Assembly (NCBI GenBank): GCA_947258985.1
Contig: CAMYKI010000029.1
Span: forward strand, 1 to 56,129
Direction of reading: 5' to 3'
Length of the DNA stretch: 56,129 nucleotides
Source of the DNA: an uncultured Acidimicrobiaceae bacterium
GTDB taxonomy: Bacteria > Actinomycetota > Acidimicrobiia > Spongiisociales > UBA5794
Shown here piece by piece: positions 1-56,129 of the stretch (its first letter is position 1; each line of letters starts with the position of its first letter). The notes beneath the pieces are model-generated. The model was not told the DNA's origin. It ran no database searches and saw only the letters and a program-made list of their open reading frames with translations. A program made the translations under genes and the position numbers.

Positions 1-306
1 AGAACCAGCCGTATCAACAAACGAACCAGAAGCACCAGGCAAATCCAACGCCCTCACCAAAAACGTCGCCATCTGCTCCCGAGTCACCACATCCTTCGGA
101 CAAAACAGGTCATTCGTAGGCGGATTACAACCCCTCGTAATCCCCTCATCAGCAATCGCCTCAATCGCACCCTCGTGAATTGAGTCGTTGTCGTCTACGA
201 ATGTGCCCCCGGGGTCAAGGGCGAAACCACCTATCGGCGTGACCGCAAGCAGCCCCAGGGCGAGTAGCGCCACAAGAATTGACCGAACCGAACGACGAGT
301 CTTCAC
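1..306 (-). CDS. SLH-domain surface protein, 5' part (runs off the left edge)
   Basis: Translation from the GTG at 306 gives a basic N-terminus (VKTRRSVRSI), a hydrophobic signal-peptide core (LVALLALGLLAV) and then an S-layer-homology-like repeat with the typical strings FVDDNDSIHEGAIEAIA, ITRGCNPPTNDLFCP and VTREQMATFLVRALDLP. Such repeats usually anchor exported proteins to cell-wall polymers. The remainder of the protein lies outside the window, so the function cannot be named. From about position 178 to the edge almost every codon ends in G or T, whereas the signal-peptide part uses normal C/G-ending codons; this is treated as a separate finding. The start is supported by the signal peptide directly after it; the Shine-Dalgarno is weak. 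Confidence 0.8.
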   Translation of the reverse strand, partial: MKTRRSVRSILVALLALGLLAVTPIGGFALDPGGTFVDDNDSIHEGAIEAIADEGITRGCNPPTNDLFCPKDVVTREQMATFLVRALDLPGASGSFVDTAGS

Positions 307-423
307 GAATTAACCATCCCGGCCGAAGGCGTTTCCAGAAACCGAGATTAGCGACGTCCCGCAGTTTCCCCCGGCGTTGTCGCCGCGCTCAACAATCGCC
401 GGTTCCGGCCGACGGGGACCTAG

Positions 424-1173
424 ATGAGCGGTATTAGCGAGATCCAAGCGCGCATCCATGCGATTCAGCATCGTGCCCAACCGCCCGCACTCCCGGGCCG
501 GTTCCAGACGGTTTTGAACGCCCAGTTTGCCGAGGTGCCCAAGGCATCTTCGCCCGGGGATGTTTCGTCGGCGGAGGCGTTGGATCCGGGCCAGTTCGTC
601 GTCACCCCTCAGGGTCAGGCGAGCACAATCGGGGGTCTCGATATGTCTGCGGCCCAGGGAATGACTCTCGGCATGATGCTCGGGATCACAGGCACTCCAA
701 CGATCGCCCCTCGTTCAGCGACGGTAGTCCGGTCGGCCGACCTGACCGAATATCTGCAGATCAACGGAATCGAGTACCGCAACGGGCATCTCGGCAGCGC
801 CGATCTCGTTGAGGTATCCGGCGGCTGGACGGGCAGCGCACGGTTGCTGCCGCCTGCTGCCGCAGCGTGGGAGGAGATGAGAGCTGCAGCCGCCACCGAC
901 GGCATCGACTTGCGGGCCATCGACTCCTACCGGTCCTGGGATGTCCAGGAAGGTGCGTACCACGCCCACCTGCGTGGCGAGAAGACAGCCAACGTGCTCC
1001 CGCCTGGTCAGAGCGAGCACGGCAACGGCTTGGCGGTCGATGTGACCAACGGACATCTCGTCGGGGTCGGCGATCGGGAATACACCTGGCTGCGCACCAA
1101 CGGAGCACAATACGGCTGGTATCCGATCTCGAACGAGTCGTGGCACTGGGAATTCAGGGGTGTCCTGAGCTAG
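424..1173 (+). CDS. M15-family D-Ala-D-Ala carboxypeptidase-like protein, possibly flagellum-associated
   Basis: The C-terminal half (about residues 115-249) has VanY/M15 peptidase features: YRSWDVQ, then SEHGNGLAVDV (zinc-binding His and Asp) and ESWHWEF (last His ligand). The family cleaves D-Ala-D-Ala or related peptidoglycan stems. There is no obvious signal peptide. The N-terminus instead begins MSGISEIQARIHAIQHR, followed by a low-complexity linker. From memory, this kind of start is seen in cell-wall hydrolases of actinobacterial flagellar loci, and late flagellar genes lie further along in this window; a flagellar link is inference. It converges with the LysR remnant, overlapping its stop by 4 bases. 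Confidence 0.75.
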   Translation: MSGISEIQARIHAIQHRAQPPALPGRFQTVLNAQFAEVPKASSPGDVSSAEALDPGQFVVTPQGQASTIGGLDMSAAQGMTLGMMLGITGTPTIAPRSATVVRSADLTEYLQINGIEYRNGHLGSADLVEVSGGWTGSARLLPPAAAAWEEMRAAAATDGIDLRAIDSYRSWDVQEGAYHAHLRGEKTANVLPPGQSEHGNGLAVDVTNGHLVGVGDREYTWLRTNGAQYGWYPISNESWHWEFRGVLS

Positions 1174-1697
1174 GAGACTCCTGCCGGAGTCGGGCTCTCC
1201 ACGGCTGTCAGAGCTTCGTGGATGGCGACCACAATGGAGAAGACTTCCTCGTCCATCGATCGCTCCTTCGTTGCGAGCAACACCGTCTCCATCGTCGTTG
1301 CAGGCTGAATGGGTCGTACCGGCAGAGCAGTCCCCGTTGCCATCGAGCGGGGTAACACCATCGCACCACCGGTAATCGATGCGATGCGGAAACCGCTGGC
1401 GACGTCACCCACGGTGTGTGCCAGCACCGGGGACCCCGTCTGAGAAGCAAGCAGTCGACGCACACCTTCCTCGAACTCGGGATATGGTCCGGCGACGATC
1501 AGACGGCCGGCCAGGTCGGCGATAGGCGCTTCGCTGCCCGGAGAAGGCAAAGCTCCCACAATCACCAATTCCTCGGCGCCTAATGGGAGTGCCTCTACCC
1601 CCGCAAAGCTCGCCTCGACGTCACCGGGCCACCGAACCGCCAGACCAAGATCTATTGTTTTGTCGGCGACCAGGGCCGAAAGCTCGGACGCCGCCAC
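1170..1697 (-). pseudogene. LysR-type regulator remnant (effector-binding domain only)
   Basis: About 175 residues resemble the substrate-binding half of LysR regulators: strand-rich segments DLGLAVRWPGD, LPLGAEELVIVGALP and VLAHTVGDVASGFRIASITGG. A functional LysR protein is about 300 residues with an N-terminal winged helix. Here a TAA stop lies a few codons upstream in the same frame, and I see no HTH in the 200 bases before it. The open part has no convincing start; GTG at 1697 is only the first candidate. I read it as a decayed regulator. A stand-alone periplasmic-binding-like domain is possible but has no export signal. Confidence 0.5.
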
Positions 1698-1909
1698 CGT
1701 GCGCCTCAGTGAGGGTTAGAGATGTCGGTTTCCGTCACACTGTCGGATCCCGACGGATCGCCCGGCTGGTCTCCCCCAGCATTTCAATGCCAGCACCGGC
1801 TCACAAACACACACACAAACCACAAACCCCGAACCACCCACGAGCCTCCACAGCATCTGTTTGGGGGGCTCCTAACATCACACATATCCTGTGACATCTA
1901 GGAGAATCG

Positions 1910-3130
1910 ATGAGTCCGCTCAGTACTGCCGATATCAGGGCGCAGTTTCCCGCGTTGCGGCGCGAGGAGAACGGCACAACCGTCGCCTGGTTCGATGGAC
2001 CCGGCGGAAGCCAGGTTCCGTATTCGGTGATTGATGCCATCGGCTCGTTTCTGACGCGAGGTGGCTCGAACCACGGCGGAGCTTTTGCAGCCAGCCGCGA
2101 TTCTGAAGCGGCCCACGAAACGGCGCGGGACGCGGTCGGCGACCTCTTCGGCGCCCGCCCGGACGACTACATCTCTTTCGGGATGAACATGACCAGCCTC
2201 AACCTCGCCCTGAGTCGGGCCCTGGCGGCGACCTGGGGGCCCGGGGACGAGATCGTCGTCACCAGGCTCGACCACGATGCCAACGTAGCCCCATGGCTTC
2301 GCGCCGCCGCCGACCGCGGGGCAACGGTCAAATGGGTGCCCTTCGATACCGATACGTACCGACTTGATCTCGAACGCCTCGCAGAGGTCGTGGGACCCCG
2401 AACCAAGCTGGTGGCGATCACGCACGCCTCCAACGCCATCGGGACCATCGTCGATATCACCGAGGCGACGCGTATCGCCCACGACGCCGGCGCCCTGATC
2501 GTCGTCGATGCGGTCCATTACGCCCCACACGGCCTCATCGACATCGCCGGGACCGATTGCGATTTCCTCCTGGCATCGGCCTACAAGTTCTTCGGTCCCC
2601 ACATTGGGGCCATGGCAGGGCGAGCGTCTCTCCTCGAAGAGCTCGACGCCTACAAGGTGCGGCCTTCCCCGGCGACGGGACCCGGCAAGTGGGAGACCGG
2701 AACCCAGAGCTTTGAAGCGCTTGCCGGGGTCACCGCTGCTGTTGACCACATAGCCGGACTTGCTCCCGGCGAGCCGACAAGGCGTGACCAGATCGCCGCC
2801 GCAAACGCTGAGATACAAGACCACGCCATCCACCTCGGAGAACGCTTCCTCGACGGGCTTCCCAAGTCGGCCACGGTCTTCGGTATCACCGACGATCTCA
2901 CCAAGCGCACACCCACCTATGCCATCGAGCTGGACGGCATATCGGCGCGGCGACTGGCCACCGAGTTGGGCGACAGGGGCATCTACGTCACCGACGGTCA
3001 CTACTACGCGGTCGAGGTGATGAAGGCCCTACGCCGCACCGACGGGGGTCTGGTCCGAATCGGCTTTCTTCACTACACGACCGAGGACGAGGTCGATCGG
3101 CTGCTCACCGCGCTCCATGACCTCGCCTGA
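1910..3130 (+). CDS. cysteine desulfurase-like class V aminotransferase
   Basis: This is a 406-residue PLP fold-type I protein of the cysteine-desulfurase-like (VC1184-type) subgroup. Visible features are the N-terminal substrate region WFDGPGGSQVP, the cofactor strand VVDAVHYAPHG (Asp contacting the PLP ring) and ASAYKFFGPHIG with the Schiff-base Lys. The length fits the family. True SufS/IscS enzymes take sulfur from cysteine for Fe-S clusters, but members of this subgroup are mostly uncharacterised, so the substrate is unknown. A clear AGGAG lies just before ATG 1910. The deaminase gene that follows overlaps its end by 14 bases, so the two are probably translated together. Confidence 0.85.
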   Translation: MSPLSTADIRAQFPALRREENGTTVAWFDGPGGSQVPYSVIDAIGSFLTRGGSNHGGAFAASRDSEAAHETARDAVGDLFGARPDDYISFGMNMTSLNLALSRALAATWGPGDEIVVTRLDHDANVAPWLRAAADRGATVKWVPFDTDTYRLDLERLAEVVGPRTKLVAITHASNAIGTIVDITEATRIAHDAGALIVVDAVHYAPHGLIDIAGTDCDFLLASAYKFFGPHIGAMAGRASLLEELDAYKVRPSPATGPGKWETGTQSFEALAGVTAAVDHIAGLAPGEPTRRDQIAAANAEIQDHAIHLGERFLDGLPKSATVFGITDDLTKRTPTYAIELDGISARRLATELGDRGIYVTDGHYYAVEVMKALRRTDGGLVRIGFLHYTTEDEVDRLLTALHDLA

Positions 3131-4133
3131 CGGTTTCGCCTCGCTACCCAAGGTCGAGTTGCATCTCCACCTCGAGGGCGCCGTCCCCCTCGATACGCTC
3201 TGGCAACTCATCGAGTCGTGCGGAGGTGATGCCGCCGTCCCCGACAAACAAGCTCTCATCTCTCGGCTGCAGTACTCGACCTTCCCAGAGTTCATCGACA
3301 CCTGGTGGTGGATGACCGGCTTCGTTCGGAACGCCGAGGACTTCACCATGATGGCTGAGGCGGTCGCAGCCGACCTAGCCCAACAGAACGTCGTCTATGC
3401 CGAGGCCTCCTTCTCACCAACAGACTTCGAGCGCCACGGATTGACTCCCCAAGAAATCGCAATCGCCATCCGGAGCGGGCTCGACAGAGTCCCCGCCATC
3501 CAGGTCGTCCTCAACTGCGACCTGGTTAGGGACACGGGCGTCGAACGTGCCCGCCGCACGCTGGCCGCAGTCACTGAAGTGGCCGACGAGGCAGGCATTA
3601 GGGGAATAACCATTGGTGGCTCCGAACAGAGGTATCCGGCCGAGCTGTTCGGGAGCGTCTACCGGCAAGCGCGCACAGTGGGCTTCCGACTGACGGCACA
3701 CGCCGGCGAAGCCGCGGGGCCGAGCAGCGTCGCTGCCGCATTGGACGTACTCGGGGTAGAGCGAATCGGTCACGGCGTGCGTGTCGTCGAGGACGAATCC
3801 CTTCTCGAGAGGGTGGTCGAAGACCAGATACCGCTCGAGGTTTGCCCGACGTCGAATCTCCGTACAGGCGTCGTGGAGTCCTGGGCCGAGCATCCGGTGG
3901 AAATCCTTCTCGCCCGCGGAGCCAGAGTCACGGTCAGCTCCGATGACCCGACCTTCTTCCACACAAGTGTCGCTGCCGAGCTACGCGAAGTGGCTGCCAG
4001 GTTTGGCGCCGATCCGGTCGAGCTGACCCGGGTGGCTGTGGGCGCATCGTGGATGACCGGCACTGAGAAGGTGGGCGTGCTGGCCCAGATCGCCGGCTGG
4101 GAATCGTTCCGCAGCTCTCCCGAAGACCGATAA
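3117..4133 (+). CDS. adenosine/adenine deaminase-family metal-dependent hydrolase
   Basis: 338 residues with all adenosine-deaminase family signatures: ELHLHLEGAV (metal HxH), LTAHAGEAAG (metal His and catalytic Glu), RIGHGVRV (catalytic His), EVCPTSNLRTG and VSSDDPTFF (metal Asp). The family deaminates adenosine, adenine or 6-aminodeoxyfutalosine; the sequence alone does not tell me which. The start overlaps the preceding aminotransferase-like gene by 14 bases, implying one transcript. The next gene converges from the other strand with an 8-base gap. Confidence 0.85.
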   Translation: MTSPDGFASLPKVELHLHLEGAVPLDTLWQLIESCGGDAAVPDKQALISRLQYSTFPEFIDTWWWMTGFVRNAEDFTMMAEAVAADLAQQNVVYAEASFSPTDFERHGLTPQEIAIAIRSGLDRVPAIQVVLNCDLVRDTGVERARRTLAAVTEVADEAGIRGITIGGSEQRYPAELFGSVYRQARTVGFRLTAHAGEAAGPSSVAAALDVLGVERIGHGVRVVEDESLLERVVEDQIPLEVCPTSNLRTGVVESWAEHPVEILLARGARVTVSSDDPTFFHTSVAAELREVAARFGADPVELTRVAVGASWMTGTEKVGVLAQIAGWESFRSSPEDR

Positions 4134-4140
4134 TCGCTGC

Positions 4141-4908
4141 TCAGGCGTCGCGATGCCCTCTCCCCCGCTCGTTGCCTGCAGCGATTACGGCTTCGTATTC
4201 GGCAGCGTCCATGTGGGATGGCGTGTAGGGGACGCCTCTCTTGTCCAATTGCCTAGAGAATGCCCTCAGGTGATTGAGTGACGCACGCTCCAGATTGCCG
4301 AGAACCCGCCCGATCTGCGGATCGGAGCTCAACCCGGATGCCAATCTGAGGTCCCTTATGTCGAGGTCTTCGATCACCGCCCCGACCATTAGCCCCTCCT
4401 CGGGCGACGTCGCCCCGCGCCCCACAAGATCGTCGTAGAGATTCTGGAGGGCCGGGTCGGTGAAAACACCCCGACCGTTGTCCCTTATCGGGTCGGCGAT
4501 GCTGGACGCATCCAACAGTCCGAGGACCGCATCCATATGCTTCTGCTCAGAGGCCGCGATGTTTTCGAAGATCGACAGGCCCCACAACTTCTGCATCTCG
4601 AGGTAGACGTCGCGCGCCAGCTTCTCCTCCTCCCGCAATAGGAGAAGGGCGGCAGTCACATCTTGTTCCACTCCTGCAACCGACGTCGCTGAACCGGACC
4701 TGTTCCGCCCGGCGCGATCATCGCGGTCGGTGGACTCCGCAACGTCGGAGATTGTCGGCGTCTCCGCCGCAGAGTCGGCGAACCCCGCTGCCGCCTGTGA
4801 CGTAACCACAGCTCCGTCGCTAGCCGAATCACATGCGGCAACAGGAATCGCCAATGCAGCAAACACAAGGCCGGTCTTCCACCAACTCAATCTCTTCATC
4901 AACCGCAA
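4141..4908 (-). CDS. DUF2202 ferritin-like lipoprotein
   Basis: After a lipoprotein signal (MKRLSWWKTGLVFAALAI, lipobox PVAAC) and a low-complexity linker comes a DUF2202 domain: LLREEEKLARDVYLEM, IFENIAASEQKHMDAVLGLL and later EDLDIRDL. The spaced Glu and His residues recall ferritin-like four-helix proteins, but no metal-dependent activity is established. The frame is open to 4938. I prefer the TTG at 4908 because AGGAGA lies six bases before it; the ATG at 4899 would give the same signal peptide. It is divergent from the EamA gene, with about 190 bases between them. Confidence 0.75.
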   Translation of the reverse strand: MRLMKRLSWWKTGLVFAALAIPVAACDSASDGAVVTSQAAAGFADSAAETPTISDVAESTDRDDRAGRNRSGSATSVAGVEQDVTAALLLLREEEKLARDVYLEMQKLWGLSIFENIAASEQKHMDAVLGLLDASSIADPIRDNGRGVFTDPALQNLYDDLVGRGATSPEEGLMVGAVIEDLDIRDLRLASGLSSDPQIGRVLGNLERASLNHLRAFSRQLDKRGVPYTPSHMDAAEYEAVIAAGNERGRGHRDA

Positions 4909-5097
4909 AGCCTGTCTCCTGAACCGGGTCGCCATCACACCATTGACGTGTGAAAGCTCAGGGGTCGATCACGTGAAACTTCTGTGAAGCCGGTTCTGCG
5001 ACACACCACGGCACGACCTCATTGCCGAGGTGACCCAGCGGTCGAAGGCATCCATGCCGACAATCGTCGCCCCGAATCGAACGCCTAGGGTGCCAAA

Positions 5098-5982
5098 ATG
5101 CGAACACGGATCATCGCGGTTCTCGGCGCGGCTTCTTTCGGTTGGGGGCTTGCCGGCGTGGGGGTGCGCGCCGTCTACCAGGAGGGAGCAACAACCTTCA
5201 CAGTGGTCGTGGTCCGCACGGTGGTGGCAACGCTGGCGGTCGTGCTATTCGGGCTGGTGACACGAAGGGTCCCCAATAGGACGGAATGGCTTCACGGTTC
5301 GCTGATCGGGATCCTTCGCATCGGCCTGGCGCCGATCCTGTTCATATCGTCTTTGAATTACATCTCGGCAGGGGTCGAGGGACTTGTGATCACGCTGATT
5401 CCGGTCACGACGTCCGCGCTGGGCGCCGTGTTTCTCAGAGAGAACCTGGCCAAGTTGCAGATGTTTGGCCTTGGGCTGGGAGTTCTCGGCACCACGCTGC
5501 TCATCCTGTCGGGCGACAGCGGCATCGCCGACGGCTCGGGCAACAGCGTCATCGGTGGCAGCCTTGCGCTCGGAGGCGTGCTGTTCGGATCGATCAGTGG
5601 CATCCTCAGCCGCCGCTTTGCACCACTCCACGACACGGCAACCCTCTCTATCCCCATGTTCGTGTCCGGGGGGCTTGTGGCTCTGCTGGGAGGCCTGGTA
5701 GCCAACGACATCGCCATCGCCGAGCTCAACACCCGCTCCTGGCAATTGCTGATCCTCTTGGGACTGGGCAGCACCCTCCTTCCGTTCGTAGCCACGCTCT
5801 ACGCTTCACGCCATACAACCGCCGCCAGGGTTGCCCTGACCGGCTACGTCGCCCCGCTTGTGGGGGTCACCGCAGGAGCTCTCCTGCTCGACGAGGTGAT
5901 TACCCCGGCCATCGCAGTGGGTGGCCTGCTCACGCTCACCGGCGTAATCATGGTCGGTCGCAAAACCACCGCACCCCGTTAG
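5098..5982 (+). CDS. EamA/DMT-family transporter
   Basis: 294 residues, almost wholly hydrophobic, with about ten predicted membrane segments in two homologous halves (first half ending about residue 140, second starting near SVIGGSLALGGVLFG). It carries the EamA-type opening GAASFGWGLAGVGVRAVYQEG. These proteins export or import small metabolites such as amino acids; no substrate can be inferred. The next gene starts 11 bases downstream on the same strand. Confidence 0.85.
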   Translation: MRTRIIAVLGAASFGWGLAGVGVRAVYQEGATTFTVVVVRTVVATLAVVLFGLVTRRVPNRTEWLHGSLIGILRIGLAPILFISSLNYISAGVEGLVITLIPVTTSALGAVFLRENLAKLQMFGLGLGVLGTTLLILSGDSGIADGSGNSVIGGSLALGGVLFGSISGILSRRFAPLHDTATLSIPMFVSGGLVALLGGLVANDIAIAELNTRSWQLLILLGLGSTLLPFVATLYASRHTTAARVALTGYVAPLVGVTAGALLLDEVITPAIAVGGLLTLTGVIMVGRKTTAPR

Positions 5983-5993
5983 CCTTCCGGCCC

Positions 5994-7325
5994 ATGAAGC
6001 GGATCCGGACTCACCAATGGGCCGTCGTCGCCGTCGCTGTCGGATTGCTCGGCGCCTGCAATGCCGGCACCGCTGAGGTCGACAGCACAGAACTGCCTCC
6101 GGCGGTCACTTCGTTGCCACCTGTGACCACCACATCCACGACTTCCAGCACAACCAGCACAACCACCACGACTACCACGACTCTTCCGCCGACTTTCGAC
6201 CTCTCCGGTTTCGTGAGCGACGTATCCGGAAGCGGCCTCGCGGATGCAACCGTTGTCGTGGGCAACCGATCCGAGGTCACCTCCGCCGACGGATCGTTCA
6301 ACTTTGTGGCGATCGAGCCGGGAGCTATCGCCGTGTCGAGGCCGGGTTGGTTGCCGGTGACGGTCGAGTGGGCCGGGAATGCCGACCAGTTGGACATCAC
6401 GATGGAGCCGCGGGTCATTCGAGGGCTGCGGGCAACCGGTGACGTTGCCTCTAGCCCGGAGCTGTTCGCAAAACTGCTGGATCAGGCCGAGAACAGCGCA
6501 ATCAACGCACTCGTGTTCGACACCAAGGACGAGACGAGCAAGGTCCTCTACGAGTCTGAGTCCGAGTTTGCAGCGGAAATCGGTTCGGTTGAGCCCCGAT
6601 ACGATCCGATCGAGTTGATCGCGATGGCAAAGGACCGGGGGCTCTACACGATTACCCGGATTGTCACGTTCGAAGACAAGATGTGGGTCCGGGAACGGCC
6701 CGACCACAAACTGGCCGGCAGGTGGATCGATCCGACCCTCGAGGATGCTTGGGAATACCCCCTACAACTCGCGGTCGAAGCATGTGAGATCGGGTTCGAC
6801 GAGATTCAGTTCGACTACGTCCGCTTTCCCGCCGGACAAACCGCAGTAGTCGCTCAGCAGCGCAAGCCAATGACGGAGGAAGAACGTGTGGCGACCATCG
6901 CCGCCTTCTTGAGCGAAGCCAGGTCTCGCCTCCATCCGCTCGGCTGCGCCCTCTCTGCCGACATATTCGCCATCGTTCTCTCCTCTCCGGGCGACGAGGG
7001 AATCGGGCACCGACCCGAGGAAGTTTCCGCGAGCGTCGACGCCGTCAGCCCGATGATTTACCCGAGCCACTATTCGGATGGATGGCTCGGTTTCCCGGAT
7101 CCCAACGAGCACCCAGGACCGGTGGTTGGCGATGCCCTGGACAACGGGATGCCGCGTTTGGCCCCCGGAGCGCTGATGAGGCCGTGGCTACAGGCGTTCT
7201 ACTACAACACTGCCCAGGTCCAAACAGAGATCGAAGAAGCTGAGGCACGTGGTGTCGGCTGGATCCTGTGGAACGCCAGCGGCAACTATGCCGACTCGTG
7301 GTTACCGGAACAGGAAGCGGAATAA
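5994..7325 (+). CDS. putative glycoside hydrolase lipoprotein (DUF4015) with carboxypeptidase-like Ig domain
   Basis: A 443-residue lipoprotein: signal peptide MKRIRTHQWAVVAVAVGLLGAC with lipobox, then a Ser/Thr-rich spacer (TTTSTTSSTTSTTTTTTTT). A carboxypeptidase-regulatory-like beta domain follows (FDLSGFVSDVSGSGLADATV, ADGSFNFVAIEPG), then a TIM-barrel region of the DUF4015 putative glycoside-hydrolase type: NALVFDTKDE, FDEIQFDYVRFPAG, DIFAIV, SPMIYPSHY and GWILWNASGNY. The Asp/Glu residues at strand ends fit a glycosidase, but the substrate is unknown. The frame is open to 5286; the signal peptide fixes the start at ATG 5994. The stop overlaps the next start in TAATG. Confidence 0.8.
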   Translation: MKRIRTHQWAVVAVAVGLLGACNAGTAEVDSTELPPAVTSLPPVTTTSTTSSTTSTTTTTTTTLPPTFDLSGFVSDVSGSGLADATVVVGNRSEVTSADGSFNFVAIEPGAIAVSRPGWLPVTVEWAGNADQLDITMEPRVIRGLRATGDVASSPELFAKLLDQAENSAINALVFDTKDETSKVLYESESEFAAEIGSVEPRYDPIELIAMAKDRGLYTITRIVTFEDKMWVRERPDHKLAGRWIDPTLEDAWEYPLQLAVEACEIGFDEIQFDYVRFPAGQTAVVAQQRKPMTEEERVATIAAFLSEARSRLHPLGCALSADIFAIVLSSPGDEGIGHRPEEVSASVDAVSPMIYPSHYSDGWLGFPDPNEHPGPVVGDALDNGMPRLAPGALMRPWLQAFYYNTAQVQTEIEEAEARGVGWILWNASGNYADSWLPEQEAE

Positions 7326-7711
7326 TGAGCCCGCAACTCGATGCAATCGGGTTTGTCGTATCCGACATGGCAGCCACACTCGCCTTCTACCGACTGCTCG
7401 GCCTCGACCTGCCCGAGGGCACCGACGAAGGCCATGTCGAGGCAACCCTCCCCTCAGGTATTCGCCTCATGTGGGACACAATCGAAGTCGTCACCAGCTT
7501 CAGCAAATGGGAGCTTCCGGCGGGCGGTCACCGTATGTCGCTGGCCCTCCTGTGTGAAACGCCCGACGAGGTGGATGCGACATTCAGAGAAGTCTTGGCT
7601 GCCGGCTACCAAGGCCACGTCGAACCGTTCGACGCTCTCTGGGGTCAGCGCTACGCCACGGTGCTTGATCCAGACGGGAACCCGGTCGACTTGTTTGCCC
7701 CGCTCGCCTGA
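7325..7711 (+). CDS. VOC (glyoxalase/bleomycin-resistance fold) protein
   Basis: 128 residues with two beta-alpha-beta-beta-beta halves typical of VOC proteins: LDAIGFVVSDMAATLAFYRLLGLD at the start and the ending YATVLDPDGNPVDLFAPL. Members bind a metal and act as glyoxalases, dioxygenases or drug-binding proteins; nothing here specifies which. Its ATG overlaps the stop of the glycoside-hydrolase gene by one base, so it is translationally coupled. Confidence 0.8.
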   Translation: MSPQLDAIGFVVSDMAATLAFYRLLGLDLPEGTDEGHVEATLPSGIRLMWDTIEVVTSFSKWELPAGGHRMSLALLCETPDEVDATFREVLAAGYQGHVEPFDALWGQRYATVLDPDGNPVDLFAPLA

Positions 7712-7719
7712 GAAAGTGG

Positions 7720-9048
7720 CTACCCGATCGTCCCGAGGTGTTTCAGTACATCGGTGACGCCGTGACCGACCAGAACCGCCGGCTCTAATCCATCCCGCTC
7801 CAGGGCTCCGGCCGCGACGGTCGACCGATGGCCGGTGCCGCAAAGCAACCAAGCGGTTTTTGATGGATCGATTCCAGCGGTGTCCGCGAACAGGTCCGGC
7901 ACGTATCGGAGCTCCGACCCATCCAGATGACCTTCGTCCCATTCGTTCGGGGCACGCACATCGATCACCTGTTGGATCAGACCTGCTTCCATCTGCTCCA
8001 GGAAGTCTCCGATGCGAAGAGTCTCGTAGGAGACCAGCTCGATTGTCGGGGGCAGGTCGTAGACAACGCCCTGGACGTGATCGAACCCGATGCGAGCGAA
8101 CTGGCGATGCACCTCATCGACATCCTGGCCTCGCTCCGCGACAAGGACGATCTCCGCGTCGAACGGAAGCACCCACCCTGCCCATACGCCGACCTGGTCG
8201 CTGAACGGGATACCGATCGACCCCGGAAGATGCCCGGTTGCGTAAGTCTCCGCAGGACGGATATCCACAACGGTGGCCGCTTCGATCTGCGCAAGCCCGA
8301 GCTCGGGCAATTGCAGCGGCGGAATGGGGTCCGGGCCGGCCAGGTTAGATGGGCCCATGTAGGCGTAGTACTTCGGAAACGGCTGCAAGCCTGCGAGCTG
8401 ATCCTTGATAAACGACTCACGGTCGTCGTATTGCAGTACAGGATTGGATCTCTTCTCCTGGCCGATAGTGGAGGTGTGCGCACCGGCCACGGTCGAGGTA
8501 CAGAAGGAACCGGCACCGTGGGTTGGAAAGAGTCCTACTTCGTCCGGGAATCGGGCAAGCCGATTCACCGACAGATACTGCAGATGCGCCAGGGTGCGGG
8601 CCCGATCCATGCCAAGCAGGTCGGGACGGCCCGCAGATCCAACGAGCAGACTGCCGCCGCTGAACAGAGCGACCGGCTCATCTTCCACAATCGCTACGTA
8701 ACTGAGATGCTCCGGCGTGTGGCCCGGGGTGTGGATCGGCCGGATAGACCAACTGCCCGACTCGATGTCCTCATTGTGGAACGCAGGGAGATGATCGAAC
8801 TTGACGGCACCAGCCGCCGGCAAGACAAGTTCGGCCCCGGTGATCGCCGCCAGTTCTCTGCCACCCGACACATAGTCGTTATGAATATGAGTCTCGAGCA
8901 CGTATCGAAGTTCAGCATTGGTCTCGCTGAGGATGAACATGAAGCGATCAATGTCACGCTGGGGGTCGACGACCAGTGCCTGACCTTCGTGGACGACGAC
9001 GTAGGTGCTATCTCCTAGGCCGGGAGTGCGGACCGTTGTGATCTCCAC
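7720..9048 (-). CDS. MBL-fold hydrolase with two rhodanese domains
   Basis: 442 residues. The N-terminal metallo-beta-lactamase domain resembles persulfide dioxygenases/ETHE1, with metal motif ETHIHNDYVSG and HTPGHTPEHLSY. The first rhodanese domain (about 250-345, DIRPAETYATGHLPGSIG) has lost the active-site Cys: the loop reads VLVAERGQD. The second (about 350-442, VIDVRAPNEWDEGHLDGS) keeps it in LLCGTGHRS. The likely role is sulfur or persulfide handling in the cytoplasm. The VOC gene at 9051 lies 2 bases upstream on the same strand. Confidence 0.85.
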   Translation of the reverse strand: MEITTVRTPGLGDSTYVVVHEGQALVVDPQRDIDRFMFILSETNAELRYVLETHIHNDYVSGGRELAAITGAELVLPAAGAVKFDHLPAFHNEDIESGSWSIRPIHTPGHTPEHLSYVAIVEDEPVALFSGGSLLVGSAGRPDLLGMDRARTLAHLQYLSVNRLARFPDEVGLFPTHGAGSFCTSTVAGAHTSTIGQEKRSNPVLQYDDRESFIKDQLAGLQPFPKYYAYMGPSNLAGPDPIPPLQLPELGLAQIEAATVVDIRPAETYATGHLPGSIGIPFSDQVGVWAGWVLPFDAEIVLVAERGQDVDEVHRQFARIGFDHVQGVVYDLPPTIELVSYETLRIGDFLEQMEAGLIQQVIDVRAPNEWDEGHLDGSELRYVPDLFADTAGIDPSKTAWLLCGTGHRSTVAAGALERDGLEPAVLVGHGVTDVLKHLGTIG

Positions 9049-9050
9049 GC

Positions 9051-9668
9051 CTACACCAGTTCGACCGGCCCACGGGGGGTATCGAGCAGCGCACTCAGCC
9101 CCGGCAGTGGAGCACGCTCTACAGGAAGTTCAACACCGAGGGCGACGAGCATCGCATTGATGGCGTCCGGATCCGGATGATGTCCCCGGAGGTTCACCAG
9201 TTCAACGCCCTTCGGCGCGGTCTCAGACGGATGCGGACAACCCGGATCCCACTCGATGATGTTGGGGACCAATCCGTCCCCGGCGCCCGTCGGCATGGTG
9301 AGACGCCATGACAAACGCTCCCCATCGGGAGTCTCCCGGAAGACTTTGTGAACGTCCCCAGTCTCATAGCCCTGGGCGTGGGCATGGGCGGCGACCCTCT
9401 CGATATGTTCCAGCCGAGCCGTCCAAGTCACCAGTCGCGGAGTTTGGATGCTGTTGATTCCGTACCAATAGCCACCGGCCGGCGGCGGCTGGCCTGAGTC
9501 GGGCCCGATGATCTCGAGGTAGACGTCGGGTCCCAGAGAGATAAGGGCGTTGCGAGTGCCATAGCCGAGGTGCCGGCCCCCGGGGGCGGCCGCAACGCCC
9601 AACCGGTCGGCCAGGTCCTTTGCCGTCCGGTCGACGTCGTCGGTTGCGTACACAAGATGGTCGATCAC
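9051..9668 (-). CDS. glyoxalase-like domain protein
   Basis: 205 residues with the glyoxalase-like domain opening DHLVYATDDVDRTAKDLADRLG, then GTRNALISLGPDVYLEIIGPD. This is typical of the Glyoxalase_3-type proteins common in actinobacteria, whose biochemical role is unknown. It is followed two bases later by the MBL/rhodanese gene and is divergent from aceE, with a 123-base gap that probably holds both promoters. Confidence 0.8.
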   Translation of the reverse strand: MIDHLVYATDDVDRTAKDLADRLGVAAAPGGRHLGYGTRNALISLGPDVYLEIIGPDSGQPPPAGGYWYGINSIQTPRLVTWTARLEHIERVAAHAHAQGYETGDVHKVFRETPDGERLSWRLTMPTGAGDGLVPNIIEWDPGCPHPSETAPKGVELVNLRGHHPDPDAINAMLVALGVELPVERAPLPGLSALLDTPRGPVELV

Positions 9669-9791
9669 ATTGTCAACACTACCTGCCCAACCTGGTCTTC
9701 CGGCACACTCTCACGGGCCAGAGGTCGCTTCGTCGCGAAGATCCGGCGCGGTCGGTAACCTCGACGCCACCACCTTATTGGAGTCAGCAGC

Positions 9792-12482
9792 ATGATCATC
9801 GATGGGTTCACTCATCAGCTTCCCGATACCGATCCGGGCGAAACCAGTGAATGGCTGGAGTCGCTCGACACCGTCATCAGCGCAAGTGGCCACTCCCGCG
9901 CCCAGTTTCTCATGGCAAAGCTCATTGAACGCGCCCGGGCGCAGAACGTGGGTGTTCCGGCCTCTGTGAGCACGCCGTACATAAACACAATCCCACCCGA
10001 GCACGAGGCGTGGTTCCCCGGCGATGAGGAAATCGAAAGGCGGATTCGCCGCTTCGTTAGGTGGAACGCTGCGGTGATGGTCATAAAGGCGAACAATGAG
10101 GCCGAAGGAATCGGCGGGCATCTATCAACGTTCGCGTCATCGGCAGTGCTCTATGAGGTTGGCTTCAACCACTTCTTCCGAGGCAAGGGCGACGGCACAG
10201 CCGGCGATCACATCTACTTCCAGGGTCATGCCGCCCCCGGCGTCTACGCCCGGGCGTTCCTGGAGCGGCGCCTCGACGAAGGAGATCTCGACCGTTTCCG
10301 CCGCGAGATCGGTGGCGGGCTGTCATCGTATCCACACCCCCGCCTCATGCCTGAGTTCTGGGAGTACCCGACCGTTTCGATGGGCCTCGGCCCGATCAAC
10401 TCCATCTATCAGGCCCGGTTCAATAAGTACCTGGCCAACCGCAGGATCGACCAGACGTCCGACTCCCGGGTTTGGTGCTTCCTCGGGGACGGCGAGACCG
10501 ACGAACCAGAGACTCTCGGGTCGATAACTCTCGCCGGTAGAGAAAAGCTGGACAACCTCACCTGGGTGGTCAACTGCAACCTGCAGCGGCTCGACGGCCC
10601 GGTCCGGGGCAACGGCAAGATCATTCAGGAACTGGAAGCCATTTTCCGGGGCGCCGGTTGGAACGTGGTCAAGGTCATATGGGGAAGCTCATGGGACCCG
10701 CTGCTGGCCAAGGACGTCGACAGCGTCCTCGTCGAGAAGATGAACACCACGGTCGACGGGGAGTACCAGCGCTTCAAGGCCGAGGACGGAGCCTTCGTCC
10801 GGGAGCACTTCTTCGGCCCCGATCCCCGTCTTCGCCAGATGGTCGAGCACATGAGCGACGCCGATATCTGGAGGCTGCGTCGCGGCGGCCTCGACTACCG
10901 CAAGGTCTATGCCGCCTACAAGGCGGCCACCGAAACAAACGGTGCGCCGACGGTAATCCTCGCCAAGACCATTAAAGGCTGGACGCTTGGGCCCGATGTG
11001 GAGGGCCGCAATGCGACCCACTCCATCAAGAAACTCAGCAATCAACAGTTGATGACGCTGCGCTCGCGGCTCCATCTCGAGGACGACATCCCTGCCGAGG
11101 CTCTCGACGACGATGTCGAGCCCCCGTATTTCCGGCCCGCCGAGGATTCACCGGAACACAGGTATCTGATGCAGCGGCGCAAGGCGCTCGACGGCCACGT
11201 TCCCGCACGCGTAGTAGATGTCCGCCGTCCCCTCGAGATGCCGGACGAAAGCGTATACGGCGAGTTCGATGCAGGATCGGGGAAGGCCGAAGTCTCCACG
11301 ACTGGTGCCTTCGTTCGGCTGCTCCGCTCCCTGGCCCGGGATGAGAAATTTGGGGATCGGGTGGTGCCCATCATTCCCGATGAGGGCCGTACCTTCGGTA
11401 TGGACGCCCTTTTCAAGGAGCTCAAGATCTATGCCTCGCAAGGTCAGCTCTACGAGCCGGTCGACCACAACATGCTGCTGTCCTATGTCGAGGGAACAGA
11501 TGGCCAGATACTCGAAGAGGGGATAACCGAGGCCGGAAGCCTGGCCATTTGGATCGCCGCAGCAACCTCGTATGCGACGCGGGGCGTCCCGATGGTTCCG
11601 TTCTTCACGTTCTACTCGATGTTTGGCTTCCAAAGGGTGGGCGATTCCATCTGGTCCGCCGCAGACTCGAGGGCCCGCGGGTTCCTGCTGGGCGGAACGG
11701 CAGGAAGAACAACCCTCCTCGGAGAAGGCCTGCAACACCAGGACGGGCACAGCCTGCTGCTCGCATCAACGGTTCCCGTATGCCAGGCATACGACCCGGC
11801 CTTCGCTTACGAAGTGGCGACGATCATCCGGGATGGCCTGCAACGGATGTACGTCGATGGCGAGGACATCTTCTACTACCTCACCATCTACAACGAGAAC
11901 TACGTCCAACCTGCGAAGCCAAGCGACGTGGACGAAGGAATTGTCCGGGGACTGTACCGGTTCGACGAACGGCCGCAGGCCGGTGCCCACAGTGCGACGA
12001 TCCTGTTCTCTGGACCGGCGCACGCTGCCGCCCGTGAGGCTCAGCAGGATCTGCTCGAACACTATGGCGTTGCGGCGGATCTCTGGAGCGCCACGAGCTA
12101 CAAGAAGCTCAGAGAGGAAGCGATCGAGGTTGAGCGGTGGAACCGGCTGCATCCGAACGACGAGCCCCGGGTTCCCTTCGTCACCCAGGTCCTCCAGGAC
12201 GGATCAGGTCCGGTGGTGGCGGTGTCGGACTACATGAAGGCGGTCCCCGACCAGATAGGTCGATTTGTGCCCCGCCGGTGGGTGCCGCTCGGAACCGATG
12301 GGTTCGGTCGATCCGACACACGCGAGGCACTGCGCCGATTCTTCGAAGTCGACACCGGTCACGTGGTGGTGGCGACCTTGGCCGCGTTGGCCGCCGACGG
12401 GGCCGTCGAGCCACACGTTGTCGACGATGCGATCAAGCGCTACGACATCGACCCCGACTCGGTCGACCCGCGAGCGAGGTAG
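9792..12482 (+). CDS. aceE: pyruvate dehydrogenase E1, homodimeric type
   Basis: 896 residues, full length for AceE. It has the thiamine-diphosphate motif GDGETDEPETLGSITLAGRE ending NCNLQRLDGPVRGNGK, plus the N-terminal DFTHQLPDTDP-like region (here DGFTHQLPDTDPGE) and HNMLLSYVEGTDGQILEEGI in the second half. It decarboxylates pyruvate and acetylates the lipoyl group of E2. E2 and E3 genes are not next to it, which is common in actinobacteria. The F420-dependent oxidoreductase gene begins 3 bases after its stop. Confidence 0.95.
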   Translation: MIIDGFTHQLPDTDPGETSEWLESLDTVISASGHSRAQFLMAKLIERARAQNVGVPASVSTPYINTIPPEHEAWFPGDEEIERRIRRFVRWNAAVMVIKANNEAEGIGGHLSTFASSAVLYEVGFNHFFRGKGDGTAGDHIYFQGHAAPGVYARAFLERRLDEGDLDRFRREIGGGLSSYPHPRLMPEFWEYPTVSMGLGPINSIYQARFNKYLANRRIDQTSDSRVWCFLGDGETDEPETLGSITLAGREKLDNLTWVVNCNLQRLDGPVRGNGKIIQELEAIFRGAGWNVVKVIWGSSWDPLLAKDVDSVLVEKMNTTVDGEYQRFKAEDGAFVREHFFGPDPRLRQMVEHMSDADIWRLRRGGLDYRKVYAAYKAATETNGAPTVILAKTIKGWTLGPDVEGRNATHSIKKLSNQQLMTLRSRLHLEDDIPAEALDDDVEPPYFRPAEDSPEHRYLMQRRKALDGHVPARVVDVRRPLEMPDESVYGEFDAGSGKAEVSTTGAFVRLLRSLARDEKFGDRVVPIIPDEGRTFGMDALFKELKIYASQGQLYEPVDHNMLLSYVEGTDGQILEEGITEAGSLAIWIAAATSYATRGVPMVPFFTFYSMFGFQRVGDSIWSAADSRARGFLLGGTAGRTTLLGEGLQHQDGHSLLLASTVPVCQAYDPAFAYEVATIIRDGLQRMYVDGEDIFYYLTIYNENYVQPAKPSDVDEGIVRGLYRFDERPQAGAHSATILFSGPAHAAAREAQQDLLEHYGVAADLWSATSYKKLREEAIEVERWNRLHPNDEPRVPFVTQVLQDGSGPVVAVSDYMKAVPDQIGRFVPRRWVPLGTDGFGRSDTREALRRFFEVDTGHVVVATLAALAADGAVEPHVVDDAIKRYDIDPDSVDPRAR

Positions 12483-12485
12483 ACG

Positions 12486-13337
12486 ATGAAGCTCGGGGTA
12501 ATGATCTTCCCGACCGACAAGACGATAGAGCCGGGGGAACTGGCGAAAGCTGCGGAGCAACACGGCTTTGAATCGGTGTGGTTTCCGGAGCACAGCCACA
12601 TTCCGGTCGATCGCCGCACCCCGTGGGGGGGCCAGGCAGATGCCCCTCCTCTGCCCGAGATGTACTGGAGGACGTACGACCAGTTTGTCTCACTCACCGC
12701 AGCCGCAGCGGCAACCACGACGCTACGGGTCGGCAGTGGGATCACGCTGGTTGCGCAGCGTGATCCGATCTGGCTGGCCAAGCAGGTGGCGAGCATCGAT
12801 GCCCTATCGCACGGAAGGCTCCTGTTTGGCGTTGGCTACGGATGGAACAAGGAAGAGATGGCGCAGCATGGCGTGCGCTACACCGAGCGCAGGGCGCTCC
12901 TTCGGGAGAAGGTGCTGCTGATGAAGGAGCTGTGGACCAACGAGGAAGCCTCATTCGAGGGAGAACGACTTCATCTCGAACCGAGCTGGGCATGGCCCAA
13001 GCCCCATCAACAGCCTCATCCTCCAATAATCATGGGTGGTGCTGCCGGGCCGAAGACATTCGCCCATATCGTCGAGTTCTGCGACGGATGGATGCCGATC
13101 TACGGCCGACATCCCATCGGCGAGAAGACGGCAGCCATGGAACAGGCCGCAGAGGATGCCGGCCGGGACCCTGCCGAAATCGAGATAGGGGTGTTCTCCG
13201 CACCCCGCGACGAGCAGAAGCTCGCTGAACTCGCCGCAGCCGGAGTTACCCGGGCGATATTCACGCTTCCTTCCATCGAGGCGCCGATCGTCCTCGAGAA
13301 GCTCGGCCAGTACGCGTCGTTCATCGACCAGGTCTGA
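12486..13337 (+). CDS. LLM-class (luciferase-like) F420-dependent oxidoreductase
   Basis: 283 residues of the bacterial luciferase-like TIM barrel: KLGVMIFPTDKTIEPGELAKAAE, FESVWFPEHSHIP, LRVGSGITLVAQRDPIWLAKQ, GRLLFGVGYGWNKEEM and PPIIMGGAAGPKTF. Actinobacterial relatives mostly use coenzyme F420; the substrate is unknown. It lies 3 bases after aceE and is probably cotranscribed with it. It converges with the PPOX gene. Confidence 0.85.
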   Translation: MKLGVMIFPTDKTIEPGELAKAAEQHGFESVWFPEHSHIPVDRRTPWGGQADAPPLPEMYWRTYDQFVSLTAAAAATTTLRVGSGITLVAQRDPIWLAKQVASIDALSHGRLLFGVGYGWNKEEMAQHGVRYTERRALLREKVLLMKELWTNEEASFEGERLHLEPSWAWPKPHQQPHPPIIMGGAAGPKTFAHIVEFCDGWMPIYGRHPIGEKTAAMEQAAEDAGRDPAEIEIGVFSAPRDEQKLAELAAAGVTRAIFTLPSIEAPIVLEKLGQYASFIDQV

Positions 13338-13345
13338 GGCAGCCC

Positions 13346-13771
13346 TCAGTCGGCAATACCCGACTTGGCGATGATCTTGCGGGGCCGCAGACGAACCAGC
13401 AGCTCACCGGGGACCCCGTTGCGTCTGCCGTAGTCGGCCGCACGCTCGGCACCCATATAGCGCCCGCCGATAGCGGTTGCCCAGTGCAACAGCTCGTCGG
13501 GTTCCTCCGAGACTGCAACTTCGCCCTCGATCAGGACGAAGGCATACGGGGGCGTCTCCTGATCCACCACCATTGCGACCCGGCGGTCACGGCGGATTGC
13601 ATGAGCCTTGCTCGAAGTGTGGTGGGTCATGAATACGACGTCGTCTCCGTCGACGGCGAACCATATCGGCGTCACATGCGGCCGCCCGTCTCTGCGCACG
13701 ATGGCAAGCTTGCCGGTACGAGTCCCCATCGTGAGAAAACCTTGCACCTCGTCGGGTGTCATGTCCTTCAT
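13346..13771 (-). CDS. PPOX-class F420/FMN-dependent protein
   Basis: 141 residues with the split-barrel flavin-binding fold of pyridoxamine-phosphate-oxidase relatives: GKLAIVRRDGRPHVTPIWFAV, MTHHTSSKAHAIRRDRRVAM and IEGEVAVSEEPDEL. Many actinobacterial homologues bind F420, and the neighbouring LLM oxidoreductase supports F420 use here. No substrate can be assigned. Confidence 0.8.
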   Translation of the reverse strand: MKDMTPDEVQGFLTMGTRTGKLAIVRRDGRPHVTPIWFAVDGDDVVFMTHHTSSKAHAIRRDRRVAMVVDQETPPYAFVLIEGEVAVSEEPDELLHWATAIGGRYMGAERAADYGRRNGVPGELLVRLRPRKIIAKSGIAD

Positions 13772-13922
13772 TCCACCAAGATAGGCGCGGAGTGCCCGGT
13801 TTCCGTCCCGGCGGCGGGGGTCGACCGGCCCCTAGATGCTCGAACGTGAATGTGCTGCAATCATGCAGGCATGGGGAAGGACCAGTCCGCCGACCGCAAC
13901 GGTTGGCTATGAGGAGGAGACC

Positions 13923-14903
13923 ATGAACAAGCGCCTACCCGCGTTCGGCGTACTGGCGATCGGCGTTGTAATGCTGATCGTTCTGTTCGCCAACAACCTG
14001 TTCACAGTGGGCACGGCATTCGAGGAACTCACCGACGATTTCCGACCGATAATGACCGACGAGGCTATCGCCACCGCTGAGGCCGACGTGGCCGGCCTCG
14101 CTGCAGTGAGCGAAGAGTTCAACACCCAGCTCGGTCCTGCGATCGCAGAGGCGCTGCAGATGACCCCGGACGAGCTCAACGCCTTCCTGGGAACCAACTT
14201 CCCGGCCGTCGCCGCTGGTGTTGCGGCTCTGCCCGGCATAGTCGAACAATTCACCGGTGTAGTCGGGTTGCTTGGTCAACAACAGTCCAACTTCGAGCAA
14301 GCCGACTCCATTCCTACATCTAACCTCCCCGCTAGCTCCGTGCCCTGGATCATCCTGCTCATCGGTGTCGGCGCGATCGTCGTCGCCATCCTGATGCTCG
14401 GCAAGGTCGGCTACGGCTGGATGCTCGCCGTTGGCTTTGGCGTCATCGTTGTGGCGTTGACACTGTTGCTGCAGTTCCTGCCGAAGTCGAGCGCTGCCGA
14501 CGACTTGAATGCAGCCCTCAAGCCCGTCTATACGGAGGAGCTCGTCGCCGGATCGGCACAGGCGCTGGGTGTCGTTGGAGCCATGGGCCAGCAAATGCAG
14601 GAAGAGATGCTTCCGGCGCTGGCGCAGCAGCTGCAGATGAGTTCCGAGGAGATGCAGGGGTTCCTCAGTCAGTTCCCCGCGACCTCGGCTGCTCTGGAAG
14701 GACTGGGCGACGCGATGGGCCGATTCCAATCGATGGTCACCGCGTTCGCCGCCCAGCTCGACAATTACGACACGATCAAGAACACGGAGCTCTATCCGAT
14801 CTCGTTGACGATCTTGATCGGCGGTCTCTTGATCATCGTTTGCGGAGTCTGGGCATTCATGGCCGGACGCAAGGACGATGCTCCGCCGGAGCCTGCTGTC
14901 TAG
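13923..14903 (+). CDS. membrane protein of unknown function
   Basis: 326 residues, not recognised. One N-terminal membrane segment (FGVLAIGVVMLIVLFANNLF) is followed by about 110 residues outside the membrane. A pair of segments comes next (SVPWIILLIGVGAIVVAILML and MLAVGFGVIVVALTLLLQFL), then a second extracytoplasmic stretch and a C-terminal segment (ILIGGLLIIVCGVWAFMAG). The two soluble stretches look like copies of each other: both have a Gln/Met-rich 'LQMTPDELNAFL' or 'LQMSSEEMQGFL' motif followed by FPA, so the gene probably arose by internal duplication. The frame is open from 13836, but GAGGAGGAGA at 13911 fixes ATG 13923. Confidence 0.7.
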   Translation: MNKRLPAFGVLAIGVVMLIVLFANNLFTVGTAFEELTDDFRPIMTDEAIATAEADVAGLAAVSEEFNTQLGPAIAEALQMTPDELNAFLGTNFPAVAAGVAALPGIVEQFTGVVGLLGQQQSNFEQADSIPTSNLPASSVPWIILLIGVGAIVVAILMLGKVGYGWMLAVGFGVIVVALTLLLQFLPKSSAADDLNAALKPVYTEELVAGSAQALGVVGAMGQQMQEEMLPALAQQLQMSSEEMQGFLSQFPATSAALEGLGDAMGRFQSMVTAFAAQLDNYDTIKNTELYPISLTILIGGLLIIVCGVWAFMAGRKDDAPPEPAV

Positions 14904-14908
14904 GACAG

Positions 14909-16399
14909 TTACACAGATACCACGGGCCGCCGTGCCTCTATCACCGCTACGGGTGATGGAGCCGGCGGTTCGTCGGATCCTGCCCTCGGCAAGGTGACCG
15001 TGAAGACCGTCCAACCATCGTCCCGGGTCAGGACCAGGTCCCCGTTCATCAGCTGAGCCAGCTTGCGTGCGACCGACAGTCCGAGGCCTACCGACGCAGG
15101 TTGGGTACGACCGTCGTGGGCTCGAGCGTATGGTTCGAAGACATGGTCGTGCAGATCGTCTGGCACGCCTTCTCCATCGTCACGTACCTCGATGGCAACT
15201 CTTCCTGTTTCTTTCGCTACGTGGATCTTGACCGTGCTGCCCCCGTAGCGGTCGGCGTTGGTAAGGAGGTTGCGCAGTACCTGCCGGGTGCGGATCGGGT
15301 CGGCCCAAACTTCGAGGTCCTCATCCGCCCCGATCGAGAAGTCAACCCGGCCGGAGTGCGATGACAGCACCTCGCCGACAACCGTGCGAACCGACACCGT
15401 CTCGGGTGCGATCACGATCGAACCCGTCTCAGCACGGGCAGCAATAAGCAGATCATCGACGATATTGGCGACCTCCTGGCTTTGCACTGCCATGAGCTCA
15501 ATCAGATCATCTCTTTCGGCAGCGCTGAACTTCTCGCCGGACTCGTGGAGTTCGTGGGCAAAGCCAAGGACTGCCGTGAGCGGCGTCCGTACCTCATGGC
15601 TGACCGATGCGATGAACTCATCCTTTGCCGCGACCATCTCTTGGAGGCGACCGAGCGCGTCTCTTCTTTCCCAGTAGACGCCGATCATCTCTGCGCCGAC
15701 GACCAGAAGCTGGCGCTCGCCCTCGGTCCATTCCCGATCCGGGTTCTTGGCGCTGAAACCGACATTCCCGACCCAGGCGCCCTCGACCGTTATCGGGATG
15801 ACGATTTCCGAACCAATCTGAGCGGCGCGATAGATTGCTGCAGAACGTTCGTCGAGTTCCTCTGGCCAGATGACGCAAGGCTCACCGGACTCGAGAAGGT
15901 GTCTTGTCTGCGGGGTCACTCGCCACGGCATGAGATCCCATCCGGCAGGCTCCCCTGTGGAGGAGGTTCTGAGGACGTCACGCACCGTTGTGACAATGCC
16001 GCTCTGATCCGCTTCGCTGTCACCAATCGAATCGAGGAACACCGAGCTCGCTTCTACCCCTTCGACGAGTGCGAAGAGTGCGGTTCCGACAGGATCGGCA
16101 ACTCCACGCTTGAGGAGCGCCGCCGACGATGTCGCCATGGCCCTTTCCAGCCGAACCTGGCGATCCCGGGACGAGGTCAGATGCCTGGCGCGTACCGCCA
16201 GCACGACCACAGCGCCGACCGCCACGAGGGCAAAGACGGTGCCGCCGACGAGTGCTCCGGTCGCAGCGCTCCACAGCGAGGAAAGGACGAAGGAGGCGCT
16301 AACGGTGAGAACGATCACCAGACTGCCGACGGACGCGTAGTAGCGCCAGCCCGCCGGGGCCGGCCTATGCGTTCCATCCATGGCAATACTGTGAGTCAC
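14909..16399 (-). CDS. sensor histidine kinase with GAF domain
   Basis: 496 residues: two N-terminal membrane segments (about 20-75), a GAF-like sensor (about 110-260, with IVIPITVEGAWVGNVGFSAKN), a HisKA dimerisation helix with intact His (FIASVSHEVRTPLTAVLGF), and a HATPase with N box NLLTNADRYG, G1 DDGEGVP and G2 VGLGLSVARKLA. It autophosphorylates and passes phosphate to a response regulator that is not adjacent. The frame stays open to 16528, but that extension is the first 101-bp repeat in translation. GGAGGAG five bases before the GTG at 16399 marks the real start. Confidence 0.8.
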   Translation of the reverse strand: MTHSIAMDGTHRPAPAGWRYYASVGSLVIVLTVSASFVLSSLWSAATGALVGGTVFALVAVGAVVVLAVRARHLTSSRDRQVRLERAMATSSAALLKRGVADPVGTALFALVEGVEASSVFLDSIGDSEADQSGIVTTVRDVLRTSSTGEPAGWDLMPWRVTPQTRHLLESGEPCVIWPEELDERSAAIYRAAQIGSEIVIPITVEGAWVGNVGFSAKNPDREWTEGERQLLVVGAEMIGVYWERRDALGRLQEMVAAKDEFIASVSHEVRTPLTAVLGFAHELHESGEKFSAAERDDLIELMAVQSQEVANIVDDLLIAARAETGSIVIAPETVSVRTVVGEVLSSHSGRVDFSIGADEDLEVWADPIRTRQVLRNLLTNADRYGGSTVKIHVAKETGRVAIEVRDDGEGVPDDLHDHVFEPYARAHDGRTQPASVGLGLSVARKLAQLMNGDLVLTRDDGWTVFTVTLPRAGSDEPPAPSPVAVIEARRPVVSV

Positions 16400-16491
16400 C
16401 ACGACTCCTCCATGAGGCGTGCGTAGCAGGGTCGCTACGGGTCTTCTGTCGGCAATTTGCCAGGGGAGAAAAGGGTTCGGGCTAGAAGACC

Positions 16492-16789
16492 GTTGAACAA
16501 AGGCGGTGAAGGCTCGCCGGAACAACAAAGTGGCTGCTCACGGAGCAGTCGTCGAGTCAGAACTCGCATTGTTCGGCGGGCCCCTGGAGACTGTTGAACA
16601 AAGGCGGTGAAGACTCGCCGGAACAACGAAGTGGCTGCTCACGGAGCAGTCGTCGAGTCAGAACTCGCATTGCTCAGCGGGCTCCTGGAGACTGTTGAAC
16701 AAAGGCGGTGAAGGCTCGCCGGAACAACGAAGGGCCTGCTCACGGAGCAGTCGTCGAGTCAGAACTCGCATTGTTCGGCGGGCTCCTGG
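16492..16789. repeat. three tandem 101-bp repeats with internal hairpins
   Basis: Units start at 16492, 16593 and 16694 (GTTGAACAAAGGCGG), a period of exactly 101; the third copy ends about 5 bases short. Copies differ at only a few positions. Each unit contains three potential hairpins: GGCG/CGCC, CTGCTC-ACG-GAGCAG (16635-16649 in unit 2) and CGAGT-CAGA-ACTCG (16654-16667). The array lies upstream of the GAF histidine kinase (minus strand) and downstream of the RNA methyltransferase. No convincing ORF lies in it. Confidence 0.9.
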
Positions 16790-16796
16790 CCATATT

Positions 16797-16815
16797 GACC
16801 GGCCGACCGCCGGTC
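16797..16815 (-). terminator. possible terminator hairpin after the RNA methyltransferase
   Basis: GACCGGC-CGACC-GCCGGTC forms a 7-bp GC-rich stem about 56 bases past the stop of the minus-strand methyltransferase gene. On that strand it is followed by CAATATGG rather than a long T run, so intrinsic termination would be weak. Confidence 0.35.
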
Positions 16816-16870
16816 ATCGGCGGGTCGAATCGGAGCGTGTCGGACCGACCTGCCAGAATCGGGAGACTGC

Positions 16871-17479
16871 TCAGAGCTCGGCGTTTTGCCGTATCCAGGC
16901 GTGCATAGCGATACCGGAGGCTACTCCGGCGTTGATAGACCGTGTCGAACCGAATTGGGCGATCGAGTACACAATGCCGCAAAGGCCCTGGATCTCCGCT
17001 GACAGCCCCGGGCCCTCCTGCCCGAAGACGAGGACGCACTTCTCAGGTAGCGCCGCGGTTTCTAGGGGCCGCGACCCGGGAAGGATGTCGATCCCGATGA
17101 TCGGCACCTCGTTCGTTACTGCCCAGTCTGAGAACTCGTCTACTCCGGGGTGGTGGCGGATGTGTTGATATCGGTCGGTGACCATCGCCCCGCGCCGGTT
17201 CCATCTGCGCTTGCCAATGATGTGCACCTCGGCGGCGAGGAAGGCATTGGCGTTGCGCACCACGGTGCCGATATTGAAGTCATGCTGCCAGTTCTCGATG
17301 GCAACGTGGAACGGATGGCGGCGGGTGTCGAGCTCGGCGACGATCGCCGCACGCGTCCAGTAGCGATAGCGGTCGAGCACATTTCGCCGGTCACCTTTGG
17401 CCAGCAAATGTGGATCGAGTCGGGGATCGTCGGGCCACGGCTCGGGATGCGGGCCGACGCCCACTTCGTGATCTGTCAT
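16871..17479 (-). CDS. TrmH/SpoU-family RNA 2'-O-methyltransferase
   Basis: About 202 residues from the ATG at 17479. SPOUT methyltransferase motifs are visible: NWQHDFNIGTVVRNANAF (motif 1 with the Arg), LVFGQEGPGLSAE (motif 2) and YSIAQFGSTRSINAGVASGI (motif 3). These enzymes methylate the 2'-OH of tRNA or rRNA using SAM; the target site is not predictable. The open frame extends upstream to 17644, but that part overlaps the HAD gene's end and lacks family similarity. It lies 34 bases downstream of the HAD gene and is probably cotranscribed. Confidence 0.85.
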   Translation of the reverse strand: MTDHEVGVGPHPEPWPDDPRLDPHLLAKGDRRNVLDRYRYWTRAAIVAELDTRRHPFHVAIENWQHDFNIGTVVRNANAFLAAEVHIIGKRRWNRRGAMVTDRYQHIRHHPGVDEFSDWAVTNEVPIIGIDILPGSRPLETAALPEKCVLVFGQEGPGLSAEIQGLCGIVYSIAQFGSTRSINAGVASGIAMHAWIRQNAEL

Positions 17480-17513
17480 CGAGCCCACCTTAGAAGGCGG
17501 TTGTGAAGCTGCT

Positions 17514-18299
17514 TCAGCGGAACCGGGCGGCGCGGCGCCCATGGCGGCGGCCCAGTACATACGTCGTGATAGCCAACCCGACCGCCCCGACGCTGGCGGT
17601 GGTGGTCCGGATGACCCTGCGTGCGGTCCGGCTGAACTCGACAATCGGCCAACCCCGGGTTCTGGCTACGGCCTCGAGACCGCCATCAGGGTTCACGGCG
17701 ACGGGATGGCCAACAAGCTCGAGCATGGGCAGATCGCTCAGCGAGTCGCTGTATCCGTAACAGAGAGCGAGGTCGTAACCCTCCCGCTCCGCAACCCGTC
17801 GGATGGCATCGGCCTTTGCCGGCCCGTAGCAAAACGGCTCTGAGAGTTCGCCCGTGTAGACGCCGTCCACGGTCTCGGCAACGGTGGCGATGGCACCGGT
17901 CATGCCAAGTTCGTCAGATAGGGAGGCGACGATCTCAATCGGTGATGCAGTCACCATGTACGTGTCGCGCCCCGCCTCCGTGTGCAGATCGATAAAACCC
18001 TGCGACTCCTTGCGGACGTCGTCTAGGAGGCGAGGGATGACGTCATCGCCGAGAGCCATCAACTCGTCGACCGTTGCCCCCTTGATGGCCTCGAGGATTC
18101 GATCGCGGACCGCGTTTGCCTTCTCGTCGCTGGCGCCGGTAAACCGAAACTGAATCGCCTTTGATGCGTCCGACACGAGGTCCCGTGTCGGCATCATCCC
18201 GTGACTCCAAGCCGCATGACCGAAAACGAACGCCGACGACCCCGCTATCAGCGTCCTGTCCAGATCAAAGAAGGCTGCCGCTCGCCGTTCTTCCGCCAT
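17514..18299 (-). CDS. HAD-IB family phosphatase
   Basis: About 261 residues with HAD motif I FFDLDRTLIAGSSAF (DxD nucleophile), motif II TASPIEIV, a basic region in place of motif III and motif IV YGYSDSLSDLPML. This is the SerB-like IB subfamily, common in actinobacteria and often acting on phospholipid-like or amino-acid phosphates. A C-terminal hydrophobic helix with a basic tail (SVGAVGLAITTYVLGRRHGRR) suggests membrane association. The frame is open to a GTG at 18314; ATG 18299 has GGAG nine bases upstream. It is divergent from the histidine-kinase gene at 18418. Confidence 0.8.
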   Translation of the reverse strand: MAEERRAAAFFDLDRTLIAGSSAFVFGHAAWSHGMMPTRDLVSDASKAIQFRFTGASDEKANAVRDRILEAIKGATVDELMALGDDVIPRLLDDVRKESQGFIDLHTEAGRDTYMVTASPIEIVASLSDELGMTGAIATVAETVDGVYTGELSEPFCYGPAKADAIRRVAEREGYDLALCYGYSDSLSDLPMLELVGHPVAVNPDGGLEAVARTRGWPIVEFSRTARRVIRTTTASVGAVGLAITTYVLGRRHGRRAARFR

Positions 18300-18417
18300 C
18301 GCCTCGTTCTCCACGTGTCTGCCAATACGTTACCGCCCGCGCGTCGGCTGCAGGTATGACCCTGGAATCGATCGTTCGAACGATGCCCGTGCCGGTGGCC
18401 GCTTGTACGATCCCTGT

Positions 18418-19578
18418 ATGAAGCTGGATGAACGCCGCCGAGCTATCGCGACCGATGTGCTCCTGGGCGCAGGCATGTTCATCGTCAGCCTCGCCTCGGT
18501 CACGGTGTGGGACCCTGGAGATTCCACCTCACGCCCGACCGATAACTGGGCCTATGTGCTCATCGGCATGCAAACGCTACCGCTCATATGGCGGCGCCGC
18601 GCTCCGGTGCCGGTTCTAGCGATCACCATCATCGGGTTTCTGATTGATCGCGGTCTCAACTACCCAGGCTCCTGGGCCATCTTCGGTATCTCTGTCGCTA
18701 TCTATACCGTGGGAGCCGAACTCGAACCACGTCGATCACTGCTTATCGGCGGTATCACCATCGACATCGTCCTTCTGTGGACTCTCGTCGGGGTCTTCGT
18801 GTACGACGTGGAACTGCTGGCGCTCGTAAGCGAGATTGCGTTCCTCGGCTTTCCGTTGCTGGTCGGACGGGAGACTTACCATCGTCAGCAGCGGATGGTC
18901 GCCCTGGAATCGCGCGCAATCCGGGCCGAACTCGAGCGCGAGCAGCGTGCTGCCGAGGCGGTCGTTCAGGAACGAACCCGGATCGCCCGCGAGCTTCACG
19001 ACGTTGTGGCCCACGAAATCACAGTGATGACGGTTCAGACCGCCGGGGCGGGTCGGGTATTGCACGACCGACCCGATGAGGCCTCCCAGGCAATGGAGGC
19101 CGCGGAGGCTGCAGGGCATCGAGCATTGACCGAGATGCGTCGATTGCTGGGGATGTTGCGAACCGCCGACCCCGCGGCAATAGCGCCACAGCCGGGGCTG
19201 GAGACACTCGATGCCCTGGTCGAGCAGATGAACTCGGCGGGGTTGCCGGTAACGGTGGCGATCGAGGGCGACGCAAGACCGCTGCCGGTCGGAATCGACC
19301 TCAACGCGTACCGCATTGTCCAGGAATCGCTCACCAATACGTTGAAGCACGGCGGTCCCAATGTGAGCGCCCGGATTGCCGTGACCTTCGCTGATTCGTC
19401 GCTGTCGCTGGAGGTGACCGACGACGGTCGCGGCGCCGCCGCAGGAGTCGGCGGCAACGGCGGGCAGGGTTTGCTTGGAATGCATGAACGGGTTGCTCTT
19501 CTCGACGGAACGCTCAACGCCGGTCCTCGGCCGGGCGGTGGCTACCGGGTCGTAGCCAGGATTCCGATACCCGCATGA
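18418..19578 (+). CDS. NarL-type sensor histidine kinase
   Basis: 386 residues: four to five membrane helices in the first 150 residues, a coiled region rich in Arg/Glu, a HisKA_3 dimerisation domain with phosphoacceptor His (RIARELHDVVAHEITVMTVQ) and a HATPase (YRIVQESLTNTLKHG, DDGRGAAAGVGGNGGQGLLGM). This architecture is the usual actinobacterial partner of LuxR-type regulators. The stop overlaps the start of the response-regulator gene (ATGATGG at 19575), so the pair is translationally coupled. The signal sensed is unknown. Confidence 0.9.
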   Translation: MKLDERRRAIATDVLLGAGMFIVSLASVTVWDPGDSTSRPTDNWAYVLIGMQTLPLIWRRRAPVPVLAITIIGFLIDRGLNYPGSWAIFGISVAIYTVGAELEPRRSLLIGGITIDIVLLWTLVGVFVYDVELLALVSEIAFLGFPLLVGRETYHRQQRMVALESRAIRAELEREQRAAEAVVQERTRIARELHDVVAHEITVMTVQTAGAGRVLHDRPDEASQAMEAAEAAGHRALTEMRRLLGMLRTADPAAIAPQPGLETLDALVEQMNSAGLPVTVAIEGDARPLPVGIDLNAYRIVQESLTNTLKHGGPNVSARIAVTFADSSLSLEVTDDGRGAAAGVGGNGGQGLLGMHERVALLDGTLNAGPRPGGGYRVVARIPIPA

Positions 19579-20246
19579 TGGGCTCAACGAGTGTTCTCGT
19601 CGTCGACGACCAGGTGCTGGTCAGGGCCGGATTCGCCATGATCCTGTCCGCAGAACCTGACATCGATGTGATCGGGGAAGCCGGGAACGGGATCGAGGCC
19701 ATCCGACTGGCGCGGGAGTTGCGCCCAGACGTGATCCTCATGGACATTCGAATGCCGGAGATGGACGGGATCACCGCAACTCGCGAGCTCTGCGATGCGC
19801 CCCGAGACGCATGCCCCCGGGTGCTGATCCTGACGACCTTCGACCTTGACGACTACGTCTACGACGCTCTGCGCGCCGGAGCCAGCGGCTTCTTACTCAA
19901 AGACACCCCACCCGACGACCTGGCCGCGGCTATCCGGGTAGTTGCCGCCGGCGACTCGCTGCTGTCGCCATCGATCACGCGCAAGCTTCTCGAGGAGTTC
20001 ACCAAGACGCCGGCTACTCCTACACCCCACGCCGGCCTCTCCGACCTGACCGAACGTGAGGTGGAGGTGCTCGGGCAACTGGCACGTGGCCTATCGAACG
20101 CCGAGATCGCCGGGGAGCTCTTTGTCTCGGAAACAACGGTGAAGACCCATGTTTCCCACATCCTCAACAAGTTGGAGCTGCGCGACAGGGTCCAGGCCGT
20201 GATCGTCGCCTACGAATCGGGATTGGTCATCCCCGGCGACGGGTAG
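19575..20246 (+). CDS. NarL/LuxR-family response regulator
   Basis: 223 residues: a receiver domain with VLVVDDQVLVRAG (acidic pair), PDVILMDIRMPEMDG (phosphoacceptor Asp) and LLKDTPPDD (Lys), then a LuxR-type HTH (LSDLTEREVEVLGQLARGLS, ETTVKTHVSHILNKL). It is the cognate partner of the overlapping kinase gene. Targets are unknown. The start could also be the second ATG at 19578. Confidence 0.92.
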   Translation: MMGSTSVLVVDDQVLVRAGFAMILSAEPDIDVIGEAGNGIEAIRLARELRPDVILMDIRMPEMDGITATRELCDAPRDACPRVLILTTFDLDDYVYDALRAGASGFLLKDTPPDDLAAAIRVVAAGDSLLSPSITRKLLEEFTKTPATPTPHAGLSDLTEREVEVLGQLARGLSNAEIAGELFVSETTVKTHVSHILNKLELRDRVQAVIVAYESGLVIPGDG

Positions 20247-20253
20247 CACCCTT

Positions 20254-20305
20254 CCGTTCCTGCGTTGATCCTGCCGGAATACCGGCACCGGCAACGCCGG
20301 AACGG
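20254..20305. repeat. palindromic repeat element, copy 1
   Basis: Outer arms CCGTTCC-t-GCGTTG and CAACGC-c-GGAACGG pair with one mismatch, enclosing an inner TGCCGG...CCGGCA hairpin. It lies between the converging response regulator and DUF559 genes. It shares the core with the elements at 21301-21470 on the other side of the DUF559 gene and may also act as a bidirectional terminator. Confidence 0.8.
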
Positions 20306-20341
20306 AGGGAGATCACAGCTTGCTATCGGGCAATCGTCGTC

Positions 20342-21265
20342 TCATGGGGCAAGTGCTGCCCGCAGTTCAGCCGCCACGCGATAAGGCTGGTCTTGCAGAT
20401 CCCACCATGTGTATCGCAGAATTGTCCAGCCCAGGACGATGATGCTGTTCTGCTTTGAGCGGTCGCGACGGAACGTGACCCTGTCGAGGTGGTGCGCTTC
20501 GCTGTCTAGCTCGATCAGCAGCCGTTTCTCCGGGTAGGCGAAGTCGGCCCGGCAAACGAATGCATCGCAACTATCGCGCACGACATATTGCGACACGGGT
20601 TCAGGCAACCCGGACGCATCGACCAACTGCCGGAAGGCGTCTTCGAGCGCACTTTCGGTTGCCGTATCCCATTTCTTCCGCACTTCGATGAGAGGGCGGA
20701 TGACCCCCACCCCACGACGCCCCTTCCGCCCCACTCTCGTCACAAATGCCTCGACCTCAGAAAGGGTGAACACTCCGCGTCGAATACCCTGTTCGAGAGC
20801 ACCTTCAACGATCCACTTGTTAGATGCGCCCAGATCGACCACCGTCCGCACGGCCGATGTCACTGGAATACCGTCGACGAGAACGACGTCGCCGGCCATC
20901 AAGTCCAGCGACTCGTGAACCGTCACACCGGGTCTGGCGACACGATCCCACCTCGTAGTTTGGATCTCCATCTTTCGGATGCCTCGTCTGGTCAGTCTCC
21001 AGATCTCGGCCGCAGTCTGATGCGATACGGCGGCTAGCGCCGGCATCGATGCGACGGCAACCGACATCTCTTGCTGCGGCGTCGCCGGGCTGCCGGCAAT
21101 GGTGTAGACCCGAGGTCCGGCTTGATTGAACCAGCCGCGCGCGACACCATCCGAAAGCGTGCTGTCGGGAATCTGAAGCTCTCGAGCGTCGGCTCTCGAG
21201 AAGACACCGTGGCGATGAGAGGCTCGTGCCGCTAGTTGGCGATAGTCTGCTTTGCTCATAGCCAC
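20342..21265 (-). CDS. AbiEi-like winged-helix protein with C-terminal DUF559 (Vsr-like) nuclease domain
   Basis: 307 residues. The N-terminal part (RHGVFSRADARELQIPDSTL, GWFNQAGPRVYTIAG) resembles the HTH of AbiEi-type antitoxins. The C-terminal part (about 205-300) resembles the DUF559/Vsr endonuclease fold: FACRADFAYPEKRLLIELDSE-like (here VCRADFAYPEKRLLIELDSE), RRDRSKQNSIIVLGWTILRYTW. The DxxY...E/LDSE residues match the restriction-endonuclease-like core. The family is very common in actinobacteria as solitary genes and has no proven function. No AbiEii partner is adjacent. Palindromic repeats lie on both sides. Confidence 0.75.
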   Translation of the reverse strand: MAMSKADYRQLAARASHRHGVFSRADARELQIPDSTLSDGVARGWFNQAGPRVYTIAGSPATPQQEMSVAVASMPALAAVSHQTAAEIWRLTRRGIRKMEIQTTRWDRVARPGVTVHESLDLMAGDVVLVDGIPVTSAVRTVVDLGASNKWIVEGALEQGIRRGVFTLSEVEAFVTRVGRKGRRGVGVIRPLIEVRKKWDTATESALEDAFRQLVDASGLPEPVSQYVVRDSCDAFVCRADFAYPEKRLLIELDSEAHHLDRVTFRRDRSKQNSIIVLGWTILRYTWWDLQDQPYRVAAELRAALAP

Positions 21266-21300
21266 ACTGTGCAGGACCGCTGTGACACGAAAGCCTCACC

Positions 21301-21470
21301 CGTTCCGGCGTTGACCCTGCCGGGATACCGGCACCAACCACGCAAGAACAGAGAGGCACCTCCACTGTCCCGTTCCGGCGTTGATCCTGCCGGGATACCG
21401 GCAGGATCAACGCAAGAACAGAGACGCGGATGCTCCCGGGCATTCCGGCAGGATTTACGCCGGAAGCGAG
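21301..21470. repeat. cluster of palindromic repeat elements, copies 2-4
   Basis: Copies are at 21301-21350, 21371-21421 and a shorter, diverged one at 21433-21470. They share CGTTCCGGCGTTGA, CCTGCCGGGATACCGGCA and CGCAAGAACAGAG. In copy 3 the arms TGATCCTGCCGG and CCGGCAGGATCA are perfectly complementary. Together with 20254-20305 they bracket the DUF559 gene. They have no coding potential that I would trust. Confidence 0.85.
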
Positions 21471-21476
21471 AAACAA

Positions 21477-21506
21477 CACGGGGTCGCCTGGTGAGGCGAC
21501 CCCGTG
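21477..21506 (-). terminator. intrinsic terminator of the ABC exporter operon
   Basis: A perfect 13-bp stem CACGGGGTCGCCT / AGGCGACCCCGTG with a 4-base loop, followed on the minus strand by TTGTTTCT. It lies 22 bases after the permease stop. Confidence 0.8.
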
Positions 21507-21528
21507 TCTGCGGACTATACGTTTGCTC

Positions 21529-24090
21529 TTACTCGTAGGAGATGGCTTCGAGGATGTTGAGCTTGGCGGCGCGGCGGGCGGGGAACATTGCCGCTGCCAG
21601 GCCGGCGATTGCGCCAAAGACCACCAGACCGAGGATCTGGACGGCCGGGATCGAAAGAACGTCGATCCCTTGCGCACCGAGCGCCGCGGTAACCACGATG
21701 CCGAAGAACAAGCCGACGACAATCCCGAGGACGGCCCCGATGATCGCCACGATGATCGCCTCCCAGCGGATCATCCGCTTGATCTGCCGCCTGCTCATAC
21801 CCACCGCTCGCAGTAGGCCGATCTCCCGAGTCCGCTCGAAGATCGACAGTGCCAGGGTGTTGGCAATGCCGAATACGGCGATGATGACCGCCAGGATCAA
21901 CAACGCATTGAAGATCACAAGCAGCTGATTGACCTGGTCCTCCTGCGACTTCCGATACTCCGCCTGGTCGCGCACAGTGACGTTTGCGTAGTCCGCCGCG
22001 GCGGCTTCGACTACAGCCCGCGAAGTTTCGCCGGGTACCCCTTCGGCGGCCTTGACCGCCAGAACGAAGTCGACATCAGTACCGACGCCCTTGAAGTTCT
22101 CCTCGTAGAAGCCCATTCCGATCAGGAAATTCGCCTGCACGACACCGGCCTCGGTGAAGGTACCCACCAGCTCGACCTGCTGCCGGCCCGTGGTGGCAAA
22201 ACCCATCGGGATCGTCTCGCCGACCACCCAGCCTTCACCATCCACAATGTCCTCGTGGACCATGACGCCGCCCTGACCGAGAATCTCGGTACTACCGGCG
22301 GTGACGCCGAGGAAGATCGTCTGATCGACCGTCTCCGAATCGATGCCCATAAGGAACTCGTCGGAACCGTCCCGATCCCAGAACCCGAATCGCAGCGATG
22401 TGGTCGCCTCGATCTCCGGCGCTTCGTCGAGCGTGTTCCCGAGAACCGGGCTGAACCCTCCGCTGAAGCCATCCACATTGATGACGTAGTCGGCGCGCAG
22501 TCCCTCCTCGATGGCGGCACCGGCAGACGCCTTGATCGAGTCACCGAGGATGAAGAAGAAGGCCACCAGCGCCAACCCGATCATCAGTGCAGACGCCGTC
22601 GTTGCGGTGCGCCGTGGTTTGCGCACCGAATTCTCGATGGCAAGCGTCCCCGTCAGATTGTCGATACTCGGTAGCGGCCAGCCGAGGAATTGGGCGAATG
22701 GCTTGACAATGAGAGAACTCAGCATGCTCACGGCAAGGAACACCATGAGGGCCCCGGCACCGATCGCGGTCAGTTCGTTGAGTGGGCCCAGGTCGAGGAT
22801 GTCCCCGAACAGTCCGTTCACAATGAGGGCGATGCCGACCACCAGGACGATGGACCCGATGATCGTCCGCCTTCGATCCGACATGCGCAGCCGGACGTCG
22901 ACGTCCTGCAGAGCAGCCACCGGGGGAATCCGGGCCGCCCGAATCGCCGGGAGAACCGCCGCGGCCACAGTCACGCCCATGCCGACCGCAAAACCGACGA
23001 CGATGGTGCGAGTTGCCAACGGGGCCGTCGTCGACGGGAGATCGAACCCGACGGCAGACAGGACACTCGTCAGGCCCTGAGCGATGACGAAACCGAAGGC
23101 GATGCCGATGATCGAAGCCACGGCGCCCACGATGATTGCCTCGATGACCACCATCCACACGACCTGATTTCCGGTCGCTCCGACAGCTCGCATCAGAGCG
23201 AGTTCCTTCTGCCGTTGCCTAACGATGATGCGGAACGTGTTCTGAATGATGAACGACGCAACAAACACAGCAACCAGCGCAAACACGAGCAGTGCCGTCT
23301 GCAGGAATCCGAGACTCTCCGATAGGACTTCCGACTGAGCGTCTGCCTCGTCCGCCGCGGTCACAGCCTCAACACCTTCCGGCAGAACCGAAGCGATGCT
23401 ATTGCGCAGGAGATCAGGGCTGGTCCCTTCCTGCGCGATGACAACGATGGACGAATACTGGCCTTCTAGATCAAACAGCCGTTGTGCCGTCGCTAGTTCG
23501 AAACCAGCGAAGGTAGCTCCGGCGAGATTGTCGGATTCTCCGAAGCCAATAGTGCTGACAACCTCGTACTCAGCGACTTCCATGGGTGATTGGATCTTGA
23601 CGACGTCACCGACGACGATGTTGTTGTCCGTGGCCGTCTTGGCATCGATCGATACCTCGGTCGCGGTTTCGGGAACCCGGCCGTCACGCAGTTCGACGTT
23701 GCCCGCAAGCCGGAGATCGTCGGTCATCGAACCGCCAATCGTGGGCGGGCCGGTGGGCACGATCGCCTCCCCCTCCTTGTCGTAGATGATGGCCAATCCC
23801 CCGACGCTGCCCTCGGCAGCATCGACACCGGGGACCGCTAACACGAGGTCGAGCACGCCTGCATCCATCGGGGGTGGCCCGCTGAATCCGACATCGATCT
23901 CGGTTTCGCCTTGAACGATGACGTCCTGACCCGCAAAGAGGTCGTCGAAGAGGTCGTTGAATGTCTCGTCAATTGTGTCGGTGAAGATGAAGGTGCCGGC
24001 GATGAAGGCGACGCCCATCATTACCGACATCGCGGTCAGCGCCAGCCGCAGCTTATGCGCAAAGACCGTCTTTAGTGCAGTACGAATCAT
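21529..24090 (-). CDS. MacB-like ABC transporter permease (two FtsX domains)
   Basis: 853 residues: an N-terminal membrane helix (FAHKLRLALTAMSVMMGVAF), a large extracytoplasmic domain (about 45-250), three helices (FtsX unit 1, with RQRQKELALMRAVGATGNQV), a central helical linker (SVRKPRRTATTASALMIGLALV), a second extracytoplasmic domain and FtsX unit 2 (ERTREIGLLRAVGMSRRQIK). This is the full-length fused permease of the actinobacterial MacB/LolE-like family, involved in export or extraction of lipoproteins, peptides or drugs. The ATPase gene ends 4 bases upstream, forming an operon. Confidence 0.9.
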   Translation of the reverse strand: MIRTALKTVFAHKLRLALTAMSVMMGVAFIAGTFIFTDTIDETFNDLFDDLFAGQDVIVQGETEIDVGFSGPPPMDAGVLDLVLAVPGVDAAEGSVGGLAIIYDKEGEAIVPTGPPTIGGSMTDDLRLAGNVELRDGRVPETATEVSIDAKTATDNNIVVGDVVKIQSPMEVAEYEVVSTIGFGESDNLAGATFAGFELATAQRLFDLEGQYSSIVVIAQEGTSPDLLRNSIASVLPEGVEAVTAADEADAQSEVLSESLGFLQTALLVFALVAVFVASFIIQNTFRIIVRQRQKELALMRAVGATGNQVVWMVVIEAIIVGAVASIIGIAFGFVIAQGLTSVLSAVGFDLPSTTAPLATRTIVVGFAVGMGVTVAAAVLPAIRAARIPPVAALQDVDVRLRMSDRRRTIIGSIVLVVGIALIVNGLFGDILDLGPLNELTAIGAGALMVFLAVSMLSSLIVKPFAQFLGWPLPSIDNLTGTLAIENSVRKPRRTATTASALMIGLALVAFFFILGDSIKASAGAAIEEGLRADYVINVDGFSGGFSPVLGNTLDEAPEIEATTSLRFGFWDRDGSDEFLMGIDSETVDQTIFLGVTAGSTEILGQGGVMVHEDIVDGEGWVVGETIPMGFATTGRQQVELVGTFTEAGVVQANFLIGMGFYEENFKGVGTDVDFVLAVKAAEGVPGETSRAVVEAAAADYANVTVRDQAEYRKSQEDQVNQLLVIFNALLILAVIIAVFGIANTLALSIFERTREIGLLRAVGMSRRQIKRMIRWEAIIVAIIGAVLGIVVGLFFGIVVTAALGAQGIDVLSIPAVQILGLVVFGAIAGLAAAMFPARRAAKLNILEAISYE

Positions 24091-24094
24091 GCCT

Positions 24095-24847
24095 CTACGC
24101 TCCGAACTGCCTCATGCGATCCAGCACCGAATCCGGTGTCGGATCATGCAATTCGTCGACGATCTTGCCGTCTTCGAGAAAGACAATGCGATCGGAATAC
24201 GACGCAGCCACCGGATCGTGGGTGACCATGACGATTGTCTGGCCGAACTCCTTCACCGCACGTCGCATGAAATCGAGCAACTCGGCTGCAGACTTGGAGT
24301 CCAGGTTTCCGCTCGGCTCGTCCGCAAAGACGATGGCGGGTCGTGATACCAGTGCCCGGGCCGCGGCAACTCTTTGCTGCTGGCCCCCGGAAAGCTCCGA
24401 TGGCCTGTGGGTCAACCGATCCTCGAGCCCAAGTATGCCCACAACCTGGTCGAACCACGCCTCATCGTGATCATCGCCGGCTATCAGCAATGGAAGAAGG
24501 ACGTTCTCTCGAGCCGTCAGGGTGGGGATCAGGTTGAAAGCCTGGAAGACAAACCCGACCTTCTCACGGCGCAGCAGTGTCAGATCCTTGTCGTTCAGCG
24601 CCCCGAGTTCCGTGTCCCCGATGAACACCCGCCCGTCGGAAAGAACATCAAGGCCGGCGACGCAGTGCAGCAGAGTCGATTTGCCGCTTCCGGATGGTCC
24701 CATGATTGCCGTGAATCGACCCGATTCGAACTCGGCGGTAACACCGTCGAGCGCCCTGACCTCGGTATCGCCTTGCCCGTAGGTTTTTGTTCCACTGTCG
24801 ATGCGAGCGGCGACGGCGCCGGTCGATGTTGCTTGTGTAGTCGTCAT
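24095..24847 (-). CDS. ABC transporter ATP-binding protein, MacB/LolD type
   Basis: 250 residues with Walker [11 protein letters not shown]-loop region [20 protein letters not shown], signature [15 protein letters not shown], Walker [13 protein letters not shown] and switch His in VTHDPV. It powers the permease encoded immediately downstream (4-base gap). It is divergent from the alpha/beta-hydrolase gene across about 150 bases. Confidence 0.93.
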
Positions 24848-25001
24848 TGGTGGCGACCCCTCTCGTCGTACTCAGAATTGACGCGCCCTGCGACAACGTC
24901 CATCCAAACCTATCCGAGAACCGGCTGTCCGGCGTCGGCCGCATGAGGGATTGCCGGCTCATCCCCAGGGACGATTGCCGGGCCGGATCTATGATCGCCT
25001 G

Positions 25002-25709
25002 ATGAGCCAGATCATCTTCGTTCACGGTGCCGGCCTCGATTCCCGATCGTGGATCCGGCAGACCGGGTTCTTCGAGAACTCGGTCGCGGTCGATCTTCCC
25101 GGACACGGCTTGTCGACCCAACCGCCGATGGATGAAGTCTCGGACTATGCGGGATGGCTCGGTGATGAGATGCGGAAGTTGAGTTCCGGTCCGGTGACCC
25201 TCGCCGGGCATTCGCTCGGCTCGCTGATTGCCCTCGAGACGGCAGCGGCAAACCCCGACTTTGTCGACCATCTCGTGCTCATCGCGACATCTGCGGTGAT
25301 GCCCGTCCACCGTGACCTGCTGGCAACGGCTCGAGCCAACGATCCCGATGCAGCCGCCATGGTCATGAAGTGGAGCTTCGCCGAGCCCGCAATCGGGCGT
25401 CCCAAGGGTTGGCTCCGCGACATCGAGGAGTCGTTCATCAGCGCCGCGGAGCAAGGTGTGCTCGCCTCCGATCTGACTGCATGCAGCACCTACACCCGTG
25501 CTATCGAGCTTGCAGCCAGAGTTACCTGCCCCACACTGCTGATCCTCGGCGAACGCGACATCATGACAAAACCGAAGGGGGCGCAGCCCCTGGCGGCGGC
25601 ACTCGCCGATGCTCGCATCGTCATGATCGAAGACGGCGGCCACATGCTCCCTCTAGAGAGCGCGGCCGCGGTGAACGACACCATCGCCCTGTTCCTGGGC
25701 ACCGACTGA
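25002..25709 (+). CDS. alpha/beta-fold hydrolase
   Basis: 235 residues: FVHGAGLDSRSW (oxyanion-hole HG), nucleophile elbow LAGHSLGSLIALE (Ser), acid Asp in LILGERDIMTK, and catalytic His in DGGHMLPLE. The substrate is unknown. The frame is open from 24951, but ATG 25002 precedes the first conserved strand. Confidence 0.85.
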   Translation: MSQIIFVHGAGLDSRSWIRQTGFFENSVAVDLPGHGLSTQPPMDEVSDYAGWLGDEMRKLSSGPVTLAGHSLGSLIALETAAANPDFVDHLVLIATSAVMPVHRDLLATARANDPDAAAMVMKWSFAEPAIGRPKGWLRDIEESFISAAEQGVLASDLTACSTYTRAIELAARVTCPTLLILGERDIMTKPKGAQPLAAALADARIVMIEDGGHMLPLESAAAVNDTIALFLGTD

Positions 25710-25742
25710 GGTGTATCCCGTCGGGAGCGCTACGTTGCGGTC

Positions 25743-26546
25743 ATGAACTCGCGGAGGCTTTCCATCGCCATTGCCGGAACGCTGCTAATTGCCGCATGTG
25801 GCAGCAACGTGGGCTCGGACGCTGCCACCGCCCAGAGCGCGGGTGCCGCTGCGTCCACTCTGCCTCCCACATCTGCCACCACCAGCCCTCCTCCAACCAC
25901 TACGACCACATCGACCCCGACCACCGCACCGCCGTCAACAGTTACGACTACCTCGCTTCCGCCCCCGACATCGACAACCCTCGCCCCGGTCTTTGCATAC
26001 GACTATCGCCCCGTCACCGAAACGACCGTTTGGGCGAGTTGGCGGGAAGGTTGCCCGCTGCACTTTGACAAACTGTCACTGCTCAACCTCACTTACTGGG
26101 ACTTCGACGGCCAGGTGAGGACCGGGGAATTGGTTATCAACACCTCCGTTGCAGCAGACGTCGTCACCGCTTTCGAGGGTCTCTTCGACATCGGATTCCA
26201 GATAGAGCGGATCGAACTGGTCGACAATTACGGAGGAGACGACAAGGCAGCGATGGCAGCCAACGTCACGTCCGGGTTCAACTGCCGGTACGTCGACGGC
26301 ACCGAAAGCTGGTCCAACCACGCCTTCGGTCTTGCGGTCGACATCAATCCACTCATCAATCCGTGGGCCCGGGACGGGAATGTCCTTCCGCTCGAAGGCG
26401 AGCCGTACACGAACCGTGACCTCGAGCTCCCAGGGATGATCAACCTCGGCGACGAGGCGATCACCATATTTGAAGAGGTCGGCTGGAGCTGGGGCGGCGT
26501 CTGGCAGTCCGCCGACTACATGCACTTCTCAAAGCCGGGCAACTGA
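25743..26546 (+). CDS. M15-family peptidase lipoprotein
   Basis: 267 residues: signal MNSRRLSIAIAGTLLIAAC with lipobox, a Pro/Thr-rich linker to about residue 80, then an M15C-type D-Ala-D-Ala peptidase domain with TSGFNCRYVDG, SNHAFGLAVDINPLINPW (zinc His and Asp) and SADYMHFS (last zinc His). It is expected outside the cell, tethered to the membrane, acting on peptidoglycan peptides. It starts 33 bases after the hydrolase gene. Confidence 0.85.
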   Translation: MNSRRLSIAIAGTLLIAACGSNVGSDAATAQSAGAAASTLPPTSATTSPPPTTTTTSTPTTAPPSTVTTTSLPPPTSTTLAPVFAYDYRPVTETTVWASWREGCPLHFDKLSLLNLTYWDFDGQVRTGELVINTSVAADVVTAFEGLFDIGFQIERIELVDNYGGDDKAAMAANVTSGFNCRYVDGTESWSNHAFGLAVDINPLINPWARDGNVLPLEGEPYTNRDLELPGMINLGDEAITIFEEVGWSWGGVWQSADYMHFSKPGN

Positions 26547-26550
26547 ACAA

Positions 26551-27855
26551 CTACGAGGGCGGCTCTTCGATATGGCCGAACCGACGCGACACCGGCACGT
26601 GCGATACCTCATCGGACTCCGGCAGCTCCGCAGCATCATCCCCCTGCGATTCGTACCAATCGGCATACCAGTTCGAACCCCACCACGCGGAAGCGCCGTG
26701 AGCGTAGATACTCAAGCCCACCGTGGCAGCCATCACCAGTGCGATCGTCTCAGAGCCGGCAAGCTCGGACTCCTCGACGATGGTTGCAACGAGGATGATC
26801 GACGCCAGCCCGCGCGGGCCGAACCATCCCAGATACAGGACAGATTGGCTCTTCAAACCGGACCCGATCATGGCGACGGCGACGGGAAGGATCCGTATGG
26901 CGGTCAGGCTCAGAACTGCATAGAGGGCGACCTGCCAGGTGATGCCATCGATCACATCGCCGAGAACAAAGGCGCCGAATACGAAAAAGCTGAGCAGCGT
27001 GAGGACATGGCTGGTGTCCTCGGCGAAATCGCCGATCCCGGGTTGAGCCTCACGGAGCTCTCGGCCGATAATGAGCCCTGCGATCCATGCCGCCAGAAAA
27101 CCGCTGCCGCCGAGGCCGTCGCCGAATACCCATGCGCCGAGCGCCACCGCGAGCATTGCAACCTTCGACCACGCCGGAGCCATCCAGTCTCGGTCTGCTG
27201 TCCACATGATCAGTCGAGCTGCCAGCCATCCGACCGCCACGCCGACTGCCGCAGCTATGAACACCTGGCTGACAATCTCTCGGATGAGAGACCCTGCCCC
27301 AAGCGATGCTTCACTGGCTTGTGCGGTTTCGAGCACCACGAAGAAGACCGGAAGGGCCAATCCGTCGTTGAGTCCGCTCTCGATGTTGAGCGCCTGCCGG
27401 ATCCGCTGCGGAACACGCGGGTTGGATATGACAGCCTGTCCAAGAGCAGCGTCGGTCGGCGCCAGGATGATCGCGATCAGCCCTGCCTCCCATAAGGACA
27501 GATTGCTGAAGAGGAGCAACGCCAGACCCCAGCCGGCCATCATGGTGAGAGGGAGACCGACCCCGAGCAGTCGCCCCGGCAAAGTCGTCTGTTCCCGCCA
27601 GCGGGTGATATTTGTGCCCATGGCGTCGGTGAACAGAACCAGCACGAGGGTCCCCTCGAGCAGAAGAGTGATCAGTTCGATATCCGTCACACGTTCGCCG
27701 GCCGATAGGTCGGCAAAGCCAAGTCCGGCGGGACCCAAGATCCACCCCAGCGTTGCAAAGACCAGCGGCCCGGTGAAAACCGTCAGGCTGAGCCGCTTCG
27801 AGGAAATGGCATACAGGAAGAAGCAAATGGCCAGGATCGCCGTTCCGTAGTGCAT
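26551..27855 (-). CDS. CPA1-family Na+(K+)/H+ antiporter
   Basis: 434 residues with about twelve membrane helices. The ion-binding core reads LAPTDAALGQAVIS, LNIESGLNDGLALP (the ND-type acidic pair typical of CPA1 proteins) and LGWFGPRGLASIILV. A charged cytoplasmic tail follows the last helix. It likely exchanges Na+ or K+ for protons. The frame is open to 27879; GGAGAG just before ATG 27855 fixes the start. It converges with the M15 lipoprotein gene with a 4-base gap. Confidence 0.88.
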   Translation of the reverse strand: MHYGTAILAICFFLYAISSKRLSLTVFTGPLVFATLGWILGPAGLGFADLSAGERVTDIELITLLLEGTLVLVLFTDAMGTNITRWREQTTLPGRLLGVGLPLTMMAGWGLALLLFSNLSLWEAGLIAIILAPTDAALGQAVISNPRVPQRIRQALNIESGLNDGLALPVFFVVLETAQASEASLGAGSLIREIVSQVFIAAAVGVAVGWLAARLIMWTADRDWMAPAWSKVAMLAVALGAWVFGDGLGGSGFLAAWIAGLIIGRELREAQPGIGDFAEDTSHVLTLLSFFVFGAFVLGDVIDGITWQVALYAVLSLTAIRILPVAVAMIGSGLKSQSVLYLGWFGPRGLASIILVATIVEESELAGSETIALVMAATVGLSIYAHGASAWWGSNWYADWYESQGDDAAELPESDEVSHVPVSRRFGHIEEPPS

Positions 27856-27997
27856 GGTCTCTCCATCGCGAGAACTCAAACCTACAAGACGAACTTGTCG
27901 ATTCCGAGCCCGCCCGGGATTCGCCCTCTACCGAACCGCTGCAAGCCGTCTCATTGCCGGCCGCGGCCGCCGCTACAGAGCGGCGAACCGATCGCGG

Positions 27998-28582
27998 CTA
28001 GATAGGCGGCGATGGGGGCGGGTACTCCACATCCCATTGGCCGGATGTTTCCACGAGGTATTCGCTGACCTCACGGCATCTGTCGAGGATGTCGCACAGT
28101 TGCTCCTGGCCCATCATGACATCGACGAGCGACGTCTCCACCCGACCGACAAGCGAGAGTCTGATGTCGGAACCGGTGGAAAGAGCCCCCGTCGACTCCA
28201 CGCCGGAAACCTCGATGGGGAGTTCAAACCCGGCGATACCGGCCAACTCCGCGGCCAGCACGACGAGATCGGGCGGGGACTTCATGGTGGGAAGGGCCCA
28301 GTTGAAGTAGATGGGCAGCTGAAAGTTGCCGTCTGCGCTTGCGATGTCCTCTTCGTGTTCCTTGACCCAGTCCTCCAATCTGAGCAGGACCCGCGGTTCT
28401 ATCTCGAAAGCGAGATTCAGGTCAAGTGGGCCGTCGCAGGCAGACTCCGGGTGCAGGTCGATCTCAAACGACTGGCGCAGCGAGAAGGTCTCGATGAAGT
28501 GCCGCTCGTCGTGAACGTGAAAGCCGTGCTCGACGGCGTGATCCTTTACGTAGGTGATGAAACCTGCAATGTCGATAGCCAT
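27998..28582 (-). CDS. conserved hypothetical protein
   Basis: 194 residues, acidic and soluble, with no signal or membrane segment; the family is not recognised. Visible traits are a helical N-terminus (IDIAGFITYVKDHAVEHGFH), a strand-rich middle (LDLNLAFEIEPRVLLRLEDW, FNWALPTMKSPPDLVVLAAEL) and a C-terminus ending in EYPPPSPPI. The SRPBCC gene stops 39 bases upstream on the same strand, so they may share a transcript. Confidence 0.6.
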   Translation of the reverse strand: MAIDIAGFITYVKDHAVEHGFHVHDERHFIETFSLRQSFEIDLHPESACDGPLDLNLAFEIEPRVLLRLEDWVKEHEEDIASADGNFQLPIYFNWALPTMKSPPDLVVLAAELAGIAGFELPIEVSGVESTGALSTGSDIRLSLVGRVETSLVDVMMGQEQLCDILDRCREVSEYLVETSGQWDVEYPPPSPPI

Positions 28583-28621
28583 ACCCGGATGCTACCGGCC
28601 GGCCGCGACAAGATCCCCGGG

Positions 28622-29053
28622 TTAGGTGAACCGGGCGGCCAGACGTTTCAGATTCCGCCGCCACACCCACTGGAGGACCGGCTTGGCAAAGAATGCCCCC
28701 ACCGCACCGCCCAGATACAGGGGCATCTCGAGCGTCTCCGACCAGACAAACCGGGTTCCCGCCGGAGTCGGCACCAAGGTGAACTCGCCTTCCCCCGTCA
28801 CGAGTCCTTCGTGTTGAACTGCGATCGCTGTCGGCGGATCCCAGCGCACCACCCGGATGATGTCCGTTGTCCGCAACGGACCGACCTTCGTCAGAACTCT
28901 CATGACGGTGCCTTCACCGCTACGTGCTTCCCCTTCGAACTCGATCGACTCGGCGTCCGCCATCCACTCGACATGGGTTTCGAGTCTGGCGACGTCGTCC
29001 CAGACCACCTGCGGGGGGCGAGGTATTTCGATACTCACGCGGATCTGAGCCAT
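28622..29053 (-). CDS. SRPBCC-fold (polyketide cyclase/START-like) protein
   Basis: 143 residues from ATG 29053: IRVSIEIPRPPQVVWDDVAR, HVEWMADAESIEFEGEARSG, then TLVPTPAGTRFVWSETLEMP and a final amphipathic helix. This is the helix-grip fold binding hydrophobic ligands; the ligand is unknown. It is divergent from the DDN-type nitroreductase gene across 24 bases. Confidence 0.75.
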   Translation of the reverse strand: MAQIRVSIEIPRPPQVVWDDVARLETHVEWMADAESIEFEGEARSGEGTVMRVLTKVGPLRTTDIIRVVRWDPPTAIAVQHEGLVTGEGEFTLVPTPAGTRFVWSETLEMPLYLGGAVGAFFAKPVLQWVWRRNLKRLAARFT

Positions 29054-29077
29054 TGCTTCGTCTCCTAGATTGGTGCC

Positions 29078-29554
29078 ATGAGCAAGTTGAACTTCAAGCA
29101 GAAACCGACGGGTCTCTTCAAGAGAGTCCTGCACGCTCCCGTCTGGCTGTTTCGTGCCCGGCTTGGATTTCTATTCGGCAAGCGCATCGTGATGCTCGAA
29201 CACGTCGGCCGCCGGAGCGGGAAGCTCCGCCAGACCCCTCTCGAAGTGGTGCGTCGCGATGGCGATTCGTACATCCTATGTTCGGGCACCGGCCCCAACG
29301 CGGATTGGTACCGCAATATCAAGTCCAGCCCCGCCGCAGGGTTGTGGGTTGGGTCGAGCCGTCACCAGGTCGAGCAGCGGTTCCTGGAGGGCTCCGAGGC
29401 AGCGACAGTCTTCGTCGGGTACGAACAAGCCCATCCCAAGGCGGCGACGAAGCTGATGGGAATGATGGGGGTATCGCACGACGGCACCCACGAGTCGAGG
29501 GTGGCCATGGCCGCCAAGATCCCCATGGTGGAACTCCGGATTCGGGCAGAGTGA
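29078..29554 (+). CDS. DDN-type deazaflavin (F420)-dependent nitroreductase-family protein
   Basis: 158 residues with the DDN-family split barrel: VMLEHVGRRSGKLRQTPLEVV, SYILCSGTGPNADWYRNIKSSP (F420-phosphate region) and WVGSSRHQVEQRFL. Mycobacterial members reduce quinones or nitro compounds with F420H2. This supports F420 metabolism together with the LLM and PPOX proteins in the window. A small lipoprotein gene follows after 17 bases. Confidence 0.85.
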   Translation: MSKLNFKQKPTGLFKRVLHAPVWLFRARLGFLFGKRIVMLEHVGRRSGKLRQTPLEVVRRDGDSYILCSGTGPNADWYRNIKSSPAAGLWVGSSRHQVEQRFLEGSEAATVFVGYEQAHPKAATKLMGMMGVSHDGTHESRVAMAAKIPMVELRIRAE

Positions 29555-29571
29555 GCAACTACGATCGCGGC

Positions 29572-29823
29572 ATGCTCGTCCTCAAGATCATGCTCACCGC
29601 CTGCGTCGTTGCTCTCCTCCCGGCCGGCTGCGGATCAAACATCCAACAAGAGGCCGAGGACATTTTTCGGCAGTGCATCGAAGACTCCGGCGGTACCGCA
29701 GGCGATTTCGAGGGACACATCGAAGACGGCCAATTGCTACTGGTGGCAGGACCCGTCGATGCCGACCCGGACACCTTCGACTTCTGCTTCGACTTCACCA
29801 ACGAGCAACTTGCCGGCAATTAG
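29572..29823 (+). CDS. small lipoprotein of unknown function
   Basis: 83 residues: signal MLVLKIMLTACVVALLPAGC with lipobox (PAGC), then an acidic domain with two further Cys residues (IFRQCIEDSGG and FDFCFDF) that could form a disulfide outside the cell. It is not recognised. It is preceded by the DDN gene and followed by a hairpin terminator. Confidence 0.6.
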   Translation: MLVLKIMLTACVVALLPAGCGSNIQQEAEDIFRQCIEDSGGTAGDFEGHIEDGQLLLVAGPVDADPDTFDFCFDFTNEQLAGN

Positions 29824-29832
29824 CCCATCGAT

Positions 29833-29857
29833 ACTGTTCTTGCGTAGCAAGAACAGT
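29833..29857. terminator. bidirectional hairpin terminator
   Basis: A perfect 11-bp stem ACTGTTCTTGC / GCAAGAACAGT with a 3-base loop between two converging genes, followed on the plus strand by TTGAAAAA. It probably ends both transcripts. Confidence 0.65.
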
Positions 29858-29886
29858 TTGAAAAACTCGGGTGCGGCTGCGTTGAG

Positions 29887-30186
29887 CTAAGCGCTCTCGG
29901 CGCGCGTGTAGGCAGTTGCGGCGCGACGGAGCTGGGGTGCCTCATCGAGATCGGCGTGGACCTGATCCATGTAGCTGGAGATGAGACGTTGCAGACGGTC
30001 GGCCTCGGCGATGAGCCGACACAGCTCCTGCTCGTCCTCGGGCATAACGTCGGGCTCGGCAAGCTGGTTATGGCCCAGCGCATCCCAGTCACCGGCTTCG
30101 AGAGATTGCTCGATGCCGTCGAACAGCTCGGAGACCGCCTCGAGTCCGATGGCTACTCTCCCGTCTCCGCTGCGATGTGAGCCCAC
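29887..30186 (-). CDS. small protein downstream of fliS, candidate FliT-like flagellar chaperone
   Basis: 99 residues, acidic and almost all helical (VSELFDGIEQSLEAGDWDAL, EQELCRLIAEADRLQRLISS), with no membrane segment. Only position suggests function: it overlaps the end of fliS by 34 bases, and FliT-type chaperones are small helical proteins encoded after fliD-fliS. Sequence alone does not prove FliT. The start is uncertain: the GTG at 30186 lies inside fliS and no good alternative follows. Confidence 0.5.
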   Translation of the reverse strand: MGSHRSGDGRVAIGLEAVSELFDGIEQSLEAGDWDALGHNQLAEPDVMPEDEQELCRLIAEADRLQRLISSYMDQVHADLDEAPQLRRAATAYTRAESA

Positions 30187-30557
30187 GCTTCTCGAAGGTC
30201 GGTGAGGCTCTTGGCCACGAACGGAAGCGACGCAGGGTCCTTCTCCAGGTTCGCCTGGGTTAGCCGTTCCAAACAGAACTCATAGATCGCGTTCAGCGAT
30301 GCGGAGATCTCGCCACCCTGGTCGTGGTCGAGCGAGAGCATCAGTTCTGTGACGATGTCCTGCGCCCGGGTCAGCTCTTTGTGCGCCAGCTCGATCGAGC
30401 CGGGTTCGCGGTTCTGCAACGCCCACTCGGAGCGAGCGATTGCCGCCAGCGCCCGGTCGTACAGCATCAGCACCAACTGCAGAGGCCCGGCGGTCCCGAC
30501 CGCCTGACTCTGATAGGCCTCGCCGGCCACCTGGTAGGAAACAGCCAGGCTTGTCAT
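30153..30557 (-). CDS. fliS: flagellar export chaperone FliS
   Basis: 134 residues: YQSQAVGTAGPLQLVLMLYDRAL near the N-terminus is the family hallmark (normally T-ASPxxLIxMLYDGAI), followed by three helices (ELTRAQDIVTELMLSLDHDQ, LNAIYEFCLERLTQANLEKD). It binds the C-terminal helices of flagellin in the cytoplasm and prevents premature polymerisation. The flagellin gene in this window has lost much of that C-terminal region. It is 23 bases downstream of fliD. Confidence 0.92.
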   Translation of the reverse strand: MTSLAVSYQVAGEAYQSQAVGTAGPLQLVLMLYDRALAAIARSEWALQNREPGSIELAHKELTRAQDIVTELMLSLDHDQGGEISASLNAIYEFCLERLTQANLEKDPASLPFVAKSLTDLREAWAHIAAETGE

Positions 30558-30580
30558 TGATCCTCTTTCCTTGCCGTCAT

Positions 30581-32485
30581 TTATGAGCTACTCCCGCCAT
30601 TGAGTGCACTCAGCTGTGAAGTGAGCCACTGAGCCTGTGACTGCAGTGTCGCCATCGCGGTCTCGAGTGCCGCGTACTGGCGGATCAACATGGCTTCCCG
30701 CCGATCCAGCCGATCCTCCATGATCTCGATACGGTCGTTGATCAGGTCGATCTGGGAGGCCGTCAGATCTACCGCCCGGGCGATACGTCCCCCGCTGCCT
30801 TCGGCCTGTCCGATTGTTATGTCGAGCGAGCCGAGTGCCCCCCTCGTGTAGGAGACGTCACCAAGTGACAGGCTCCCTCCGGCGCCGCTCACGTCCGCCG
30901 CGGTGGCAGTGATCGTGAGTGTCAGCCCCTGAGGGTCCCCGGAATCTGCGATGAGCGTCCTCCCGCTGCCGGTGGCTGCTTCCCCGCCGATGGTGCCTGC
31001 GACGTCGGTACCGGCATAGGCACCTGCAAGGCCAAACGGATCACCAACGACCTCGAACCCACCGGCCGATCCGTATGCGGAATGACCTAGCTGGATGTGA
31101 TCGTCGCCGTTCACCTCGACCGCGCTTGCGGTGACAGAGGTCACCCCCGCAGCAGTCAGCGCATCTGAAATCTTCTGGATCACGGTGTTGATTTGATCCT
31201 GTCTGGCCAGGTTCACGTCGACGGTGGTGCCGTCGGCGATTATCTGGAAGGTAACGTCCGAGTTGGGCCGACGGAAACGGTCGCTCAACGCCGACGCACG
31301 CGTCGCCGCCTGGCTTATGACTACCTCGTAGTCGCCTGGGAGGGTTGCGCTGCCGGCACCGGCGAACGCGACTCTGGCGTCTGCAGCCGCGGCGCTCTCA
31401 ACGAGGGTACTGACGACGGCATCGAAGTCGTCGTCCAGCGCACTGCGGAGCTTGCTCTCGTCGATATCGAATGTTCCCTCACGGTTCAACGAGATCCCGA
31501 GTGAGCTCGCCACCGGGTAATTGCTCGAACCGCTGTTGACAAAGCCGGATATGGCAGAACGAAGATCCAGGGCGAGGGCCCGTGCTGTGGCGTTCCCTGC
31601 GAGGGGGCCACCGGAGTCGGCCTCGGGGCTGTACCTCGTAAGGTCGGCGATCGTCGTCAGAGTTGTATTCACCTCGGTCATGAGGTCGGTGATTGCGGTC
31701 ATCGCTGCTTCGGTGTCGCGCTTCGTCGACACGGTGACACTGGACACGGTCGTTTCGTTGAGGTCGATAGTGACACCCTGGAGCAGGTCCGTGACCGTGT
31801 TGCTGGACCTGCTCAACGTCAGGGCCGATGCACCGGATCCAATGGTCACCTGAGCATCCTGGCCCTGCTGGACGGTATTCATCGTCCCCAGGGAACCGAT
31901 GCTCCCCGAGGTGGCAAACGCGGCGCCGGCTCCGGTCTCGTCTGCAGATAGGAGCAGCTTCTGGTTGGTGCCGTCAATCGAAATGACCGAGGCGGATACC
32001 CCGGCATCGAGACCGTTGATGGCCGCCGCCAGTTGAGCGACGGTGGTGTCGGCGGTAGCGGTGACGGTGTGGTCCGTTCCGCCGATCGTGATCGTGAAGT
32101 CGCCGGCGCCCACGAGGGCATCCGCCCCAGAGAAGTCGCTGGCCGTAGCGACCTGGTGGTTTGTCGCCAGCTGGCCAACCGTGAAGGTGATGGAGCCGGG
32201 CGTGGCAGCGCCGGTGGTTGCCACACCAACCGCCGACTCGTTGGAGCTGGTAACAGTGGCGAACTTGTCGAAGTCTCTACTCGAGTCGAGTGCGTTGAGG
32301 GCGGTACGTATTGCCGAGTATCGGGCCTTGAGGCTTTGCCAGGCGCTGTCCTCTACCTGGTGATCGGCCCGCCTTGCTTCGAGTTGCTGGATCGGGATGC
32401 GCTCTACGTCGAGCACACTCGAGATGATCGAGTTGGTGTCGAGCCCGGAGGCAAGGCCTCCTATGTTGAAGAGTGGGATTGCCAT
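30581..32485 (-). CDS. fliD: flagellar filament cap protein FliD (HAP2)
   Basis: 634 residues, somewhat long for the family. The N-terminal FliD domain reads FNIGGLASGLDTNSIISSVLD and IPIQQLEARRADHQ; the middle is long and beta-rich (Ala/Gly/Thr-rich); the C-terminal coiled coil reads IDLINDRIEIMEDRLDRREA, then YAALETAMATLQSQAQWLTSQ. It forms the distal cap that folds flagellin at the filament tip. It sits between flagellin (90 bases upstream, beyond a hairpin) and fliS. Confidence 0.93.
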   Translation of the reverse strand: MAIPLFNIGGLASGLDTNSIISSVLDVERIPIQQLEARRADHQVEDSAWQSLKARYSAIRTALNALDSSRDFDKFATVTSSNESAVGVATTGAATPGSITFTVGQLATNHQVATASDFSGADALVGAGDFTITIGGTDHTVTATADTTVAQLAAAINGLDAGVSASVISIDGTNQKLLLSADETGAGAAFATSGSIGSLGTMNTVQQGQDAQVTIGSGASALTLSRSSNTVTDLLQGVTIDLNETTVSSVTVSTKRDTEAAMTAITDLMTEVNTTLTTIADLTRYSPEADSGGPLAGNATARALALDLRSAISGFVNSGSSNYPVASSLGISLNREGTFDIDESKLRSALDDDFDAVVSTLVESAAAADARVAFAGAGSATLPGDYEVVISQAATRASALSDRFRRPNSDVTFQIIADGTTVDVNLARQDQINTVIQKISDALTAAGVTSVTASAVEVNGDDHIQLGHSAYGSAGGFEVVGDPFGLAGAYAGTDVAGTIGGEAATGSGRTLIADSGDPQGLTLTITATAADVSGAGGSLSLGDVSYTRGALGSLDITIGQAEGSGGRIARAVDLTASQIDLINDRIEIMEDRLDRREAMLIRQYAALETAMATLQSQAQWLTSQLSALNGGSSS

Positions 32486-32525
32486 CTACGGGCTTTCCGA
32501 TCTGGTTGCTTGTCTGAGTCTTATA

Positions 32526-32558
32526 GAGGGGGTGACCCGTGTTTCGGGCCACCCCCTC
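32526..32558 (-). terminator. hairpin between flagellin and fliD
   Basis: GAGGGGGTG-a-CCCG pairs with CGGG-c-CACCCCCTC (13 bp with one mismatch, 5-base loop). On the minus strand it follows the flagellin stop and is trailed by TATAAG. It probably terminates or attenuates flagellin transcription before fliD, which would explain different amounts of the two proteins. Confidence 0.65.
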
Positions 32559-32574
32559 CCTGTCGGTCGATTGC

Positions 32575-33309
32575 CTACCTACTGAAGGAGAGCGAGGACG
32601 CTGCCGGGGACCTGGTTGGCCTGGGCCAGCATCGCGGTGCCTGCCTGAACCATGATCTGGTGACGGGTGAAGGCCACCATCTCTTCGGCCTCGAACGAGC
32701 GGTGGACGCATCCCCAATAGCCGAGTCGATCACGCCGATTGCCGTGTTGGCGCCGCCGGGCGTCGCCAGGTTGATCGTCGACAGGTTGTGGGTATCGAAG
32801 ATCCCGCCGCTGCCGTTCGTGTTGATCCGCAGGTCGGACGTGACCGCGAGGGTCTGGCTTGCACCGGACCCGACGTGGAACGTCAGAGCATTGGAGCCGT
32901 AGTTAGAGAACACACTCTTGCCGGCGAACGTGCTGTTGCCACCAATAGCGGTCAGCTCTGCGAGCAGCTGGGTTACCTCGGCCTGTTGGGCTGTGCCGGT
33001 GGTAGTTGCAGTGTTAGCTGCATCAACAGCCAACTCACGCATACGCTGCAGAATCGAATGCACCTCATTGAGCGCACCCTCAGCAGTCTGAACAAAACTC
33101 ACACCATCTTGAGCATTCCGAATCGCCTGACGAGAACCACGGATCTCAGCCCGCAGCGACTCCGACTTAGCCAACCCCGCAGCATCATCAGCCGCACGAT
33201 TGATCCGGAACCCAGAAGAAAGCTTCTCGAGCGACTTACCCAACTGGGTATTAGTCGCGGACAAATTGCGGAACGAGTTATACGCCGCAATGTTCTGATT
33301 AATACGCAC
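32575..33309 (-). pseudogene. fliC: flagellin, C-terminal domain disrupted by deletion and frameshift
   Basis: Residues 1-205 are a normal flagellin N-terminus and middle ([72 protein letters not shown]). After about position 32695 the frame yields Arg/Pro/Trp-rich nonsense. Another frame resumes at once with the classic flagellin end [20 protein letters not shown] and stops at 32579. About 35 residues that normally join these parts (the NRFEHTI...SRIRDTD segment) are absent. As read, the product lacks the D0 C-helix needed for filament assembly and FliS binding. It could be a real deletion or an assembly error between flagellin paralogues. Confidence 0.8.
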
Positions 33310-33317
33310 TGTGAGTA

Positions 33318-33324
33318 CCTCCTT
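33318..33324 (-). promoter_or_regulatory. strong Shine-Dalgarno of flagellin
   Basis: AAGGAGG on the minus strand, 8 bases before the GTG at 33309. It fixes this start and fits a highly translated gene. Confidence 0.8.
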
Positions 33325-33545
33325 GTAGGACGGTGCGCTTCACCAACCGTCAACATCCATGTCAACGCTTCCCCACCACAGTCGGCGCGCACGGCTGTCA
33401 CATAAGGAACTCACATCCCTATATTCCGGGCTTGGCCGAACACTCTTAGTGACTATTTATGGAATGGTCATCAAGGCTAGTCAGGATCGTGACGATTTCT
33501 CCCTCTACGGAATCGTCCGGGTGGGACGACCCTGGGAGGCCAGAA

Positions 33546-34406
33546 ATGAGCACAAGGGATAACGAGCAGGAAACGAACGAACTTGTTCGCGACCATCTCG
33601 ATCTGGTGGGGCGCACAGTCGCCAAAGTCTCAGCCCGCTACCCACGTCACGTGGATCGCGAGGAGCTTTGGAACGCGGGTGCCCTCGGGCTTGTCGAGGC
33701 TGCCAGGAGATTCAACCCGGATTCGGGTATTCCGTTCGAGCGCTACGCCGCCATTCGCATCCGCGGTGCAATCATCGACTCGACTCGTACCCGCGACTGG
33801 GCTTCCCGCTCAGTGCGCCGGCGCTACCGCGAGATGGAGGAAACCAACACTTCGCTGCGGGACGAAACCGGGAGAGATCCCGACCGTGAGACGCTGGCGA
33901 CTGCTCTCGGAATCACCGTCGAGGAACTCGACAAGACCCAGGCCGAGTCTGCGGCGTCGATGCTGCTCTATCTCGACCATCAGCGTCCCGACGACAACGT
34001 TTCACTTCGGGACACCATCGTCGACCACGATCTCACGACTCAGCCCGAGGCCGCCCTCGAGCAGCGTGAGATGCTCGGCACGCTTCGTACCGCGGTTACC
34101 GGACTCCCCGGCACCCACGGCGAGGTAATCGAGCGGTACTACTTCAACGGAGAGATGCTGCAGGACATCGCCAAAGATCTCGGCGTCACCCAGGCCCGGG
34201 TCTCGCAGATCCGTTCCGAAGCGTTGACCTCGCTGCGTGCCTGGTTCGGCACTCTGTATGAGGGCGCTCCTGATGTCTCCGACGACGCCGCCGGCAAGCG
34301 GGCTCGCGCCGCCTACGTCGCACAGCTGTCGGAGGAATCCAATTGGCGAACCCGTCTCGATGCCGCCGATGACGATCCCGACCTCGCCCTAATTCTCAAC
34401 GGCTGA
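33546..34406 (+). CDS. fliA: FliA/WhiG-type sigma factor
   Basis: 286 residues from ATG 33546 (GGGAGG upstream). Region 2 reads HVDREELWNAGALGLVEAAR and ERYAAIRIRGAIIDSTRTRD; region 3 reads RDPDRETLATALGITVEEL; region 4 is an HTH (LQDIAKDLGVTQARVSQIRS). The RIRGAI signature is typical of FliA/WhiG sigma-28 proteins. A 40-residue acidic tail after region 4 is unusual. Being divergent from flagellin and next to fliD/fliS, it most likely directs late flagellar transcription, although WhiG relatives control sporulation in other actinobacteria. Confidence 0.85.
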   Translation: MSTRDNEQETNELVRDHLDLVGRTVAKVSARYPRHVDREELWNAGALGLVEAARRFNPDSGIPFERYAAIRIRGAIIDSTRTRDWASRSVRRRYREMEETNTSLRDETGRDPDRETLATALGITVEELDKTQAESAASMLLYLDHQRPDDNVSLRDTIVDHDLTTQPEAALEQREMLGTLRTAVTGLPGTHGEVIERYYFNGEMLQDIAKDLGVTQARVSQIRSEALTSLRAWFGTLYEGAPDVSDDAAGKRARAAYVAQLSEESNWRTRLDAADDDPDLALILNG

Positions 34407-34547
34407 CCACCGCCTCCCCGACTACGACCTTCCCTCCCCCCAGGGGTCGTAGTCGCGCCCCGACGGGCTTCTGGCGGACACCACTTCGAGACACCGAAGC
34501 AGGGTACGCAAGAAGCGAAGAAGCGAGCTGCAGTTGCCGGTGGGCCG

Positions 34548-35858
34548 CTACAGGATGTGGGCGGCCAGTTCGGCAAGAGGGCTGCGAACCGACTTCTCCA
34601 GCGTGATATGCCCAAAGAGGGACTGGCCCTTGAGCTTTTCAATGAGCGCCGCCAAACCACCAAACGGCGAGATGTACGGATTGTCCACCTGGGTCAGATC
34701 GCCACAGAAGACCACCTTTGACCCAGATGCGATCCTGGTGAGGATCACTTTGAGTGTCGGGTACTCCAAATTCTGCGCCTCGTCGATGATGACCAGTTCG
34801 TCGGTAATCGAACGTCCCCGCAGATAGGTCACGGCAGCCATTTCGATGACGTTGCGGTCGAGCAGTTCGTCGATGGCTCCCTTGGCGGAATGCGGATCTC
34901 CGCTGAAGAGTGCGTAGAGGTTGTCGTGAACAGCCGCCATCCATGGGGCGAGCTTCTCGTCGAGGTCGCCCGGCAGGAACCCGATTTCTTGCCTGCCGAC
35001 CGCGACCAGCGGTCGATATACCGAAATGCGCCGGTACCGTCCTGCCTCGATGGTTTGCTCCAGCGCTGCGGCGAGAGCAAGGAATGTCTTTCCGGTACCC
35101 GCCAGGCCCATGAGACTCACCGCCGTCACATCCGGATCCATCAGCAGATCGAGCGCAAATGCCTGGCGCACATTCTTCGACTCGATGCCGAAGGCCTGGC
35201 GCGAGCCGGGGACACGGACAACTGACGTCCCCTTTGCGGTGTCGACGACGCGGCCGACGGCGGACTGCGAGCCAATCGTCTTCAGAATGACGTACTGGTT
35301 GACGTGGAAGTCGTCCATGTCGAGGAACGTCTTACCTTCCGCATACAACTGGTCGATCGTTGCGCCGTCCACCTCGACTTCGGCGACACCCGAGTAGGAC
35401 TCGTCGACGGGCACGGTATCGGCGCGGTAGTCCTCGACCTCGACGCCCAGCTGGGCGCCCTTGATGCGAAGCGAGGCGTCCTTGGTGACCAGCACAGTCG
35501 TACATGCGGCGTCCACGAGGTTGAGACAGGTGGCGAGAATCCGGTGATCGGCTGTAGACGGATCCAATACACTGGGGAGCCGGTCCGAATGAGTGCCGTT
35601 GAGTTCGATTCGGATCGTCCCGCCTGAATCGAGTTGGCGAGGAGATTCGAGTCCCCCGGCTTCGGAAGCGCCGAGCTTCTCCAGCGCCCGGATGGCCCGG
35701 CGAGCGTTGCTGCCGACCTCATCTACCCGTGTCTTCTGCCGATCCAGCTCCTCCACAACCACGAGCGGCAACACAACATCGTGTTCATCGAAGCGGAGTA
35801 GGGATTGCGGGTCGGCGAGAAGTACGCAAGTGTCGAGTACGTATGTTTTTCTCGTCAC
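34548..35858 (-). CDS. PhoH-family ATPase with N-terminal PIN domain
   Basis: 436 residues. The N-terminal PIN-like RNase domain (KTYVLDTCVLLADPQSLL, VVEELDRQK, VLVTKDASLRIKGAQLGV) carries conserved Asp residues. The C-terminal PhoH P-loop ATPase has AGTGKTFLALAAALEQT (Walker A) and ELVIIDEAQNL (Walker B). Such PhoH2 proteins act in RNA unwinding and cleavage. The frame opens at 35891, but the GTG at 35858 follows GGAGAGG and begins the PIN domain. It is divergent from gpsA. Confidence 0.88.
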   Translation of the reverse strand: MTRKTYVLDTCVLLADPQSLLRFDEHDVVLPLVVVEELDRQKTRVDEVGSNARRAIRALEKLGASEAGGLESPRQLDSGGTIRIELNGTHSDRLPSVLDPSTADHRILATCLNLVDAACTTVLVTKDASLRIKGAQLGVEVEDYRADTVPVDESYSGVAEVEVDGATIDQLYAEGKTFLDMDDFHVNQYVILKTIGSQSAVGRVVDTAKGTSVVRVPGSRQAFGIESKNVRQAFALDLLMDPDVTAVSLMGLAGTGKTFLALAAALEQTIEAGRYRRISVYRPLVAVGRQEIGFLPGDLDEKLAPWMAAVHDNLYALFSGDPHSAKGAIDELLDRNVIEMAAVTYLRGRSITDELVIIDEAQNLEYPTLKVILTRIASGSKVVFCGDLTQVDNPYISPFGGLAALIEKLKGQSLFGHITLEKSVRSPLAELAAHIL

Positions 35859-35976
35859 CCTGGCCTCTCCTGTCTGCGGCAGTCGCCGCAAGACTCATTG
35901 GCACGGGACCGAAAAGCAAGGACCCTCCTTTCCTATCGGCAGGTCGCCTACGCTTACTAAGCAGAAGGGAGAAACA

Positions 35977-36984
35977 ATGCGCGTGTCCGTTATCGGTGCA
36001 GGATCCTGGGGAACCGCGGTTGCGGACCTGGTGGGTGGCAAGCAACCGGTGACCTTGTGGGCACGGCGGGAAACCCTCACCGCCGCCATCAACGGCCGCC
36101 GGGAGAACCCGGACTACTTGCCGGGCAAAGAGCTGTCCGATCAAATCAGCGCGACCAGCGATCTCGAAAATGCTCTTGCCGGCGCCGAAGCAATCGTCAT
36201 GGGTGTGCCGTCACACGGCTTCCGCTCGGTGCTCGAGAGCGTTTCGGGTCTCATCGGCAATGAGGTCCCCATCGTCAGCCTCGCCAAGGGGGTCGAGCGA
36301 GAGACCCTCATGCGTATGACCGAGGTCACCGCCGACGTGCTTGCCGACCACAACCCCGACCGGATTGGTGTCCTCACGGGGCCGAATCTGGCCAAAGAGA
36401 TCGTTGCCGGCCAACCGGCGGCAACAGTGATCGCCATGAAGGACTCCGATGCGGCCGCCACGCTGCAGCAGATCTTCATGAGCAGTCGATTTCGGGTGTA
36501 TACCAACGACGACGTAACCGGAAGCGAAGCCGCCGGGGCGCTCAAGAACGTCATGGCGATAGCCGCGGGCATGGCGCACGGACTCGGCTTCGGCGACAAC
36601 ACCATGGCGACGCTGATCACCCGAGCCCTTGCCGAGCTCACCCGACTCGGAGTGGCGATGGGTGGCCGGCCACTCACGTTCGCCGGGCTGGCGGGCATGG
36701 GAGACTTGATCGCGACCTGCATGAGTTCGCAAAGCCGCAACCACACCGTCGGGTTCGGGCTCGGCGAGGGCAAGAAGCTCGATGACATCATCGAGGAAAT
36801 GAACCAGGTGGCCGAGGGCGTGAAGTCGACACCCGGCATCCTGGCACTGGCGGATCGCCATAGGATCGAGATGCCGATCGCCACCCAGGTCGCCCGGGTG
36901 CTCTACGAGGGGGCCAAGCCGCTCGAGGCGGTGTCGAACCTGATGGCGCGAGAAGCCAAACCGGAAATGCACGGAATCGCCTAG
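35977..36984 (+). CDS. gpsA: NAD(P)H-dependent glycerol-3-phosphate dehydrogenase
   Basis: 335 residues: Rossmann start MRVSVIGAGSWGTAVADLVG, GPNLAKEIVAGQPAA, catalytic Lys in GALKNVMAIAAGMAHGLG, and GLAGMGDLIATCMS. It makes sn-glycerol-3-phosphate for phospholipid synthesis. AGGGAG precedes ATG 35977. The open frame reaches back to 35593, but that upstream part is antisense to phoH. Confidence 0.93.
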   Translation: MRVSVIGAGSWGTAVADLVGGKQPVTLWARRETLTAAINGRRENPDYLPGKELSDQISATSDLENALAGAEAIVMGVPSHGFRSVLESVSGLIGNEVPIVSLAKGVERETLMRMTEVTADVLADHNPDRIGVLTGPNLAKEIVAGQPAATVIAMKDSDAAATLQQIFMSSRFRVYTNDDVTGSEAAGALKNVMAIAAGMAHGLGFGDNTMATLITRALAELTRLGVAMGGRPLTFAGLAGMGDLIATCMSSQSRNHTVGFGLGEGKKLDDIIEEMNQVAEGVKSTPGILALADRHRIEMPIATQVARVLYEGAKPLEAVSNLMAREAKPEMHGIA

Positions 36985-36995
36985 GACCGCCCCAA

Positions 36996-37595
36996 TCAGG
37001 CCGGTCTCGAGAACGCCTCTCGGGCCCTGTTCGCGGTGTCCCAGGCGTGACACTCCGGGAGGTGGTCGTTGACGATTCCCATCGCCTGCATGAACGCATA
37101 GGCAGTTGTCGGTCCGACAAAGCTGAATCCGCGGCTCTTGAGATCCTTGGCAAGCGCGGTGGACTCGGGAGTGCTTGCGGCCAGGATCGACCCCGCAGGC
37201 TCCGGCTCGTACGACCAAACGAGTGCGCCAAGAGACCCCAATTCCTCGCACACTTCTTGCGACCGCCGGGCGTTGTTGATCGTCGATTCGATCTTGCCGC
37301 GATGCCTGATGATCCCGGTGTCCTGAAGCAGCACTTCGACGTCATCGGGGCCCATCGCCGCCACCTCATCAATGGCGAAGCCGTGGAATGCAGCGCGAAA
37401 CCCCTCCCGACGATTCAGGACTGTCAGCCAGCTCAGCCCGCTCTGGAACCCCTCCAGACACAGCTTCTCGAAAAGAAGGCGGTCATCATCAACCGGAAAC
37501 CCCCACTCGTCGTCGTGATATGCCCGGTAGATGCCGGGGCTATCGCCCCAGGAACAGCGCGCCAACCCGTCTTCACCAGCAATGATCTCGATCAT
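36996..37595 (-). CDS. tag: DNA-3-methyladenine glycosylase I
   Basis: 199 residues: RCSWGDSPGIYRAYHDDEWG (first Cys/His of the zinc site, family hallmark), EGFQSGLSWLTVLNRREGFR (catalytic Glu region), FVGPTTAYAFMQAMGIVNDH and PECHAW (remaining zinc ligands). It excises 3-methyladenine from DNA. The 46-bp palindrome lies 27 bases upstream. It converges with gpsA. Confidence 0.93.
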   Translation of the reverse strand: MIEIIAGEDGLARCSWGDSPGIYRAYHDDEWGFPVDDDRLLFEKLCLEGFQSGLSWLTVLNRREGFRAAFHGFAIDEVAAMGPDDVEVLLQDTGIIRHRGKIESTINNARRSQEVCEELGSLGALVWSYEPEPAGSILAASTPESTALAKDLKSRGFSFVGPTTAYAFMQAMGIVNDHLPECHAWDTANRAREAFSRPA

Positions 37596-37622
37596 CCGGT
37601 GAGGCTACCGCCCGCGTCCGGG

Positions 37623-37668
37623 GTCTGGCGTACCTCAGCGCCGTATACGGCGCTGAGGTACGCCAGAC
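37623..37668. repeat. perfect 46-bp palindrome, copy A
   Basis: The two 23-base halves (GTCTGGCGTACCTCAGCGCC + GTA) are exact reverse complements with GTATAC at the centre. It begins 5 bases after the stop of the DAHP synthase gene and lies before tag. No T run follows on either strand. A second copy is at 48735-48780. Confidence 0.95.
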
Positions 37669-37672
37669 GCGA

Positions 37673-38752
37673 TTAGGGCCGGGAGTCGCCGAGGGCGCGC
37701 CTTTGCTCTGCCCGGCTGTGGGTCAGGACGAGGTTCATCAGGTTTTCGATGTACTCGCGGTCGACGCCGAGTGCGGCACCGTCGGCAACGGCTTCTTCGA
37801 TCAGCTCCTTCTCCCTCTCAGGAGATCTCATGTTCAGGCCCTTTACCGCCTTGATCTTGGCGATCTCGACGGAACTGTGCAGCCGTCTCGCCACCAGTTT
37901 GATGAGAGCCCGGTCCACGCGATCGATTTCGTCACGTAGTGACGGGATTCCCAAGCTGTCCATGAGCTTGGCAAACTCGGCCAGATCGAGCTGGCTGCCG
38001 TTGCCCGCCAACGATGACGACGGGTCGATATGGGCGGAGACAACAAGGCCATCTGCTCCGACCGATCGGCCGGCGAGAGCCAACGGTGCCAGCAAGTCGG
38101 CATCACCATTAGCGGGTGCCGGATCTATGACCACCGGCAGGTGCGACAGTCGCTGCACCACCGGAACTGCCGAGATGTCAATTGTGTCCGAAGTCCGGGG
38201 GTCAAAACCGCGGCTCCCTCGCTCACACAACACAACGTTGTTGTTGCCCTCGGCGAGGATGTACTCGGCAGCCATCAACCATTCGTCGACGGTCGCCGAC
38301 GGTCCCCGGTGCAGCAATATCGGCTTCAACGTCTTGCCGGCATCGCGCAGAAGCACGAAGTTCTGCATGTTGTCCGGCCCAACTTCAAGCATGTCGGTGT
38401 GGTCGGCAGCTTCCTCCACCATGCCGGGTTCGATGACCTCGGTGATGGTGGGAAGACCGCTCTCGAATCCGGCCTTCTCCAGATGCCAGAGGCCTTCCTG
38501 GCCAAGGCCCTTGAACGTGTATGGCGACTGCTCGGCACGGTAGGTACCGGCGCGCAACATCGAAGCTCCCGACTCCGCCAACGACATCGCGGTGTTGATA
38601 ACCTGCTCTTCGGTCTCAACGGCAATGGGGCCGGCGATAACCGGGTACGAGCCGTCGCCGAACCTGACGTTGCGAACGGCAACGACGGTCGTATCCACGT
38701 CCGGGCGACGGTGGCTCTTCAGTACCGGCTTGTTTTGTTTTGATTCGGTCAT
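37673..38752 (-). CDS. 3-deoxy-7-phosphoheptulonate synthase fused to chorismate mutase
   Basis: 359 residues. The N-terminal type I-beta/KDO8P-like DAHP synthase domain (about 25-265) shows YPVIAGPIAVETEEQV, LRAGTYRAEQSPYTFKGLG, ILLHRGPSATVDEWLMAAEY, NVVLCERGSRGFD and VSAHIDPSS. The C-terminal AroQ-type chorismate mutase (about 270-350) shows SLRDEIDRVDRALIKLVARR and KAVKGLNMRSPEREKELIEE. It commits carbon to aromatic amino acids and converts chorismate to prephenate. GGAGAA before ATG 38752 fixes the start. It is preceded by a Phe/Tyr leader peptide and attenuator. Confidence 0.92.
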   Translation of the reverse strand: MTESKQNKPVLKSHRRPDVDTTVVAVRNVRFGDGSYPVIAGPIAVETEEQVINTAMSLAESGASMLRAGTYRAEQSPYTFKGLGQEGLWHLEKAGFESGLPTITEVIEPGMVEEAADHTDMLEVGPDNMQNFVLLRDAGKTLKPILLHRGPSATVDEWLMAAEYILAEGNNNVVLCERGSRGFDPRTSDTIDISAVPVVQRLSHLPVVIDPAPANGDADLLAPLALAGRSVGADGLVVSAHIDPSSSLAGNGSQLDLAEFAKLMDSLGIPSLRDEIDRVDRALIKLVARRLHSSVEIAKIKAVKGLNMRSPEREKELIEEAVADGAALGVDREYIENLMNLVLTHSRAEQRRALGDSRP

Positions 38753-38789
38753 TGGCTTCTCCTGTGGCGGCGGCCCAGGCAAACAAAAA

Positions 38790-38813
38790 CCCGAAGCCGC
38801 TTTCGGCTTCGGG
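38790..38813 (-). terminator. attenuator terminator of the DAHP synthase-chorismate mutase gene
   Basis: On the minus strand CCCGAAGCCG-AAAG-CGGCTTCGGG forms a perfect 10-bp stem followed by TTTTTGTTTG, a textbook intrinsic terminator. It lies 27 bases downstream of the leader-peptide stop and 37 bases upstream of the enzyme's start, so it can only act as an attenuator. Its 5' arm and loop (GCCGAAAGC, 38799-38807) are also perfectly complementary to leader RNA at 38862-38870. Confidence 0.85.
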
Positions 38814-38839
38814 CGGTGAGTTGGTGATTGTCGGCTTGT

Positions 38840-38911
38840 CTAGCGCACACCCTCTGCCCGGGCCGAAAGCCCGGTAAAGAAGTAAGCGAAATAGAAGCCG
38901 TTGTTGTTCAT
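38840..38911 (-). CDS. Phe/Tyr-rich leader peptide
   Basis: A 23-codon ORF starting MNNNGFYFAYFFTG and ending EGVR. Residues 6-12 are F-Y-F-A-Y-F-F: six aromatic residues of seven. It lies directly upstream of the attenuator terminator. This matches the logic of pheL-type leader peptides, where ribosome stalling for lack of charged tRNA-Phe or tRNA-Tyr frees an RNA segment to form an antiterminator. That segment (GCTTTCGGC) is inside codons 14-17, a few codons after the aromatic run. A GC-rich hairpin (CCCCGG/CCGGGG, about 38926-38941) lies just before the start. Confidence 0.82.
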   Translation of the reverse strand: MNNNGFYFAYFFTGLSARAEGVR

Positions 38912-39016
38912 TCCCGGGCACCCTACCCCCGGTTGTCCGGGGCAGCAAGCGGCAGGGAACGATTGAGAGCAGCTGGGACGTTTGTCAGCCAGCGGCTTCG
39001 CCCTCACAATGGGGGC

Positions 39017-39200
39017 GTGGATAGGGAAAAAATGCGCGACCGTGGTTCCGAATCGGCTGTACGCATTCTGCCCGCGGACGGCGGTGGGACCGCGGCCTCC
39101 ACCGGACCCCGGGAGCCGCGAACCCGGACGCGGTGGATCGTCCCGGCGGCTGCCGCGTTCACCTTGCTCGCCCTGGTGGCCGTGACGAAACCAGACGGCG
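39017..39200 (+). pseudogene. N-terminal membrane-anchor segment of the propeller protein, separated by a frameshift
   Basis: From GTG 39017 the frame encodes a short basic/acidic cytoplasmic part (VDREKMRDRGSESAVRILP) and a single membrane helix (RWIVPAAAAFTLLALVAVTK). It then runs into low-complexity sequence in a frame different from the large ORF at 39201. Removing one A from the AAA at 39188-39190 would join the frames as ...VAVTNQTAVSTELIDIS, giving one membrane-anchored protein. I infer a single-base insertion, either real or a sequencing error. Confidence 0.6.
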
Positions 39201-42188
39201 GTGAGCACGGAACTCATCGACATCAGCAGTGCCCCGGGGTCGCTGCCAATGACCGAGGACTGGCAACGGGTCGAGTTCTCCCCGACCGCATCGGTGAACG
39301 GAGTCATCCGGCTGGGCGGCTCGCTTGTTGTGTACGGCAGCAACCGGGATGGGGCGGCCGCCTGGACGAGCGAAGGTGGTTCCTCCTGGCGGGAGGTGTC
39401 CCGGTTTGAGGCACCCAGCACATCGAAGTCCAGCATCGAGCACGCCGCAGCACGTGACGGGAGGCTGATCGCACTCGGAGACGTCAACGATGGTATCGGT
39501 TTGTGGACGGCCCGAAGCGCAACGACTTGGATATATCACGGACTTATCCCCGACATGGACGCCGGTTCGCTCATCGGCGTCGCCGCAACCGATCAAGTCG
39601 TTGCCTTGACCGGGCTCAAAGTCGGCCAGGAGGCCTGGGTCTCGCCCGACGGCCTGGATTGGATCTACCACGGCGAGATCGAGACGCTTGATGTTGTGGT
39701 GCTCACCATGGAAGCTCACAACGGCTGGTTCTACGCCGGTGGCCAGCGGAATTGCGAGGAACCGCCGTGTCCGGCGGTCATCTACAGGTCCCGCGATGGC
39801 CTGACCTGGGAACCCACGGACGGAACCAACCCGGGTTCGCTGTCGGAAGGCCGGGGAGCGGTTGTCGACATTGCGACCACCTCGAACGGGCTGCTCGCCG
39901 TCGGCCATGCCGAAGATCGGATGGCCGTTTGGAGATCGAACGACGGACGGAGCTGGACGCAGATATCGAGCGACGACCCGGTCCTCCAAGGCAGGCCCGT
40001 CAACGTCCAGCTGGATGGCGTTCCTGCCGACGATGGAGTGGCCACGCTGATCATCGACGACTTCCAACACCGGGTGACCGTCGGGTCGGAACTCTTCACC
40101 GACGTCGGGTTGGTCCGAGTCGTCGAAGTCAGCGAGGACGACGTAGGTATCGAGTGGGCCGATGGCTCCCGCAGCCGGCTCGAACCGGGCTTGACGTGGA
40201 GCGGGAGCCTCCACAGTTTCGCACAGAGCATCGTCGCCGACGGCTCTCGGATCGTGATTGCCGGATCGGTCGGGATCGACCAAGACCCCGCCCCTGCGGT
40301 GTGGACCTCCAACGATGGAGGCGAAACCTGGCAAGCGAGAGTCACCCCCGAGTGGAGCGAGGGTCGGTTGACCCAAGCTGCCATCGGCGGCCGGTACATA
40401 ACTGTGATCGGGGGCGGTCCGACGGGTGCGCCGCTGGTGTGGCGCTCGACCTGGGATACGAGCGCCCAGGAAACCACCGCCGTCGAGTTGGTCGAGGCCT
40501 ACTTCTCGGCGGCGCAATGGGGAAACACCGACCGCCTGCTCGCGTTGCTTCCATCCGAATACGCCGGTTTCCAGCTTCCGGCGATGGGCGGAGTCGATCT
40601 CGAGTGGTGGGGCGAGGAACGCAGCGAGTTGTCAGCCGCCTCAGTCGCTACAACCCTCGACTATCTGGGAGAGCTCAACACAGAGTTCCGCATTGACGAA
40701 TGTACGTCGCGGACCGTTTTCGCAAGAAGCGGAGAGAGCGTGCGCGTCTCGTGCGAGTTCGTCGTGGAATCCGATCTGCTTCGCACGTATTCGGACGCGG
40801 AAAATCGAGGAACCGCCGAAATCATCGTCGCAGACGGTGCGCTCAGCCAGGTTCGTCTCAGCACCGCGCCATCCCGCTTGATGTGGGAGATGCTCGTCGA
40901 CGGTACTGTCGATGCAGCGGCGGCCGATCGGACCACTCTGGCAAGGGTCGAGGACGGCGTAGCCTGGTTGGATCCCACATTCACTGGGGAAACGGCCGCG
41001 GCACATCTCCGCCTCGCCCGCGACTACGTTGCCGGACTGCTCCGGCCCGGCGAGAGCCGGATCATCGAAACCAGTCTCGGCACAATGGAATGGACCTGGA
41101 TGGAAGACCTCCCGATTCCGGTCGGGGGTATTTCCTGGATCACACCGTATGCCGACCGTTTCATCGCTGTTGGTTACGGCAATGCGACCGGGCTGGGCCC
41201 CGAGACATCCCTGTGGATAACAACCGACGGTACTGATTGGGAGCAGATGGAGATGCCTGAAGGTGTCACTTCGCTGTGGCAGTTGCAGCCGTTTCGGGAT
41301 GGTCTGATTGGCCAGGCGTGGTACGACGATGTCCCCCTGCTGATTCTGTACGACGGACAGGCATGGAGCGAGATCGCTATTGCTGCTCCCCCGGAGGGCC
41401 TCCATCGCAACATCGCTCAAATGGCGGCGCACGCCGACACACTGCTCGTCGTGACCCAGGATTGGAGCGAAACCGGTACCGACGAGCCAAACTCGCAGGC
41501 CTGGCTCATGGGCGCCTCGAATGCGCTCGTTCCGGTGGACCTTCCGTTGGACCTTCCGTTTGAGTCGGGTTGGTACGATCAATCGATCGGCATCGCAGGT
41601 GACGCCGGTGGCTTCCTGCTCGCCACCGCCGGCTACGACGCGCAGCAGATGTCGATCTGGCACAGCCCCGACGGACGAACGTGGACCGAACTCGCTGCGC
41701 GAACCACACTCGACAACGCCGCATACGTCTGGAACCTGCAGCAGCATCGAGACAAGTACTTCGTGGTCGGTGAGGGTATCGAGACGGTCTGCTCGGACCT
41801 AGCCGACGGGAGCAACGTGTGCACGAATCTCCTCAGTCTGTGGAGTTCGCCGGACGGACAAGACTGGGCTCGGGTGTTCACGTCGTCGGGGGAAGCGGTC
41901 AGTTCCTACGAAATCGGATCAGGGCCGCTCGGTTTGGTTGCGGTTGGGGCGGATTCCCCATGGAGCGACTCCCAGAACCCTCGACCCATCTATTTGTCAT
42001 CCGACGGTGAGGAATGGGAACGGGCAGGAGCGATGAACCTATCGGATCCCGACGGGCATTGGTGGTGGGCGCAGCGACCTGCGGTCGGGGAGGCGGTAGT
42101 CCTGATTCCGGGTTCCAGCTATGACGAGTCAAGCGGGTTCGAGGCTGATGCCCCGTTCCTGATCGTGGGGAAGCTCCTCGGCGACTAG
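39201..42188 (+). CDS. large Asp-box (BNR-like) beta-propeller protein
   Basis: 995 residues as read from the GTG at 39201. At least eight Asp-box-type motifs occur: SPDGLDWIYH, SRDGLTWEPT, SNDGRSWTQI, SNDGGETWQA, TTDGTDWEQM, SPDGRTWTEL, SPDGQDWARV, SSDGEEWERA. Two propeller-like blocks are separated by a region around residues 420-560 with an NTF2-like feel (VELVEAYFSAAQWGNTDRLL). There is no signal peptide of its own; the missing anchor is in another frame just upstream (39017-39200). It is probably displayed outside the cell with an unknown ligand. Asp-box folds also occur in sialidases, but I see no catalytic set. Confidence 0.75.
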   Translation: MSTELIDISSAPGSLPMTEDWQRVEFSPTASVNGVIRLGGSLVVYGSNRDGAAAWTSEGGSSWREVSRFEAPSTSKSSIEHAAARDGRLIALGDVNDGIGLWTARSATTWIYHGLIPDMDAGSLIGVAATDQVVALTGLKVGQEAWVSPDGLDWIYHGEIETLDVVVLTMEAHNGWFYAGGQRNCEEPPCPAVIYRSRDGLTWEPTDGTNPGSLSEGRGAVVDIATTSNGLLAVGHAEDRMAVWRSNDGRSWTQISSDDPVLQGRPVNVQLDGVPADDGVATLIIDDFQHRVTVGSELFTDVGLVRVVEVSEDDVGIEWADGSRSRLEPGLTWSGSLHSFAQSIVADGSRIVIAGSVGIDQDPAPAVWTSNDGGETWQARVTPEWSEGRLTQAAIGGRYITVIGGGPTGAPLVWRSTWDTSAQETTAVELVEAYFSAAQWGNTDRLLALLPSEYAGFQLPAMGGVDLEWWGEERSELSAASVATTLDYLGELNTEFRIDECTSRTVFARSGESVRVSCEFVVESDLLRTYSDAENRGTAEIIVADGALSQVRLSTAPSRLMWEMLVDGTVDAAAADRTTLARVEDGVAWLDPTFTGETAAAHLRLARDYVAGLLRPGESRIIETSLGTMEWTWMEDLPIPVGGISWITPYADRFIAVGYGNATGLGPETSLWITTDGTDWEQMEMPEGVTSLWQLQPFRDGLIGQAWYDDVPLLILYDGQAWSEIAIAAPPEGLHRNIAQMAAHADTLLVVTQDWSETGTDEPNSQAWLMGASNALVPVDLPLDLPFESGWYDQSIGIAGDAGGFLLATAGYDAQQMSIWHSPDGRTWTELAARTTLDNAAYVWNLQQHRDKYFVVGEGIETVCSDLADGSNVCTNLLSLWSSPDGQDWARVFTSSGEAVSSYEIGSGPLGLVAVGADSPWSDSQNPRPIYLSSDGEEWERAGAMNLSDPDGHWWWAQRPAVGEAVVLIPGSSYDESSGFEADAPFLIVGKLLGD

Positions 42189-42205
42189 CTCACTACGATC
42201 GGGAC

Positions 42206-42844
42206 GTGAACGCGACCCTCATCGAAGTCATCGGGTACATCGGCTCCGGCCTGGTGATCCTCTCCCTCTTGCAGAAGTCGATCCTTCGACTCCGCACCAT
42301 CGGCCTGGTGGCATCGCTGACGTTCTTGGTCTACAGCATCTCGATCGAGGCGTATCCCATCGCGGTCGTCAACGTGGTGGCCGCCGCCATCCACCTCTAC
42401 TACTTGCGCAAGCTGGTGCGCCGCAAACACGAGATATTCACGATCCTTCGGTTGCGTCCCGACGGCCGCTACCTCCGCTATTTCCTCGACTTCTACAAAG
42501 ACGACATCGCGGGCAGGTATCAGCCCAACTTCACGTATGAGCCCACACCAAACACGATTGCGGTCTTCATGCTGCGGGACATGGTGCCCGCCGGGCTGGT
42601 CGTGGCGCGGCTGCATGGTGACAGCTCGTTTGAGATTCTGCTCGACTACGTGATTCCGCAATACCGCGACTTCAAGCTGGCCAATTGGCTGTACTCCGAA
42701 GATTCGGGGATAGCCGACGAGACCAACAGCCGATTGGCATGGACCCGAATAACGACCCCAGACCAGGAGCAGTACTTCACCCGGATCGGGTTCAAACCAG
42801 ACCGAACTCCGCAGGTGCCGGAGCGCTACTCCATCAAGTTGTAG
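42206..42844 (+). CDS. YgjV-like membrane protein with C-terminal soluble domain
   Basis: 212 residues. Three membrane helices (VIGYIGSGLVILSLLQKSIL, GLVASLTFLVYSISI, AYPIAVVNVVAAAIHLYYLR) resemble the YgjV family, followed by a cytoplasmic domain of about 130 residues. That domain shows a GNAT-like pattern (VPAGLVVARLHGDSSFEILL, QYFTRIGFKP) but lacks a clear acetyl-CoA loop. Function is unknown. It begins with GTG 18 bases after the propeller gene and may be cotranscribed. Confidence 0.6.
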   Translation: MNATLIEVIGYIGSGLVILSLLQKSILRLRTIGLVASLTFLVYSISIEAYPIAVVNVVAAAIHLYYLRKLVRRKHEIFTILRLRPDGRYLRYFLDFYKDDIAGRYQPNFTYEPTPNTIAVFMLRDMVPAGLVVARLHGDSSFEILLDYVIPQYRDFKLANWLYSEDSGIADETNSRLAWTRITTPDQEQYFTRIGFKPDRTPQVPERYSIKL

Positions 42845-42932
42845 TGCCCGGACCAAGACGGATAGGGACGGTTTACCCTATCCGCGAGCCCTCATAGAGG
42901 TGAGTCTGACAGGGTCGAAACGGGGAGTGACT

Positions 42933-43442
42933 ATGCGCAGACGACTCTTGATCGCCGCCACCATTGCGGTTCTGGCCATCTCGGGGTGCAATAGCGGTGA
43001 CGGGGGCGCCCAGGGAGATGACGGGCAGGCCGGATCGAGCGATCCCATCGGCGATGACGAGGTCAATCGCTACCAGCTCGCCTTGACCGGGGATGTGGAA
43101 GTCGATCACACCGGTGGTCTGCTGTGCCGAGTCGATGATGGCGTTCTCTCTTTCGATTTTGCGATCGATGCCTACGACGGGCCGATCAGCTACGTGGCGG
43201 AAGTACCCGGCTTCGACCCGGGCAACACAGCCTTCGAGGGAACATTCACCTTCGAAGACTCCCCCGGCCAATCTCAGGGACCGATCGAGATCACCTTCTC
43301 GATGGGAGATCCCCCGGAGGGGTACGAAGGGGTGGTGCGCGCCGCCGGCGTCACCACCGGCTCGATGTCGGGAGATGCGGGAGCGGCAGACATCAACGGA
43401 ACCTACGCCTGCTTCCTGATGGATGCCGAGGTCGGCCGCTAG
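42933..43442 (+). CDS. lipoprotein of unknown function
   Basis: 169 residues: signal MRRRLLIAATIAVLAISGC with lipobox, an acidic Gly/Asp linker, then a beta-rich domain (ISYVAEVPGFDPGNTAFEGT, PIEITFSMGDPPEGYEGVV) with two Cys (LLCRVDDG and YACFLMD) that could pair. It is not recognised. GGGGAG precedes ATG 42933. Its last 4 bases overlap the end of the converging small membrane-protein gene. Confidence 0.6.
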   Translation: MRRRLLIAATIAVLAISGCNSGDGGAQGDDGQAGSSDPIGDDEVNRYQLALTGDVEVDHTGGLLCRVDDGVLSFDFAIDAYDGPISYVAEVPGFDPGNTAFEGTFTFEDSPGQSQGPIEITFSMGDPPEGYEGVVRAAGVTTGSMSGDAGAADINGTYACFLMDAEVGR

Positions 43443-43621
43443 TAGGCCCACGCGGCGACAACGAGAACCACGGTCAGCACGACCGGGAGCAACACCTCGG
43501 CCAGATCGCGCAACGACCCCGTCCGTCTGCGCTCGGCCGCACCCGCCAGTTCGCGCCACAGAATGAGAGCCAGGCCTATCCCGACAATCACGGTGGCAAC
43601 CACGAGGACGACGTCTTCCAC
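43439..43621 (-). CDS. small two-helix membrane protein in the ctaA-ctaB operon
   Basis: 60 residues from the GTG at 43621: helix 1 VEDVVLVVATVIVGIGLALI, a basic loop AERRRTGS, and helix 2 VLLPVVLTVVLVVAAWAY reaching the C-terminus. It starts 2 bases after the ctaB stop, so it is cotranscribed. It is not recognised. A role in cytochrome oxidase assembly or as a small oxidase subunit is suggested only by position. Confidence 0.55.
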   Translation of the reverse strand: MEDVVLVVATVIVGIGLALILWRELAGAAERRRTGSLRDLAEVLLPVVLTVVLVVAAWAY

Positions 43622-43623
43622 GA

Positions 43624-44523
43624 TCAGCCCAGCACCAGTACATCGACCGCAATCGCCAGGAAGATGACGCTGAGATAGACGTTGGAGTAGCCGAAATACT
43701 TCATGGCGGCCTCCGGGTGATCGCGCAACACCCAGGTCCCCCCCAAGAAGGCGACACCGGCGATTGCCGCAATCACCATGTAGAGCCAGCCGACGGGACC
43801 TGTCGCGTAGAGCAGCAGGGTCGTCCCCACCAGAACGACGGTGTAGGCAAGCATGTGATCCATCGCCCGCTTCTCCCCAACGACAACCGGCAGCATCGGC
43901 ACTCCCGCTCGCTCGTAGTCCTCCCGGTATCGGATGGCCAACGCCCAGAAGTGAGGCGGAGTCCAGAAGAAGACGATCGCAAACATGATCCATGCGGGCA
44001 GCTCAACGGTATTGGTGACCGCGGCCCAGCCCACAAGCACCGGCATGGCCCCTGCCGCGCCGCCGATGACGATGTTCTGCGTGGTCGTGCGCTTGAGGAG
44101 CATTGAATAGACGAACACGTAGAACAGCAGACCCACGGTGGACAAGACAGATGCCAAGAAGTTGGTTGTTGCCCACAGCCAGACGAACCCGGCCACCCCG
44201 AGAGCAGCCCCGAATATGACGACGGCACGTTTCGAGACCCGGTTTGTGGGGAGAGGGCGACTCTTGGTGCGGCTCATGACACGATCGATGTCGCTGTCGA
44301 TCGCCTGGTTGATTGCGTTTGCCCCGGCGCTCGAGAGCGTCCCCCCAAACAGCGTGGCGAACACCAGCCACCATCCAGGCCATCCCCCGGCAGCCGCCAC
44401 CATCGCAGGCAGAGTTGTGACCAGCAGAAGCTCAACGATCCGAAGTTTCATCAACTCGACGTAGGTCTTGAGGATCGACGTCTCGGTGCGGGGATTGGAG
44501 ATATGAACGGTCGGTTTCGTCAT
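43624..44523 (-). CDS. ctaB: protoheme IX farnesyltransferase (heme O synthase)
   Basis: 299 residues with the UbiA-type prenyltransferase motifs NAINQAIDSDIDRVMSRTKS (DxxxD) and a second aspartate-rich region around YREDYERAGVPMLPVVVGEK, plus FFWTPPHFWALAIRY and about eight membrane helices. It adds farnesyl to heme b to make heme O for aa3-type oxidase. The start overlaps the end of ctaA by 4 bases. Confidence 0.94.
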   Translation of the reverse strand: MTKPTVHISNPRTETSILKTYVELMKLRIVELLLVTTLPAMVAAAGGWPGWWLVFATLFGGTLSSAGANAINQAIDSDIDRVMSRTKSRPLPTNRVSKRAVVIFGAALGVAGFVWLWATTNFLASVLSTVGLLFYVFVYSMLLKRTTTQNIVIGGAAGAMPVLVGWAAVTNTVELPAWIMFAIVFFWTPPHFWALAIRYREDYERAGVPMLPVVVGEKRAMDHMLAYTVVLVGTTLLLYATGPVGWLYMVIAAIAGVAFLGGTWVLRDHPEAAMKYFGYSNVYLSVIFLAIAVDVLVLG

Positions 44524-45491
44524 ACCGACTCAGCCACCGGAAGGTCGGGCCGGTTGGCTGCGGTTTCCCGAGTGCCGCCGATGAGATGAGCCCCAAGCAG
44601 GACAAAGCCAATCCAGAGGAGATCGGCAACGAACAGGTGAATCAATTGTGTCTCGAGCGGAACTTCCAACGCAATGTTGAGCAGGCCCACGAAGAACTGC
44701 AACCACACGATTCCTTGAATACCAAGCGCAAGCCATCTCACGATGCCTTCTGCCCCCGCGGCGAGATACCGCACCAGCATGTAGAGGGCGAGTCCCCCAA
44801 TGATGGCGACGAACGGGTGAATCGATCTGATCTGGCGGAGTACGGGTTCAGTCACCTGGACCTCGCCGGGGACTGCGGCAGCAAGCGTGTCGGATTGAAT
44901 GAGGGTGTCGGCGAGCGCATTGAGGGCACCGGTGGCGCCGATAACCAGGACAATGCCGAGCCCGGCAAGCACCAGCTGATCTCGGCGATTGCCGGTGTCG
45001 ATTCGGAAACCCAGCCCTCCCGATGCATAGAAGGCAACCAGCGCCATGGCGCCAACGAGCAAGAACGTGTTGACCAGGTGGAGCGGGACCACAATGAGCC
45101 GTGCGATCGACGCATCGAACTCGACCCAACCGAAGAGCACGAGCGAGGCGCCGAGCAGCGACTCGATCACGAGCAAGACGCCGGCGGCGAACACCGCCCT
45201 GCGAAGACGGTGCTCTTTCGGAAAGTCCCGCCGCACCAGTACGAACAGCGCAATCAGGACGAAGCCGAGCAGCCCGGTCATCAGGCGATGGCTTACCTCG
45301 ATGGCAGTGTGGTAATTGCCGATCTCAGGAATGAACTGGCCACCGCATATTGGCCATGACTCGCCGCATCCGGCGCCCGAATCGGTTGCACGAACCAGGG
45401 CCCCACCCACCACCACGGCCACGGTGAGGGCAAGAAGGCTCCACGAGAGCACCCTGATCTGCTTGCTGGGGATGGGGTCGACGGCCGACAT
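44520..45491 (-). CDS. ctaA: heme A synthase
   Basis: About 323 residues with eight membrane helices and the heme-ligand His residues of CtaA: TAIEVSHRLMTGLLGF, VVPLHLVNTFLLVGAMALV, IRSIHPFVAIIGGLALYM and LETQLIHLFVADLLW. RATDSGAGCGESWPICGG is the family's extracytoplasmic Cys loop. It oxidises heme O to heme A. It is coupled to ctaB by a 4-base overlap. A TTG six bases upstream (45497) is an alternative start. Confidence 0.93.
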   Translation of the reverse strand: MSAVDPIPSKQIRVLSWSLLALTVAVVVGGALVRATDSGAGCGESWPICGGQFIPEIGNYHTAIEVSHRLMTGLLGFVLIALFVLVRRDFPKEHRLRRAVFAAGVLLVIESLLGASLVLFGWVEFDASIARLIVVPLHLVNTFLLVGAMALVAFYASGGLGFRIDTGNRRDQLVLAGLGIVLVIGATGALNALADTLIQSDTLAAAVPGEVQVTEPVLRQIRSIHPFVAIIGGLALYMLVRYLAAGAEGIVRWLALGIQGIVWLQFFVGLLNIALEVPLETQLIHLFVADLLWIGFVLLGAHLIGGTRETAANRPDLPVAESV

Positions 45492-45497
45492 GTGCAA

Positions 45498-45797
45498 ATC
45501 GTAACGGACTCAAGAAGGTCGGAATTCGCCAGCAGGGCCCCGGCTCAGTCGTCATCGCCCTGGTCGCAGAAAAGTTCCACCAACATCACTGCCGCGTCAC
45601 AATCGAAATAGGAATGTCGGAAGTGAGCCCGCACTAGTTGACTCCCTAGCGCAGGCTCGTACTCCACCGAGATCGGTGAATGGTTCCGGTGGAGAAATAG
45701 GTACCGAACCGCGTCTTCGTCCGGGTGCGCGACATTGGTACAGGGGGCGGCCGGTTCGCAGTGGCGTTCCCGGCCGATGCTTGAGAAAGGGAACCAT
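45498..45797 (-). other. 300-base gap with a possible gene remnant
   Basis: No accepted gene. On the minus strand one frame ending at TGA 45545 gives about 70 residues with natural composition (NVAHPDEDAVRYLFLHRN, SPISVEYEPALGSQ, AAVMLVELFCDQGDDD), but it runs up into the glycosyltransferase gene without a credible start. It may be the tail of a decayed gene. I see no tRNA, repeat or clear terminator here. Confidence 0.3.
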
Positions 45798-47036
45798 CTA
45801 ATCGGCCATCGTGGTTTGCATGTCCAGCGAACGCAGACCGCCCGCCCTGTGTAGCCACCACGACGCGATGACGAATAGCGCGATCGGAGTCACGTGGAGA
45901 TACACGCCGATGGCGTTGTCGAGGATGACGGCGGCAAACCAACCTAGTGCTCCCACGAGAAACACCCAGGCTCCGGCGACAACGGTGAGCGGACGCGCGG
46001 ATGGATACCCCCGCCACAGCAGAACACCTGGAACAGCTAACAGCACCAGGTCGTAAAGGCCAGACCGAGGAGAGATCAGTAGACCAACTACCACCGCAAG
46101 GGAGAGAGCCACGTCGAGGCGATGGCCCCAGGTCCGAAGCCGGATGACAAACCAAGCGACTACAGCGAGAGCGCTCGCCAGCCACAACACCGTCGCGACG
46201 GTCGTATCTACTACCGCCGAAAGCCACATCTCGTTGAGTGACACCCCCGATCTAGCCACCTTGCCCAAGAACCCACCGCCCAATTCATCCATGACGTCCA
46301 GGTAGGCGGACCAACCACCCGGCACAATGAAACCGCTTGCGGCAAGAACCACCACGGTACACATCGACCCCAGAATCGCACGGCGAAACGAGTGAGCGCG
46401 CAGCAACCACCAAAGGCCAACACCGGCGGCATAGAAGGGCTTGAAAGCAAGTAGGCCGAGAAGCGCACCGGCAATCCAGAGTCGACCTCGCTGTAGTGCC
46501 AGAAAGACCGCAAGCAACAACGCTGCCACCCACATGCCCGTTTGCCCAAGATGAATCGTGAAATAGCCGGGCATACTCACCACAACGAGGCCGAGAGCGA
46601 CATACGGCTGCGGTAGTCCGGAACGGCTCGCCATCCAGCCGAACGCAACAAGCCCACCAAGCATGAACAGCGCATAGGCAACGCCGAACGGAAGGAACGT
46701 CAGCGGTACCATCACCAACGGAAAGAACGGCGGAGCACCAAACCAGTAGACATCGAGATCCTGGCTGCCCGTTGCCGCCCTCATCCGGGCATTGAACAGG
46801 TCCGGCTCGTACACATCGGCTCCGTTGCCCTCGACCACCATCAATCCAGAGGTATAGAAAGCCCCGAAGTCGACCCCGGCCGATTCACCGGTTCCCCCGA
46901 TACCGACTGCCACGAGAAAGACCGCGGCCGTAATCCCGATAGATAGTACAAACGCCAGCTTGATCAGGACGGGCCTGAGAGTCGTGTCGGGGATCCGCTG
47001 CACCGGCGCAACAACGGGACGTTTCTGCTTCCGCAC
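45798..47036 (-). CDS. GT87/DUF2029-type polyprenol-phosphate mannosyltransferase-like membrane protein
   Basis: 412 residues with about ten membrane helices. The first extracytoplasmic loop carries the catalytic-type acidic motif VDFGAFYTSGLMVVEGNGAD and DVYWFGAPPFFPLVMVPL, as in GT-C enzymes of the DUF2029/PimE group. These transfer mannose or arabinose from a lipid carrier outside the membrane; the acceptor is unknown. GTG 47036 directly abuts the stop of the hybrid kinase gene (TAGGTG), so the two are coupled. Confidence 0.75.
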   Translation of the reverse strand: MRKQKRPVVAPVQRIPDTTLRPVLIKLAFVLSIGITAAVFLVAVGIGGTGESAGVDFGAFYTSGLMVVEGNGADVYEPDLFNARMRAATGSQDLDVYWFGAPPFFPLVMVPLTFLPFGVAYALFMLGGLVAFGWMASRSGLPQPYVALGLVVVSMPGYFTIHLGQTGMWVAALLLAVFLALQRGRLWIAGALLGLLAFKPFYAAGVGLWWLLRAHSFRRAILGSMCTVVVLAASGFIVPGGWSAYLDVMDELGGGFLGKVARSGVSLNEMWLSAVVDTTVATVLWLASALAVVAWFVIRLRTWGHRLDVALSLAVVVGLLISPRSGLYDLVLLAVPGVLLWRGYPSARPLTVVAGAWVFLVGALGWFAAVILDNAIGVYLHVTPIALFVIASWWLHRAGGLRSLDMQTTMAD

Positions 47037-48680
47037 CTATCGAGATTCCGGGTTGTTCGCAGCCATCCGTTCGACTGTCTCGAACAGCTCCTGCGGCCGA
47101 TACGGCTTTGAAAGGTACCCGTCCATACCTGCTTCTGCGCACCGTTGCCGATCGTCGTACGCTGTGATGGCGACTATGGGAACATGCGGCAGGCCGCGTT
47201 GCTCCTCGGCCCGTATGGCCGCGGTCGCCTCGATCCCGTCCATGACGGGCATTTGCAGGTCCATCAGGACGACGTCGTACCTTTCGAGGCGGATGGCCTC
47301 GAGAGCGAGCCTCCCGTTCTGAACCGCCGTCACAGAATGATCACGGTTCTCGAGCATCCGCGTCGTCAGGCGTAGATTGGTCGGGCTGTCGTCGGCGATG
47401 AGAACCTTGAGGCTGCTTCTGCCTTCGCGCAGCCAGTGGCTGGTTACCAGAGTTGTTGTATCACCCTTAGCGGCGAGCTCGATCACTGCTTCGACTGTGT
47501 CGCCGACGTCGCCGGGCGCAATTGGGCCTGCGAGGTAGCCGGCGACCCCGAGCTGGCGACACATTGTGGAATCACCACGCCGTCCCGACGGGACGGTGAT
47601 GACCACTGGAATCCTCGTGGTCAGCGCCGAATTGAAACGCTCGAATGTCTGAAAGGGATCGTCCTGAACCGCCAGGACCACGGCTCGAATCGGGCTATCC
47701 CTCTCCTCGGCGCGTCGTAGCGCCCCAAAGGCGGGCTCGAGATGGGCGACGGCAATGGGCGACATCGACGTCTCCCCCAGGGTGGTCACCAGACGGCGCC
47801 GTTCCTCTTCAACATCAGACAGAACCAGCACTGGAACCTCGGCCGATGGCGCCATGAACGCTTCGAGTATCTGCGGTGTTTCATCCGGTGCTTCGCCGAT
47901 TTGCAGCGTTGCTGTGCAGTGAAAAGTGGTGCCGGCACCGGTGGAGCTTTCGAGCCAGATCCGGCCGCCCATACGGTTGGCGATGCGACCTGCGATGGGG
48001 AGTCCCAATCCGATGCCACCGAAGTTGCGGCCGGTCGCCGCGTTGCCCTGCGAGAACCAGTCGAAGATTGTCTCCTGAGCGTCCTCCGGGATGCCGATCC
48101 CGGTGTCGGTGACGGCGATGTGAAGAGCGAGATCGCCACTACGACTCTTCTCCCCGCCGACGCGGACGCGCACCGCGCCAACGTTGGTGAACCTGACGGC
48201 GTTCTCGACCAGATTCGAGATCATCTGCCGGAAGCGACCCGGATCGCCAACCACCCAGTCCTCGAGACCGGGCTGGAACTCGTGAGTCAGATCCAATCCC
48301 TTTTCAGCCGCGGAAGGGGCATGCATCTTCATTAGGTGATCGACCGTGCGCCGCAGCAGGAACGGTGTGGACTCCAAGATGAAGTTGCCGTCCTCGAGCC
48401 TCGAGACATCGTACAGATCGTTGACCAGCGTAAGGAGCGAGCCGGCAGAGTTCAGGGAACCAACCAGGGCCCCGCGTTGTTCCACGGTCAGATCGGATTC
48501 CAGCACGTCGCCGGTGTTGGAAATGATTTCGTTGACGTAGTTGCGAATCTCGCGGCTCGTGTTGACCAGGAACCTGGAGCGCGCCTCGTCCGCCCCGGTT
48601 GGAGGTGTTTCGGGCTCGGTCGAGCGCAGGTCAATAGCTTTGTCCACCGCAGCCACCCCCTTCGCGAGTATCTGAGGCAC
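47037..48680 (-). CDS. hybrid histidine kinase-like protein with two receiver domains, first two modules degenerate
   Basis: 547 residues. The HisKA-like helix reads FLVNTSREIRNYVNEIIS where active kinases have SHE(I/L)RTPL, so the phosphoacceptor His is Arg. The HATPase looks intact (NLVENAVRFT, DTGIGIPEDA, GGIGLGLPIAGRI). Receiver 1 (about 285-400) lacks the phospho-Asp (AVVLAVQDDP). Receiver 2 (about 425-540) is complete (LIADDSPTN, VVLMDLQMPVMDG, YLSKPYRP). No sensor or membrane domain is present. AAGGGGG suggests the real start may be the GTG at 48647. It is probably an output or phosphatase module for another kinase, coupled to the GT87-like gene. Confidence 0.8.
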   Translation of the reverse strand: MPQILAKGVAAVDKAIDLRSTEPETPPTGADEARSRFLVNTSREIRNYVNEIISNTGDVLESDLTVEQRGALVGSLNSAGSLLTLVNDLYDVSRLEDGNFILESTPFLLRRTVDHLMKMHAPSAAEKGLDLTHEFQPGLEDWVVGDPGRFRQMISNLVENAVRFTNVGAVRVRVGGEKSRSGDLALHIAVTDTGIGIPEDAQETIFDWFSQGNAATGRNFGGIGLGLPIAGRIANRMGGRIWLESSTGAGTTFHCTATLQIGEAPDETPQILEAFMAPSAEVPVLVLSDVEEERRRLVTTLGETSMSPIAVAHLEPAFGALRRAEERDSPIRAVVLAVQDDPFQTFERFNSALTTRIPVVITVPSGRRGDSTMCRQLGVAGYLAGPIAPGDVGDTVEAVIELAAKGDTTTLVTSHWLREGRSSLKVLIADDSPTNLRLTTRMLENRDHSVTAVQNGRLALEAIRLERYDVVLMDLQMPVMDGIEATAAIRAEEQRGLPHVPIVAITAYDDRQRCAEAGMDGYLSKPYRPQELFETVERMAANNPESR

Positions 48681-48734
48681 GCTGGAACACCAAGGAAGAC
48701 ATCGGCTGGGTCCACGAGGTACTTGACCAATCGT

Positions 48735-48780
48735 GTCTGGCGTACTTCAGCGCCGTATACGGCGCTGAAGTACGCCAGAC
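48735..48780. repeat. perfect 46-bp palindrome, copy B
   Basis: Same element as 37623-37668, differing at one position in each arm: CCTCAG to CTTCAG and CTGAGG to CTGAAG. The pair of changes keeps the palindrome perfect. It starts 10 bases after the hypE stop (minus strand) and lies upstream of the hybrid kinase gene. Confidence 0.95.
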
Positions 48781-48789
48781 CCCGGAGAT

Positions 48790-49848
48790 TCAGCAGATTC
48801 GGGGAAGCTGCTCGCCGACCTGAGTGTCCACCACCCGAGTCGCACCGATGGCGGTCTTGGCTACGACGACACCGGGATGATTGGCGACGATCTCGCCGAT
48901 TGCGACGGCGTCGGTGCCCAATTGGTCGGCCCACATGATTTCGAGCGCCCGCTCGGCTTGATCCGGCGGCACCACGACCACCATTTTGCCCTCGTTGGCT
49001 ACATAGAAGGGGTCCATGCCCAGCATCTCGCAGGCGGAGGCGACTGCCCGCTGCACGGGAAGGCTGCGCTCCTCGACAACTACGCCGACTTCGCCTGCAG
49101 CGGCAAACTCGTTGAGAGTGGCGGCAAGCCCTCCCCTGGTGGGGTCACGCAGCGCCCTGACATTGATATCGGCCTCGAGCAGCGCGGCGACCAGATGGTT
49201 GAGGGCCGCGGTATCCGACCTTATAGCGGACTCGAACTCGAGGCCTTCCCGCACGCTCATGATCGCCATCCCGTGATCGCCAATCGTACCGTTGACCAGG
49301 ACCACGTCTCCCGGGCGTACATTCTTCGGGTGGACATCAATCCCCTGGCGCAAGACCCCGATGCCGGTCGTGTTGATGTAGACACCGTCACCGTGACCCT
49401 TGTCCACCACCTTGGTATCGCCGGTGACAAGTTGCACCCCGGCATGATCGGCGGCCTTGGCCATCGACCGGGCGAGGGCCGCCAGTTCGTCGATCGGCAT
49501 ACCCTCTTCGAGGATCATTGCCACACTCACGTACAGCGGCGTCGCCCCCGCCATCGCAACATCGTTGACCGTGCCGTTGACTGCCAGTTCGCCGATATCG
49601 CCGCCGGGAAAGACCCGGGGCCGAACAACAAAGCTGTCGGTGGACATGGCGATCCTGCCGGCCGGAAGCTCCAGCACCGCCGCATCGCCGAGACCTTCGA
49701 GATGCTCGTTACGAAACGCTGGGAGGAATAGATGTTCGATCAGCTCTGCGGAGAGCTTGCCGCCGCCACCGTGTCCCATGACGATGTTTGGCTGGTCCCG
49801 CAGCGGTGCGGGGCAGGTCCATCCGTCGATAGTGGCGCCGTCGCTCAC
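48790..49848 (-). CDS. hypE: [NiFe]-hydrogenase maturation protein HypE
   Basis: 352 residues from the GTG at 49848: AIR-synthase-like fold with [60 protein letters not shown] and [15 protein letters not shown]. It ends in PRIC, whose terminal Cys carries the carbamoyl/cyano group made with HypF. It dehydrates the thiocarboxamide to thiocyanate for the Fe ligands. The GTG overlaps the hypD stop (GTGA). It is the last gene of the hyp operon, followed by the 46-bp palindrome. Confidence 0.95.
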
Positions 49849-50954
49849 GCGGTGACCCCCTCGATCTCGATGAAGCGGCCGTACGTGTAATAGGCGGCGC
49901 AGGCTCCCTCGCTCGAGACCATTGTCGCCCCGAGCGGCTTGCGCGGCGTGCACGCCTTGCCGAACGCCTCGCACTCGTTCGGCTTGATCAGTCCCTGGAG
50001 GACCTCGCCGGAACGGCAGATTTCGGGCTCCTGGGTATCGATATCGCCAACGTCGAATCGCTCTGCAGCGTCGAAGTCGGCGTAGCGTTGCGACAGTTCC
50101 CAGCCGCTGCCCGGGATCATCCCAATTCCCCGCCAGTTCCGATCGGTGGTTTCGAAGACATCGGCGATCAGCGTCTGTGCGGCCTTGTTACCGTCGAAGT
50201 TGACAGCTCGGGTGTAAGCGTTCTCGGCGGCGGGGGTCCCCGCTTCGAGTTGGACAACCGTCTTGCGGATCCCCTCGAGCACGTCGAGCGGCTCAAAGCC
50301 GGTCACGACGATGGGTACCTGGTATTCCTCAACGATCGGGACGTACTCTGAGAAGCCCATCACCGAACACACGTGTCCGGCGGCGAGAAAAGCCTGGACC
50401 CGGTTGACCGGCGAGTCGAGTACCGCCCGGATTGCCGGTGGTACCAGGACGTGGGATACCAGCATCGAAAAGTTGCTCAGCCTGAGCTGTTTGGCCTGGT
50501 AGACGGCCATGGCGTTGGCAGGGGCAGTGGTCTCAAACCCGATCCCGAAGAACACCACCTGCTTGTCCGGGTTCTCCCTGGCGATCTTGATGGCGTCGAG
50601 TGGCGAGTAGACGATGCGGACGTCTCCACCATCACCTTTGACCTGGAAGAGATCCCGCGTGCTGCCGGGAACGCGGAGCATGTCGCCAAATGAACAGAAG
50701 ATGACATCCTCGCGACCGGCAATGGCGAGTGCCTTGTCGATGGTGTCGAGCGGGGTGACACACACCGGGCATCCCGGCCCATGAACGAGTTCGATGTTCT
50801 CGTTGAGCAGCTTGTCGATGCCGTTGCGGATGATTGAGTGAGTCTGTCCCCCGCACACCTCCATCATTACCCACGGCTGGGTGGTGATCCGGTCGATCTC
50901 GTCGAATAGCTTCCGAGCGAGCTCGGGGTCGCGATACTCGTCGAGGTACTTCAC
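49845..50954 (-). CDS. hypD: [NiFe]-hydrogenase maturation protein HypD
   Basis: 369 residues, full length: [32 protein letters not shown] (Cys pair), [30 protein letters not shown], and the C-terminal 4Fe-4S region with [31 protein letters not shown] and EGACAAYY. With HypC it forms the scaffold on which Fe(CN)2CO is built. It overlaps hypC by 4 bases upstream and hypE by 4 bases downstream. Confidence 0.96.
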
Positions 50955-51247
50955 GGATGTTCCTCGCCTGCCGCGATGGCCTCTTCGGCGGCGAGAGCGG
51001 CGGTTGCATCAAGCTCGCTTTCGAGCACCCCCATCTCTTTCATGAGCGCAAGCGTTTCGTGAGCAGACGCCTCGTCGACCTTGGTGATGCCGAACCCGAC
51101 ATGAACGATGGTGTAGTCGCCGACCTCGGCCTCAGGTACGAAAGAGAGACAGATCTCTTTGACGATCCCATCGAAGTCGACCTTGCCCATCCGGGCTCCG
51201 TCGAGGTCGTAGACCTCAACCACTCTTCCGGGAATCCCGAGACACAT
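50951..51247 (-). CDS. hypC: [NiFe]-hydrogenase maturation chaperone HypC
   Basis: 98 residues beginning [12 protein letters not shown], the HypC/HupF hallmark with the Fe-binding Cys at position 2, followed by the small beta-barrel ([20 protein letters not shown]). It delivers the Fe-cyano-carbonyl unit to the hydrogenase large subunit and partners HypD. The C-terminal Ala/Glu-rich tail (about 20 residues) is longer than minimal. It starts 4 bases after the hypF stop and overlaps hypD by 4 bases. Confidence 0.95.
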
Positions 51248-51251
51248 ACCT

Positions 51252-53384
51252 TTACCTCCGTCCTGCCAGGGCTACCTGGCCGAGTGCGAGCCCGCCGTCG
51301 TTTGGGGGGACCAAACGATGCGTCAGGACCGCAAAGCCCGACTCCTGTAAACCCTTTTGTGCGGCCTCCAGCAGTGTGACGTTCTGGAACACACCACCGC
51401 TGAGCGCCGCCGTATCAATATGGTACCGCTGCTGTATCTGCTGGGCCGCCGCCACCACAGCATCTGCCAGGGCTTGGTGGAAACGACCACTGACAATACC
51501 GACGGGCACCCCGGCGACCACGTCGGCGGCGATTGCTGCGATGACCGGCCCCGGATCGAACACCAATGCCTCGTCCGTTTCGAGGAGACCGAACTCGTAC
51601 GAGCCGGCCGCGTCGGGCGTCCCGAGCGCTTCGAGCTCGATGGCAGCCTGCCCCTCGTAACTGATCTCATGACGCACCCCGGCCAGAGAAGCGACCGCGT
51701 CGAATAGCCGGCCCATGCTGGTGGTCTCGATGGAATTGAGTCCGGTCTCCAGCTGCTGCCTGATGATGCGCTGCTCGACGTCCGGCGTGGCCGCAACCGC
51801 CGGGAGCTCCGGGTCCCAGTCGACCCCAGCGGCCCACAGGTGTGACAGTGCCATCCGGTAGGGACGTTTTACGGCCGCGTCCCCGCCAACCAGCTGAGCA
51901 ACGCCCAAGTGTCCGACCCGGCTCAGCCCGTCGAGATCGCCGATGAGCACCTCGCCACCCCAGATGGTGCCGTCGGTTCCGTACCCGGTGCCGTCGAAGC
52001 TGAACCCGATCGCCGGTCCGGTGTGCTGATTCTCGGCGATGACCGACCCAATGTGGGCGTGATGGTGTTGAACGTAGAGGAGCTTGTCCTCGTGGTGATC
52101 TTGGGCCCAGCGGGTGGAGAGATAGCGGGGGTGCATGTCGGCGATGATGCGGTCCGGCTGGATCCGGAACAAGCCCGTCATGTGCTCAACCGCGGCGGTG
52201 AAGGCGTCGAGTGTCTCGATGTTCTCCATGTCGCCGATGTGCTGGCTCATGAAGGCGTTGGTTCCCTCGGCGAGGCAGAAGGTTGCTTTGAGCTCGCCTC
52301 CGACCGCCAGGGTCGGCGGGACCGCCCTGGCCAGCCGAACCGGGAATGGGGCAAAGCCACGGCTGCGCCGGATGGGGAGTTCCTCCCCTGCGGCCGTTCG
52401 GACCACCGAATCATCGCAGTGGACGTGGATCAGCAGGTGATGCAGCGGGGTGTACGGCAGCATCACCCCGATGCGGCTGTTGCCGGGGGCGATGCCAGGG
52501 TCGAGGTCGCTCTGCGCAGATTCCTCGACGAGAACGATGGGGCGCTGTGGTGACAGGAGCAAGGCCCGTTCGGCGTCGGCGAGGTCACTGACTGCCTCGG
52601 CAGACTCGAGATCGGCGGCCATGACGGCAAAGGGCTTGGCGGTGCGGTGTTTTCTTTCTCGCAGCGTGGCGACGGCGGTGGCGTTGCGGGCGTCGCAAGC
52701 AAGGTGAAAGCCGCCGATTCCCTTGATTGCGATGACTTCTCCGACTCGGATGCGCTCCCGGGTAGCGGTGATGACATCATCGACGGGCAGCGCGGCGTCC
52801 TGCTCGAGCCAGACGTGGGGACCGCATTCGGCGCAGGCGTTGGGCTGGGCGTGAAAACGTCGGTTGGCAGGATCGTCGTACTCGGCCTGGCACCGGTCAC
52901 ACATGACAAACGAGGCCATCGTGGTCAGCGGTCTGTCGTACGGCATCTCCCGGGTAATGGTGAAGCGGGGACCGCAGTTGGTGCAGTTGATGAACGGATA
53001 GCGATAGCGGCGGTCGTCCGGATCGTTCATCTCGATGAGGCAGTCGGCGCAGACTTCCAGGTCGGGAGACACCAGGGTCGTTGCGTCGTCGTTGCGCAAG
53101 CTTGCGACGATGCTGAATTCGGTGTCTCCGGTTGGAGGGATCTCGGTGCGTTCGATCGTATCGATATGAGCCAGCGGTGGCTGGTCGGCCTGGAGCCGGA
53201 GTACAAACTCGTCGATCGATTGCGGGTTGCCTTCGATTTCTATGAAGACCCCGGCGCTGTCGTTGCCGACAAACCCGGTGAGTTCGAGGCCAGTGGCGAG
53301 CTGGTAAACGGTGGGCCGAAATCCCACGCCCTGAACGACTCCGGTCACCCGGAGCCGTTGCCGGATCATCGTCTGTTCGTTCAT
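51252..53384 (-). CDS. hypF: carbamoyltransferase HypF
   Basis: 710 residues from ATG 53384. Domains in order: acylphosphatase (RVTGVVQGVGFRPTVYQLAT, FVGNDSAGVFIEIEG), two zinc fingers (CADCLIEM...NCTNCGP and CDRCQAEY...ACAECGP), YrdC-like (EVIAIKGIGGFHLACDARNA, RKHRTAKPFAVM, PQRPIVLVE) and a Kae1-like domain (QHHHAHIGSVIAENQ, FSFDGTGYGTDGTIWGGEVL, ALSGGVFQNVTLLE). It makes carbamoyl-adenylate and transfers it to HypE. The frame extends upstream to 53441 without similarity. It is the first gene of hypF-C-D-E. Confidence 0.95.
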   Translation of the reverse strand: MNEQTMIRQRLRVTGVVQGVGFRPTVYQLATGLELTGFVGNDSAGVFIEIEGNPQSIDEFVLRLQADQPPLAHIDTIERTEIPPTGDTEFSIVASLRNDDATTLVSPDLEVCADCLIEMNDPDDRRYRYPFINCTNCGPRFTITREMPYDRPLTTMASFVMCDRCQAEYDDPANRRFHAQPNACAECGPHVWLEQDAALPVDDVITATRERIRVGEVIAIKGIGGFHLACDARNATAVATLRERKHRTAKPFAVMAADLESAEAVSDLADAERALLLSPQRPIVLVEESAQSDLDPGIAPGNSRIGVMLPYTPLHHLLIHVHCDDSVVRTAAGEELPIRRSRGFAPFPVRLARAVPPTLAVGGELKATFCLAEGTNAFMSQHIGDMENIETLDAFTAAVEHMTGLFRIQPDRIIADMHPRYLSTRWAQDHHEDKLLYVQHHHAHIGSVIAENQHTGPAIGFSFDGTGYGTDGTIWGGEVLIGDLDGLSRVGHLGVAQLVGGDAAVKRPYRMALSHLWAAGVDWDPELPAVAATPDVEQRIIRQQLETGLNSIETTSMGRLFDAVASLAGVRHEISYEGQAAIELEALGTPDAAGSYEFGLLETDEALVFDPGPVIAAIAADVVAGVPVGIVSGRFHQALADAVVAAAQQIQQRYHIDTAALSGGVFQNVTLLEAAQKGLQESGFAVLTHRLVPPNDGGLALGQVALAGRR

Positions 53385-53468
53385 ACGTCGGCCCAACCGT
53401 ACCGCTGCGCCCTGCCCAACGTGAGGGGCCAAGGACCCCACAGCTCAAGCCGTTTGGCGGGCCTCCCC

Positions 53469-53599
53469 AACCCAGGGTTCACAGATAGCAAAACCGGGCC
53501 TACGAACCCAGGGTTCACAGATAGCAAAACCGGGCCTACGAACCCAGGGTTCACAGATAGCAGTACCGGGCCTGCCAGCCCACGGTTCGCAGCTAGCCG
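53469..53599. repeat. 36-bp tandem repeats upstream of hypF
   Basis: Units start at 53469, 53505 and 53541 (AACCCAGGGTTCACAGATAG), a period of exactly 36. The first two copies are identical; the third has a few changes. A fourth, diverged copy runs from about 53577 to 53599 (CCCACGGTTCGCAGCTAG). There are no spacers, so it is not CRISPR. It lies 85 bases upstream of hypF and touches the end of the solute-binding-protein remnant. Confidence 0.9.
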
Positions 53600-53875
53600 C
53601 CGCCCTCGGCCTCCTCCAAGGCCACCCAGGCGGCTTCGATGTCGGAGAGGACTTGGTCCATCGTGCGGACACCGTCGACGTAATCCAGCATGCCCTGCCA
53701 GAAGGCGCTGCGTCCGGCGGGTGTCGCGGAGCCGATCGCGGGCAATGGATCCGAGGGCTCGCCGCACTTCCCGCTCTGACGGGTCGGTTTCCACGCCGTA
53801 GTAGTCGACGTCGAAACCGAGATTCGGTGAAATGAACTCCGATTCGGCCCCCAGCTCAGAGCCGGTTTCCGCCAC
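53593..53875 (-). pseudogene. C-terminal remnant of an extracellular solute-binding protein
   Basis: Two frames together give a recognisable end of a family-1 ABC solute-binding protein. The first reads GFDVDYYGVETDPSEREVRR. After a frame change near 53740, the second reads SAFWQGMLDYVDGVRTMDQV, continues LSDIEAAWVALEEAEGGG and stops at TAG 53593. An upstream in-frame stop lies at about 53894, so only about 90 of the usual 400+ residues remain. No permease or ATPase is nearby. Confidence 0.55.
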
Positions 53876-53879
53876 CCAG

Positions 53880-53937
53880 CTAAGTCCCGCTTAAGCCGCC
53901 CACAGGCGCACTAATGCGCGACTAAGAGCCGGCTAAT
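53880..53937. promoter_or_regulatory. 11-bp-spaced TAAG/TAAT direct repeats upstream of the secreted zincin gene
   Basis: CTAAG or CTAAT-type boxes have their TAA at 53881, 53892, 53912, 53923 and 53934. The spacings are 11, 20, 11 and 11. One-turn spacing of short direct repeats is typical of OmpR/PhoB- or SARP-type winged-helix activators. The site ends 23 bases before the start codon at 53960. Confidence 0.4.
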
Positions 53938-53959
53938 GCCCATTGCGGACGGTGTGGGT

Positions 53960-54568
53960 ATGGCTACATACACCACCTCCCGCATCATCACCGTCGCAGT
54001 CCTGGCAGCAACGCTGGGTACAGCAGCGCAGCCGAGCACGGCAGCCACCCCGCTACCCGCCCCGGTGTTCGCCAGCGAGCAGGACGCAGCCGCCTATGCG
54101 TCCACGCAGGACCTGTTCACCACAGCAGGATTCGAGGCCCCGGCCGCCACGATCGAGTTCTTCGACAACGAGGAAGGGTGCGGCGGGGCACGGGGGCGTG
54201 CCTGGCTCAACAACACGGGGACGGCAACAATCGCCATCTGCGCAACCCACGACAACCCCGAGGTGGAGACGACCTGGCGGCAGCGCACCCTGCTGCACGA
54301 GTTGGCGCATGCCTGGATCGACCAAAACGTCAACGCCGAGAGGATCGCGGCGTTCAGCGAGTTGCGGGGCCTGGAGGAATGGTCATCGCGAAGCGTGAAA
54401 TGGGAAGAGCGGGCCACCGAGCATGCGGCTGAGATCTTCATGTGGGGCATTCAGGGAGGCGACTACAAGATCGACTTCCGCCTCGACAAAACCGAGTGCG
54501 ATGAACTCTCCACCGGCTACGAACTACTGACCGGCGTCTCGATGACGTGTGACGAAGCAGCCGCCTGA
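53960..54568 (+). CDS. secreted zincin-like metallopeptidase
   Basis: 202 residues: signal peptide (TSRIITVAVLAATLGTAAQP, Ala-rich cleavage region), then a compact domain with the HExxH zinc motif LLHELAHAW at about 113-117 and a possible third ligand in EERATEHAAEIFMWG. Two Cys pairs are possible (EEGCGGA, AICATHD, TECDEL, MTCDEA). The family is not named and the substrate is unknown. The frame opens at 53936, but that ATG lies within the direct repeats and the signal peptide follows ATG 53960. Confidence 0.65.
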   Translation: MATYTTSRIITVAVLAATLGTAAQPSTAATPLPAPVFASEQDAAAYASTQDLFTTAGFEAPAATIEFFDNEEGCGGARGRAWLNNTGTATIAICATHDNPEVETTWRQRTLLHELAHAWIDQNVNAERIAAFSELRGLEEWSSRSVKWEERATEHAAEIFMWGIQGGDYKIDFRLDKTECDELSTGYELLTGVSMTCDEAAA

Positions 54569-54581
54569 GCCTACGCAGAAG

Positions 54582-55028
54582 TCAGCGGGCTTCGCCTCTC
54601 CGGAGTGCCCACAAAAGAGCACTTGCTCGACTCCCCAGCCTGGCGCAATCTGAGGAGAAGGCGACAAGATCGTCCAGCTCAATCAATTCGTGGGTGCCGT
54701 CGGCCAGGACACGATGAAGACGGTGTTCATCCTTGATGGTCGCCGGGTGGGCGTGCACGATTTCATTGCGCCGTCGAACCAGATCCCCGTACTCGTCCGA
54801 TATGGCCTTGGCGTCCATGTACGCGGAATCCGATACCTTGGTGTCACCGATAGCCGACTGAAGCTGTCGGGCTACGAGCACGGAAGTCATGGATGCTGAG
54901 CGGTGAGCCTTGCGACGTTCGGAATGAAGCTCCTCTGCGAGGTACACGATCGCCCATTCCATCTGAGCCCATCTATAGAGGGCTCGGCCGAGCGATTCAA
55001 AGTAGTCAGGATCCGTGGGCATTCTCAC
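54582..55028 (-). CDS. HEPN-like helical protein
   Basis: 148 residues, all-helical and soluble: YFESLGRALYRWAQMEWAIV, then DLVRRRNEIVHAHPATI. The RNEIVH segment fits the Rx4-6H motif of HEPN ribonucleases, and its position after two long helices fits the fold. The C-terminal part (LHRVLADGTHELIELDDLV) is a short strand pair and a helix. No MNT antitoxin or other defence partner is adjacent. The motif is short, so HEPN membership is an inference. Confidence 0.5.
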   Translation of the reverse strand: MRMPTDPDYFESLGRALYRWAQMEWAIVYLAEELHSERRKAHRSASMTSVLVARQLQSAIGDTKVSDSAYMDAKAISDEYGDLVRRRNEIVHAHPATIKDEHRLHRVLADGTHELIELDDLVAFSSDCARLGSRASALLWALRRGEAR

Positions 55029-55146
55029 ACTTTGCAGGTCGACTAGACCCCATCATTGCAGACGCAATCGGATCGAGCAGTCATAATCTCCGTTATTGCG
55101 TAACTGGCGGCCACATTCGGCCGTCAGCTACGCCGGAACCGGTTTG

Positions 55147-55989
55147 CTAAGCGGAAACGTAATCCCGCCAGGAGTGTTGCGGCTCGTAACCCAGTATCTC
55201 GCGGGCCTTGTTGATGGACAGCAACGTGTCGTGGCCGGTCACCCCGCCGCGGATCGGGACGTTGGGATAGACCTCGGCCATCAGATCGAGGCTCTCCCTT
55301 GTCATACAGTTGTCGGCCGCGGCCACGAGAAACGCCTTGGTGCCCGAGATGTCCGCAGCCAACGACAGACGTACGGCCTGGGCGACATCCCTGGCATCGA
55401 CGTACCCCCACAGGTTCCAGCGGCGGATGGTGGCATCGTCCCAGAATCCGGGAAAGCGCTCCTGGTACTCCGACTCCTCCATGATGTTGGAGATCCTCAA
55501 CGCGACAAACGGAATCCCCGACCATCTGTTGAATTGCTCGGCGATGACCTCGCCGGCGAGTTTGGACAGCGCATAGTGGAACTCGGGGAGACGGGGATGA
55601 TCCTCGTCGATCGGTGCGTACCGCGGCTGCTCCCGCTCGAATGGGATCCCGATAAGCGTTTCCGAGGACGCCCACACGACCCTGTCGAGGCCGAGGATCT
55701 CCGCCGCGGAGAACACGTTGTACGTGGACATCATGTTGATGCGGAAGGTCTCCCCCGGCGGGACGATATTGGGTGCGGGAATCGCGGCCAGGTGCACGAC
55801 GGCATCAGCTCCGCGCAGCGACTCGATGGTCTGGCTCAGATCGGTTAGATCGGCAACCCGCGTGGGATCATCGGGATGTAGCGATGCCGCCACATCCACA
55901 TCCAACACGTCGTAGCCATGTTCGACCAGGTCGGTGACAACGGCTCTTCCGGCTTTGCCGCTTCCACCGGTTACGACGATGCGGGACAC
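55147..55989 (-). CDS. NAD-dependent epimerase/dehydratase (extended SDR)
   Basis: 280 residues: Rossmann start IVVTGGSGKAGRAVVTDLVE, ADAVVHLAAIPAPN, a Ser and YALSKLAGEVIAEQF (YxxxK catalytic pair), and WGYVDARDVAQAVRLSLAAD. It resembles nucleotide-sugar epimerases/dehydratases; the substrate is unclear. It is isolated, with a 118-base gap before the HEPN-like gene in which I see nothing. Confidence 0.85.
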   Translation of the reverse strand: MSRIVVTGGSGKAGRAVVTDLVEHGYDVLDVDVAASLHPDDPTRVADLTDLSQTIESLRGADAVVHLAAIPAPNIVPPGETFRINMMSTYNVFSAAEILGLDRVVWASSETLIGIPFEREQPRYAPIDEDHPRLPEFHYALSKLAGEVIAEQFNRWSGIPFVALRISNIMEESEYQERFPGFWDDATIRRWNLWGYVDARDVAQAVRLSLAADISGTKAFLVAAADNCMTRESLDLMAEVYPNVPIRGGVTGHDTLLSINKAREILGYEPQHSWRDYVSA

Positions 55990-56067
55990 GCTGCCTCCTC
56001 TGTAGCTGTTATCAGCGCATCATACGGAGGCGAGGCACCCGCCCGATCGGCCGGTGCGAGGGAGTCC

Positions 56068-56129
56068 TCAGGTCTGGTGGATCGGCGCTACCCGGGCCGC
56101 GGCACCGCGGAGTTCGGCGGCGCTGACAA
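56068..56129 (-). CDS. possible 3' end of a gene entering from the right edge
   Basis: On the minus strand one frame from the edge reads VSAAELRGAAARVAPIHQT and ends at TGA 56068. Composition is plausible for a gene terminus, but 20 codons cannot be identified. Confidence 0.25.
   Translation of the reverse strand, partial: VSAAELRGAAARVAPIHQT

What the first reader, a model, noticed from the sequence alone, without database searches (positions are those of the whole stretch)
38790..38911. Complete Phe/Tyr attenuation system upstream of a DAHP synthase-chorismate mutase fusion in an actinobacterium
Seen directly: a 23-codon ORF with six aromatic codons in seven (F-Y-F-A-Y-F-F); a 10-bp terminator stem with a T-rich tail before the enzyme gene; and a 9-nt segment in the leader (GCTTTCGGC, 38862-38870) perfectly complementary to the terminator's 5' arm and loop (38799-38807). 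That segment lies a few codons after the aromatic run, where a stalled ribosome would leave it free. Known: this is the mechanism of pheL-type leaders in enterobacteria. Inference: Phe and/or Tyr starvation opens the gene. I am not aware of such a leader described for this fused enzyme in Acidimicrobiia-like organisms.
Basis: partly seen in the sequence, partly recalled or inferred. Interest (0 to 1): 0.78.

Follow-up and report, generated by a model that had tools for sequence, protein, structure and literature searches.

The report
Phe/Tyr attenuator before sole chorismate mutase
Just upstream of the only chorismate mutase gene found in an uncultured Acidimicrobiia genome lies a conserved leader with a run of phenylalanine and tyrosine codons, which is predicted to switch the gene on when those two amino acids run short, while the DAHP synthase half of the encoded enzyme has lost its metal-binding residues and is likely inactive.

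Summary
A 23-codon ORF (FYFAYFF run) is followed by a terminator before a DAHP synthase-chorismate mutase gene. The leader recurs before 78 of 87 such genes read in the order (32 of 34 genera). In 76 of 77 distinct leaders an antiterminator of at least 6 bp (median 12) starts 7-13 nt after the last aromatic codon. In a folding model the terminator's 5' strand is held (about 0.8) while a ribosome sits on the aromatic codons and is freed (0.24) three codons later; shuffled leaders show no such step. A TAnnnT hexamer lies 6-11 nt before a start codon in 76 of 77, so the mRNA is probably almost leaderless.

The DAHP synthase half has lost all four metal ligands, while six chorismate mutase residues are invariant (73 of 73 proteins). 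It is the only chorismate mutase found in the genome, beside a separate DAHP synthase. A second strong copy of the RNA occurs in 23 related genomes; the 13 fetched all precede pheS and have Phe codons, with Tyr in one.

The mechanism is known (pheL; C. glutamicum AroR). The RNA and target appear new. No expression data exist.

The parts
38943..38948 (-). -35-like hexamer TTGCTG
   Evidence: consensus match only, 17 nt from the -10
38920..38925 (-). -10-like hexamer TAGGGT, 8 nt before the ATG, so a nearly leaderless transcript is predicted
   Evidence: TAnnnT lies 6-11 nt before an in-frame start in 76 of 77 distinct leaders (5-12 nt searched, no background computed for that range); in the 5-9 nt range 61 of 77 against a background of 71 of 661 start-like codons
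38840..38911 (-). leader ORF, 23 codons, MNNNGFYFAYFFTGLSARAEGVR
   Evidence: leader present in 78 of 87 orthologous loci
38876..38896 (-). regulatory codons F-Y-F-A-Y-F-F
   Evidence: only 7-codon window with at least 6 Phe/Tyr among 97,931
38858..38874 (-). hairpin strand 1:strand 2 (CCGGGCU UUC GGCCCGG), directly after the last Phe codon
   Evidence: pairs counted on A2 (88.4% paired; weak covariation)
38856..38868 (-). strand 2 of the antiterminator, UUUCGGCCCGGGC
   Evidence: starts 7 nt after the last Phe codon
38801..38814 (-). strand 3, GCCCGAAGCCGAAA: pairs with strand 2 (antiterminator) or with strand 4 (terminator)
38790..38813 (-). intrinsic terminator, 10-bp stem, loop AAAG
   Evidence: 96.7% of cells paired over 76 sequences, 5 pairs changed on both sides
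38782..38789 (-). U-rich tract TTTTTGTT
37673..38752 (-). gene: degenerate type I-beta DAHP synthase domain (residues 28-263) fused to an AroQ-type chorismate mutase domain (272-350) with its catalytic residues
   Evidence: metal ligands C/H/E/D replaced by I43, P213, S239, G250

Best explanation
This is an RNA leader that likely works by ribosome-mediated transcription attenuation: a ribosome stalling at its phenylalanine or tyrosine codons would let the RNA form an antiterminator instead of the predicted terminator that stands before the gene. Predicted steps: RNA polymerase starts at or just before the leader ATG. When Phe-tRNA and Tyr-tRNA are plentiful, the ribosome runs through the aromatic codons, covers or passes strand 2, and strand 3 pairs with strand 4, ending transcription. 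When either is scarce, the ribosome halts with its front edge at or just short of strand 2. Strand 2 then captures strand 3 before strand 4 has been made, and polymerase reads on into the gene. The protein so controlled is, by sequence, a chorismate mutase carrying a DAHP synthase barrel stripped of its active site, so the step being dosed is likely chorismate to prephenate, the entry to Phe and Tyr but not Trp. That fits a leader with Phe and Tyr codons and no Trp codon. Shown directly: the leader, its conservation, the pairing potential, the covariation, the residue losses. Inferred: translation, stalling, termination, readthrough and response to amino acids.
For: Leader in 78 of 87 genes, 32 of 34 genera; 75 of 77 distinct leaders have both Phe and Tyr, none has Trp, in the eight codons up to the last aromatic. 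Antiterminator of at least 6 bp in 76 of 77. Folding model, 77 leaders: strand 3 captured about 0.80 with the A site one to six codons before the last aromatic codon, 0.75 on it, 0.24 three codons later, 0.18 at the stop; window 0.83 falling to 0.05. Shuffles (15 per leader): drop 0.51 observed against 0.02, 68 of 77 leaders with at most 1 of 15 reaching it; for the capture level alone 0.75 against 0.54, 51 of 77. Same fall, shifted by one codon, with footprints of +9 and +15 nt. Covariation of the terminator and of the antiterminator (cells changed on both sides 36 against 19.0, 0 of 500 shuffles). Loop nucleotides paired only in the antiterminator covary: 48 of 60 against 38.2, p = 0.0001. 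A related RNA before pheS carries Phe codons. Only one CM_2 match and no CM_1 match in the genome, and a separate DAHP synthase with its active-site residues, one Glu to Asp apart.
Against: No transcript, ribosome or growth data; these are uncultured MAGs. At equilibrium the full-length window RNA prefers the terminator at every stall position (0.83-0.91), so the switch must be kinetic. Nine of 87 genes lack the leader: four in one genus where the gene closely follows an upstream reading frame, and five in another where the codons are lost but a hairpin remains. In one search two of the covariation measures did not exceed shuffles (pairs changed on both sides 413/500; further types 495/500). 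The leaders are related to each other, and neither the shuffles nor the permutation test corrects for that. Some U-tracts are poor (7 of 77 with three or fewer T in 8).
Confidence: 0.88

Rival explanations
1. The leader acts mainly on translation: strand rearrangement exposes or hides the ribosome-binding site of the gene, and the hairpin is not an efficient terminator.
For: Some lineages have weak U-tracts (7 of 77 with three or fewer T in the 8 nt after the stem). A repeat of the terminator's 5' arm often lies between terminator and gene (40 of 76 share 6 nt or more, mean 5.86 against 4.47 in mononucleotide shuffles) and could pair with strand 4. In the window the shared 6 nt is GAAGCC, next to the Shine-Dalgarno-like GGAG.
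Against: 70 of 77 have four or more T in the 8 nt after the stem; the window has TTTTTGTT. No conserved pairing to the Shine-Dalgarno sequence was established.
Confidence: 0.08
2. A tRNA-sensing T-box or other metabolite riboswitch, with the peptide incidental.
For: An element that ends in a terminator before an amino-acid gene is the usual T-box position (recalled).
Against: No Rfam family reaches its gathering score anywhere in the window. The aromatic codons and their spacing to strand 2 are what is conserved.
Confidence: 0.01
3. The leader responds to phenylalanine only, as reported for C. glutamicum AroR, and the Tyr codons are tolerated.
For: Review PMC11802643 (passages read) says Tyr availability does not affect the AroR-controlled operon although its run is Phe-Tyr-Phe. 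The last aromatic codon is Phe in 72 of 77 leaders.
Against: 75 of 77 distinct leaders keep Tyr codons, while the pheS leaders have none in 12 of 13. In the window the model gives the same capture at Tyr codons as at the earlier Phe codons.
Confidence: 0.2
4. The DAHP synthase domain is active despite the substitutions, so the leader controls the first step of the shikimate pathway as in C. glutamicum.
For: The barrel fold is predicted intact and closest to Aeropyrum pernix DAHP synthase; NCBIfam names the family a bifunctional synthase. In three proteins of family f5 the site is complete, and 26 of 73 keep three of four ligands.
Against: In the window all four metal ligands and three of five PEP-contact residues differ (I43, P213, S239, G250; R72, D127, H148; ligand list from PMC6362186). 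A separate DAHP synthase of the same genome has CHDD and RKRKR.
Confidence: 0.05

Closest known systems
AroR-aroF attenuator of Corynebacterium glutamicum
   Same: Short leader with Phe-Tyr-Phe codons before a DAHP synthase gene in an actinobacterium, ribosome-mediated attenuation (PMC11802643, passages; PMC4046766, passages; the primary paper, Neshat et al. 2014, was not read).
   Different: Different class of the phylum; here the target is a chorismate mutase fused to a degenerate DAHP synthase; longer aromatic run; the two RNAs were not compared with each other here.
pheL-pheA and pheM-pheST attenuators of enterobacteria
   Same: Aromatic-codon leader, mutually exclusive antiterminator and terminator, and the same pair of targets: a chorismate mutase gene and pheST (attenuation of pheA by pheL and of pheST named in PMC11802643; the name pheM is recalled).
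   Different: The window matches no Rfam family at gathering score; Tyr codons as well as Phe; near-leaderless start predicted; the two loci here match one covariance model, so common descent is likely.
Ribosome-dependent leaders of other Actinobacteria (trp, ilvB, leuS, trpS)
   Same: Leader peptide plus terminator logic (PMC1262725, passages; Mtb ilvB1 in PMC13236596, passages; a C. glutamicum ilvBNC leader without ribosome-binding site is in the reference list of PMC4046766).

Membership tests
Ribosome-mediated transcription attenuator (trp/phe type) | short ORF rich in codons for the end product | tested here: met
Ribosome-mediated transcription attenuator (trp/phe type) | intrinsic terminator between leader and gene | tested here: met
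   (by sequence and fold; termination not measured)
Ribosome-mediated transcription attenuator (trp/phe type) | antiterminator mutually exclusive with the terminator, its first strand just beyond the regulatory codons | tested here: met
   (computed structures, not probed)
Ribosome-mediated transcription attenuator (trp/phe type) | expression rises when the cognate charged tRNA falls | not testable with these tools
   no expression data
Rfam RNA families (amino-acid leaders and T-box recalled to be among them) | match at or above the curated gathering score | tested here: not met
   0 of 4227 families in the whole window
C. glutamicum AroR leader | homologous leader RNA | not tested
   the AroR sequence was not fetched
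Active type I DAHP synthase | Cys-His-Glu-Asp metal ligands and PEP-binding Lys/Arg | tested here: not met
   window I-P-S-G; ligand list from PMC6362186
AroQ chorismate mutase | catalytic Arg, Arg, Lys, Arg, Glu, Gln | tested here: met
   R273 R290 K301 R313 E314 Q350 invariant in 73 of 73 (equivalence to E. coli numbering recalled); CM_2 62.7 bits

The most novel reading that the evidence does not exclude
One ancestral attenuator RNA arose in this order of Acidimicrobiia before the sole chorismate mutase gene, was copied in front of pheST in one family, and was retuned by codon change alone: Phe plus Tyr codons where the gene serves both amino acids, Phe codons where it charges tRNA-Phe. Meanwhile the DAHP synthase half of the controlled enzyme died in some lineages and survives as a non-catalytic regulatory partner of the chorismate mutase.
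Probability: 0.5. Interest if true: 0.72.

Novelty: new member of a known kind. Interest (0 to 1): 0.57.

Why it matters
It gives, across one order and with covariation, a complete predicted aromatic attenuator in a class of Actinomycetota for which one search found no paper (Acidimicrobi + attenuat + leader peptide, 0 papers in the open library). It puts chorismate mutase and pheST under one RNA family, the same pair that enterobacteria control by attenuation. And it shows that a gene which NCBIfam names bifunctional DAHP synthase/chorismate mutase can be a chorismate mutase with a dead synthase domain: of 73 distinct proteins 33 keep none of the four metal ligands, 11 keep one, 26 keep three and 3 keep four. 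That is a caution for pathway annotation and a good system for asking what a dead barrel does.

Tried and rejected
The idea that the terminator alone explains the conservation was rejected: loop positions unpaired in the terminator covary with strand 2. That test used only the 29 of 77 leaders that fit the motif searched, collapsed to 20 distinct combinations (48 leaders dropped); the three f5 members in it pair in only 0-1 of 3 positions. A wider spread of the RNA was looked for in 296 genomes of the phylum. Of the loci printed, four out-of-class hits (L226, L227, L228, L232) showed a terminator-like stem without a leader; for L229 the printed stretch missed the hit; L187 lies in the order and is a leader before a truncated gene. 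In one search, seven weaker class hits (L218-L224) did not look like leaders. A repeat after the terminator was counted but no role was settled. Covariation of the 1:2 hairpin is weak. One search read minus-strand loci on the wrong strand and was redone; one search crashed and was redone. One search counted 90 fused proteins, of which 17 were the same gene seen in two collections; one search recounts 73, and those numbers are used.

Full report
What is in the sequence. On the minus strand: TTGCTG (38948-38943), 17 nt, TAGGGT (38925-38920), 8 nt, then ATG (38911), a 23-codon ORF MNNNGFYFAYFFTGLSARAEGVR ending at 38840, a 10-bp stem (38813-38804 with 38799-38790), TTTTTGTT, and the gene start at 38752. 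The run FYFAYFF is the only 7-codon window with six or more Phe/Tyr among 97,931 stop-free windows of the six frames. No Rfam family matches anywhere in the window at gathering score.

Where it comes from. The window is contig 29 of a 3.6-Mb genome (92.9% complete). The nearest named records are Acidimicrobiia MAGs: the fused gene of JASJAS010000014.1 is 91% identical.

Conservation. The fused protein was searched in 198 genomes of the class and 138 of the order. The upstream DNA of 87 fused genes was read. A leader ORF with aromatic codons and a terminator-like hairpin is present in 78, in 32 of 34 genera (that output says 33 of 35 because one locus of genus g28 carries its own label). In each region the most aromatic short ORF was taken, so weak cases lean on the conserved FTG codons and hairpin as well: nine of the 77 distinct leaders have only two or three aromatic codons in the last eight. 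Missing: all four genes of one genus of the window's family (L012, L014, L057, L060), where the gene closely follows an upstream reading frame and, in the one genome tested (G105), the separate DAHP synthase is of type II; and five genes of one genus of family f6 (L030, L031, L086-L088), where the aromatic run has decayed and a hairpin remains. In the last eight codons up to the last aromatic, 75 of 77 leaders have both Phe and Tyr, two have Phe only, none has Trp.

The switch. The last aromatic codon is usually followed by ACCGGG. The 5' strand of the terminator (strand 3) can pair with strand 4 or with an upstream strand 2. With a ribosome placed one codon before the last aromatic, the minimum-energy fold of the RNA made so far has a 2:3 helix of at least 6 pairs in 76 of 77 leaders (median 12), beginning 7-13 nt after the last aromatic codon. 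In the window it is UUUCGGCCCGGGC with GCCCGAAGCCGAAA. The probability that strand 3 is held by upstream RNA before strand 4 is made was computed for every codon. The mean over 77 leaders is about 0.80 while the A site is one to six codons before the last aromatic, 0.75 on it, 0.24 three codons later and 0.18 at the stop codon. In the window it is 0.83 on the first five aromatic codons, 0.75 on the last, and 0.05 three codons later. The position of this fall moves by one codon when the assumed footprint changes by 3 nt. Shuffling the RNA between the last aromatic codon and the terminator removes the fall (0.51 observed, 0.02 shuffled), and in 68 of 77 leaders at most 1 of 15 shuffles reaches the observed fall; for the level at the last aromatic codon alone the contrast is smaller (0.75 against 0.54; 51 of 77). 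Without a ribosome, from the start codon, strand 3 is held 0.49 on average and 0.40 in the window. Against a simple equilibrium switch: once strand 4 exists, the window RNA prefers the terminator at all stall positions (0.83-0.91), although in families f3, f4 and f8 the mean terminator probability falls to 0.11, 0.14 and 0.24. The window's switch therefore has to be kinetic, decided before strand 4 is made.

Covariation. On 76 aligned leaders (77 become 76 distinct over the shorter stretch aligned) the terminator is paired in 96.7% of cells, with five pairs changed on both sides. The antiterminator is paired in 85.7% of cells; cells changed on both sides and the covariation score exceed all 500 shuffles, but the number of pairs changed on both sides and of further pair types do not. 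The 1:2 hairpin shows weak support. The most specific test concerns terminator-loop nucleotides, which pair only in the antiterminator: UUC with GAA, CUC with GAG, GUU with AAC, GAU with AUC in different genera or species. Over 20 distinct combinations from the 29 leaders that fit the motif searched, 48 of 60 positions pair against 38.2 when partners are dealt anew (p = 0.0001). Relatedness of the leaders is not corrected for in these tests.

Promoter. A TAnnnT hexamer lies 6-11 nt before an in-frame start codon in 76 of 77 distinct leaders (range searched 5-12). In the narrower range of 5-9 nt it is 61 of 77, where start-like codons in the same regions show it in 71 of 661; a hexamer matching TTGACA at three or more places lies 16-18 nt further up in 60 of those 61. 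The transcript is therefore predicted to begin at or within a few bases of the leader start codon.

What is regulated. Pfam finds DAHP_synth_1 (185 bits) and CM_2 (62.7 bits). Aligned to Aeropyrum pernix DAHP synthase, the window protein has I43, P213, S239 and G250 in place of the Cys, His, Glu and Asp metal ligands, R72, D127 and H148 in place of PEP-contact Lys, Arg and Lys, and E74-Q75 in place of the E4P-contact Arg-Thr (ligand and contact lists from PMC6362186, passages read). Of 73 distinct fused proteins, 3 keep all four metal ligands (family f5), 26 keep three, 11 keep one and 33 keep none; all 32 distinct ones labelled as the window's family keep none. Six chorismate mutase residues (R273, R290, K301, R313, E314, Q350) are invariant in 73 of 73; position 346 is Ser in 68. 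In the window's genome the fused gene holds the only CM_2 match and there is no CM_1 match. The genome has a second DAHP synthase with C, H, D and D at the ligand positions and all five PEP contacts (contig C17), one prephenate dehydratase match and no type II DAHP synthase match; at 92.9% completeness a missing gene cannot be excluded. The barrel is still predicted to fold: AlphaFold2 from six sequences gives mean pLDDT 80.9, nearest 1vs1. In M. tuberculosis a chorismate mutase is activated and made sensitive to Phe and Tyr by contact with a DAHP synthase (PMC7762937, passages). A non-catalytic partner role for the dead barrel is therefore plausible, but it is inference.

A second locus. A covariance model of the leader (R1) was run on 395 genomes of the class (listing capped). 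Besides the known loci the listing shows a second site of 30.6 bits or more in 23 genomes of the window's family, including G000 C19:8851-8943 at 58 bits. Thirteen of the 23 were fetched. All 13 are followed by pheS (51-100% identical to the L206 protein; L206 is tRNA-synt_2d); three of them (L205, L208, L217) show a further ORF that looks like pheT (by eye). Their leaders have one to three Phe codons up to the last aromatic, and no Tyr in 12 of 13. All 13 have TAnnnT 6-9 nt before the start. The mean capture of strand 3 falls from 0.80 at the last aromatic codon to 0.37 three codons later, but three of the 13 (L209, L210, L214) are still at 0.61-0.77 there. The ten not fetched were not checked for the gene that follows. 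In 296 genomes of the phylum (listing capped) no out-of-class hit exceeded 38.5 bits, and the four out-of-class hits whose site could be seen were terminators without a leader.

Known and new. The mechanism is that of pheL and of C. glutamicum AroR, a Phe-Tyr-Phe leader before aroF (PMC11802643 passages; PMC4046766 passages; primary paper not read). Predicted attenuators before aromatic operons, one with an aroA(I-beta)-aroQ fusion inside (Bacteroides thetaiotaomicron), are tabulated in PMC1173090 (passages). An early survey found no conserved RNA element before Phe or Tyr operons in the Actinobacteria it examined (PMC1262725 passages). The combination of Acidimicrobi, attenuat and leader peptide is held by no paper of the open library; the listings showed no title on such a case. 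The element is thus a new member of a known kind, with a new target and a second, retuned copy.

Noticed in passing
L089-L094 (G195, G186, G086, G013, G042, G148; families f2 and f3): Genes of about 690-720 aa fuse chorismate mutase, prephenate dehydratase (with an ACT match in L089) and DAHP synthase (Pfam run on two of the six, L089 and L092). Each has another aromatic leader ending YFG(A/V)-stop with a GGCGC-stop-GCGCC-like palindrome (shorter in L089) and a CACC-rich tail, and no obvious terminator by eye. PMC1173090 mentions a DAHP synthase pseudogene fused to aroQ-pheA in Shewanella oneidensis.
   Followed up: partly
G000 C19:8851-8943 (minus), L205: Second copy of the leader RNA in the window's own genome, upstream of pheS, with Phe codons and no Tyr.
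   Followed up: yes
between terminator and gene in many leaders; window 38789-38753: A repeat of part of the terminator's 5' arm (CCGGAG-like in many loci): 40 of 76 share 6 nt or more, mean 5.86 against 4.47 in shuffles; in the window it is GAAGCC by the ribosome-binding site. Function unknown; in several loci a small hairpin overlaps the ribosome-binding site of the gene (seen by eye).
   Followed up: partly
window 37623-37668: A perfect 46-base palindrome (GTCTGGCGTACCTCAGCGCCGTA and its complement) lies between the chorismate mutase gene and the methyladenine glycosylase gene (read).
   Followed up: no
L012, L014, L057, L060 (genus g6): Leader lost where the gene closely follows another reading frame; the one genome tested (G105) has a type II DAHP synthase and no second type I one.
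   Followed up: partly
L030, L031, L086-L088 (genus g19): Decayed leaders (for example MNKFPVSFRSVRSLWGSGS) keep a hairpin close to the gene start but no aromatic run.
   Followed up: no
L187 (G275 C97): A leader with FYAYFVF precedes a DAHP synthase-like gene that breaks off in the stretch held; not in the counts.
   Followed up: yes
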